This document shows positions 1 to 40,967 of a stretch of DNA of 40,967 nucleotides, piece by piece. The notes below the pieces were generated by a model. The model worked only from the letters and a program-made list of their open reading frames with translations, had not been told where the DNA came from and searched no databases. The DNA comes from Planctomycetota bacterium (GTDB lineage: Bacteria; Planctomycetota; Phycisphaerae; Phycisphaerales; UBA5793): the NCBI GenBank assembly GCA_963205185.1, contig CAUJHZ010000043.1, positions 1 through 40,967 on the forward strand. Reading direction: 5' to 3'. How positions within the stretch are numbered: the stretch's first letter is position 1; each line of letters opens with the position of its first letter. A program made the position numbers and the translations under genes.

Positions 1-3
1 GAA

Positions 4-76
4 CGGTCTTGGGAGACCGAGGTCGGGACGATCTGCCGACCGGCCAACGACGCCCCGCCGCGCGGCGGGGCGTCGT
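4..76. other. Three consecutive stem-loops ending in a terminator-like hairpin
   Basis: Three perfect inverted repeats follow one another. A 6-bp stem pairs 4-9 with 14-19, a 6-bp stem pairs 21-26 with 36-41, and a 14-bp GC-rich stem pairs 47-60 with 63-76. The last looks like a transcription terminator, although only a weak T-rich tail (TTGTC) follows. The gene or RNA being terminated lies outside the window to the left. Stacked stems of this kind suit the 3' end of a structured RNA or a double terminator; the sequence alone does not decide. Confidence 0.5.
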
Positions 77-175
77 TGTCACTGGCACAGTCATACTCGA
101 ATCAGACCACAGAGGAAAGATACAAGGTCGGGACAAGGCTCGGCCAAATCCGCCGCGATCCGCGACGCATGCAAC

Positions 176-1123
176 GTGCGGATATCATGCCGCATGAACT
201 GGCCTACGCCTTCGGGGCGGATCGTCATTGCCGGCGGCAGCGGGTTTCTCGGCACGCACCTGGCCAGCCATCTCGCCGGACTGGGCTGCGAAGTCATCAT
301 CCTTGGCCGCAGCGCCAAGCCGACCTCCGGCAAGTGGCGCAGCGTCACCTGGGACGCGCGCCGCCTTGGCGAATGGACGTCGCATCTGGACGGCGCCGCG
401 GCGCTGGTCAACCTCGTCGGCCGCAGCGTGGACTGCATCAAGACGCCCGATCATTACGATGAGATCCTCCGCAGCCGCGTCGAGGCGACGCGCGTGCTCG
501 GCCAGGCCTGCTGCACGGCCGACCGCCCGCCGCCGGTCTGGGTGCAGATGAGCACCGCGCACATCTACGGTGATCCGCCCGAAGTCATCTGCGACGAATC
601 CGCGGCGCTGGGCTACGGTATGGCGCCGATCGTCGGCCAGGCGTGGGAAGCCGAGTACGAGAAGGGCAAACTTGATTCGCAGCGCGGCGTCGTGCTGCGC
701 ACCAGTTTCGTCATCGGGCGCGGCGGCGGCGCCATGGCCCGCCTGCAGACACTCACGCGGCTGGGTCTGGGCGGCACGGTCGCTTCGGGCACGCAGGGCA
801 TGAGCTGGCTGCACATCGACGACATGACGCGCCTTTTCGAACGCGCCATCGCCGATGAAAGCATGAGCGGCATCTACATCGCCAGCGCGCCGACTCCCGT
901 TTCCAATCGCGAGTTCATGAAGTCGCTCCGCCGGGCCATGCGCGTGCCCATCGGCCTGCCGGCGCTGGCGTGGATGGTGCGGCTTGGCGCGCCGCTGCTG
1001 CTCAAGACCGATCCCGAACTGGCGATCTACGGCCGCTACGTCGTCCCGCGCCGTCTGCTCGACGAAGGATTCGAGTTCAAGTTCGCAGACCTTGACGCCG
1101 CACTCGCGGACCTGTGCAAATAG
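176..1123 (+). CDS. TIGR01777-family NAD(P)-dependent epimerase (SDR), DUF1731 C-terminus
   Basis: This is an extended short-chain dehydrogenase/epimerase of the YfcH/TIGR01777 type, a cytosolic protein whose substrate is unknown. The Rossmann nucleotide-binding motif GGSGFLG sits about 20 residues from the N-terminus, after a beta strand RIVIAG. The C-terminal about 50 residues ([16 protein letters not shown]..., then [15 protein letters not shown]) match the DUF1731 tail that marks the family. At 315 aa it has the usual length. The open frame begins with GTG at 176; an in-frame ATG at 194 is equally possible and neither has a clear SD. Seven bases separate its stop from the stop of the convergent zinc-ribbon gene, so the two end tail to tail. 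Confidence 0.85.
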
Positions 1124-1130
1124 CGCCGCA

Positions 1131-2039
1131 CTACCACCCGGCGGAAAACATCGCCAGCGTGATGCCCATGTTGATCACGATCAGCACGACCCACAGCCCG
1201 AGCACATCGGTCCACGTCATGTCCATGATCTCCGCAAAGACGCGCAGGAAGATCACGAAACTGATCAGGTCAAGCACGAAGAATCCACCCGCCAGAGTGT
1301 CGATGGCGTACTCGGTCAGGTCCATGGCCGCGAAGACCCCGGCAATGCGCAGGGCGCTCAGATGCCACGGCGCATCAAAGCCCATCCACAGCACGCTGCA
1401 GATGAACAGGCCGCCCAGCGCCAGCAGCACACTCAGGCCGAAACCGATCGCAAACACGATCGCCGCCACCGGTCCATCGACCACCGCCATCCACGGCAGC
1501 AGCACGGCCATCGACACGCCGAGCATCAGCAGCGGCGTGCGGTAGGCATCGCGCGTCGCCTCGTCTTTGAAGCGCCCGGCCTTGCGGTCGGCGGTCGAGC
1601 GCGGCCGAATGTGCTCGCCGCACTCCGGGCAACGCATGCGCTTGAGTCCGCGCAGGCTGTATCCGCAGTTGATGCACGTCAGCCCTTCCGCGCCGAGTCT
1701 GGCGCGCCCGACGAGCGTGCTCTCCGTCAACCCCACGGCCGGGTCGTAATTGCAGCGCGGGCAGATCGAGTTTCCCGTCACGATCGGCCTAAGACAGACG
1801 GCGCAGTGCACCGGCTTGGCGGTCTCCTCCTGCAACGGCTCAATGTCGAAGACCAGATCCGGGTCCGGCGTCTGCGCCAGCGGGCCCTGCCGGTTCCAGT
1901 CTTTCGACGCGCGCTGGGCGCACTCGCGGCAGGCGTACCGGTTCCGCGGATCGCGCACGCGCGGCCGATCGCTGCAGTCCTGCCCGCAATAGATGCAGAT
2001 CTTCGGTCCCGCAGCGCTTTCCAGATTCGCTTCGTGCAT
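1131..2039 (-). CDS. Membrane protein with three N-terminal zinc ribbons (paralogue of 2167..3087)
   Basis: A 302-aa protein of unknown function. The N-terminal 140 residues hold three CxxC-pair modules: C15/C18 (plus C22) with C37/C40, C79/C82 with C93/C96, and C122/C125 with C137/C140. The third has the planctomycete form CINCGYSLRG...CPECG. The remaining about 150 residues are strongly hydrophobic, with four to six predicted transmembrane segments. This suggests a membrane protein carrying a zinc-bound cytoplasmic head; any binding partner is unknown. The gene 127 bases upstream on the same strand has the same architecture and recognisable identity in every module (PRVRD, YAC.xC, MRCPECGE, FDAPWHL), so this is a tandem duplication. 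The ATG at 2039 has only a weak GGGG upstream. Confidence 0.75.
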   Translation of the reverse strand: MHEANLESAAGPKICIYCGQDCSDRPRVRDPRNRYACRECAQRASKDWNRQGPLAQTPDPDLVFDIEPLQEETAKPVHCAVCLRPIVTGNSICPRCNYDPAVGLTESTLVGRARLGAEGLTCINCGYSLRGLKRMRCPECGEHIRPRSTADRKAGRFKDEATRDAYRTPLLMLGVSMAVLLPWMAVVDGPVAAIVFAIGFGLSVLLALGGLFICSVLWMGFDAPWHLSALRIAGVFAAMDLTEYAIDTLAGGFFVLDLISFVIFLRVFAEIMDMTWTDVLGLWVVLIVINMGITLAMFSAGW

Positions 2040-2166
2040 GCGCTGGCCCCGGCGTCCAATCTCACAGTATCAAGATATCACATTCCTGCGATCGCCGCAT
2101 CTCCCGAATCCGGATTCTTCGAGCGTGGCTGGATCACTGCTGTCGGCGGGTCACCAACAGGATGGC

Positions 2167-3087
2167 TCAGACCAGCGCCATTCCAACCGCCACGAGCCCG
2201 ATCACCAGCAGCATGCGGAAGATGAACAGGGCAAAGCCGAGTCCGATCGCCTGCACGAGATCGAGTTCGAGAAACGACATCAGCATCTGGATGAAGACGA
2301 GCAGGACGACAACATTCAGGATTATTGAGCCCCCGACAACCTCGGATATCGCCAGCGATGCGAGATTGACGACGCAATAGATGCCCGTCAGTCGCAGAAA
2401 CGTGAGGTGCCATGGCGCATCGAATCCGAATGCAAACAGACTGCACAGGAAGAACACGATCATCCCCGTGATCACCTGGAATGCAAGGTACAACAGCACG
2501 GCGGGAACGGCCAGCGACCCGCCGAGCGAGCCAGCCCAGAGCACGTAGATCCCGCCTGCAATGCCGATCATCAGCAGCGGCACGCGATATGCCTCGCGCG
2601 TCGCGTCGTCCTTGAACCGCCCGGCTTTTTTGCCCTTCTTGGCGCGCGGCCGGATCGCCTCGCCGCACTCCGGACATCGCATCTGCCTCAGCCCGCGCAG
2701 ATCGTACTTGCACTTCGCGCAGATCAGCGCTTCGGGACCAAGTTCACGCTGCCCCAAGAGCGTTTCGGGCGTCAGGCCGACTTTCGAGTCGTAGTTGCAC
2801 CGCTCGCAGCGCGTCTCAGGTGGTCTGATCTCGCGCAGACAGATCGGGCAATCCACACGCACGACCTCCGGCGGCAGTTCCGGCTCGGGCGCCAGCAGGA
2901 TCTCGGGGTTCACCTCGTCGCTCAGCGCCCCCTGGCTCTCCCACTGGAGCGAAGCGGCCTTCACGCAGGCCTGGCAGGCGTAGCGACCTTGCTGATCCCG
3001 CACCCGCGGCCTTGTGGAGCAGTCCTCTCCGCAATAGATGCAGGTCTTTCCCGCCGTCGCCGCCGCGTTCGATGATCCATTATGCAT
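2167..3087 (-). CDS. Membrane protein with three N-terminal zinc ribbons (upstream paralogue)
   Basis: 306 aa, function unknown. It repeats the plan of its neighbour: CIYCGEDC...YACQAC, CPICLREI...CERC and CAKCKYDLRG...MRCPECGE, followed by several hydrophobic helices up to the C-terminus. The open frame extends to 3141, but the ATG at 3087 is chosen because AGAAGGAG sits five bases before it. It lies downstream of the ATP synthase operon on the same strand but beyond that operon's terminator, so it is probably transcribed separately, perhaps together with the 1131..2039 paralogue. A role in metal or redox sensing is possible but nothing in the sequence proves it. Confidence 0.75.
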   Translation of the reverse strand: MHNGSSNAAATAGKTCIYCGEDCSTRPRVRDQQGRYACQACVKAASLQWESQGALSDEVNPEILLAPEPELPPEVVRVDCPICLREIRPPETRCERCNYDSKVGLTPETLLGQRELGPEALICAKCKYDLRGLRQMRCPECGEAIRPRAKKGKKAGRFKDDATREAYRVPLLMIGIAGGIYVLWAGSLGGSLAVPAVLLYLAFQVITGMIVFFLCSLFAFGFDAPWHLTFLRLTGIYCVVNLASLAISEVVGGSIILNVVVLLVFIQMLMSFLELDLVQAIGLGFALFIFRMLLVIGLVAVGMALV

Positions 3088-3177
3088 CGCGTCTCCTTCT
3101 GAGATCCTGGAACGATCACAATATAACCGCTCCCTGACCACCTGACATGTCCTGTCTCCTCAAATTCCGGACGCGCA

Positions 3178-3208
3178 ACACAAAGCCCAGGCAAGGCTTT
3201 GCCTGGGC
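3178..3208 (-). terminator. Terminator of the atp operon
   Basis: A perfect 10-bp stem pairs 3185-3194 with 3199-3208 around a 4-base loop. Read on the minus strand it is followed by TTTGTGTT. It begins 29 bases after the atpA stop codon. The same arm sequence (GCCCAGGCA / TGCCTGGGC) recurs in the hairpin at 16532-16555. Confidence 0.8.
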
Positions 3209-3236
3209 ATTGGTTGAACTTCGAGTTGACGCCGGC

Positions 3237-4766
3237 TTACTTCCAGTTCGCCTTGAAGTCGCGGATCGTCGCGTTCAGCCTCTCCGTCAGTTCATCATTG
3301 AACGCCCGCTTGGAGGCGAGTTCATCGCGCACCGCCTTGCCCGCGCCTTGCATGTATTCGATCAGGTCGCGCTCGAAGCGGGCGACGTCGTCCTTGTCCA
3401 CGTCATCGAGGTAGCCCTTCGTGCCCGCGAAGATCGAAATGACCTGATCGATGACATCCATCGGCACGAACTGCGGCTGCTTGAGCAGCTCCACCATCGC
3501 GGCGCCGCGGTCGAGCTGGCGCTGCGTCGCCTTGTCCAGTTCAGTGCCGAGCTGGGCGAACGCTTCGAGTTCACGGTACGCCGCGAGGTCGAGTCGCAGC
3601 GAGCCGGCGATCTGCTTCATCGCCTTGATCTGCGCGTTGCCGCCCACGCGGCTGACCGAGATGCCGACGTTGATTGCCGGACGCACGCCCGCGAAGAAGA
3701 GATCAGGCTCGAGGTAGATCTGCCCGTCGGTGATCGAGATCACGTTGGTCGGGATGTACGCCGACACGTCGCCTTCCTGCGTCTCGATGACGGGTAGAGC
3801 GGTGAGCGAGCCGCCGCCGTTTTCGTCCGAGAGCTTGGTCGCGCGTTCGAGCAGTCGGCTGTGGAGGTAGAACACGTCGCCGGGGTATGCTTCGCGACCA
3901 GGTGGGCGACGCAGCAGCAGCGACAACTGGCGGTACGCGGTCGCCTGCTTGCTCAGGTCGTCGTAGATGCACAGCACATGCTGGCCCTTCCACATGAAGT
4001 ACTCGCCCATGGCGCAGCCCGCGTACGGGGCGATGTACTGCAGCGGCGCCGGGTCGGACGCCGACGCGTTGACGACGATGGTGTAGTCCATCGCGCCGTG
4101 CTTCTTGAGCGTGTCCACCACGCCCGCCACGGTCGACTCCTTCTGACCGACCGCGACGTAGATGCACACGACCGCATCCTTGGTTCCCCAGAACTTCTTC
4201 TGGTTGATGATCGTGTCGATGGCGACGGCCGTCTTGCCCGTCTTGCGGTCGCCGATGATCAGTTCGCGCTGGCCGCGGCCGATGGGAATCATCGAGTCGA
4301 TGGCCTTGATGCCGGTCTGCAGCGGCTGCATCACGGGCTGGCGCTCGGCGATGCCGGGCGCGACGATGTCGAGTTTGCGCGTCTCACTGGCGTTGATCGC
4401 CGGCCCACCGTCCAGCGGCTGGCCCAGCGGATTCACCACGCGGCCGAGCAATTCTTCGCCCGCAGGAACTTCAAGCAGGCGGCCCGTCGAGCGGACGGTG
4501 TCGCCCTCGCGCACCTTGAGGTAGTCGCCGAAGATGACGGCGCCGACGGTGTCGGCTTCGAGATTCATCGCTTGGGCCATGACCGAGCCTTCGCTCGTTT
4601 CGATCTCGAGCAGTTCGGCGGCCATCGCGGCGCCGAGGCCGTAGATGCGCGCGATGCCGTCGCCGACTTCGACGACCTGCCCCACGTCACTCACTTCGAG
4701 CCGATCGGAAAACTGGGCGATCTCCTGCTTGATCACACTGGTGATTTCGTCGGTTCTGATCTTCAC
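3237..4766 (-). CDS. atpA: F1 ATP synthase subunit alpha
   Basis: Subunit alpha of the F-type ATP synthase, the non-catalytic nucleotide-binding partner of beta in the alpha3-beta3 hexamer on the cytoplasmic side. At 509 aa it has the family length. The P-loop is GDRKTGKT at residues 172-179; most bacteria have GDRQTGKT, so Q to K is a minor variant. The arginine finger lies in SVSRVGG (R373). The DELSEED-like C-terminal region and the family ending (DFKANWK) are intact. The start is GTG at 4766 with GAGGA six bases upstream. It is the last gene of the operon: a terminator follows 29 bases after the stop and atpG, atpD and atpC are not here. Confidence 0.97.
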
Positions 4767-4867
4767 GTCTGGTCCTCGTTTCCTTGTCGCCGGCTGCCCG
4801 GCCGCCGGTCGCCTGTCGACCGGCCTGTGTGTTGCTTTTCAGGGCGATCGCCGCCCGCCTCGATCGG

Positions 4868-5482
4868 TCAGTCCTGGATCAGCGCCGCCGTGCGGGAGCG
4901 AACCGCCTCGGCGCCGCTGGTGTTGAGCGTTTCGCGGATGCGATTCAGCCTCGTTGCAACCGATGCGTCAATCATCCGGTCTCCCACGCGCAGTTTCAAG
5001 CCGCCAATGAGGTCTTCATCCACGGTGTTGCGCAGAATCGCATCCTTGCCCAGCGCTTCGCCGACGCGGCGGCGGACGACTTCCGCCAGGCTCTCGTCGA
5101 GCGGCTGAGCGCTGAACACTTCGACTTCGATGCGGCCGGTGCGCTCCCAGAGCAGCTGGGTGTAGCCCTCGCTGATGCCGACGAGTTGATCGAGCCGGCC
5201 CTTCTTATTGAGCACGAGCAGGAAGCGGAGCAGCAGATCGGAGACGCGCCCGTCGCCGAAGATGCGCCGGAGCGCCTGCTCTTTTTCTGCGACGCTCACC
5301 ACCGGGCTGCGCAGGAATTCGCCGAAGGTGGCATCCTGCTGCGCCGCCGCGGCGACCTGGGCCAGCTCGATGCCGATGGTCTCGCTGTTGGGCAGGCCCC
5401 CGTCGGCCTCGGCCAGTTCGAACAGGCTCGCCGCGTAGACGCGGGCCAGCGAGTTCACTCGAGATGTTCCGTTGCTGCTCAT
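4868..5482 (-). CDS. atpH: F1 ATP synthase subunit delta (OSCP)
   Basis: The delta/OSCP subunit joins the top of the alpha3-beta3 head to the peripheral stalk made by subunit b. The 204-aa protein starts SRVNSLARVYAASLFELA, the typical delta N-terminus (hxxxYAxALF), and ends with the conserved strand-and-helix region ..LIGGLKLRVGDRMIDASVATRLNRIRETL. The length is slightly above the usual 175-185. The ATG at 5482 has GAGGA nine bases upstream. It lies 39 bases after atpF and 101 bases before atpA in the same minus-strand operon. Confidence 0.95.
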   Translation of the reverse strand: MSSNGTSRVNSLARVYAASLFELAEADGGLPNSETIGIELAQVAAAAQQDATFGEFLRSPVVSVAEKEQALRRIFGDGRVSDLLLRFLLVLNKKGRLDQLVGISEGYTQLLWERTGRIEVEVFSAQPLDESLAEVVRRRVGEALGKDAILRNTVDEDLIGGLKLRVGDRMIDASVATRLNRIRETLNTSGAEAVRSRTAALIQD

Positions 5483-5521
5483 GGAGCCGATTCCTCGATC
5501 ATGCGGCGGCGCCGCCGCGCC

Positions 5522-6136
5522 TCACCCGCCGTTCTTCGATCCCAGCGAACCGATCTGCGCCAGCGACTCTTCAACCAGCCGTTCGTGATCGGCGGCCTTG
5601 ATTTCGCGATGCAGAATGCGCCCGGCGATCTGCGTCGAGAGCAGCGCCGTCTCGGCGTACAACTCGTTGAGCGCCGCCCGCTTGGCCGCTTCGATCTCTT
5701 CCTTGGCCTTGTTCTTCATGCTCGACAGTTCCGCTTCGTTCTTCGAGCGAAGTTCATCGGCGACGCGCTGGGCGTCGGCCCGCGCCTGCTGGATCATCGC
5801 GCTCGCCTCGCCGCGCGCCTTGGCCAGCTCCTTCTGATAGTCTTCCAGCGCCTTGGTCGCCTGGGCCCGGGCGTTTTCAGCTGACTCGATCTCGGTGCGG
5901 ATCTTCGTCTCGCGGTCGTTGAGGCCCTTGAGAATCGGCCCCCACGCCAACTTGCGCAGCACGAAAAAGAGCGCTGCGAACATGATGATCGCCGCGACCA
6001 TCGCCGGCACGGCCGTCTCGGGTTTGGCCAGAAGGTCCGCGTGCGCGCCCGTCTCGCCTTCGGCCTGTTCAGCCAGCGCGATGGTTGCCTGAACAAGCGG
6101 CGTCGCGCCCAGAACGATGTAGGTCAGTTTCTTCAT
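5522..6136 (-). CDS. atpF: F0 ATP synthase subunit b
   Basis: Subunit b forms the peripheral stalk: one membrane helix anchors a long dimeric coiled coil that holds delta and F1. The 204-aa protein shows a transmembrane helix at about residues 49-66 (AMVAAIIMFAALFFVLRKL), then the diagnostic WGPILKGLNDRETKIRTEIE and about 110 residues of charged, Ala-rich coiled coil. Ahead of the membrane helix is an extra hydrophobic N-terminus (KKLTYIVLGATPLVQATIALA) that looks like a cleavable signal peptide; such an extension is seen in some bacterial b subunits. The ATG at 6136 has only a weak GGGA upstream. Confidence 0.95.
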   Translation of the reverse strand: MKKLTYIVLGATPLVQATIALAEQAEGETGAHADLLAKPETAVPAMVAAIIMFAALFFVLRKLAWGPILKGLNDRETKIRTEIESAENARAQATKALEDYQKELAKARGEASAMIQQARADAQRVADELRSKNEAELSSMKNKAKEEIEAAKRAALNELYAETALLSTQIAGRILHREIKAADHERLVEESLAQIGSLGSKNGG

Positions 6137-6211
6137 GGATCGGTTCCCAGAACGGGTCAGTCTTGCTCCACCTTTGATGACGCTTGCATTCCACTGCTTC
6201 CATACGGGGCG

Positions 6212-6270
6212 GGGGATGAAGGTCGGCCCGGCCGGTCCTCATCCCCGACCCCGGCCAGCGGCCGAGGTCG
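6212..6270. other. Double hairpin in the atpE-atpF intercistronic gap
   Basis: In the 158-base gap between the c- and b-subunit genes, an 8-bp outer stem pairs 6212-6219 with 6239-6246 and has further GC pairing inside. A second hairpin pairs 6246-6250 with 6266-6270, with inner CGGCC/GGCCG pairing. Neither carries a T tract. A stable intercistronic structure just 3' of the c-subunit gene could protect or partly terminate the upstream mRNA and so help make the needed excess of c subunit; that role is inference. Confidence 0.5.
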
Positions 6271-6294
6271 GAATGACCATCCGACTCGCCGCCG

Positions 6295-6630
6295 TTACGG
6301 CTTCAGGAGGAACACGCCCAGCAGAAGCACGACCACGCCGAACAGCGTGGCGCCTTCGACGAAGGCCGCGGAGAGCACCATCGCTCCGTTGATGTCCTTG
6401 GCTGCCTCGGGCTGCCGGGCCATCGACTCAACCGCGGAAGAGCCGATGTTGCCGATGCCCTTGCCGCCGCCGATGATCACCAGCCCCAGGCCCAGACCCA
6501 GACCCACGAATCGCAGGCCCGCGTCGGGAAACACCGTCATGCCGGCGGCGCCGAACGCCGTCGTCCCCGCCAGCAGGCAGGCCGCGATGATCGCGACGCC
6601 CGTGGCCACCATCAGTTTTCCAATCGTCAT
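6295..6630 (-). CDS. atpE: F0 ATP synthase subunit c, with N-terminal extension
   Basis: Subunit c is the proteolipid of the rotating membrane ring. The start is ATG at 6630, with GGAG six bases upstream; the open frame runs further but the extra 42 residues look non-coding. The 111-aa product has a Gly-rich first helix (about 43-70), the polar loop ARQPEA (71-76) and a second helix with the ion-binding carboxylate E92 (FVEGATLFG). The Gln and Ser that complete a sodium site in Ilyobacter-type c subunits are replaced by Ile/Gly-type residues here, which favours proton coupling. The family usually has 70-90 residues; the first about 30 (VATGVAIIAACLLAG) form an extra hydrophobic segment, either a signal peptide or a third helix. 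Confidence 0.93.
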   Translation of the reverse strand: MTIGKLMVATGVAIIAACLLAGTTAFGAAGMTVFPDAGLRFVGLGLGLGLVIIGGGKGIGNIGSSAVESMARQPEAAKDINGAMVLSAAFVEGATLFGVVVLLLGVFLLKP

Positions 6631-6752
6631 GTCACACACTCCATACGTCTTTGACACGGCAAGATCGTGTCGCTCGTTCGGGTCTACCCTCGCAGGCACG
6701 GACCAGCCGCCTTGCTCGACCAGCCTCGACCCGTATTTCTCTTTCGCGAGAC

Positions 6753-7976
6753 TCACGTCTCGAATGACAACTCCGGCGTCACGCCCATTTCCGCGAAGTC
6801 GGGCGTGTGCTTGTGATCGTGCCCGTGGGCATGGTCGTGCTCATGCTCATGGTCGTGGTCATGGTGCTGGAACATGCTGATGAACATCGTCGTCAGGAAC
6901 GCAAACACGAACGCCTGGATGAACGCCACGAGCAGTTCGAGCATTCCGATGGCCGTGGCGAAGATGATTGACGGAATCGAGATGAGTACGCCGCCCACCG
7001 GCCCCACCCCGTTCCACGCCATCGAGCAGAAGCCGAGCAGCGCCGAGAGCATGACGTGCCCTGCGGTCATGTTGGCAAACAGACGAACCATCAGCGCGAA
7101 CGGCTTGGCCAGCAGGCCGATGATCTCGAGCAGAATCGTCAGCGGCCACAGCGCCACGGGCGCGCCCAGCGTCAGGTGGTGAACGAAGCCGCCGAATCCA
7201 AGCGTGCTGATTCCCGAGCCGATGACCACGAAGATCGCGATCACCGCCAGCGCGCAGGTGACGGCGATGTTGCCCGTCGCCGTGCCGCCGATGCCGTGGA
7301 AGTGCGACGCCGTTTCGTCCTTGGTCAGGTCCTGGAACAGCACGAACGGCCCGAGGTGCATCGCGTGCGACTCGTGCCCCGCGTCTTCGGGCAGCAGGCC
7401 GACCGCTTCGAGTGATTCGCCCTCGTGACCCGCGGCCTGATGCGAATCGACTTCGTGATCCGCCTCGCCGCCTGCGGCATGGGTGTCTTGCGTCCCGCCG
7501 TCGTGCGCTGCGACGGATTCGACGTGCCCCGTCGCCGTCTCGTGCGAGCCGTTGATCATCCCGTCAAAGAGCAGGCTGGTCGCGTCAAGCAGCGGCACCA
7601 TCCCCAGCAGGTTGTTGAGGAGGATGAAGAAGAAGACGGTCCAGATGAAGGGGATGAACCGGTCGGTGTTTTTGCCCAGAACCGGCCGCGCCACGTCGTC
7701 GCGGAAGAACACGCAGAGCACTTCGATGAAATGGGCCAGCACGCCCTTGGTCACGTAGTCATGACTCGTGCCCGTCTTGCCCGTCGAGATCGCCCGCGCC
7801 GCGCGCGGCAGCAGCCAGAACATCAGCGCCGTCACGATGAGCATCATCAGGATGTGATTCGTCAGAATCGCCACCCCGTTGGGCAGGCTCAGGATCGGGT
7901 AGTCGTAGTTGTGGTGAAGCGGGTCGCCGCTCGCAAGCACGAGCGATGCGCCGGCCGCCAAAGACTCAGGGATCAC
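6753..7976 (-). CDS. atpB: F0 ATP synthase subunit a with His-rich insertion and tail
   Basis: Subunit a forms the two proton half-channels against the c ring. The essential arginine is R298 in MVRLFANMTAGH, and conserved helices precede and follow it (LEIIGLLAKPFALMVRLF, ELLVAFIQAFVFAFLTTMF). The start is GTG at 7976, with GGAGG seven bases upstream and a GTGA overlap with the atpI stop; the longer open frame is only the shadow of atpI. At 407 aa it is far longer than the E. coli protein (271 aa). The excess is a roughly 95-residue hydrophilic insertion (about 132-228, 12 His) after the second membrane segment, plus a C-terminal tail with 11 His in residues 371-390. Confidence 0.95.
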   Translation of the reverse strand: MIPESLAAGASLVLASGDPLHHNYDYPILSLPNGVAILTNHILMMLIVTALMFWLLPRAARAISTGKTGTSHDYVTKGVLAHFIEVLCVFFRDDVARPVLGKNTDRFIPFIWTVFFFILLNNLLGMVPLLDATSLLFDGMINGSHETATGHVESVAAHDGGTQDTHAAGGEADHEVDSHQAAGHEGESLEAVGLLPEDAGHESHAMHLGPFVLFQDLTKDETASHFHGIGGTATGNIAVTCALAVIAIFVVIGSGISTLGFGGFVHHLTLGAPVALWPLTILLEIIGLLAKPFALMVRLFANMTAGHVMLSALLGFCSMAWNGVGPVGGVLISIPSIIFATAIGMLELLVAFIQAFVFAFLTTMFISMFQHHDHDHEHEHDHAHGHDHKHTPDFAEMGVTPELSFET

Positions 7977-8443
7977 GCCGAGGCCTCCGCGAAGGGGGTT
8001 CGAGTCGTTTGAGTGCCTGATGCCGCGCGGCCGGCCCCGCCCGCGCTGGACGCGAGAATCGTCCGGCGGATGGCCAGCGTGCTGATCGGCTGGCAGATCG
8101 CGAATGCAGCGAGCACGGACAGCAGTGTCGCCAGTGGATCGAAGCCCGCGGCGAGGATCAGCCCCAGCCCGCCGACCACCACCACGCCGAAATGCACGGC
8201 GATGCCCGACATCGTCACCGCCACGGCCGAAAGCGGATTCGCCGCCACCTTGTGCAGCGCCCAGCGCGTGTGGAGGATGAACGCGATTCCGGCCGCCAGG
8301 CACGGCGTCGCCGCCTCGTACCACTCGACCGAAGCGCTGGCCAACGTCATGGCCGCACCGAGCAGCGACGCCCCTGCGACCAGCGCGGCCATCAGCGCCA
8401 GCGATCGCGGGGCAGCAGGTTGGTCAGTCTTTGCGTTCGTCAT
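7973..8443 (-). CDS. atpI: AtpI-like membrane protein of the ATP synthase operon
   Basis: A 156-aa protein with about four hydrophobic helices (ALMAALVAGASLLGAAMTLA, LAAGIAFIL, VHFGVVVVGGLGLILAAG, LLSVLAAFAICQPI) and a polar Thr/Ala-rich C-terminus. Its position between AtpZ and subunit a, and its topology, fit the AtpI/ATP_synt_I family, thought to help assemble the c ring or supply Mg2+; the sequence itself is poorly conserved, so the name rests mainly on context. It overlaps atpZ by 20 bases upstream and atpB by 4 bases (GTGA) downstream, so the three are translationally coupled. Confidence 0.75.
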   Translation of the reverse strand: MTNAKTDQPAAPRSLALMAALVAGASLLGAAMTLASASVEWYEAATPCLAAGIAFILHTRWALHKVAANPLSAVAVTMSGIAVHFGVVVVGGLGLILAAGFDPLATLLSVLAAFAICQPISTLAIRRTILASSAGGAGRAASGTQTTRTPFAEASA

Positions 8444-8705
8444 TTCTCTTGCGAGTCGGAGGATTGGTGATCCCCATCGCCTTTTTCACCGCGTTATAGA
8501 GGCCGCCGACCACTCCGAGCACCGTGCCGATGACCGTCAGCCACGGGAAGATACCGATCCACCGGTCGAGGCCGTATCCCAGCAGCCCCAGGCCCAGGAT
8601 CGAGGCCAGCATCTCCATCCACAGTCCGGAAAGCGCCCAGAGGCTGACCGACGAGCCGGACCGGCCTTTCGAGTCCTTCCGCGAAGGGTTGGGCTTGTCC
8701 GTCAT
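8424..8705 (-). CDS. atpZ: AtpZ-like small membrane protein (F0F1 gene 1)
   Basis: A 93-aa protein with a charged N-terminus and two hydrophobic helices separated by a short loop ([40 protein letters not shown]). The G-Y-x-L-D-x-W-h-G pattern between helices is typical of the AtpZ/AtpQ family encoded first in many atp operons. The ATG at 8705 has GGGAG five bases upstream; the longer open frame upstream looks non-coding. It is the first gene of the operon. The 283 bases before it, up to the divergent UPF0229 gene, must hold the operon promoter, but I could not identify convincing -35/-10 boxes. Confidence 0.85.
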
Positions 8706-8988
8706 TCCGGCTCCCATCCCGGCCGCGCTTCCGTACCATTTTTCACAATCCCACCGGAGTGGCGGAAACAATAGCCGACCGCCCCGCCATCCGCCACCTG
8801 ACTTTCCGCCCGCTTTGCCATTCCAACCCCGATTTTGCGGAACCGCGCCTACTTGCGGCCCGATCATAGAGATGCGGCTCTATCCTCCATTGAGGGCGGT
8901 CCGCACGCCGCCCGCATCCGCCGGCAACTCACGGGCATGGTCGCCCCACGTCTGGCCGGCACAGCGCCCGAGGCTGGCAAGGTCACGC

Positions 8989-10104
<1,116 letters not shown>

Positions 10105-10263
10105 CGCCCGTGGCGGCGCTGCAGGCCGCATTGAAGCGGTGCGCCGCTCCTTCAGGGTGATTTGCCTGAAGTCGACGCAATGACGGCGCAGCTAGCCTTG
10201 CGCGTGGTGGTGTTCTTCTGGCGCGATCGGCGGAATGTCATTGCGTGTCGGAAGGAGCGAGCC

Positions 10264-10659
10264 ATGGGCGCGTGGGGCGTGAAGAGCTTCGAAAACGATG
10301 ACGCGGCAGACTGGGTCGCAGCGGTGAGCCAGGCCAGTGACTTCGAGCCGGTCGCCGAGGCGATCAAACGCGTGTCGGGCTCCGTGGGATATCTCGATTC
10401 GACGGTGTGCTGCCAGGCGATCGCGGCCGCGGAAGCGGTGGCGGCGATGAACGGCCACCCCGCGGCCGATCTGCCTGAAGATCTGGCGCTGTTCGTGGCG
10501 ACGGTGCCGGTCTTCGGCACGCCACCGCTGCAGGATGACGCGCGTCGGGCGATCGAGCGCATCAGCGCTGACTCGCAGTTGCGCGAGCGGTGGGATGAAT
10601 CGCGCAAGACCGCGCGCTGGCTTGAAGCGCTGGGCGAGTTGAAGTCGCGGCTGGTGTGA
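10264..10659 (+). CDS. DUF4259-like protein
   Basis: 131 aa; the function of the family is unknown. The N-terminus MGAWGVKSFENDDAADWVA is the hallmark of DUF4259 (MGAWG...F.NDDA.DW). The rest is predicted helical with no membrane segment or signal peptide, so it is cytosolic. The ATG at 10264 is preceded by AAGGAG at a six-base spacing, so the longer upstream frame is not used. It stands alone on the plus strand, 159 bases after the UPF0229 gene, and ends 69 bases before the convergent DUF4112 gene. Confidence 0.8.
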   Translation: MGAWGVKSFENDDAADWVAAVSQASDFEPVAEAIKRVSGSVGYLDSTVCCQAIAAAEAVAAMNGHPAADLPEDLALFVATVPVFGTPPLQDDARRAIERISADSQLRERWDESRKTARWLEALGELKSRLV

Positions 10660-10728
10660 GCAAGTTGGCGCGGTGCGAGATGTCGAGCCAGCGCCCAGTG
10701 GTTCGCCAACCCTGCGCATCGGCGCCAT

Positions 10729-11127
10729 TCACGCGCCAAAATGCCGCTCGAGCAGGCGGACGTTGCGTTCGTTGGCTTTGAACGCGAAGTCGAAGAGGTC
10801 GCCCAGGATCGGGATCGAACCGACGAGCAGTTCGATGAGCACGTTGGCGCTCATGCGGAGGATCACGCCCGGCGATGCGCGCAGCGCGAGTCCTTCGAGG
10901 ATGATCCAGCACGAGATGGCGGCGGCGATGAGATCCCCGACGCCGGGAATCAGCCCAATCAGGCCGTCGAGACCGATGCGAAACCCGCCCGGCAGGCGGA
11001 TCGAACTGTCGAGCAGCCGCGCCAGGCGACTGAGGCGCGCCAGGCGCCTGGCAACTTCGGGCCCGCTGCCGACGGAGCGGCGGCGGGCGGCGAAGCGGTC
11101 GGCCGGGATGTCGGCGTAGGGCGTCAT
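10729..11127 (-). CDS. DUF4112 family membrane-associated protein
   Basis: 132 aa. A basic N-terminal helix (VARRLARLSRLARLLDSSIRLPGGFRIGLDGLIGLIPGVGDLI) leads into two hydrophobic segments. Each is headed by the same short pattern, LIPGVGDLI and SIPILGDLF, which is typical of DUF4112. The biochemical role of the family is unknown. The start is ATG at 11127, without a clear SD. It lies 42 bases downstream of a lipoprotein gene on the same strand and may be co-transcribed with it. Confidence 0.8.
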   Translation of the reverse strand: MTPYADIPADRFAARRRSVGSGPEVARRLARLSRLARLLDSSIRLPGGFRIGLDGLIGLIPGVGDLIAAAISCWIILEGLALRASPGVILRMSANVLIELLVGSIPILGDLFDFAFKANERNVRLLERHFGA

Positions 11128-11169
11128 GGCGATTCAGTCATGAAGTGGCGCGAGCCTCGCGCAGCGCTG

Positions 11170-11781
11170 CTACGGCTCGTCGCCTTCGTCGCGCTCGCTT
11201 CGCGGCTCGCGCGCTTCATCGGCCTTCGTGCGGAAGTACGCAGCCGAGGCGCTGTAGCGATCGATCGAAACGGTGCGGCTGATCAGGCGCGTTTCCCAAC
11301 TGGTCGTCGTCACGGTCGTGGTCGAGCGCGACTTCGTGCCGTCTGGATTGCGTCGGGTGGTGGTGATGTAACTCGTGTCGGTGCGCGGCGTGTCCCAGGT
11401 GTCGAGTTCGCGGGCCCGGTCGCTGCCGATGTACTGAATGCGGTAGAGCACGAGATCAGCGCCGATGGAGCGGGCGAACTGCTCGAGTTCGGGGACATAC
11501 TCGGATTCGATCTTCGAGCCGTAGCCGCGCGTGCGGTCGAAGGTGAAGCTGCTCGATCCGATGGGCGTGGCCGCTTCCTCTGCGTCGTGGACCTTGGCGA
11601 GGTAGAGTTCATCAGCGAACGTTGAACAGTCCACGAGTTCGACCCTCGCCCCTTCAGGCAGCGCGGCCCAGGTCTGCTCGCTGAGCGTGCGATACGACAT
11701 CCGCCATTCGTTCTCGGAGCCGCAGCCGGCAAGGAGAACGAGCGTCAGCAGCGGCGCGATGATGTGCAGGAGTCGGTTCAT
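11170..11781 (-). CDS. Predicted lipoprotein of unknown function
   Basis: 203 aa with a lipoprotein signal: MNRLL, a hydrophobic core and the lipobox LLAGC at residues 16-20, so it is probably anchored in a cell-envelope membrane. The mature part (GSENEWRMSYRTLSEQTW...) contains a Thr/Ser-rich stretch (DTSYITTTRRNPDGTKSRST) and a charged C-terminus rich in Arg, Asp and Glu. No family was recognised. It sits in a run of same-strand envelope genes (10729-12864) with gaps of 42-102 bases. Confidence 0.7.
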   Translation of the reverse strand: MNRLLHIIAPLLTLVLLAGCGSENEWRMSYRTLSEQTWAALPEGARVELVDCSTFADELYLAKVHDAEEAATPIGSSSFTFDRTRGYGSKIESEYVPELEQFARSIGADLVLYRIQYIGSDRARELDTWDTPRTDTSYITTTRRNPDGTKSRSTTTVTTTSWETRLISRTVSIDRYSASAAYFRTKADEAREPRSERDEGDEP

Positions 11782-11871
11782 GTGCGGTCAGACAATTATA
11801 AGAGGCGCAGCGCGATGCGGCCGCGCGGCCGAGCGATCGCGGCAGTGCGAAATAATCGCGGCACACCTGCA

Positions 11872-12207
11872 TCAATCGTCTGCAGGCGGCGTGGGCGATT
11901 GCCCGAGCTGGCGGAGCAGATCGTGGATTTTGGGCGGCAGATCATCGGGATTGAGCAGCAGCGGCGGCGGATCGACGATCACCGGTGGGCGGATCCAGAT
12001 CCCGCCGGGCGGCCGCATCTGCAGAGGCGGCTGCGGCTCGAGTTGCCGCCAGTCGATGATGATCTGCTGGGGCGGGACGTCGTCGTCAGCAGGTGCAGCG
12101 GCAGCGGGCGTGGCAGCAGCGCGGCAACGACACTCCCGGCAGCAGCAGCCTGCCGCGAGCACGGCAACAATGACCAGAAAGAGAGATCCAAACGCCGTCG
12201 CTCGCAC
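11872..12207 (-). CDS. Small Pro-rich predicted lipoprotein
   Basis: 111 aa starting with GTG at 12207; GAGGAG lies five bases upstream. The signal sequence LFLVIVAVLAAGC ends in a lipobox and is followed by a Cys cluster (CCCRECRC). The mature region is Ala- then Pro-rich (PPGGIWIRPPVIVDPPPLLL), suggesting an extended surface or periplasmic linker. No family was recognised. The Cys-rich start is odd for a lipoprotein and could bind metal or form disulfides. Confidence 0.6.
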   Translation of the reverse strand: MRATAFGSLFLVIVAVLAAGCCCRECRCRAAATPAAAAPADDDVPPQQIIIDWRQLEPQPPLQMRPPGGIWIRPPVIVDPPPLLLNPDDLPPKIHDLLRQLGQSPTPPADD

Positions 12208-12309
12208 GGCATCTCCTCACTGCAGCAGCGCTGCACCTGAGTACGACGCACAGCGGGCGGGATTATTAATGGTCAGCGGAGATACGCCGCGGCTGCGTCA
12301 ACGCCAGCG

Positions 12310-12864
12310 CTAGCGCGGCCAGGGAGCGTCGAACACTGAGAACACGCCGAATCCTCCGGGCGCGAGCGCCGGCGAATCATCGGCATGCGCCAGTCGCTCT
12401 TGGCCGTCGAGTCGGCGCCAGACCACGGCTCCATCAGGCTGCCGGCTCAGCACGTAGCTGCCCGCCCCGCTGCTGAGCAGCATCACCTGCCCCTGCTCAT
12501 TGACGACGACGGTGGCGGCCCAGTTGGCCACCTGCCCTCGCGGATTCTTGAGCAGCATGGGCGTCCATGGCTCATCGGATGCATCAACCTGGCCGACCGG
12601 TCGCCAGAGCGGCGCACCGGTTTCCGATTGCACGAGCATCCACGATCGCAGACTCGGAGACCACGATGACTGAACGACAATGACTCGTCCATCGCTGTCG
12701 GTGATGATCGCCCCGGGATAGTCCGGGCCGCTCATCGGCTCCAGATTGCGCGTTGCATCCGGAGGCGCAGCGCACGAGCCGAGAGAGATGATCGCCAGTG
12801 CGACGGCGCTGCGGGCAATCAATCGGGTCCGGTTGCAGAGCAGAGAGCGTAGCGGCTGCGGCAT
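12310..12864 (-). CDS. Predicted lipoprotein, hypothetical
   Basis: 184 aa. The ATG at 12864 is preferred over the ATG nine codons earlier because GGAGGT lies six bases before it. A basic N-terminus, a hydrophobic stretch (SAVALAIISLGSC) and the lipobox LGSC indicate a lipoprotein. The mature part alternates strands with short repeats of the pattern GRVIVVQSS / GQVMLLSS, each preceded by a polar turn (DSDGR, VNEQGQ), reminiscent of beta-propeller blades, but no named family was recognised. Confidence 0.65.
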   Translation of the reverse strand: MPQPLRSLLCNRTRLIARSAVALAIISLGSCAAPPDATRNLEPMSGPDYPGAIITDSDGRVIVVQSSWSPSLRSWMLVQSETGAPLWRPVGQVDASDEPWTPMLLKNPRGQVANWAATVVVNEQGQVMLLSSGAGSYVLSRQPDGAVVWRRLDGQERLAHADDSPALAPGGFGVFSVFDAPWPR

Positions 12865-13012
12865 GTCGTGACCTCCGTTCGCGGGGATCATAGAGGCGTG
12901 GAGCCCTGCCGCATGACGGGGTGCTCTTTGCCATCAAGTCGCCGTGCATCAGCTGCGCCCGACTAGAATCACCTGTCATTGAGATCGGTGCGGCGACGAA
13001 GGAGTTCACGAC

Positions 13013-14128
13013 ATGATCATCGACGTTTGCCTCTCAGTCGCGCTCACACTCGCGCAACCTCCGGCCGGGCGTCCAGAGCCGATTCTCTCCAAGCTCACCT
13101 TTCGGCGGCTCGAGGAGATAGGCGACATCTGCGACATCGCCATCAAGTACGGAGAACCCGATGGCGAGCCCATCGTCGTCGTGCTGGGCATGCTTGGCTT
13201 CACAACATGTCAACTCGATCGTCTGCCGGCCGTTCAGTGCAACGAACCGACCGCGTTCGCTTCCGCCTTGAACGGGCGAATCGTCGAGGACGAGGGACGA
13301 TTCTGGTTCCTTCGAGGGCACGAACACTGGGCAACTGCCGCTGAGTTTTACGACGAAAGCGGTCAACTCGTGTGGCGGGTGCCGCCTGATCCGCGATCCC
13401 CGGACTGGAAGGACGCGAGGGCTGTCGATTTTGCGATACCGCTTCGGACTCCGGGCGGCCTCGCCTTCGCGATCGGGTTCAACGCCACCGACACCATTGC
13501 GATGGTCCTGCCGGGGAGCCGCGAGCCCCTTCGATACAGTTGGAAGCGTTCAGGAAGCAATCCCTTTGCGTGGGATGTCGATGGCGACGGCGCCGACGAA
13601 ATCGCCTGCCCCGCAGAAGAAGGCCTCGTTGTTCGTCGACTTGACGGCGCCATCGTCACCACCATTGCGCCTACGCGCCCTGGATTCCTCAATGATGTCT
13701 TCCCGACTCGCTATCCTGGCCGAGATGGTGGCAACGCCGTTTGCATCGGCTACTACGACAAGACGGTCGACGGGCAAAGATACGAGATATTCAGTCCCGG
13801 GGGAGAACTGCTCGCTACGGTCAATGATCCATCGCCTTATCGACCGGAGACTGAATTCGGTAAGAGCGGATACTACTTTCGTACTGAGGAAATTGCCGGT
13901 CAGGGCAATCAGTTCGTCGGTATCGAGACGAGCCGCCTGCATCTCTCGATTCATCGCGACCGCGAGCCGATCTCAGCGACATGGATCTTTCCGGGTGCAG
14001 ATGGTCTGACCCGCGTCTCCGGCGGTGCGGCGCACTTTGAGCAGGATGGCAAATGGATCATCGTCGTTGGATACGGACCCAGGCTGTTCGTCTACCGCGT
14101 CTCGCTTTTTCCGCAACCTGATCCGTGA
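13013..14128 (+). CDS. Secreted or periplasmic protein with FG-GAP-like blade, hypothetical
   Basis: 371 aa. The ATG at 13013 has AAGGAG eight bases upstream. A short signal peptide (MIIDVCLSVALTLAQ) is followed by a beta-rich protein. The segment NPFAWDVDGDGADEIACPAEEGLVVRRLDG contains a DVDGDGADE calcium-loop motif like those of FG-GAP/VCBS repeat proteins, and other segments alternate strands and turns in the same way. This suggests a beta-propeller exported from the cytoplasm. It ends 19 bases before the stop of the convergent gene at 14148. Confidence 0.65.
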   Translation: MIIDVCLSVALTLAQPPAGRPEPILSKLTFRRLEEIGDICDIAIKYGEPDGEPIVVVLGMLGFTTCQLDRLPAVQCNEPTAFASALNGRIVEDEGRFWFLRGHEHWATAAEFYDESGQLVWRVPPDPRSPDWKDARAVDFAIPLRTPGGLAFAIGFNATDTIAMVLPGSREPLRYSWKRSGSNPFAWDVDGDGADEIACPAEEGLVVRRLDGAIVTTIAPTRPGFLNDVFPTRYPGRDGGNAVCIGYYDKTVDGQRYEIFSPGGELLATVNDPSPYRPETEFGKSGYYFRTEEIAGQGNQFVGIETSRLHLSIHRDREPISATWIFPGADGLTRVSGGAAHFEQDGKWIIVVGYGPRLFVYRVSLFPQPDP

Positions 14129-14147
14129 ACGGAGGAAACAATCGCGG

Positions 14148-14822
14148 CTACTTCACCACATCCACGCGGATGTTGAAATACGCATCCGCACGCTCGGCGG
14201 AAGTCTCGGGGCTGGCGAAGATCGTGCGCGCTGCCACCTGCAGGTGATACAGGCCGCCTTCGAGCGTCATGCGCTCTTCGAAGTGGATGGTGATGCGCTC
14301 GCCGGTGTTCTCTGCGCGAGCCTGCTGGACGAACGTCGGGTTGCCGTGCGTCAGGCCGAAGAAGAGCGAAGCGTCGGCCAGGTCGATGTTGGCGCTGGCG
14401 CGTGCCGAGACGGTGCCGCTGATGACGATCTCGGTGTCGGCGGGCGCCTGAAAGTCAAACGTGGCGGTCGAGATGTTGAGCGTGCCCAGCAGCCCCTCGC
14501 CGCCGGCCGTCATCGCGGTGTAGGCCGCGCCTTCCGCGGCGATCGCTTCGGAATCGATGGTCGAGCGCTGCGCAACGGCGGCGATCGCGCGACCCTCCGG
14601 GCAGGTGTCGCGGACAATCAGCCGCGACTCAAATGGCTCGACCCCGATGGTCGTCTTCGTCATTTCCTGGCTGCCGTGACCGCACCGCTCGGTGTTGAGC
14701 ATCGTGAACACGTTGCGATGCTGCTGGAAGGGAACGAGTTGAGCAGCGGCAGGTGAAGCCGGCGCAAGCGCTGCGGCGGCGACGAGAGCCACGACGGCCA
14801 ATGACGAGGTAATGCGATGCAT
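14148..14822 (-). CDS. Secreted protein of unknown function
   Basis: 224 aa. The ATG at 14822 has GGAGGA six bases upstream. The N-terminus is a clear Sec signal peptide (MHRITSSLAVVALVAAAALAPASPAAAQ). The mature part is predicted mostly beta strand (ADTEIVISGTVSARASANIDL, RITIHFEERMTLEGGLYHLQVAART), like a cell-surface or periplasmic beta-sandwich. Two Cys (NTERCGHG, RDTCPEG) could form a disulfide. No family was recognised. Confidence 0.65.
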   Translation of the reverse strand: MHRITSSLAVVALVAAAALAPASPAAAQLVPFQQHRNVFTMLNTERCGHGSQEMTKTTIGVEPFESRLIVRDTCPEGRAIAAVAQRSTIDSEAIAAEGAAYTAMTAGGEGLLGTLNISTATFDFQAPADTEIVISGTVSARASANIDLADASLFFGLTHGNPTFVQQARAENTGERITIHFEERMTLEGGLYHLQVAARTIFASPETSAERADAYFNIRVDVVK

Positions 14823-15018
14823 GACGATTCCTCCAGCTCGGCGTGATCGGCGGACGCGAAGGGCGATCGCCCCTGGGGCGATGTCGCATCAGCCGGGCGG
14901 GCTTGCAGAAAACCGTTCGACGCATTGCATTCCCGCCCCGGCCGGGATCGACTGCCAGGTCGCTCGTCGCCGCTCCTGCGTATCGTACCGGCACGGGCAG
15001 GCATCGGGAGGCCGTTCC

Positions 15019-16527
15019 ATGATGAGTTCACTGGTCATCCAGGCGTTGCTCGGCATGGCGCTCGCCGCGCCGCCGGGCGGGTATCTCGTGCTTGTCGAGC
15101 CGGGGGCGGAGGAGGCCTATCTGCCCGCGGCCAGCGCGATGGCTCAACTGCACGACGGGCAGGTGCAGCGTTGCAACATCGATGATGCGCCGGCCCTGCT
15201 GGCGATGTTGAAAGCGCACCAGCCGCGCTGGGTCGTGTTCGTCCTGCCGCCTGAGCGCATTGATGTGCAGGCAGCGCACCGGCTGCTCGAAGTGGCGACG
15301 CAGGTCGATGACGATCCCTTTGTTGATTTCGAGTACGCGTTCATCACGGGGCGCGACGGCGGCGCCGCGCTGAAGTTCGTCGAGCGCATCAAGGCCGCGC
15401 ATCAGCGCGAGTACGGCCTGCGAGCGGGGTTCCTGGGATCATGGGAAGGCATGCCGATTCCGAAGATCGATCGTGGCGGCGGCGCAGCCAAGGCGCTGGG
15501 CCTGGACATGACGGCGCAATTGATTGGTGTGAACGAACTCGACCAGTGGCGGGAAAGCAAGGCCAAGGCAGCGCTGGCCGACTTCGCGACGCGCGATGTG
15601 CTGCTGTTCTTTTCGCACGGCTACCCCGACGAGATGGTGTCCTGTTTCAAGGCTCCGGACCTTCGTGCGTGGAACGTCGATCTGAACGGTGCGATCCTGG
15701 TCAACTGCGCGTGTTACAACGGCGCGCCGGGGCGCTGGTGGGAGCCGAACTTTGCGACAGGTGAGTACATCGATCGCGGCGTGATCGAACCGGAGAAATC
15801 CATCGCGCTGGCGGTGCTCGATTCGGGCGTGGCTGGTTACATCGGCGGCATCGACCCGTGGCACGGTCCGCTGGCCAACCAGGTGTTTCTGCTGCTGACT
15901 GATGACGGCCTGAGCCTGGGCGGAGCCGCCAAGCGCATGTACGACCGGCTCGCGCTCGCCTTCGCGCCTCAGCGCATCGACTACGCGCCGATGAGCGAGC
16001 GGCGATGGACCGGCGAGGGCGTGAACAACCGCCTGGGCAATGGCGCCGGCATGATCGTCTACGGCGACCCTGCGTTTGCGCCATTCAAGGAGCGTGCGGC
16101 GCACCTGTTGTCGCACAGCACTGAAGAGACTGATCAATCGACGCTGCGATGCACCGTGACCATGAAACCGCTCAGGGACGGCACTGTAAACCAACTGGAC
16201 GCCATGCTGCCGCAGGCGCGGCTCATGGACTATTACAGCGTGCTGACTGCCGATGTGCTCAATGAACTGAAGATGGAAGTGCATCGCGTGTTCAACCTGC
16301 CCGAGGGCTGGTCGGACGTCGAATCAGTCGAGGTTGAGTCGCTGACCACGCCCGGCGGTGAGCGCGAGGTGCCGCGCGGCCCGTGTCAGTGGGCCGTGGA
16401 GCAGACACTGGATGGCTCGCTGCTGCACGTGCGGATTCCGATCGATGCGCCGATCTTCCGCAGCACGTGGCAGGTTTTCATTACTGCGAAAGGCCTCGAA
16501 GCGCGCGTGCGCATCTCGCGCAAATGA
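15019..16527 (+). CDS. Secreted caspase-like (clan CD / C25-like) candidate peptidase
   Basis: 502 aa. The ATG at 15019 is chosen because GGGAGG lies seven bases upstream; the open frame extends further but looks non-coding. A signal peptide (about 1-17, ending GMALAAP) implies export. The core has the clan CD pattern: a hydrophobic strand then His-Gly (RDVLLFFSHG, H200), and about 30 residues later a second strand ending in Cys (GAILVNCACYNGAP, C230/C232). In caspases, metacaspases and gingipains the His-Gly and the Cys form the catalytic dyad, and ACYNG resembles metacaspase ACYSG, so C232 is the best candidate nucleophile. The C-terminal about 150 residues look like a beta-sandwich. Substrate and activity are unknown. 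Confidence 0.65.
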   Translation: MMSSLVIQALLGMALAAPPGGYLVLVEPGAEEAYLPAASAMAQLHDGQVQRCNIDDAPALLAMLKAHQPRWVVFVLPPERIDVQAAHRLLEVATQVDDDPFVDFEYAFITGRDGGAALKFVERIKAAHQREYGLRAGFLGSWEGMPIPKIDRGGGAAKALGLDMTAQLIGVNELDQWRESKAKAALADFATRDVLLFFSHGYPDEMVSCFKAPDLRAWNVDLNGAILVNCACYNGAPGRWWEPNFATGEYIDRGVIEPEKSIALAVLDSGVAGYIGGIDPWHGPLANQVFLLLTDDGLSLGGAAKRMYDRLALAFAPQRIDYAPMSERRWTGEGVNNRLGNGAGMIVYGDPAFAPFKERAAHLLSHSTEETDQSTLRCTVTMKPLRDGTVNQLDAMLPQARLMDYYSVLTADVLNELKMEVHRVFNLPEGWSDVESVEVESLTTPGGEREVPRGPCQWAVEQTLDGSLLHVRIPIDAPIFRSTWQVFITAKGLEARVRISRK

Positions 16528-16528
16528 C

Positions 16529-16558
16529 AAGGCCCAGGCATGGCCATGCCTGGGCTTT
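16529..16558. terminator. Bidirectional terminator between the caspase-like gene and sat
   Basis: A perfect 24-base palindrome (12-bp arms 16532-16543 and 16544-16555) is extended by A-T pairs, giving CTTTG on the plus side and CCTTG on the minus side. It sits two bases after the plus-strand stop and about 30 bases after the minus-strand sat stop, so it can end both transcripts. The arms match the atp operon terminator at 3185-3208. Confidence 0.75.
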
Positions 16559-16586
16559 GAAGATTTCGCAAATCGAGCGTGCTGAT

Positions 16587-17756
16587 TCAGCCGGTGCTCT
16601 GAGCCCACTTGATGAGCACATCCGCCACTTCGGGGCGGCTGAATTCGGCGGGCGGGCGCTGGCCGGCCTTGAGCATGTCGCGCACCTTGGTGCCCGAGAG
16701 GTTGATGATGTCGCCTTCGGTCCACGGGAACGACTTCTGGCTCACCATGCCGCCGTACTTCTTCGACCACGCCGAGTGCTCGAACTTGAGCGGGCGGATG
16801 CCGAGGTTGTCGCCGTCCACTTCGTCGAAGATCGCCTGTGCGTCGTAGGTGCCGTAGTAGTTGCCCACGCCGGCGTGGTCGCGGCCGACGATGAAGTGCG
16901 AGCAGCCGTAGTTCTTGCGCATGATGGCGTGGTGGATGGCTTCGCGCGGCCCGGCGTAACGCATCGCCGCGGGCAGCACGCTCACCAGCGTGTGCTCGGG
17001 GTGGAAATAGTTCGCCACGAGGATGTTGATGCACTCCATCCGCACGTCGGCGGGAATGTCGCCGGCCTTGGTCTCGCCCACCAGCGGGTGGATGAGCAGG
17101 CCATCCACGATCTCCTGAGCGCACTTGCACACGTACTCGTGAGCGCGGTGAATCGGGTTGCGGGTCTGGAACGCGACGACGGTCTTCCAGCCGCGCTGCT
17201 TGAACTGCTCGCGGACCTGGATCGGCGTGAGACGCATGTCAAGGAAGGCTTCGGGCCCTTCGGGATCGACGCACAGCGTAAGCACATCGACGGGCCCGGC
17301 GACGCAGGTGTCGCCCTCCTCAAGCACCTTGGCGGCGCCGGGGTGGGCGGGGTCTTCGGTGCGGAAGACGTTGGGGATCTCGAGCTTCTTGTCGTGGGGG
17401 AAGGTCTCGGTGACGGTCATGACGCCCTGGAGCACGCCGTTGGGCGCGTGCAGGGCGACGCGGTCGCCGACTTTGGGGGCCTTGGACTTGTCCACGGAGA
17501 GCAGCACGGGGATGGACCAGACGTCGCCGCCTGCGAGGGTCATCTTCGTGCAGACGCTTTCGAAGTCGGCCTTGCCCATGAAGCCGGTCAGCGGGCTGTA
17601 GCCGCCGTTGCCGATGAGTTCGAGGTCGCACGACTGCTTGGGGGTGAGGTTGATGCGCGGCAGGCCCTGGGCCTCGGACTTGAGTTTGCCGGCCGTGGCG
17701 GCGTCAACGAGGCGATTGATGAGTTTTCCGCCGTGGGGGGCGATCAGTCCGTGCAT
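16587..17756 (-). CDS. sat: Sulfate adenylyltransferase (ATP sulfurylase)
   Basis: Makes adenosine 5'-phosphosulfate from ATP and sulfate, the first step of sulfate activation in the cytoplasm. The 389-aa protein is the homo-oligomeric Sat type, not CysD/CysN. The active-site motif QTRNPIHRAHE spans 197-207 (both His of HxxH present) and GRDHAG spans 291-296; the N-terminal PUA-like region and GGYSPLTGFM (51-60) are intact. There is no fused APS kinase, and no cysC, apr or cysH neighbour. The start is ATG at 17756, with GGAG/GAGG at a rather long 9-13-base spacing; the upstream extension of the frame (TPSRHHPITPS...) is low-complexity and rejected. A sulfotransferase gene lies 18 kb away. Confidence 0.95.
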   Translation of the reverse strand: MHGLIAPHGGKLINRLVDAATAGKLKSEAQGLPRINLTPKQSCDLELIGNGGYSPLTGFMGKADFESVCTKMTLAGGDVWSIPVLLSVDKSKAPKVGDRVALHAPNGVLQGVMTVTETFPHDKKLEIPNVFRTEDPAHPGAAKVLEEGDTCVAGPVDVLTLCVDPEGPEAFLDMRLTPIQVREQFKQRGWKTVVAFQTRNPIHRAHEYVCKCAQEIVDGLLIHPLVGETKAGDIPADVRMECINILVANYFHPEHTLVSVLPAAMRYAGPREAIHHAIMRKNYGCSHFIVGRDHAGVGNYYGTYDAQAIFDEVDGDNLGIRPLKFEHSAWSKKYGGMVSQKSFPWTEGDIINLSGTKVRDMLKAGQRPPAEFSRPEVADVLIKWAQSTG

Positions 17757-17934
17757 GGTCAGCAGTCCTCTCCAACAGTCGCAGGGGTGAAGCGGCCGGC
17801 TGCGGTGCAGGCCGGGGCCGCGGGTCAGAAATGGGCTTGAAATCCCGCACGGGACTTCGGATGCCTCGCAGGCCGGGTTGACCCACCGGCAGCCGGCTGC
17901 GATGGCCGGGCGCCTGGGGCCTGCGATGGGCGGC

Positions 17935-17962
17935 AGTATAGCGCGAGGGGGCGATTTCGCCA
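17935..17962 (-). promoter_or_regulatory. Candidate sat promoter
   Basis: On the minus strand TATACT (17940-17935, five of six bases of TATAAT) lies 16 bases after TGGCGA (17962-17957, a weak -35). The predicted transcript would carry a leader of about 170 bases rich in inverted repeats, including the perfect palindrome GCAGCCGGCTGC (17888-17899), before the sat ATG. Confidence 0.4.
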
Positions 17963-17989
17963 GTGAGGGTGATGCCTGAGGAGGCGCGA

Positions 17990-18064
17990 AGGGGTGACGG
18001 GCTGACGGGCTGATGGGGTGAGTAGCTGAAGGGGTGATGGGGTGATGGCGTGATGGGGTGAGGG
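17990..18064. repeat. Low-complexity tandem GGGGTGATG-type repeat
   Basis: Imperfect 8-9-base units of the form GGGTGATG/GGCTGACG run through about 75 bases upstream of the sat promoter. In one frame it encodes a His/Pro/Thr/Ser string that is not believable protein. The rest of the 469-base gap between sat and the next gene holds no gene I can support. At 18132-18225 an open minus-strand stretch (YFDARYNPEKTGVDHVINK) without a start could be a decayed fragment. Confidence 0.6.
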
Positions 18065-18225
18065 CGTCGCGCACGATGTTCAGCCGCGACCCGAAGGCTC
18101 GGCGCAGGGGAGCGCGGCGGGCAAAGTCCGCCTACTTCTCAGGTCGCGCCTTGTTGATCACGTGATCGACGCCGGTCTTCTCAGGGTTGTACCGGGCATC
18201 AAAGTACTCAAGGCGCGAAGCGCCT

Positions 18226-19695
18226 CTACCGCTTCAGTCCTTCGGGGATGTGCCGCGGCTTGTTGATCCAGATGTCGGTGCCGGGCGTGTGGCGGAGGCT
18301 GACCGTGCCATCGCCCTCGTAGCAGTTGTTATCTTCACCGTCGCGGCCAAAGGACCAGAGGTCGTAATTGGCGATGCTCGCGCTTGGCCCTCGCAGACGA
18401 TACCCCCATCCCTTGCCGTTGAGCGGATCGACGGGTATCGCAGGCAGGCAGTCGGGCACGAGATCATCGAGGCTCTCCGGCGCCAGCCCGTGCCGCCTGA
18501 TGTAGATCTCAAGGCCAAGCATCAGGCGCGTCGCGGCGATGGAGTGGTGGATCGAGGACAGCGAGCCGACCATCAGCGATGGCCGGAAGATCGAGTCACG
18601 CAGCACGACCTGGTGCATTGGCAACCGGTCATCCCAGTAATCATCAATCTCCTCACGACTCGCTTGATCCGTTTCGCCCGCCACGCGCGCCAGATCCTCG
18701 ATGTACTCAACGCTGAGGCGCTCGGCGGCGCCTCGCCCCGGAATGACAAGGGCGGCAACACCGGCGAGAGTCGCCCTGGCCGACCGTGGCGGCGGCGGCG
18801 TTCCGGGCATCGTTGGTGGAGTGGTGTACCGACTGAAGGAACTCAACGGCAGGCGGCCCGAGGCGGTGTACTCATGTTGAATCTTGTCAAGGAACAACAG
18901 TCGTTCACCTTCCATGGTGAACTCGACAGATGACAGGCCCGATCGTTGATCGATGGCGTCAAGCAATGCCCGTGCAGATCGCTCATCGAGCGAGCGCTCG
19001 TCGAGTATGGTGCCTACCTCTGCAAGCACCGCCTCCATGCACGACGCGGAAACGAGTTGATCGAGCAGCGTCGGATGAAAGGACCACTGTCGGCAAATCG
19101 AAAGCGACTCATCGACGATGTCGCGACACTCCTGCCAATTCCGACTGTCAGCGGCGACGTGAAGGCGCGCGACCTGCAGCCGCGTGAGAGTCCGCACCTG
19201 CGCGAACCGGGGCAGAACCTCCTTGAAGTGCACCTCGTGAAACGGCGTGCCGTCGATGCGCGGCCGCACGCAGCGCGGCATGGCCGCGACCTGTGCGATG
19301 AGGTCGAACGTACCGTCGGCCGCCAGCGCATCGAGAGTCTTCATGTGAGGACGAAGTCTGGGCGAACCTTGAGGCATGTAGCCGATATCATCGAACCCTC
19401 CTGGATAGCTTGAGCCATCTCGATAGTACTGCTTCGCGAGCGGGTCCTGCTCGAGTTGCATCTTCGCCTCATCGACGCGCTCCAGCACCTCCACCAGCAG
19501 CGGCCAGGCGTTCTCACCCTCGGGTTGGGCGCTGCTGCACAATTCGTAGAACTGGCTCGCGTAATCAATGGTCGGCCGCGGCTTACCGGTAAAGATGTCG
19601 TACACCTGCCACGCGAGCCAGAGGGCGAGCAGCGCGGCGATGGTCCAGACGATGCGCCGCCTGGTGAGCCAGCGAATTGGCCGGGTCCGGTCCAT
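18226..19695 (-). CDS. Membrane-anchored protein with pseudopilin-like C-terminus, hypothetical
   Basis: 489 aa. A basic N-terminus (MDRTRPIRWLTRRR) precedes a single membrane helix (IVWTIAALLALWLAWQVYDIF, about 15-35). A long helical region with Arg/Glu/Leu repeats follows and is probably exported. The last about 60 residues (CLPAIPVDPLNGKGWGYRLRG...YDLWSFGRDGEDNN) resemble the C-terminal strand and calcium loop of type II secretion pseudopilins such as GspG (DPWG..Y.Y...YDLWSLGADG), although the N-terminal pilin methylation motif is absent. This combination occurs in planctomycete proteins of unknown function. The ATG at 19695 has AGGA eight bases upstream. Confidence 0.65.
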   Translation of the reverse strand: MDRTRPIRWLTRRRIVWTIAALLALWLAWQVYDIFTGKPRPTIDYASQFYELCSSAQPEGENAWPLLVEVLERVDEAKMQLEQDPLAKQYYRDGSSYPGGFDDIGYMPQGSPRLRPHMKTLDALAADGTFDLIAQVAAMPRCVRPRIDGTPFHEVHFKEVLPRFAQVRTLTRLQVARLHVAADSRNWQECRDIVDESLSICRQWSFHPTLLDQLVSASCMEAVLAEVGTILDERSLDERSARALLDAIDQRSGLSSVEFTMEGERLLFLDKIQHEYTASGRLPLSSFSRYTTPPTMPGTPPPPRSARATLAGVAALVIPGRGAAERLSVEYIEDLARVAGETDQASREEIDDYWDDRLPMHQVVLRDSIFRPSLMVGSLSSIHHSIAATRLMLGLEIYIRRHGLAPESLDDLVPDCLPAIPVDPLNGKGWGYRLRGPSASIANYDLWSFGRDGEDNNCYEGDGTVSLRHTPGTDIWINKPRHIPEGLKR

Positions 19696-19798
19696 TCAAT
19701 CATCCTACACGCCGCCAGCGCAGCGACATGTCTCCATCGCGGCGTTTCGGGACGGCTGAAATTGACGGTGGAACGGACCTCTGGCCCGTTGGATCTGT

Positions 19799-19815
19799 AC
19801 GGGCGCGACGCCCGT
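19799..19815. repeat. Small GGGCG-CGCCC palindromic repeat
   Basis: A 7-bp stem pairs 19799-19805 with 19809-19815 around CGA, inside the 170-base gap between two minus-strand genes. The flanking wording (GTACGGGCGCGACGCCCGTG) is the kind of short extragenic palindrome found many times in planctomycete genomes; only one copy is visible here. Confidence 0.4.
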
Positions 19816-19865
19816 GCCACCAATCGGCCTTCCTCGCTCGCGCTTCGGTCTGGTGGCGCGCGCGT

Positions 19866-21551
19866 TTACGCGCCGTGCGCTTTCAACTTCTTATCGATCG
19901 CCGCATCGGTGTGCGCCACGCCGATCTGGAAGTCCGCTGCGATCCAGCGCTCCAGCGCCTTCTCATCCACGCCCTTCAATGGGAACGCGTTGAGATCGCG
20001 CTTCATCAGCTTCTCGGCAGCGCGCTTGCCCGACAAGATCGAGTGATCCATGTTGAGATACTCGAAGTCGCCGAAGCGGCCGCAGGCGTAGATGTCGTGG
20101 CTCTCGAGCCAGTCGTGAATCACTTTCGTCGCGGGCCGGTGATCCCAGGTGTAGATGACGTAGGCCGGGTCGAGGCGCACCACGCCGCAGTGCTCGGGTT
20201 TAATCTTCGCAGCCTGCTGGCGCGTGATCAGGCCGATGGCGATGAGGCCTTCGATCGTCTTGCGGAGCAGCGTCTTGGCGTCCGTCGGGCCGACGTCTTT
20301 CCACTGGCTCACCGAGATCTCCGCCGCTACGGATGAACAGTTCGCCGGCGCCATGCTCGACGCGAAGTTCTTGGGCCAACTCAGGCGATGGAAGATGAGT
20401 TTCGGATCGGGGTAGTACGCCCAGTGCATCGGCGTGAGGTTGGGAATCTCCAGCCCGATGTTCACGGTGTAGACCGTGTTCCACTTGAGTTTACCAACCG
20501 CCGCCTGCACCTCGGCGGGCACGCTGTCGGCCAGCTGCGCCAGTTTGCTGATCGGCGCCGTCGAGATGAGCGAGTCGTACCTGCACGTCGAGCCGTCTTC
20601 AAACTCGAGCATGTGCTTGCCAACGTGAATGGTCTTGACGCGCGTGAAGGTGTGCACGCTGCCTGCGTTGAGGTGGCTGCCCATCGAGCGCGGCAGGCTC
20701 TCCATGCCGCCCTTCTTGGGATACCAGAACTTCGCGTTGGGGCCGTAGTCGCCTTTGCTCGGCGCGATCGCGCCTTCGATGGCGGTCTTGATCGGCGGCG
20801 TGAGCACGCGATCGGCGATCCAGTCGTAGCTCATGTGCTCCTGGTCGATCGCCCAGACCTTGTAATTGAACGGCAGGAAGAACTCTTCGGTGATGCCGGC
20901 GCCGAACGTCGCGTAGGCCCACTCCTTGAAGTTGCGCGGCTCGCGATCGGGCTTTGAATACGTCGCATCGATCAGTCCCATGAGATTGCGCACGACGACC
21001 TCGTGCGGCAGGCCGAAGGTGTTGGATTGATACGGATAGGCGGTGTACACGCCGTGGCTGTGGATGTAGGAGTACTTGGGCCGCAGGTCGAAGTTCTTGC
21101 CCAGCAGGCCGGTGATGAACTTCTTGGCGTAGGGCTGCTTGGTGTAGAGGATGTGGATCGAGCGGTCGAAGAGGTAGCCGCCGAAGTTCTCCGTGCAGCA
21201 CAGCCCGCCGATGCGTTCGGCCTGCTCGAAGATGGCGTAGTCCTTCTTGATGTGCAGCGCTGCGGACATGCCGGCGATCCCGGCGCCGAGGATGGCCGTG
21301 CCGACCTGGCTCGGCTTGTCGTGGCCGATGATCGGGCCGGCGGTGGGCACCGTCGCGAGCGACTGGTTGCCCATGACGCGCGCGTTGGGCGTGCGCTCGG
21401 CGGGCTCGATGCGGCCGACGACGTGCGCGTCCTGCCGCTTGGCGGACTTGCGGCTCGACGTCGCAGGCGACTTGCCGGCGGGCTTGCGTTCGGGCACGCT
21501 CTTGGTGCGCTTCGAGGAGGTCTTCTTCTTCGACGGGCGTTTTTTCGCCAT
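19866..21551 (-). CDS. FAD/NAD(P)-binding amine-oxidase-like oxidoreductase with Lys-rich N-terminus
   Basis: 561 aa. A Rossmann dinucleotide motif (TAILGAGIAGMSAALHI, GAGIAG at 89-94) followed by an acidic turn (AIFEQAERIGGLC) places it in the FAD-dependent amine oxidase/protoporphyrinogen oxidase/UDP-galactopyranose mutase superfamily. A second FAD contact (YACGRFGDFEYLNMDHSILSGKRAAEKL) closes the fold at the C-terminus. Patterns such as GGYLFDRSIHILYTK and WAIDQEHMSYDWIADRV recall UDP-galactopyranose mutase-like desaturases, but the substrate cannot be named. The first about 45 residues are rich in Lys, Ser and Arg (AKKRPSKKKTSSKRTKS), disordered and histone-H1-like, which is unusual for this family. 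It is probably cytosolic. No strong SD precedes ATG 21551. Confidence 0.8.
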   Translation of the reverse strand: MAKKRPSKKKTSSKRTKSVPERKPAGKSPATSSRKSAKRQDAHVVGRIEPAERTPNARVMGNQSLATVPTAGPIIGHDKPSQVGTAILGAGIAGMSAALHIKKDYAIFEQAERIGGLCCTENFGGYLFDRSIHILYTKQPYAKKFITGLLGKNFDLRPKYSYIHSHGVYTAYPYQSNTFGLPHEVVVRNLMGLIDATYSKPDREPRNFKEWAYATFGAGITEEFFLPFNYKVWAIDQEHMSYDWIADRVLTPPIKTAIEGAIAPSKGDYGPNAKFWYPKKGGMESLPRSMGSHLNAGSVHTFTRVKTIHVGKHMLEFEDGSTCRYDSLISTAPISKLAQLADSVPAEVQAAVGKLKWNTVYTVNIGLEIPNLTPMHWAYYPDPKLIFHRLSWPKNFASSMAPANCSSVAAEISVSQWKDVGPTDAKTLLRKTIEGLIAIGLITRQQAAKIKPEHCGVVRLDPAYVIYTWDHRPATKVIHDWLESHDIYACGRFGDFEYLNMDHSILSGKRAAEKLMKRDLNAFPLKGVDEKALERWIAADFQIGVAHTDAAIDKKLKAHGA

Positions 21552-21739
21552 GAGGGCTCTTGCGTGGTTCAGGAGAGGGTGGATGAGTCCGAAAAAAGCG
21601 GCGGGTGGAGGTTAGGAACCATCGGCCGAGTCTCAAGTCGGCTTTGATGGGGAATGCGCAATCGCGGCATGCAGACGGGTTCCCGAACAGGAACCAGTTG
21701 TATCATGTGCACGGCACCACCGCCGCGAGGGACTGCTGT

Positions 21740-23170
21740 GTGTTCGTCCTGATTTTCAGCGTGGTCCTCCTGTCGGGTTTCGCCGCGTTCGTGTTCGGCT
21801 GGCGCGGTCGTCCAATTGACAACCGGCCGCGCTGTCGGTTTTGCGGGTATGACCTTGGAGGTTCGCCCGACGATTCGAAGATCTGCCCTGAGTGCGGCTC
21901 GAATCTGAGTCGCCCCGGCGCCATCCGCGCCGGCCGACATGCTGCCCGACCGGTGCTGCTCTCAATTGGTTTCGTACTGCTGATCCTGGCGGCCGCGATT
22001 TCCGGGGCGTGGGTGTGGGGTCGCGTCACGCGGTTCAACTGGTACACGGTGACACCTACGTGGATGTTGGTTGGCCAAGCGCTCGCGGATGGCGATGACA
22101 ACCCGTCGCCAGCTATGGACGAACTCGTTGCGAGGTTAGCAGCAGGCAAGCTCGCGGGTGCATCCGCTTCATTCGTCGTCGATCGCGCGTTGCGCGAGCA
22201 GGCGGATTCCCACGGAGAGTGGTTCGGCAAGTGGGATGCCGTCTTCGAGTCGGCTTGGAATGCCGGGCAGGTAGATGACGAACAGGTAATGGCATTCGTC
22301 GAGAATCTCATGTCCGGCTGGCATCTCGACCATCTTGCTGAAATCCGAATGGGCGAGCCGTTCGCGATCACCGAGCGCGTCGATGATTTCAAAGCACTTC
22401 CTTCAACGGCCATATTCATGCGCCGCTCAATCACTCGGATGTCGATCGACGGCCAGACAGTTTGCGCTTACGGCCCGGTTTCGGAGGCCGACTTTCTACA
22501 GATTGGCATGCCCAGAACAGGTCGAGCAGGTCTCAACCAGGATATCAGGACGAACTTGTGCTCAGCGCCGGATCTGCCTCCCGCACCACCAGGTTTCTCT
22601 CCAGGCGAATACACCACGGACAAGGAGCTGGAGGTGAACTGGTCGGTTTGGATCCAGATTCCCGGTTCTCCAACACCCCGCAATCTGCGCGTCGACGGCC
22701 AAAGAAAGCGGGGCATCCGCTTTGTTGACCGCGACCGAACCGTGGTGACACTCAAATCGCCAGAGGAATTGGCGTCAGCGATGCGCGACGCGATTTCCTT
22801 CCGCCCGCTGACCGTGTATTTTGACTCAGACACCGGCCACCCGTGGTGTGCGGCGGATGTCAGGAGCTTGCCCATGAATCTCGGCTGCGATGTGTTCTTC
22901 GTCATCGATGGTGAGGAGTACTTGGCTGGAGTACTCGCGGTGAAGGCTGACAACAGGGGCGCTGAGTCGTTCGGCGGCCGTGAGTACCGCATCCCGGAGT
23001 TTGACGCCTCGCAGATCACAGTCGTGTTGCGACCGAATCCCGCCGTGGTGGAGCACAGGATGACAATCTTTCCCAGCGAGGCATGGGGCGGTGAAATGAC
23101 GTTCGAGAATGTGCCGATCAGCAAAGTGGATCGCCGGCCAAAGCCAGTCACTGGCTCGCCGGACCAGTAG
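21740..23170 (+). CDS. Zinc-ribbon membrane protein, planctomycete type
   Basis: 476 aa from a GTG at 21740, which has GAGGG about eight bases upstream and starts directly with a membrane helix (FVLIFSVVLLSGFAAFVFGW). An in-frame ATG at 21647 would add 31 residues that look non-coding. A zinc ribbon follows (C32-x2-C35-GYDLGG...C49-PE-C52-G), then a second helix at about 68-91, and then an exported-looking region of about 380 residues with scattered strands. The CGYDLGG...CPECG signature is shared with four other proteins in this window. Function unknown. Confidence 0.65.
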   Translation: MFVLIFSVVLLSGFAAFVFGWRGRPIDNRPRCRFCGYDLGGSPDDSKICPECGSNLSRPGAIRAGRHAARPVLLSIGFVLLILAAAISGAWVWGRVTRFNWYTVTPTWMLVGQALADGDDNPSPAMDELVARLAAGKLAGASASFVVDRALREQADSHGEWFGKWDAVFESAWNAGQVDDEQVMAFVENLMSGWHLDHLAEIRMGEPFAITERVDDFKALPSTAIFMRRSITRMSIDGQTVCAYGPVSEADFLQIGMPRTGRAGLNQDIRTNLCSAPDLPPAPPGFSPGEYTTDKELEVNWSVWIQIPGSPTPRNLRVDGQRKRGIRFVDRDRTVVTLKSPEELASAMRDAISFRPLTVYFDSDTGHPWCAADVRSLPMNLGCDVFFVIDGEEYLAGVLAVKADNRGAESFGGREYRIPEFDASQITVVLRPNPAVVEHRMTIFPSEAWGGEMTFENVPISKVDRRPKPVTGSPDQ

Positions 23171-23251
23171 CGGCGCCAGCACCGTCTACCATTCGTCCGA
23201 TGCCACAAGGTCGCACCTGTATCCTCGGCGCACAAGAGCGGAGAGAACGGC

Positions 23252-23698
23252 ATGAATGCGCAACACCATCGCGGCGAGGAGACCGATGAGCCGCGGATCG
23301 TCGTCGACATCCAGTACGGTCTGACGTGCCAGGAATCGGGACCTGACATCGCCCAACCGGTCATACTCATACTCGCCAATGCGGGAGGCTACCTTCACCA
23401 GGCAAGGACGTTTGAAGCGATGGCTCATCGCAAGGGTGGACCACCGGAACCATGGGCCGACCCGGATGATCACGCCCACATCAGCATGTACGACAAGCCG
23501 TTTGATCGCGAGTTGAGCGGCAATCTGGAGTTCCGGCTTGGCGTGCTGAACAGTCAGAATCTTGCAGCCGTCACGGAGAGATACGGATTGGCGAGTGAAT
23601 CCTCGCATCACGGTTGCATGACGCGGTGGTTCCGGTCGATGGTGGAGAGTGCTGAGAGTGAGATTGCCCGGTCGGCGGGGAGCGAATCGATCGATTGA
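23252..23698 (+). CDS. Small hypothetical protein
   Basis: 148 aa, not recognised. The ATG at 23252 has GGAGAG six bases upstream. It is hydrophilic, without a signal peptide or membrane segment. It contains IVVDIQYGL, a central His/Asp-rich patch (PWADPDDHAHISMYDK) that could bind metal, and an acidic helical C-terminus. It follows the zinc-ribbon gene by 81 bases and precedes a GC-rich hairpin. Confidence 0.5.
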   Translation: MNAQHHRGEETDEPRIVVDIQYGLTCQESGPDIAQPVILILANAGGYLHQARTFEAMAHRKGGPPEPWADPDDHAHISMYDKPFDRELSGNLEFRLGVLNSQNLAAVTERYGLASESSHHGCMTRWFRSMVESAESEIARSAGSESID

Positions 23699-23722
23699 CT
23701 CAGTGAAAAGCCCCCACCCCGG

Positions 23723-23748
23723 CCCTCCCCCACAGAGCCGGGGGAGGG
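23723..23748. terminator. GC-rich hairpin, possible terminator
   Basis: A 9-bp stem (CCCTCCCCC at 23723-23731 with GGGGGAGGG at 23740-23748) with an 8-base loop sits 25 bases after the upstream stop and 30 bases before the next gene. No T tract follows. It may be a dispersed extragenic palindrome rather than a true terminator. Confidence 0.4.
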
Positions 23749-23778
23749 AGTGAAACTCACCCGTCTACGATTCCCCCC

Positions 23779-25497
23779 ATGCCACGAGGTCGAACGTATA
23801 TTCTCGGCGCCGACGGCGCCACGTGGAGCGTGCTCTCCCGCCTGCTGCGCGAGAAGCGCGTGCCCAACTTTCAGCGGCTCATCGATGAAGGCGTCTACGG
23901 CCCGCTCGAGAGCGTCGAGAACATGCGCTCCGCCTCGGCGTGGACGAGCATGTTCACCGGCTGCAATCCCGGCAAGCACGGCATCTACGAGTTCTACGAA
24001 TTCCTGCCGCAGACCTACTCGCTCAAGTACATCCACGGCGGGTACAAGCACGTGCCCGGCTTCTGGACCTACCTCGAGCAGGCGGGGCAGACGGCCGGCA
24101 TCATCAACACCCCCATGACCTATCCCGCCGAACCGATCAAAGGCGGCTACGTCATCGCGGGCCTCGACGGGCCGGGCAAAGCGTCGCCGCGCTTCTGCTC
24201 GCCGGATGACTTCATCGAAAAGCTCGAAGCGAAGATGGGCTGCGACTACGTCATCGAGCCGGGCCTGACGGGTGCAATCGCGCGCGGCAAGCCCGAGGAG
24301 GCCGTCGAACTGCTCGAAGAAGAACTCGACTCCAAGCACAGATCGCTCGTAACGATGCTCGATTCGATGCCGGTCGATTGCCTGCTGTTCGTGTTTCGCA
24401 GCCTCGATGCGGCGCAGCACTGCTTCTGGAAGTGGATGGACCCGACGCACCCCAAGCACGCACAGTGCAGCAAGGAAGAGATCCAGCGCTTCGGCGGCGT
24501 GATCGACAGCGTGTACATCAAGCTCGACGCAGCACTGGGCGACATGCTCGATCGCATCGGGCCCGATGATCATCTCATGGTCATCAGCGACCACGGCTTC
24601 GGGCACAAGTGCCCCGTGAGCAGCCAGCTCAACCGCTGGCTCGCAGCGCATGGCTATCTCGTGTACGAGCAAGGCGGCGGCAAGCCCAACGCCGTCAGCA
24701 AAGCGCTCAAGTTCGTCGCTTCGCACACGAGTCGCGGCACCAAGGAAAAGCTCGCGCGCCTCATGCCCGGCGTGCGCAACTGGGCCCAGAGCAAGGCGCT
24801 GTTCTCCGGCGTGGACTGGTCCAGAACGCGCGTGTACAGCGACGCCCAGTTCCCGCGACTGCGGCTGAACATCAAGGGACGCGAAGGCCAGGGCATCGTC
24901 GACCAGGCCGAGGCGCCGCGGCTGATGGAGGAGCTGCGCGGCAAGCTCAAGGAAATGCGCGACAGCGTCTCCGGCGAGCCGATCGTGCGCGATGTGTTCT
25001 TCAGCAGCGAAATCTACAAGGGCACGCACACCGGGCCCGGCGAAGACATCCTCGTGCGCTGGCGCGAAGACATCGTGATCCACGGCGTGCAGATGCCCGA
25101 GGGCTATCAGGCGCCGGAGGAAGAACTCTCCGTCATGCCCGGCGAAGATCCGCGCGTCATCTCGGGCGACCACCAGATCCACGGCATCTTTCTCGGCGTC
25201 GGGCCGGCGTTCCGCAAGGGCGAGCGCATCGGCAGCGGCCTGCGGCTGCTCGACATGACGCCGACGATCCTGCACCTGCAGGACCAGCCGGTGCCGAGCC
25301 ACATGGATGGTCGCGTGATGAAGGCCGCGATGGAGCCCGGCTGGCTGGCGGACCACCCCGTGCGCGCTGCCGATGAGCGAGCGACCGAGGCGGCGGTCGC
25401 GGCCAGCGAGGCCGCGGCAGCGGAGCAGACCGAATACAGCGAGCAGGAACAGAAGGTCCTCGAAGACCGCCTGCGCAGCCTCGGCTACATCGAGTAA
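23779..25497 (+). CDS. Alkaline-phosphatase-superfamily protein (type I phosphodiesterase/nucleotide pyrophosphatase-like)
   Basis: 572 aa. The N-terminus YILGADGATWSVL supplies the first metal-binding Asp of the alkaline phosphatase superfamily. SASAWTSMFTGCNPGKHGIYEF carries the nucleophile region (Ser/Thr before the GxNPGKHG loop typical of type I phosphodiesterases). SLDAAQHCFWKW, VISDHGFGHK and SGDHQIHGIFLGVGPAF supply the remaining Asp/His ligands in the expected order. These enzymes cleave phosphodiester or pyrophosphate bonds; the substrate is unknown. There is no signal peptide. The C-terminus ends in an Ala/Glu-rich helix and LEDRLRSLGYIE, a tail common in planctomycete members. A canonical terminator follows. 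Confidence 0.82.
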   Translation: MPRGRTYILGADGATWSVLSRLLREKRVPNFQRLIDEGVYGPLESVENMRSASAWTSMFTGCNPGKHGIYEFYEFLPQTYSLKYIHGGYKHVPGFWTYLEQAGQTAGIINTPMTYPAEPIKGGYVIAGLDGPGKASPRFCSPDDFIEKLEAKMGCDYVIEPGLTGAIARGKPEEAVELLEEELDSKHRSLVTMLDSMPVDCLLFVFRSLDAAQHCFWKWMDPTHPKHAQCSKEEIQRFGGVIDSVYIKLDAALGDMLDRIGPDDHLMVISDHGFGHKCPVSSQLNRWLAAHGYLVYEQGGGKPNAVSKALKFVASHTSRGTKEKLARLMPGVRNWAQSKALFSGVDWSRTRVYSDAQFPRLRLNIKGREGQGIVDQAEAPRLMEELRGKLKEMRDSVSGEPIVRDVFFSSEIYKGTHTGPGEDILVRWREDIVIHGVQMPEGYQAPEEELSVMPGEDPRVISGDHQIHGIFLGVGPAFRKGERIGSGLRLLDMTPTILHLQDQPVPSHMDGRVMKAAMEPGWLADHPVRAADERATEAAVAASEAAAAEQTEYSEQEQKVLEDRLRSLGYIE

Positions 25498-25500
25498 AAC

Positions 25501-25525
25501 AGGGGCGCCTGGCGCCCCTTTTGTT
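25501..25525 (+). terminator. Rho-independent terminator
   Basis: A 9-bp GC stem pairs 25501-25509 with 25511-25519 and is followed by TTTTGTT, three bases after the phosphodiesterase-like gene's stop. It isolates that gene from the TetR unit downstream. Confidence 0.9.
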
Positions 25526-25591
25526 AATCTGGGCAAAACCGGCCTGCTCGACGGCCGCTCACCTGAGCGTCATTTTTTTTACCGCGCCCCT

Positions 25592-25618
25592 TTGACTGAA
25601 CCGACCGGTCGGTCTAAT
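25592..25618 (+). promoter_or_regulatory. tetR promoter with overlapping operator palindrome
   Basis: TTGACT (25592-25597) and TCTAAT (25613-25618) are each one base from the sigma-70 consensus, with a short 15-base spacer. The perfect 14-bp palindrome ACCGACCGGTCGGT (25600-25613) fills that spacer, so a bound repressor would block RNA polymerase. A near copy lies before the methyltransferase at 26278-26291. The start codon is only 12 bases after the -10 box, so the mRNA is nearly leaderless and no SD is seen. Confidence 0.8.
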
Positions 25619-25629
25619 GTCACCGTCGG

Positions 25630-26226
25630 ATGACCGACTCCGAGACCAGATCCCGTCTGATTGAGGCTGCGTACGCACTCATGCTCTCCAATGGATATTC
25701 CGCCACCGGCGTGGCCGACATCTGCTCGGCGGCAGGCGTGAGCAAGGGCAGCTTCTACCACTGCTTCGACAGCAAGGAGCACTGCGCCCTGGCGGCCCTG
25801 CGCGATCACATGAGCCGGGCCCGCGATGAAATCGAAGCCGGGCTCGACCTCACCGGCCTCTCTCCCGCGCAAGCAGCCGTCAAATACGTCGAGCACATCG
25901 AAAAGGGCGCCGAGGAGATCTGGCGCGACGGCTGCCTCGTGGGCGCTTTTGCCCTCGAACTCAGCGAAACCCAGCCCGCCATCCGCGAAGAGGTCTCGCA
26001 GGTTCTGCGCGATCTGGCCGACTACATGGAATCCATCTTCGCACCCCTCGCCAAGGCCGTGCGCGGCGCCGGCTCGCCCTCAGCGCGCGAACTGGCCGAG
26101 CAGTACATCGCCGTCATCGAAGGCGGCGTCGTGCTCTCGCGGGCCCACAACGACATCCGCATGGTGCCTCAGGCCCTGCGCACCTTCCGCCGTTACCTCT
26201 CCCTGCTGCTCACCCAATCGAACTGA
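25630..26226 (+). CDS. TetR-family transcriptional regulator
   Basis: 198 aa. The N-terminal helix-turn-helix is canonical: RSRLIEAAYALMLSNGYSATGVADICSAAGVSKGSFYHCFDSKEHCALAAL (residues about 7-57), with recognition helix SKGSFYHCF. The C-terminal about 130 residues are the helical ligand and dimer domain, ending VLSRAHNDIRMVPQALRTFRRYLSLLL. It probably represses itself and the adjacent methyltransferase through the shared ACCGACCGGTCGGT-type operators, and would release on binding a small hydrophobic ligand. ATG 25630 is the only start that leaves the promoter intact. Confidence 0.93.
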   Translation: MTDSETRSRLIEAAYALMLSNGYSATGVADICSAAGVSKGSFYHCFDSKEHCALAALRDHMSRARDEIEAGLDLTGLSPAQAAVKYVEHIEKGAEEIWRDGCLVGAFALELSETQPAIREEVSQVLRDLADYMESIFAPLAKAVRGAGSPSARELAEQYIAVIEGGVVLSRAHNDIRMVPQALRTFRRYLSLLLTQSN

Positions 26227-26277
26227 AAGGACTTACGGCGGCCACGGCGCCGCCAACTTCTTGTCATTCAGCCTGAT

Positions 26278-26296
26278 ACCAACCGGTCGGTCTATT
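26278..26296 (+). promoter_or_regulatory. TetR-type operator upstream of the methyltransferase
   Basis: ACCAACCGGTCGGT (26278-26291) differs from the tetR operator by one base and is followed by TCTATT (26291-26296) as a likely -10 box, the same relative arrangement as at tetR. No good -35 is visible at the right distance. A second perfect palindrome, GCGGTACCGC, lies at 26306-26315, just after the presumed start of transcription. Confidence 0.72.
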
Positions 26297-26350
26297 TTAG
26301 TACTCGCGGTACCGCTTTGGAACCGGCAACTCTGGAAAGGAAAGAGACTC

Positions 26351-27418
26351 ATGCCCACACTCACTCCGGAACTCGAATCGCTCGTTGGAAAAGTCATCAC
26401 CGACCTCGGCGGCACCGCCAACGCCCTGCTCGTCATCGTCGGCGACCGCCTCGGCCTCTACGAGACGCTCGCCCGCATCGGCCCGCTCACGCCTGCCGAA
26501 CTCGCCAGGAGCACCAACACGAACGAGCGCTACATCCGCGAGTGGCTCTCGGCTCAGGCGGCCTCGGGCTACGTCGAGTACGACGCGGCGACGGAGCTGT
26601 TCAGCATGACCCCCGAGCAGGCCATGCTCTTCGCCGATGAGAACAGTCCGCTCTACATGGCCGGCGGCTTCTTTTCGGCCGGCTCGCTCATCCGCAGCGA
26701 TGAAGCGCTCGCCGAAGCCTTCCGCACCGGCCGCGGCATCGGCTGGGGCGATCACCACGAGTGCCTCTTCTGCGGCACCGAGAAATTCTTCCGGCCGTCC
26801 TACGCCAGCAATCTCGTGCAGACCTGGATCCCCTCCCTCAATGGCGTGCGCGAGAAACTCGAGCGCGGCGCGAGCGTCGCAGACATCGGTTGCGGGCACG
26901 GCGCCTCGACGATCATCATGGCCAAAGCGTTTCCCGAATCGCAGTTCATCGGCTTCGACCCGCACGGCCCGTCGATCGAGCACGCGAGGCAGCACGCGCG
27001 CGAAGCGGGGCTCACCAACGTGCGCTTCGAGATCGCCACGGCCCAGGACTTTCCCAAGAGACACGACGCCGCCGGCTACGACTTCGTGTGCGTCTTTGAT
27101 GCGCTGCACGACATGGGCGATCCGCGCGGCGCCGCCCGGCACGTGCGCGAATCGCTCAAGCCCGGCGGCACGTGGATGATCGTCGAACCCGCGGCCAGCA
27201 ATCGGCTCGAAGAGAATCTCAATCCCATCGGCCGCGTGTACTACGCCTTCTCGGCGGCCGTGTGCGTGCCGTCGGCGCTCAGCCAGAGCGGCGGCGACTC
27301 GCTGGGCGCCCAGGCCGGACCGGCGCGCCTCACGAGCATCGTCGAAAGCGGCGGCTTCAAGAGCACCCGCATCGCGGCGCAATCTCCCTTCAACCTCGTG
27401 CTCGAAGCAACGGCCTGA
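26351..27418 (+). CDS. SAM-dependent methyltransferase with N-terminal winged helix (Rv2258c-like)
   Basis: 355 aa. The N-terminal about 90 residues form a winged-helix/dimerisation domain (GLYETLARIGPLTPAELARSTNTNERYIREWLSAQAASGYVEYD), as in small-molecule O-methyltransferases and the Rv2258c group. Motif I of the class I Rossmann methyltransferase fold is VADIGCGHG (176-184), followed by QFIGFDPHGPSIEHAR for the ribose contact and the helper FVCVFDALHDMGDPRG. It is cytosolic; the methyl acceptor is unknown. The ATG at 26351 has AAAGGA at nine bases. Regulation by the adjacent TetR protein is likely, from the shared operator. Confidence 0.85.
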   Translation: MPTLTPELESLVGKVITDLGGTANALLVIVGDRLGLYETLARIGPLTPAELARSTNTNERYIREWLSAQAASGYVEYDAATELFSMTPEQAMLFADENSPLYMAGGFFSAGSLIRSDEALAEAFRTGRGIGWGDHHECLFCGTEKFFRPSYASNLVQTWIPSLNGVREKLERGASVADIGCGHGASTIIMAKAFPESQFIGFDPHGPSIEHARQHAREAGLTNVRFEIATAQDFPKRHDAAGYDFVCVFDALHDMGDPRGAARHVRESLKPGGTWMIVEPAASNRLEENLNPIGRVYYAFSAAVCVPSALSQSGGDSLGAQAGPARLTSIVESGGFKSTRIAAQSPFNLVLEATA

Positions 27419-27520
27419 CCACGGGCGCGAGGTTCGACCCTGCGGCCCGGACGCCAACCCGCCCGGGCCGCAGTTGCGCGCGGACCGTCCTCGGGCCGGA
27501 ACGGCCAATGATGCACACCC

Positions 27521-27655
27521 GTCATACCTGCGCAGAGCCTGCCCCCTGCGAAGGCAGGGGCAGGTCTCCACGAACGGGCAACAACGTTCGACGTCAAAAC
27601 GGAGAAACGAGCATCCATTCACGCTCGATTGGATGCCTGCCTCCGCAGGCATGAC
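27521..27655. repeat. MITE/REP-like element with 12-bp terminal inverted repeats (long form)
   Basis: The ends GTCATACCTGCG (27521-27532) and CGCAGGCATGAC (27644-27655) are inverted repeats with one mismatch, enclosing 135 bases. Inside are CTGCGAAGGCAGG and TCCACGAAC, both present in the shorter element at 35649-35698. It encodes nothing believable. It ends 34 bases before the next gene's GTG and may provide or disrupt its leader. Confidence 0.6.
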
Positions 27656-27689
27656 GACGTCGGCACAGCCGTGCCGATATGCTTGCGCA

Positions 27690-29129
27690 GTGACGCCATT
27701 GCAGTGGACAGCCTGGTCGATCAGTCTTGCGGCGTGCCTGGCGGCGCTGGGCTGGGCGCTCTTCTGGGACCGGCATCGCGGCCGCCTGCGGTGTCCGAAG
27801 TGCTGGTACGACATGCTCGGCACCGCCGGGCGGACGTGCCCGGAATGCGGCCATGAGGCACGAGCCGAAACAGACTTGCGGCGCACGCGACGACGCTGGA
27901 AGTTCGGTCTGATCGCACTCGTCGCTTCGCTCGCCATCGGGATCATTCCTACGTGGCGTCTCCTACTCCGGGCCAGCGCATCTCACCTGCCAGACACCGC
28001 ACTGATTCTTCTCGCGGGAAGAACAGATGAGTTTTCAGTTGAAGCAAACCTGCTGGTGCGACTTATGGATTCTCCTGGCTCCCCGGTGTGGCGCTGGAAT
28101 CGCGACGCTCTGTGGGACTGGCAGTGGAGCCTGCTTTATGGGCGCACCTCAACTCTCTCAGGCGGCCCGTTCGATCTGCTGACTCCCGCGGCCCGGGTGT
28201 TCGCACAGCCGCGCCCTGAAAGCGCCATCGTTCTGACCCCAGAGGAGATTCTGTCGCTCAAGAATGATCCGACGGGCGCCGCATTCGCAAACCTGAATGA
28301 TCGACTTCAGTTCCCGTCGGGACCAGCAAGACCTCTCAGTATTGACTCGCTGGCGATTTCGACGGTCGATGGGGCTGAGGCATACCTGCACCTGGTCACT
28401 ACGTCGCAAGGCTATGACTACCTCTATGCGACCCGGCGCGCGGGAGCCCAGTGGCTATTTGCAGGCGCACTAATTGTCGGCGGGTACACCGATCGCACCG
28501 CATTCAATCTGCTGGAGACTGACAGCACGATCGGCGAAATCCGGCTCGATTACGCATTATCGGGGATCGATAATCAGTGGCAGAACGTCGCGTGGGTGCA
28601 GGTGGACGAGCGCGGCCTGCACTGCGTTCACTGGTGGATCGCCGGTCAGCACATCGGTCCCAGCGGATCGCCGATTGCCGGACTCGACATCGAATGTGAG
28701 GAGCCCGAAGTCAAGACGGACACCCGAGGGCGCTTCATCGACCAGATGCTCACAGTTTCGATCAACAATGATCGCGTCATCTGGACGAGTGACGTCGGCA
28801 CCGCAGCGGACCGCGCTGCCGTGGCCGATCTTGGCACGGTCTTTGCGCGCAGTGGCCGCATCCGCTATCGCTGGAATGCGACTCTTGGAAGGTTCGCGTT
28901 CAGCCGTAATGAATCCGAATGGAACGAGTCACAGATCGGAGGCTGGTCCTACTGGAATGGCGTCGACAAGGACGCGGTCTTCATCACCCAGAACTTCGAC
29001 ACGCTCGTGAACCTCGCCACCGGCGATGACCCCGCCCGCCGCGCGTGGGTTCGCCTGGTTCTCACGCGGCTGGCGGATGGTGCGGCCAAGTCGCGATTGC
29101 AGCGGGCGATCGCCGAAGCATCGCGGTAG
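27690..29129 (+). CDS. Zinc-ribbon membrane protein, 479 aa (paralogue of 29182..30621)
   Basis: Starts with GTG at 27690, aligned exactly with the ATG of its paralogue; no clear SD. A membrane helix (TAWSISLAACLAALGWALFW, about 7-26) is followed by a zinc ribbon (C35-PK-C38-WYDMLG...C50-PE-C53-G), a basic stretch (RRTRRRWK) and a second membrane helix. About 370 exported residues follow, with strands and a conserved ending (FITQNFDTLVNLATGDDPARRAW). Both paralogues are exactly 479 aa. The first about 163 bases are nearly identical to the next gene, whereas the middle has diverged. Function unknown. Confidence 0.7.
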   Translation: MTPLQWTAWSISLAACLAALGWALFWDRHRGRLRCPKCWYDMLGTAGRTCPECGHEARAETDLRRTRRRWKFGLIALVASLAIGIIPTWRLLLRASASHLPDTALILLAGRTDEFSVEANLLVRLMDSPGSPVWRWNRDALWDWQWSLLYGRTSTLSGGPFDLLTPAARVFAQPRPESAIVLTPEEILSLKNDPTGAAFANLNDRLQFPSGPARPLSIDSLAISTVDGAEAYLHLVTTSQGYDYLYATRRAGAQWLFAGALIVGGYTDRTAFNLLETDSTIGEIRLDYALSGIDNQWQNVAWVQVDERGLHCVHWWIAGQHIGPSGSPIAGLDIECEEPEVKTDTRGRFIDQMLTVSINNDRVIWTSDVGTAADRAAVADLGTVFARSGRIRYRWNATLGRFAFSRNESEWNESQIGGWSYWNGVDKDAVFITQNFDTLVNLATGDDPARRAWVRLVLTRLADGAAKSRLQRAIAEASR

Positions 29130-29181
29130 GTCGCGCCGCTTGGGCTGCAACATCGGTTTTACGGAGGAGCCATCGCCTCAC

Positions 29182-30621
29182 ATGACGCCATTGCAGTGGA
29201 CAGCCTGGTCGATCAGTCTTGCAGCGTGCCTGGCGGCGCTGGGCTGGGCGCTCTTCTGGGACCGGTATCGCGGCCGCCTTCGCTGCCCGAAGTGCTGGTA
29301 TGACATGCTCGGCACCGCCGGGCGCACCTGCCCGGAATGCGGCCGCACGGTCAGACGGGATCGCGACTGGCGGCGTACGCGGCGGCGCTGGAAGACGGCG
29401 ATCGGGGCGATGCTGTTGGCGCCGTTCATCGCGATTGTGCCGTTCTGGCAGTGGATCGCGGTGCGCTTTGTCGATCGCCTTCCCGATACTGTGCTCATTC
29501 TCATCCTGGCGAGCGACCGCATCCAGGATCCGATCGATGCCGTGTCACTGGAGGAGGAGTTATACTGGCGGCTCCGGGCGTCGCCGCTGCTTTGTGTGCA
29601 GCGATGGAACCGCGATGCCCTCTGGCGGTGGCAGTGGCGGCTGATTGCATCGCGCTATGAGGCGGCGCTGGCGCACCTGCAATCGGTCGCGGATGTCTTC
29701 GCGCAGGCTCCGCCCGCGCAGGCGCCGATCCTCACGCACGAAGACATGCTCGCGCTCGACCGCGACGCCAGCGGCGCGCGCTTCGGCGAACTCGTGCAGC
29801 GCCTCCAGTGGCCGGCGGATGCATTCCTGCCCGGCTACGTTTCGAATCTGAGCGTCAAGTCGCTCGACGTGAAAGCCGCCGACGGCGGGCCGGGGCGGGT
29901 GTATCTCGTCTCGAGTTTTCAGCGCTTCTGGCTCGTCGCGACCCAGAAGGTGGAGGGCCAGTGGCGCTTCGCCGGCGCGTATGACATCTGGAGCAAGTAC
30001 GCCGACCCACACGTGCACAACATGCACGGCGACGACACCATCGTCGAACTCTCATCCATCAGTACCGGCGGGACGGGGACGCAGACGGGCGCGGCCGGGT
30101 GGTGCCGCATCGACCAGCGCGGCCTGCACTTTGTCCACGCGTGGTGCACCGGTGGGCACGAGTCCTACGGCGGCGGGCCGTTCAACCACGAGTTCAAAGT
30201 GACTTCGCCAGTCATGGGCAGCGACGAGCGCGGCCGCTTCGTCGATCACACGCTCAGGCTGACGGTCAGCAATGCGGACGTGTCGTGGGAGGATGATGAT
30301 CGCTGCGACCCGGCGGATGTGGCCGCGGTGGCGGACCTGGGCGATGTCTTCGAGCGCACCGGCCGCATCCGCTGCCGATGGAGCGAGTCGGCGGGCCGCT
30401 TTGAATTGAGCGAAGCCGAGTCGCAGTGGACGCCAGCGCAGATGAACGGCTCTTTCTCCGATGACTCCGTGTTTATCACCCAGAACTTCGACACGCTCGT
30501 GAGTCTCGCCACCGGCGATGACCCGGCCCGCCGCGCATGGGTGCGGCTGATGCTGGCGCGGTTGGAGGACAGCCCTGAAAAAACGCGGCTGGTGCGAGTA
30601 ATTCAGGAGCGCGCGAAGTAG
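29182..30621 (+). CDS. Zinc-ribbon membrane protein, 479 aa (second tandem copy)
   Basis: Has the same architecture as the gene 52 bases upstream: a first helix (MTPLQWTAWSISLAACLAAL), a zinc ribbon C35/C38 and C50/C53, a basic linker, a second helix and a long exported domain. It ends with FITQNFDTLVSLATGDDPARRAWVRLMLARL. GGAGGAG lies 12 bases before ATG 29182, a long spacing. The two genes probably form an operon. The shared CPECG ribbon may bind zinc on the cytoplasmic face; no enzyme motif was found. Confidence 0.7.
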   Translation: MTPLQWTAWSISLAACLAALGWALFWDRYRGRLRCPKCWYDMLGTAGRTCPECGRTVRRDRDWRRTRRRWKTAIGAMLLAPFIAIVPFWQWIAVRFVDRLPDTVLILILASDRIQDPIDAVSLEEELYWRLRASPLLCVQRWNRDALWRWQWRLIASRYEAALAHLQSVADVFAQAPPAQAPILTHEDMLALDRDASGARFGELVQRLQWPADAFLPGYVSNLSVKSLDVKAADGGPGRVYLVSSFQRFWLVATQKVEGQWRFAGAYDIWSKYADPHVHNMHGDDTIVELSSISTGGTGTQTGAAGWCRIDQRGLHFVHAWCTGGHESYGGGPFNHEFKVTSPVMGSDERGRFVDHTLRLTVSNADVSWEDDDRCDPADVAAVADLGDVFERTGRIRCRWSESAGRFELSEAESQWTPAQMNGSFSDDSVFITQNFDTLVSLATGDDPARRAWVRLMLARLEDSPEKTRLVRVIQERAK

Positions 30622-30627
30622 CGGAGA

Positions 30628-30979
30628 TCACCTCGCCGGCTGCTGCGAAGCGCCGCCGTGGATCGCATGCAGGTCGAAGATGTACAGGCACGGCCCGGCG
30701 GTCGGCTCGCTGTGCCACGTGAGCGCCCAGTGCTCGTCGGGTGAGATGGACAGGTTCATGTCGCCGGTGCGCCGCGGCAGCTGCAGCGACTGGAGATACG
30801 TCTTCCAATCCCGGTCGTACACCGCGATGGTCGCCGGCGCGGCGGTGATGGCATTCACAGGATAACCGGCGAAGTAGAGCAGTCCGGAGGCGCCGCTTTC
30901 AATCGACGCGATACGTCCCATCACCCGATGGCAGCGGCTGCATCAGCGGCGAAGTCTCGGCGTCCTGAGTCAAGCGCAT
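30628..30979 (-). pseudogene. Frameshifted remnant of an S9B (DPP IV-like) beta-propeller
   Basis: Directly downstream of the M61 peptidase, ATG 30979 (preceded by GAGGGGGGCGGG) reads MRLTQDAETSPLMQPLPSG and stops at 30899. A +1 shift continues as IASIESGASGLLYFAGYPVN..., with NLSISPDEHWALTWHSEPT, to a stop at 30628. RLT...IASI...LLYFAG...SISPDEHWAL...PCLYIFDL follows the order seen in the last blades of DPP IV N-terminal propellers. Only about 115 codons remain and no catalytic domain follows, so this is likely a decayed fragment. The alternative is a small unrelated gene (GTG 30924, 98 aa). Confidence 0.45.
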
Positions 30980-30998
30980 GCAGCCCGCCCCCCTCGCC

Positions 30999-32867
30999 TC
31001 ACCACTCCTGCCCGAGCCAGTCGGCGTACTGGGTCTTCTGCTCGTCCGTCGGTTCATCCACTTTGCGCAGCGTCCACGTGCCATCGGGTACGCCGGCGAG
31101 GATGATGTCCAGTTCGCGCAGGTGATCCCTGCGGAAGAAGGCGATGTGAATCGTCTGCCCCGGCTCGAGCGCCTCGATGCGATCATCAAGATCGCCCTGC
31201 GAAGCGATCCGCCTGCCATTCACCGCCACAAGTTCATCGCCCACCATCAACCCCGAGGTATAGGCCGGGCTGTCGGCCAGCAGCGACGACACGCGCGTGC
31301 CGCTGATGTTCAGCCCGAGATAGGGCTTGAGCGGAATGCCGTCACTTTCGGCATCCGTCTCGCCGTTCTCACTGCTCGATTCATCCTCATCGCGCTCGGC
31401 CGGCTCGAAGACGAGTTCAAGGCCGCACGCATCGGCGATCGATTCGAAGTCGAAATCTTCCGTACCGCGGATGTGCCGAGCGAAGAAATCGCCGAAGTCG
31501 CCGCCGCTCAATTCATTGATCACGGCGAGCAGGTCTTGCGGCGTGTAGCCGCCGCCGCTGAGCGGGAAGCGCTCGTACATCGCGCGCATGACGTCGTCGA
31601 GGTCGGCAGCGCCGGCGCTGCGCTTGCGGATGGCCCAGTCGAGCGCGAGGCTCGCCATGGCGCCGCTGGTGTAGAACGAGACGGTCGAGTTCACGTCGTC
31701 AGGCGTCGATTTGCTGAACTTGATCCACGCGTCAAACGAACTCTCTTCGACGCTCTGCACGAGCCGGCCCGGCCGGCGGCGCAGTTCATCGATCGCTTCG
31801 CCGATGTTCTGCAGATACTTCGCCGGCTTCGTGTGGCCGGTCCGCACCAGCGTGAGATCGTCGTAGTAGCTCGTCGTGCCCTCAGCGACCCAGAGCAGTT
31901 TCGTGTAGTTCTCGCGTTCGTAGTCATACGGGTTGATGCCCGCCGGCCGCAGCTGTTTGACGTTCCACGTGTGAAAGAACTCGTGCGCCACCAGGCCAAG
32001 AAACCGGTCGTAGGCGCCGTCATCTTCGAACGAGCGGCGCGACGTCTGCATGACGGTCGAGTTGAGATGCTCCGTGCCCCCGCCTCCTCCCATGCCCACG
32101 TGCGTGATGAACACGTAGCGCTCGTAAGGGAATGCGCCGAAGATGTCGCGCTGCGTTCGCACGATCGCGGCGAAGTCATCGGTCAGCTTCTGCTCGTCGT
32201 ACTCGATGTCCTCATCGCCCCAGAGGATGATCTCATGCGGCACGCCATCGACGTCGAACGTCAGCCGCTTGTGCACGCCGATCTCCAGCGGCGAATCGAC
32301 CAGCACGTCGTAATCGGGCGCGATGAGCGTGCGCGGATCATCGGCGGCGGCTTCGAGCCCGGTCGCAATGCCCCAGCCTTGCGGCGCCTGCACGCGCACC
32401 ACCAGCGGATCATCGCGCCGCTGGGGCACGTACACGAATACCGAAGACGGCGAGAGAAACGCGTGCGTGTCATCGACGTGCCGCGTGCGGTCAGCAAGCG
32501 AATTGGCGTAGACGCGGTAATCCAGCCGGACCGATTTCGCGCCTTGCGTGCGCACGCTCCACGCGTTCTTGCGGACCTTTTCGATGGGCAGGCCCTCGCC
32601 CGTTGCCGCATCGCTGGCCCGCACCTCGCGCACGGTGCCGGCCGGGTCGAGCACGGTGTAGCGCCCCGGCCGCCACACCGGCAGGATGAACTCGATCGTC
32701 TCGCCATCCACCTCGGGCACGACCACGGACATCTCCACCATCTGCGTCTGCGGGGCCGGCAGCGCGACGGTGTATTCCACCGGCGGGCTGGTGGCGGCGC
32801 AGGCAGTAATCGTCGAGAGCAGCGCCACGTGGGTGAGAAGGGCGGTCGTCAGTCTCGCAATTGTCAT
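30999..32867 (-). CDS. M61-family (glycyl aminopeptidase-like) metallopeptidase lipoprotein with PDZ domain
   Basis: 622 aa. The ATG at 32867 has GGGAGGA nine bases upstream. The N-terminus (LTTALLTHVALLSTITAC) ends in an ITAC lipobox (C23), suggesting an anchored, exported enzyme. The zinc site is HEFFH (295-299) with the third ligand E329 in WVAEGTTSYYDD, the exact M61 pattern, including NVKQLRPAG after it. A preceding GGGGGTEH motif (260-267) is also typical. The N-terminal 220 residues are the beta-sandwich of the family. A PDZ domain covers about 515-600 (LGLNISGTRV...SGLMVGDELVAVNGRRI). It cleaves peptides, probably in the periplasm. It diverges from the FG-GAP gene with 179 bases between starts. 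Confidence 0.92.
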   Translation of the reverse strand: MTIARLTTALLTHVALLSTITACAATSPPVEYTVALPAPQTQMVEMSVVVPEVDGETIEFILPVWRPGRYTVLDPAGTVREVRASDAATGEGLPIEKVRKNAWSVRTQGAKSVRLDYRVYANSLADRTRHVDDTHAFLSPSSVFVYVPQRRDDPLVVRVQAPQGWGIATGLEAAADDPRTLIAPDYDVLVDSPLEIGVHKRLTFDVDGVPHEIILWGDEDIEYDEQKLTDDFAAIVRTQRDIFGAFPYERYVFITHVGMGGGGGTEHLNSTVMQTSRRSFEDDGAYDRFLGLVAHEFFHTWNVKQLRPAGINPYDYERENYTKLLWVAEGTTSYYDDLTLVRTGHTKPAKYLQNIGEAIDELRRRPGRLVQSVEESSFDAWIKFSKSTPDDVNSTVSFYTSGAMASLALDWAIRKRSAGAADLDDVMRAMYERFPLSGGGYTPQDLLAVINELSGGDFGDFFARHIRGTEDFDFESIADACGLELVFEPAERDEDESSSENGETDAESDGIPLKPYLGLNISGTRVSSLLADSPAYTSGLMVGDELVAVNGRRIASQGDLDDRIEALEPGQTIHIAFFRRDHLRELDIILAGVPDGTWTLRKVDEPTDEQKTQYADWLGQEW

Positions 32868-33046
32868 CAACAGCTTCCTCCCGGTACCGATCAACACAGA
32901 CGGGGCGATATCCCCAAAATGCGTCAGCAGCATAGGTCCATATCCCCCATTCCCGCTTGAACTGGAGATTGAATCGCCAGGCACAATCTCCGCGCACTTA
33001 GCATTGAGACGGCACGACGGCTGGCTCCATGCTGAGGAGGTCCAAA

Positions 33047-34612
33047 ATGCCTGTTCGCTTCCGCAACAACTCTGGACGCTTCGACACGGCGGCCCGGATG
33101 GCCGCACGGCCGCAGCTGATGTGCTTCGGCCTGACCGTTCTGCCCTGTGTCGCCGGCGTCGCGATGGGCCAGACGTTCTTCCCGACGGAAAACAATCTCA
33201 ACGAGATCAAGTCAGCGGACTTCAACCGCGACGGCTGGTCCGACTTCGCTTTGTTCGAACTTGGCGGACGAATCCACGTCTACCTGAGCGCCGGCGACGG
33301 GACGCTGCTCCCCCCGGTCATCTACGACCTGCACTTTGACAGCGTCAATGCGAGCGCGGCTGACATGGACGGCGACTATGCCTTCGATCTGGTCGTCGCC
33401 ATGCGCATGAGCCCGGGGACACCGGCGCGATTCGCCGTGCTTCGCAACACCGGCGACGGGTCGTTCGACACCGAGTGGTCCACGCGCTCACTCGGCAGGG
33501 ACGGTATTCCGGACATCGAACTGGCGGACATGGACGGCGACGGCGATCGCGATGTCGTGTACATCCAGCCTGCCCCGCTCCTGCCGTCAAGTCGACTGTA
33601 CTGGATTGAGAACGACGGCGCGGGTCACCTCGCCACGCTGAACGAAGCACAGCCGGCCGCCGGGTCTTACCACTACGGACTCGTCGCCGGGGACCTCGAC
33701 GGCGACAGCGATGTGGATGTGGCGCTCACCAGCTCGATCATCGACCAGTACGGCTACAACACACAGCACGTACTCAACATCATGCTGAATCTGGGTGATG
33801 GCATTACCTGGGAAACCTTTGCCTTCAACGTTCCCAACTCCACGCACTTCTGGAGTTCACTTGCCAATCTCGATCTGGGAGACTTTGACGGCGACGGCGA
33901 CTTTGACGTCGTTCTCGCCAACTACCAGTACAACCACGGTTCGCATCTGCACCTTGCGACCAACGATGGCGCCGGCGTATTCGAGTTTGTCGCCGACCTG
34001 CGAACCGCTCACGACGGCATCGTTCGTTCAACCGACATCGACGGGGACGGCGATGTTGATCTGCTGGTTCCGCTTTATGCTGAAGACAAGACGAGGATCG
34101 CCTTGAACCGCGATCAGGCTCCAGGTTTCGACTTTGTCAACTACACGCCGCAGGGCGGCACGGCCGCGGAGCCTTGTGACATCGACGACGACGGCCTGCT
34201 CGATCTGGTCACGGGTCAGCGCTTTCCCGAAAAGGGAGGACGGATCACCACCAATCCGCTTCGCCCCGATCGCCCTCGCCTGGTCGTTTCCGCACTCAAC
34301 GCGGGGCAGACTGCGACCTTCCGCGTCAGCAATCTGGCGGCCGGCGCCGAGGTCCACTTCTGCTACAGCCTCGACGGCATCGACGACAGCATCGGAATGC
34401 TCCCCTTTGGCGGGGTTTCACTTGATCTGGGCGGTTCCATCATTGCGTTCGGTACAGCGATCGCCGACGAGCAGGGCGTCGCTCGCCTGACGCGGCCGGT
34501 TCCTTCGCTGGCGCCGCACGCGACGGTCGTGCTGCAGGCGGTGGCCGAGTCTGGCCAGCGGGAAGGTGGCTGGGCCAAGTCGGGCTTTGTGACTCAGCCG
34601 ATCCAGCGCTGA
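33047..34612 (+). CDS. Secreted FG-GAP/VCBS repeat (calcium-loop) protein
   Basis: 521 aa. The ATG at 33047 has GAGGAGGT five bases upstream. A long signal peptide (to about GVAMGQ, residue 41) is followed by repeated calcium-binding loops: DFNRDGWSD, DMDGDYAFD, DMDGDGDRD, DLDGDSDVD, DFDGDGDFD, DIDGDGDVD and DIDDDGLLD. Spaced along the chain these are the signature of FG-GAP/VCBS blades that fold as a seven-bladed beta-propeller. The C-terminal about 110 residues form a separate, beta-rich domain without the motif. No sorting tag is obvious. These proteins are typical of planctomycete exported proteomes and may bind surfaces or polysaccharides; the role is inferred. Confidence 0.85.
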   Translation: MPVRFRNNSGRFDTAARMAARPQLMCFGLTVLPCVAGVAMGQTFFPTENNLNEIKSADFNRDGWSDFALFELGGRIHVYLSAGDGTLLPPVIYDLHFDSVNASAADMDGDYAFDLVVAMRMSPGTPARFAVLRNTGDGSFDTEWSTRSLGRDGIPDIELADMDGDGDRDVVYIQPAPLLPSSRLYWIENDGAGHLATLNEAQPAAGSYHYGLVAGDLDGDSDVDVALTSSIIDQYGYNTQHVLNIMLNLGDGITWETFAFNVPNSTHFWSSLANLDLGDFDGDGDFDVVLANYQYNHGSHLHLATNDGAGVFEFVADLRTAHDGIVRSTDIDGDGDVDLLVPLYAEDKTRIALNRDQAPGFDFVNYTPQGGTAAEPCDIDDDGLLDLVTGQRFPEKGGRITTNPLRPDRPRLVVSALNAGQTATFRVSNLAAGAEVHFCYSLDGIDDSIGMLPFGGVSLDLGGSIIAFGTAIADEQGVARLTRPVPSLAPHATVVLQAVAESGQREGGWAKSGFVTQPIQR

Positions 34613-34747
34613 ACCCGCCAGAACGCAGGCGGGTGCCAATGAAGACTCGTGCCCGCCCGACTACAATCGGCCCCATCGCCATGGAGGCGACGACGTCGTC
34701 GCCACCTCCGCGGGGCATGGACGCGACGCCGAGGTGCGTATCAGCAG

Positions 34748-35638
34748 ATGAAGAGAGTCATCCGAAAAGTATGGGCCAGGTCGCCGCGATCGCTGCGCAT
34801 CGCTGCGGGCAAGACATGGCGCGTGCGCGGCTGGTTCGAGCCGATCCTGCTGGGCGAGAAGAAGGTCAACGCCCGCCTCGCCTCGACCAATCTCTTCTTC
34901 CTGCTGGGCAGCGGGCGCTGCGGCACGCTGTTTCTCTCTTCGCTGCTCGCCAAAGACCCCGCCGCCACCGTCCGCCACGAGCCGCGCGGCCATCCCGACA
35001 TGGAGTCCCGGCCGCGCTCGCGCCGCGAACCGGCCTTCGCCGACTACTACATCCAGCACTACCGCAAGTACGTCATCTACCGCGACATCGTCGATACAGG
35101 TAAGAAGGCCTACGGCGAAGTCTCGTCGCCGCTGCGCTGCCTCGGCGGCGCGCTGCACCGCGCCTTCCCTCACGCGCACATGATGATCCTCGCGCGCGAT
35201 GGCCGCGACACCGTCCGCAGCGCGCTCAACCGCCAGATGGGCCGCGGCTTTCAGGCGTCGCACGACCCGGTGCGGCCACTGCCCGGCGATGCGTTCCACG
35301 GCCGGTGGTCGTCGATGTCGCACTTCGAAAAAGTCTGCTGGTGGTGGATGGACGCCTACCGCACCCTGCTGCGCGACCTGCCCGAGAAGCCCATCATCCA
35401 GTTCAACCGCACGCTCAAAGACTACGACTACCTCAAGGCCAACGTGCTCGATCCCGTCGGCCTGCACATCACCGAAGAAACGTGGACGGCCCACAAGGCG
35501 CGCAAGAGCGGCAACTCGGCCGAGGAGTACCGCGTCCCGCACTGGCGCGACTGGACCGACGCCGAAAAGGCGTTCTTCGACGAAGTCTGCGGCTCGACGA
35601 TGGAGCGCCTCGGCTTCCCTCGCGGGCAGTGGAGCTGA
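34748..35638 (+). CDS. Sulfotransferase-family protein
   Basis: 296 aa from ATG 34748 (weak GAGGT upstream); the longer open frame starting at 34649 is Arg-rich and rejected. It uses PAPS to sulfate an acceptor. The 5'-phosphosulfate loop is LGSGRCGTLFLSSLL near residue 53, and the 3'-phosphate site is ILARDGRDTVRSALN near residue 150, both in the usual order. A Trp-rich acceptor-side segment (FEKVCWWWMDAYRTLL) follows. No signal peptide is seen, so it is cytosolic unless exported otherwise. It is isolated from other sulfur genes except sat (18 kb away), and no APS kinase is in view. Confidence 0.85.
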   Translation: MKRVIRKVWARSPRSLRIAAGKTWRVRGWFEPILLGEKKVNARLASTNLFFLLGSGRCGTLFLSSLLAKDPAATVRHEPRGHPDMESRPRSRREPAFADYYIQHYRKYVIYRDIVDTGKKAYGEVSSPLRCLGGALHRAFPHAHMMILARDGRDTVRSALNRQMGRGFQASHDPVRPLPGDAFHGRWSSMSHFEKVCWWWMDAYRTLLRDLPEKPIIQFNRTLKDYDYLKANVLDPVGLHITEETWTAHKARKSGNSAEEYRVPHWRDWTDAEKAFFDEVCGSTMERLGFPRGQWS

Positions 35639-35648
35639 AGCCCAGCCC

Positions 35649-35698
35649 GTCATTCCTGCGAAGGCAGGAATCCACGAACATGTGTGCGCAGGCATGAC
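35649..35698. repeat. MITE/REP-like element with 12-bp terminal inverted repeats (short form)
   Basis: GTCATTCCTGCG (35649-35660) and CGCAGGCATGAC (35687-35698) are inverted repeats with one mismatch around 26 bases. The same ends and internal words (GAAGGCAGG, TCCACGAAC) occur in the 135-base element at 27521-27655. It lies 10 bases after the sulfotransferase stop and may also end the transcript from the minus-strand phaB gene. Confidence 0.6.
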
Positions 35699-35742
35699 GA
35701 CATGGGCCGCAATGGCGCCAGCGCAGAGTGAGCCCGTCGCGG

Positions 35743-36492
35743 TTACATGTACAAACCGCCGTTGACGTTGATCTCCTGGCCGGTGATGTACGAAGCCAGC
35801 GGCGAGGCGAGGAACGCCACCGCGTGCGCGATCTCCTCCGGCTCGCCGAAGCGGCCGATGGGAATGCCCGAGGTGATCTGCTCGCGGATGTTGTCGGGCA
35901 CCTTCGCGGTCATGTCGGTGGTCACGAAGCCCGGCGCGACGCAGTTGACGGTGATGTTCTTGCGCGCCACTTCCTTGGCCAGCGACTTGGTCAGCGCGAT
36001 GAGCCCCGCCTTGGCCGCGGCGTAGTTCGCCTGTCCGAAGTTGCCCGTCTGACCGATGATCGAGGTGATGTTGATGATGCGGCCCCAGCCGGACTCGATC
36101 ATCTTCTTGAGCATGGCATGAGTAATCAGCGCCGGGCCGGTGAGGTTGACATCCATCACCTCTTCCCACTGCTCGCGTGTCATCTTGGCAAACGTGCGGT
36201 CGCGGGTGATGCCGGCGTTGTTCACGAGGATCTGCACGATCCCGAAGTCCTCGTGGATGTGGCTGAGCATTTCGCGATTCTCTTCGTCGTTGGCGACGTT
36301 GGCGCGGTAGATCTTGGCCTTGCGGCCCTTGTTCACGATCTGGTCGCACACTTCCCGGGCCGCTTCTTCAGACGTCGAAAAGTTGATGGCGACATCGCAG
36401 CCGACGTCGGCCATGGCCAGCGCGATGGCGCGGCCGATGCCGCGCGCGGCCCCGGTAACGAGACAGATCTTCCCCTCAAGCGACTGTGTCAT
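35743..36492 (-). CDS. phaB: Acetoacetyl-CoA/3-oxoacyl reductase (PhaB/FabG type SDR)
   Basis: 249 aa, the usual length for this family. It has the NADPH motif TGAARGIG (14-21), NNAGITRD, the catalytic Ser (NITSIIG) and the YAAAKAG active site (YxxxK), all canonical. It ends with the typical ITGQEINVNGGLYM. PhaB reduces acetoacetyl-CoA to (R)-3-hydroxybutyryl-CoA for PHA synthesis; sequence alone cannot separate PhaB from FabG, and the choice follows the PHA locus context. The ATG at 36492 has AGAGAGGT six bases upstream. It is the last gene of the minus-strand phasin-phaE-phaC-SDR-phaB set, 128 bases after the second SDR. Confidence 0.85.
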   Translation of the reverse strand: MTQSLEGKICLVTGAARGIGRAIALAMADVGCDVAINFSTSEEAAREVCDQIVNKGRKAKIYRANVANDEENREMLSHIHEDFGIVQILVNNAGITRDRTFAKMTREQWEEVMDVNLTGPALITHAMLKKMIESGWGRIINITSIIGQTGNFGQANYAAAKAGLIALTKSLAKEVARKNITVNCVAPGFVTTDMTAKVPDNIREQITSGIPIGRFGEPEEIAHAVAFLASPLASYITGQEINVNGGLYM

Positions 36493-36620
36493 GTTGCACC
36501 TCTCTCGCGGTATGGCGCGACGGCCGATGCAGAACCGCGCCGGTTATCGGTCAGTGTACCAGCCGCCGCCAGCCAATGCCACGGGGTGAATACCCTGCAA
36601 TCGCGAGACCCTGCTTACCC

Positions 36621-37433
36621 TCACGCCGGCGGATGCCAGCCGGCGTCCACCCACAGCGCGCCACTCGCCGCCGAGTTGCGGATCATGAACAGGATCGCAT
36701 CCGCCACTTCCTCGGGCCGCAGCAGCCGGCGCAACTGCGTGAGCGGCAGGATCTTCTCGCGCACCAACTTTGGATCCATCGCGCGGACCATCGGCGTGTC
36801 GGTAAAGCCCGGATGGATGATCGCGCACCGCACGCCGTGGTAGATCGCCTCCTTGGCCAGCGTCGCCTGTGCGCCTTCGAGCCCGGCCTTGGTCGCCGCG
36901 TAAGAGACCTGCCCGCGATTGCCCACCGAGGAGATCGACCCGATGAAGATGATCGTCCCCTGCACCTTCTCTTCGGGTTCCCAGCGGCCGAGATTACGCT
37001 TCGCGCGGTCTTTGGCGACCGTGCCGATCATCTCCATCGCCCAGTAGATCGGCGCCAGCAGGTTGATCTCGATCACCTTGCGAAAGAGGTGCTCGTCGTA
37101 GAGCACCGCCTTGCCGGTTTCGTCGAGTTTCACCGCCAGCGCATCGCGCACGATTCCCGCCGCGGGCACGCAGATGTGCACCGGGCCGAAGCGCTGCACC
37201 ATCTGCGCGTACACGCTCTGGCGGAACGCCGTGCTGCTGACATCACCCTTGAACGGCACGAGCACGTCGCGGCCGAGCGTGCGGTTGCCCTCTTCACATG
37301 CGGCAAATACGTCGTCTGACACATCCACCACGCCGATGGCTTTGACCTCTTCGCGACCAAGTTCCAGGCACGTGGCGCGAGCGATGCCGCTCGCGCCGCC
37401 CGTGATCACCGCCACTCGATGGTTCAATTGCAT
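36621..37433 (-). CDS. Second SDR oxidoreductase in the PHA locus
   Basis: 270 aa. The dinucleotide motif is TGGASGIAR (11-19); the catalytic Ser and Tyr/Lys (IGSISSVGNRGQVSYAATKAG) are intact. The usual NNAG after the fourth strand reads VPAAGIVRD, so one conserved Asn is missing. Its middle carries an acidic insertion (AKRNLGRWEPEEKVQGT) absent from FabG. Placed between phaC and phaB, it may act on 3-hydroxyacyl-CoA of other chain lengths or as a second reductase, but this is inference. The ATG at 37433 has GGAGGCGGAAG upstream. It lies 65 bases after the phaC stop. Confidence 0.8.
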   Translation of the reverse strand: MQLNHRVAVITGGASGIARATCLELGREEVKAIGVVDVSDDVFAACEEGNRTLGRDVLVPFKGDVSSTAFRQSVYAQMVQRFGPVHICVPAAGIVRDALAVKLDETGKAVLYDEHLFRKVIEINLLAPIYWAMEMIGTVAKDRAKRNLGRWEPEEKVQGTIIFIGSISSVGNRGQVSYAATKAGLEGAQATLAKEAIYHGVRCAIIHPGFTDTPMVRAMDPKLVREKILPLTQLRRLLRPEEVADAILFMIRNSAASGALWVDAGWHPPA

Positions 37434-37498
37434 CTTCCGCCTCCGTGCATCGCTCCTGCGTATTCAAGCGGTCGCCGCGGCGACCCTTCGGGTCGCGG

Positions 37499-38563
37499 CT
37501 AAACCGGGTCCGACCGCGCCGCCAGCCAGTCGCACACGCGCGGCCAGAGTTCGCGGTGCGCCTTGCTTCCCACCGCCAGGCCGATGTGCCCTGCGCGAAC
37601 GCTCATCGCCTCGTAGTCGGCGCTGCTGATGAAGTTCTTGAACGGCAGGCTCTGGCCGCACGGCACAAGATGGTCCGCATCCGCCGTCAGGTTGAGCACC
37701 GGGCAGGTGATGCGGCGCAGGTCGATGCGGTGCTCGCCCAGCGGGAAGCGCCCCTGCACGAGCAGGTTCTGCTGCAGGCCGTACTTCACGAAATCGCGAT
37801 ACACCTCGCCGGCGATGGGGATGTCGTCGCTGCTCCACGTCTCCATCGCGAAGAATTCTTCAAGAAACGCCTCGTCGGTCATCCGCTCGTAGAAGCCCAG
37901 CCACTTGTTGATGTACGTATCGACCGGCCGCAGCATGCGGAACGAACTGCCCAGAAACTCCGGCGGCACGTTGCCCAGCGTGTCCACCAGGTTGTCCACG
38001 TCGAAGTACTTCTGGTCCGTCCACAGCGCCAGCAACTGGCTGCGGTCCGACCAGTCGATCGGCGCCGCCATGAGAATGAAGTTGCGGATGAGTTCCTGAT
38101 GCAGCGACGTGTACATTGCGCTCATGGTCCCGCCCATGCAGTAGCCCATGAGCGAAATCTGATGGACGCCGCACGAATGGCGCAGGTGCTGCACGATGCG
38201 GTGCAGGTGCACCTCGATATAGTCGTGCAGCGTGCGATCGCTGTCGGCAGGCGTGGGTTCGCCCCAGTCCACGAGGTACACATCAAAGCCCCGACTGAGG
38301 AACTGCCGGATGACACTCTTGTGCGGCAGCAGGTCGAGCACGTACGGGCGGTTCACCAGCGCAAAGACGCACAGCAGCGGCGGGGCGTGCTGCTTGGGCA
38401 CGTCGCTGCGATACCGCCGCACCTTCACCGGCCCGGACTCGAAGGCCACTTCAAACTCGGTCGCTCCCTTGCGGGCCTTGCAGGCGTAGTCCATGACCCT
38501 GGGCATCATGTTCATGCGCTCGAGCCAGCCCTGCATCGCCGTTTCCGTGGTGCCAAGCATCAT
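37499..38563 (-). CDS. phaC: Class III polyhydroxyalkanoate synthase, catalytic subunit PhaC
   Basis: Polymerises (R)-3-hydroxyacyl-CoA at the granule surface. 354 aa, matching class III enzymes (about 355). The lipase-like box is GYCMGG with nucleophile C142; the acid is D297 (ADADHLVP) and the base H326 (AGHIGLAVG). These compare with C149, D302 and H331 in the Allochromatium enzyme. The stretch FDVYLVDWGEP is also diagnostic. Start: ATG 38563 overlaps the phaE stop as ATGA, and an adjacent second ATG at 38560 is equally likely; AAGAAGG precedes both. The longer open frame upstream is the shadow of phaE. Tight coupling fits a 1:1 PhaC-PhaE complex. Confidence 0.95.
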   Translation of the reverse strand: MMLGTTETAMQGWLERMNMMPRVMDYACKARKGATEFEVAFESGPVKVRRYRSDVPKQHAPPLLCVFALVNRPYVLDLLPHKSVIRQFLSRGFDVYLVDWGEPTPADSDRTLHDYIEVHLHRIVQHLRHSCGVHQISLMGYCMGGTMSAMYTSLHQELIRNFILMAAPIDWSDRSQLLALWTDQKYFDVDNLVDTLGNVPPEFLGSSFRMLRPVDTYINKWLGFYERMTDEAFLEEFFAMETWSSDDIPIAGEVYRDFVKYGLQQNLLVQGRFPLGEHRIDLRRITCPVLNLTADADHLVPCGQSLPFKNFISSADYEAMSVRAGHIGLAVGSKAHRELWPRVCDWLAARSDPV

Positions 38564-39102
38564 CGCGCCTTCTTGCTGGTGCGCTTCGTTGGTTTCTTCT
38601 TCGACTTCTTCGTCGCCCCGGCCTTTCGCGAACCCGCGCCCGCCCGAGACGCGGACTTGCCGCCGCGCCCATCGAGTTTCGCCTCGATCGCCACCAGGCG
38701 CTGGTCCATCTCGTCGAGGCGCCGCGTGAGCCACGATTCGGCGTCGCGCACGGCTCCGACCGCGTCATACAGCCCGAGCGATCCCCCGTAGGATTGCTCG
38801 GTCGCCTTGCGGATGAACTCCTCGACCTGCCGCCGCATGGCCAGGGCGCCTTCGAGCGATTTCTTCATCTGCTCGAGAAACTGCGGGCTGCGCATGTATT
38901 CGTCGGCCCAGCGCGCCATCGCGTCCAGCCACGCCTTCTGCATCTGCCTGAACGCCTCGGCAGGCATCTCGGGCATCGACGCCGGCGCCGGCTGGCCGGT
39001 CGCCCGGGCGAACTGTCCCAGCATCTGCTGCCACGCCGACTGCACGGCTGCGGGGTCGAACGGCGGCATGTTGAACGGGTTCTGGTTCGACGATTGGGTC
39101 AT
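38560..39102 (-). CDS. phaE: PhaE-like subunit of class III PHA synthase
   Basis: 180 aa from ATG 39102 (GAGGA seven bases upstream; the ATG nine codons earlier lacks support). PhaE is the non-catalytic partner that PhaC needs. It has a Pro/Gln-rich N-terminus (FNMPPFDPAAVQSAWQQMLG), a long helical region (AFRQMQKAWLDAMARWADEYMRSPQFLEQMKKSLEGALAMRRQVEEFIRKA) and a C-terminal DAESWLTRRLDEMDQRLVAIEAKL coiled coil, then a Lys/Arg/Ala-rich tail (KKSKKKPTKRTSKKAR). It is shorter than the Allochromatium PhaE (about 360 aa). The basic tail resembles histone-like tails and might hold the complex to the nucleoid or polymer. Confidence 0.8.
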   Translation of the reverse strand: MTQSSNQNPFNMPPFDPAAVQSAWQQMLGQFARATGQPAPASMPEMPAEAFRQMQKAWLDAMARWADEYMRSPQFLEQMKKSLEGALAMRRQVEEFIRKATEQSYGGSLGLYDAVGAVRDAESWLTRRLDEMDQRLVAIEAKLDGRGGKSASRAGAGSRKAGATKKSKKKPTKRTSKKAR

Positions 39103-39189
39103 CGCGGATTCCTCGCAGTCGCGCGCCATCTCCGGCGGCGCGAACCATCATCTCGGCGCCGATGGCGAAATCAATCCCGCCAACGTGAA

Positions 39190-39230
39190 ACAAGGCCGCC
39201 TGCCTCGCGCAAGCGTGGCAGCGGCCTTGT
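39190..39230 (-). terminator. Hairpin terminator after the phasin gene
   Basis: A 10-bp stem (39190-39199 with 39221-39230), extended by TGCC/GGCA inner pairs, lies 25 bases after the phasin stop on the minus strand. Its tail is TTTCACGTT. It would give a short, abundant phasin mRNA and lower read-through into phaE-phaC. Confidence 0.65.
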
Positions 39231-39255
39231 CGCCTTCACCTTCGCCGCTGCGCGC

Positions 39256-39768
39256 TCAGACCTTGGCGGCCGGACGGGCCTTGCCCTTGCCGTCGACCGA
39301 ATCGGTCGCGGCGGCGGTCATGTTGCCGAGCATCGCCCGGCCGAAGTCCGCCGCGTCATTGAGCCGCTCATTCACGAACGCCATCTCGCGGTTGATCACG
39401 TCGGCCGTGGTCCGGGCGGACTCCTGCACGAACTTGTCGGTCGCGGCGCGGGTCTTCTCAGCGTCCATCGGCCAGACGAATTCGGGCTGGGCCTTGAAAA
39501 ACTCGCGGCTGTGCTCGATGCCGTCGCGCATCATGTTGGCGAAAAACTTCTCGCCCTCGAGCGCCTGGCGGGTGGTGTAATCGATGCACTTCTCCGCGGT
39601 TTCGCGGGCCTGCTGGGGCATCGCTTCCATGGCGACGGGCTTGCTCATGGCGCCGATCATGTTCGTCACAAACTGCTCGTGCGCCTTGACGGCGCCCAGG
39701 GCCGCGTCGGCCCACTGGCGGTTCCAGTTCACCATCGTCTCGTTCATCTGTTGTGCGTTTGCGTTCAT
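39256..39768 (-). CDS. Phasin-family PHA granule protein
   Basis: 170 aa from ATG 39768 (GGGAG eight bases upstream); the longer frame is discarded. It is an all-helical amphipathic protein: a Met/Gln/Asn-rich N-terminus (NANAQQMNETMVNWNRQWADAAL), then heptad-like helices (ARETAEKCIDYTTRQALEGEKFFANMMRDGIEHSREFF) and a polar, Ala/Lys-rich tail (TDSVDGKGKARPAAKV). It has the features of phasins that coat PHA granules and limit their size. It is divergent from phaR, across a 180-base region with PhaR-type operators. Confidence 0.8.
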   Translation of the reverse strand: MNANAQQMNETMVNWNRQWADAALGAVKAHEQFVTNMIGAMSKPVAMEAMPQQARETAEKCIDYTTRQALEGEKFFANMMRDGIEHSREFFKAQPEFVWPMDAEKTRAATDKFVQESARTTADVINREMAFVNERLNDAADFGRAMLGNMTAAATDSVDGKGKARPAAKV

Positions 39769-39873
39769 GATTGCTGCTCCCGGCCGGCTCGGGCGGCCTC
39801 TTGGTTTCTTGAAGAAATCGGCCATTCCACCGGTCTATCATACTTCACATCGGCCCGGCGTCCAGTACGAGTA

Positions 39874-39909
39874 TTGTGCAATTGCACAAAAAGTTGTGCA
39901 CGAGCACAA
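39874..39909. promoter_or_regulatory. Two palindromic operators between phasin and phaR (candidate PhaR sites)
   Basis: TTGTGCAATTGCACAA (39874-39889) is a perfect 16-bp palindrome. TTGTGCACGAGCACAA (39894-39909) has the same TTGTGC-N4-GCACAA form. Their centres are 20 bases apart, two DNA turns. PhaR repressors of other bacteria bind TGC/GCA-rich repeats, so these are the expected sites. A minus-strand TATGAT (39842-39837), 32 bases away, is a likely -10 for the phasin gene. The phaR start is 39 bases downstream of the second site, so both genes can be controlled. Confidence 0.8.
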
Positions 39910-39948
39910 GCCGGACCCATTCTCAGGCGATCACCCGAGGCGACCTCC

Positions 39949-40548
39949 ATGGCCAGCAGAAAAAAGAGCAAGTCCACCGGCCGCCGCGCGCCTTCAAAGC
40001 CCCGCCGGGCCAAGGCGGACGCTCCCAACGCGGCCGCAGGCGCCCCGCCCGCCCCGCCGGGCGTGACGGTGATTCGCAAATACGCCAACCGCCGCCTCTA
40101 CGACACCGCCGCCAGCGCCCACATCACCCAGGAAGATCTCTACCGCATGGTCAGCCGCGGGCAGGTCGTGCAGATCCTCGACGCCAGCACGGGCGAAGAC
40201 ATCACCAACCAGACGCTCGCGATGGCCCTCATCGAGCATGACCCGGCCAAGCTCCGCCTCATGCCCGCCTGGCTGCTCCACCAGATGATCCGCCTGCACG
40301 AGCACGCCCTGGGCGGCTGGATGAGCAGCCTCTGGCAGCCGCTTCGGGCCCCCACTTCACCCGCGAGCGCCTGGCCCGGCGCCGGGGCGGTGAGCGGACT
40401 GAACCCGTGGATGCCCTGGCCCGCCGCTTCTGCTTCTCCCGCGCCCGCGCCGCCGCCGGAGGGCCAGCGCGAGGCGGCCGTCGATGAACTTCGCCGCGAA
40501 GTCTCCCGCCTGCTGCGGCGCCTGAGCGAACTCGAACAGGAGCGGTGA
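39949..40548 (+). CDS. phaR: PhaR-type PHA synthesis repressor
   Basis: 199 aa from ATG 39949 (GAGG eight bases upstream). After a basic, disordered N-terminus (SRKKSKSTGRRAPSKPRRAK) the PHB_acc_N DNA-binding domain spans about 39-100: VIRKYANRRLYDTAASAHITQEDLYRMVSRGQVVQILDASTGEDIT, the family hallmark. The following helical region (ALIEHDPAKLRLMPAWLLHQMIRLHEHALG) and the C-terminal coiled coil (REAAVDELRREVSRLLRRLSELEQER) resemble the PHA-binding and multimerisation parts. PhaR binds operators of phasin and its own gene, and is titrated away by nascent PHA granules. The Pro/Ala/Ser-rich linker at about 130-170 is atypical. Confidence 0.88.
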   Translation: MASRKKSKSTGRRAPSKPRRAKADAPNAAAGAPPAPPGVTVIRKYANRRLYDTAASAHITQEDLYRMVSRGQVVQILDASTGEDITNQTLAMALIEHDPAKLRLMPAWLLHQMIRLHEHALGGWMSSLWQPLRAPTSPASAWPGAGAVSGLNPWMPWPAASASPAPAPPPEGQREAAVDELRREVSRLLRRLSELEQER

Positions 40549-40601
40549 TGGGAATGCGCCCCCCTGGCAACCCGTGCTGAAGCGTCCAATCGTCGCGTTG
40601 C

Positions 40602-40833
40602 GATGATCCGAACCCCGACCGTAAGGGAGGGTCTTCGCCGGCCAGCGTTCTGCGATGATCCGAGCCCTGACCGTAAGGGAGGGTCTTCGCCGCTCGGCGT
40701 TCTGCGATGATCCGAGCCCCGACCGTGAGGGAGGGCCTTCGCCGCTCGGCGTTCTGCGATGATCCGAGCCCTGACCGTGAGGGAGGGCCTTCGCCGCTCG
40801 GCGTTCTGCGATGATCCGAGCCCTGACCGTAAG
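40602..40833. repeat. Tandem array of 52-bp repeats, about 4.5 units
   Basis: Units begin at 40602, 40654, 40706, 40758 and 40810, always 52 bases apart. Each starts GATGATCCGA and ends CGTTCTGC, with few substitutions; the first unit differs most. There are no unique spacers, so it is not a CRISPR array. It lies 53 bases after phaR. The last unit breaks after 24 bases, where IS5-like sequence begins. A minus-strand frame stays open through the array (RRTPSGEGPP.. repeats), but this is an effect of the repeat and not credible as protein. Confidence 0.92.
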
Positions 40834-40838
40834 AGCCC

Positions 40839-40967
40839 CTAACACAATAGCGGTTTGAGTTTGTTGAAGCAGATGAGGCTGCAGCCGATGGAGAGGAAGG
40901 CCTGATGGATTTCGCCGGTGCGTTCATAGCGAATGCGAAGTCGGCGGTACTGGTGCAGCCAGGCGAT
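40839..40967 (-). mobile_element. 3' end of an IS5-like element: C-terminal transposase fragment, partial
   Basis: The last 42 codons and stop (TAG at 40841-40839) of a DDE transposase continue off the right edge. The sequence ends in WLHQYRRLRIRYERTGEIHQAFLSIGCSLICFNKL, typical of the IS5/IS4-group C-terminal helix (R-h-x-h-R-Y-E-R-x...EAF). The element edge is about 40833-40836, where the 52-bp repeat is interrupted. The 5' part is outside the window, so completeness cannot be judged. Confidence 0.8.

Follow-up and report, generated by a model that had tools for sequence, protein, structure and literature searches.

The ATP synthase subunit a (AtpB) encoded in the window, the analysed stretch of 40,967 nucleotides, carries an insertion of about 80 residues rich in His, Asp and Glu in the loop between its second and third membrane helices (TM2 and TM3). 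The insertion is specific to one family of the Phycisphaerales, and we propose that it may serve as an enlarged proton-collecting antenna, with a probability that we put at about 0.4. AtpB also has a His-rich C-terminal tail, and the initial annotation had treated the two His blocks as one feature. They have to be separated: the tail lies on the opposite (cytoplasmic) side, occurs order-wide and has a published relative. The tail is of a known kind, and the periplasmic loop is a family-specific variant.

A protein of 407 aa with a His-rich insertion and a His tail had been reported at 6753-7976. Translation bears this out on the minus strand and not on the plus strand, where the frame is broken by stops. 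The features are as follows.

6753..7976, minus strand: atpB, ATP synthase subunit a, 407 aa, GTG start (PF00119, E 1.2e-48)
6295..6630, minus strand: atpE, c subunit, ATG within a longer ORF at 6295-6756 (PF00137, E 2.6e-13)
5522..6136, minus strand: atpF, b subunit (PF00430, E 2.2e-28)
8424..8867, minus strand: ATPase_gene1 (AtpZ-like) protein, upstream of atpB (PF09527, E 6.3e-12)
7299..7538, minus strand: insertion in the probably periplasmic TM2-TM3 loop, residues 147-226 (alignments; pLDDT < 50 at 156-224)
7287..7376, minus strand: conserved anchor HESHAMHLGPFVLFQDLTKDETASHFHGIG, residues 201-230, which connects the variable part with TM3 (five-member genus alignment)
6804..6869, minus strand: His-rich cytoplasmic tail QHHDHDHEHEHDHAHGHDHKHT, residues 370-391 (tail in 54/54 order relatives)
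7176..7178, minus strand: codon of H267, TM3-TM4 cytoplasmic loop (column of P. aeruginosa aE182)

A neighbouring ORF on the same strand overlaps atpB by 4 bases, and two more same-strand ORFs downstream were read by eye as the delta and alpha subunits. At the AtpI position upstream of atpB (7973-8443, minus strand) lies a protein without a Pfam match. A profile search found a single subunit a in the genome. AtpB scores 166.3 bits with PF00119 against a curated cut-off of 33.9; the profile aligns in two pieces (positions 1-80 and 81-217), and the break is exactly the insertion. The essential stator Arg and the channel residues are present (R298, N302, H307, E347 and Q354; the E. coli residues used for comparison were aR210, aN214, aE219, aH245 and aQ252), the Glu/His pair (H307/E347) standing in the reverse order to that of E. 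coli, an arrangement shared by nearly all relatives sampled. With the functionally required Arg and channel residues all in place, AtpB is, judged by its sequence, a normal, working F-type motor subunit with additions.

The TM2-TM3 loop of AtpB comprises 106 residues between P128 (end of TM2) and G235 (start of TM3). E. coli has 22 residues at this place; the loops of 54 relatives from the order measure 19-53 residues, and those of the remaining a subunits sampled 6-41 (237 sequences in total, among them planctomycetes, Gemmatimonadota, Bacteroidota, Acidobacteriota, a myxococcus and leptospires). The initial annotation had put the excess at about 95 residues (132-228). The insertion itself stands, but residues ~132-146 and 225-235 are matched by counterparts in relatives, which leaves a real excess of about 80 residues (~147-226). 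The earlier counts of 12 His in residues 132-228 and of 11 His within 20 residues in the tail were correct; the former segment further contains 8 Asp, 10 Glu, 1 Lys and 0 Arg, and residues 138-226 hold 11 His and 18 Asp/Glu, together with a single Lys/Arg. Against the background of eight other ORFs of the window (His frequency 1.25%), the binomial probability of 11 His is ~2e-8 for residues 138-226 and ~7e-16 for the tail (370-391), both segments having been chosen post hoc; the Lys+Arg depletion of the insert, likewise a segment chosen post hoc, has a probability of ~6e-4. Within the insertion, a variable part rich in His, Asp, Glu, Ala and Gly (about 147-203) is followed by the conserved anchor.

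In the AlphaFold2 model of AtpB, helices 79-126 and 233-269 flank the insertion, TM2 and TM3 are placed normally, and residues 156-224 have pLDDT values below 50, indicating predicted disorder. The model has the subunit a fold: it matches E. coli 6oqr_a (Z 16.4, rmsd 3.5, 252/266 residues), P. aeruginosa 9o1a_a (Z 17.0, rmsd 3.5, 261 residues) and 9itj_T (Z 17.6). Since the topology of E. coli subunit a is established, this superposition puts the loop on the periplasmic side. The model and the 6oqr_a superposition agree with the earlier proposal, in which the insertion joins TM2 to TM3 and faces the periplasm near the entry half-channel. By homology to E. coli, the insertion probably lies at the proton-entry funnel on the periplasmic face. 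The antenna reading calls for titratable residues at the periplasmic end of the entry half-channel, and both the alignment and the predicted fold place them there.

All six family genomes examined, from two genera, carry the insertion, and their loops measure 85-140 residues. An assembly error, the doubt raised in the initial annotation, and a chance ORF are both ruled out: five other genomes carry the insertion in frame (six in all, two genera). The suggestion that it might be lineage-wide held at the level of the family and failed beyond it, since the insertion is absent from the 54 order relatives and from the other members of the class and phylum sampled. When the loop and tail columns are left out of the tree, five insertion-bearing genomes form one branch with a support of 100. 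The sixth genome (G005, sister genus) was left out as too gappy, its gene being cut by a frameshift. This split lies near IAKPFA|LMVRLF, just before the essential Arg, and is probably an assembly indel; the downstream frame also ends in a His-rich tail. Since the five carriers form one supported branch, the insertion has a single origin on the tree, and as far as these sequences indicate it was acquired in the family ancestor and is family-specific. Expansion of a repeat at the DNA level was rejected: no repeat unit is visible by eye in the codons, and the His block mixes CAT and CAC, so that fresh slippage does not account for it. A literature search, with subscription papers outside its coverage, found no comparable periplasmic loop insertion.

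The insertion changes rapidly in sequence and far less in composition. Compared with the genus members except G003 (the nearest relative, 97% identical, excluded from the identity ranges), residues 138-205 show an identity of 0.50-0.55 with many gaps, versus 0.78-0.84 in the core, and dN against three relatives is 0.39-0.48 in this stretch versus 0.12-0.14 in the core. Each copy of the loop nevertheless keeps 8-12 His, at most 4 Lys+Arg and 8-24 Asp+Glu. Among the loop sites, 6-7/9 His were kept versus 14-20/44 non-His, non-acidic residues (small numbers, with kinship ignored). The anchor HESHAMHLGPFVLFQDLTKDETASHFHGIG, with the consensus HLGPFxLFQDLTKxxTASHFHG, is nearly invariant in the genus (five-member alignment), and the sister genus carries a looser version, LGKLIFFQNMTVTDRVESHYEGIG. 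Outside the family, a search of 397 genomes of the class gave only weak matches to the anchor (E 4e-7 or weaker), mostly falling on the shared loop end (GGTAT motif) and TM3; genomes G002, G003 and G005 were absent among the matches listed and had probably not been drawn.

Such turnover, together with the predicted disorder, is also what a tolerated, near-neutral expansion would show, that is, an exposed loop drifting under weak compositional limits without a dedicated proton or metal role. Translocated loops are poor in Lys and Arg (positive-inside rule). The Lys/Arg depletion would therefore be expected in any translocated loop, and on this account the loop is acidic and poor in Lys/Arg so that it can be exported across the membrane. 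Still, the loop has been kept in all six genomes of the two genera with 8-12 His each, it ends in a conserved anchor, and the nonsynonymous rate against the nearest relative is low (dN 0.015 and dS 0.22 for residues 138-205 versus G003). We consider such a tolerated loop somewhat unlikely.

In the antenna reading, the family ancestor would once have gained a disordered, His/Asp/Glu-rich periplasmic loop between TM2 and TM3. Since imidazoles titrate near neutral pH and carboxylates are plentiful in the loop, it would work as a mobile antenna and buffer, collecting protons at the edge of the aqueous funnel through which the entry half-channel is supplied. The loop would enlarge the capture zone, of which the E. 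coli counterpart is a small carboxylate and imidazole rim. The anchor would keep the variable part close to TM3, and in the variable part, as we infer, composition would matter over exact sequence. On the cytoplasmic face, the His tail may play the matching part for the exit half-channel, perhaps together with H267. A proton antenna with a capture radius of about 40 A has been postulated for Fo, and an entry funnel lined with carboxylates and imidazoles has been described in E. coli (PMC8754430, PMC9447477). The Fo funnels of E. coli and Rhodobacter likewise have periplasmic carboxylates and imidazoles around the entry channel (PMC8754430, PMC9447477), but their rim is short and ordered, whereas the AtpB loop comprises 80 residues and is predicted to be disordered. 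The family-wide presence of the insertion in frame, its location on the entry side and the composition kept despite drift argue for an antenna. On the other hand, the other Phycisphaerales sampled manage with loops of 19-53 residues, rapid change is equally expected of a tolerated low-complexity loop, and the published effect of a His-rich segment concerns a tail on the cytoplasmic/matrix side and not a periplasmic loop. How protons arrive at the entry channel fast enough is debated in bioenergetics, with bulk diffusion, surface diffusion and a dedicated antenna as candidates; for this debate, a natural enzyme with an oversized, removable His/acid loop and relatives without it form a clean experimental pair.

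The published effect comes from the ice worm Mesenchytraeus solifugus, whose ATP6 is described as having a C-terminal His-rich extension that follows the final membrane helix and lies on the matrix/cytoplasmic face; transferred to E. coli, this tail reportedly raised ATP synthesis (Dunkley 2025, cited in PMC12796488). AtpB likewise has a His-rich stretch after its last membrane helix, a likeness that is one of description and not of compared sequences, the ice-worm extension belonging to an animal mitochondrial ATP6. The account of this protein given in PMC12796488 (Dunkley, Shain, Klein 2025) mentions no insertion on the proton-entry side. In AtpB, the 11 His lie within 20 residues (371-390) directly after helix 326-370. 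The initial annotation had the His block ending the protein; it is indeed near the C-terminus, but 17 ordinary residues (TPDFAEMGVTPELSFET) follow it.

The tail lies on the cytoplasmic side and is ordinary in the order, where tails with 4-15 His were present in 54/54 relatives. His tails also occur in several other families of the class and under record titles that name Bacteroidetes, Chlorobiaceae, Acidobacteria and Myxococcus. Mapped on the tree, the presence of a tail changes 16 times, with 8 changes forced by well-supported branches. Families f8, f9, f11, f19 and f22 of the class have no tail and carry instead a His-rich TM3-TM4 cytoplasmic loop of 52-157 residues. It is, like the AtpB insertion, a low-complexity His-rich insertion in subunit a, but in a different loop and on the opposite membrane face, in proteins with short C-termini. 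The two elements, His-rich TM3-TM4 loop and His tail, occurred together in 0/237 a subunits. As proof of their equivalence this exclusion is weakened by the essentially single origin of the loop type (2 changes). His-rich segments of the cytoplasmic face are thus common in planctomycetes and present in other phyla, at no fewer than two positions of subunit a, so that the ice-worm tail does not stand alone. In several near-complete genomes of the class (f10, f15, f16 and f23), the class-level search gave no subunit a match.

The His-rich segments might alternatively bind metal: the loop and/or the tail would hold Zn2+ (or Ni/Cu), gating or ordering the proton half-channels, similarly to P. aeruginosa, in which a probable Zn at the cytoplasmic channel of subunit a is held by aE182, aH186, aD287 and aH289 (PMC12796488). 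HxHxH runs readily bind metals, and a heavy-metal P-type ATPase encoded in the genome has a His-rich N-terminus as well. The potential ligands are partly alike: H267 occupies the column of aE182, and the alignment of the AtpB model with 9o1a_a runs to residue 374, which lies opposite chain residue 289 and brings H374 near aH289. However, the position of aH186 is taken by Gly (G271), so that the columns hold H267, G271 and tail His and not the four ligands of the P. aeruginosa cap; AtpB differs further in its 11 tail His and in its periplasmic insertion, which has no counterpart there. Other His of the tail may form a metal site. The H267 column is His in 123/123 tail-bearing sequences versus 23/90 with neither tail nor loop. 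This association is one-way perfect in raw counts only; phylogenetically independent pairs gave 1-2 for and 0 against (p 0.5, not significant), and a claim of co-evolution of H267 with the tail was dropped. In the loop, the variable part lacks a conserved strict His spacing. We regard metal binding as rather unlikely, though still a serious alternative.

An assembly or docking role, in which the loop would contact subunit b or a respiratory complex and its His content would be incidental, is quite improbable: the conserved anchor (LFQDLTK...SHFHG) could serve as a docking segment and would sit near the b1 N-terminus, which lines the funnel in E. coli (PMC8754430), but no partner was identified and most of the insert is predicted to be disordered.

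We also searched the genome for five alternating His codons. The only coding-looking frames were those of AtpB, the N-termini of CoxA and CoxC, and the heavy-metal P-type ATPase (the last three identified by eye, CoxA also by PF00115). The two cytochrome c oxidase genes are at the following positions.

Near C76:93146 (locus G000:C76:84000-103900): CoxA, His-rich N-terminus
Near C76:95488 (locus G000:C76:84000-103900): CoxC, His-rich N-terminus

These hits hint at His-rich segments on proton-handling complexes. Because the CoxA and CoxC N-termini and AtpB are all His-rich, one could imagine that the synthase of this family bears a proton brush on two sides, at entrance and exit, disordered and rich in His and acidic residues, which together with the Cox N-termini would form a local proton circuit between pump and synthase, independent of bulk protons; we consider this a very long shot. 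The His-rich N-termini of cytochrome c oxidase subunits I and III read MTTLPVDHASHAHDHAHHHEIGFIRK and HHGVSGHDHSHDHGHGHG, respectively, and that of CoxA is kept in five genus members and patchy across the order. The heavy-metal P-type ATPase, with its long His-rich N-terminus, is encoded on G000:C46 near 26951.
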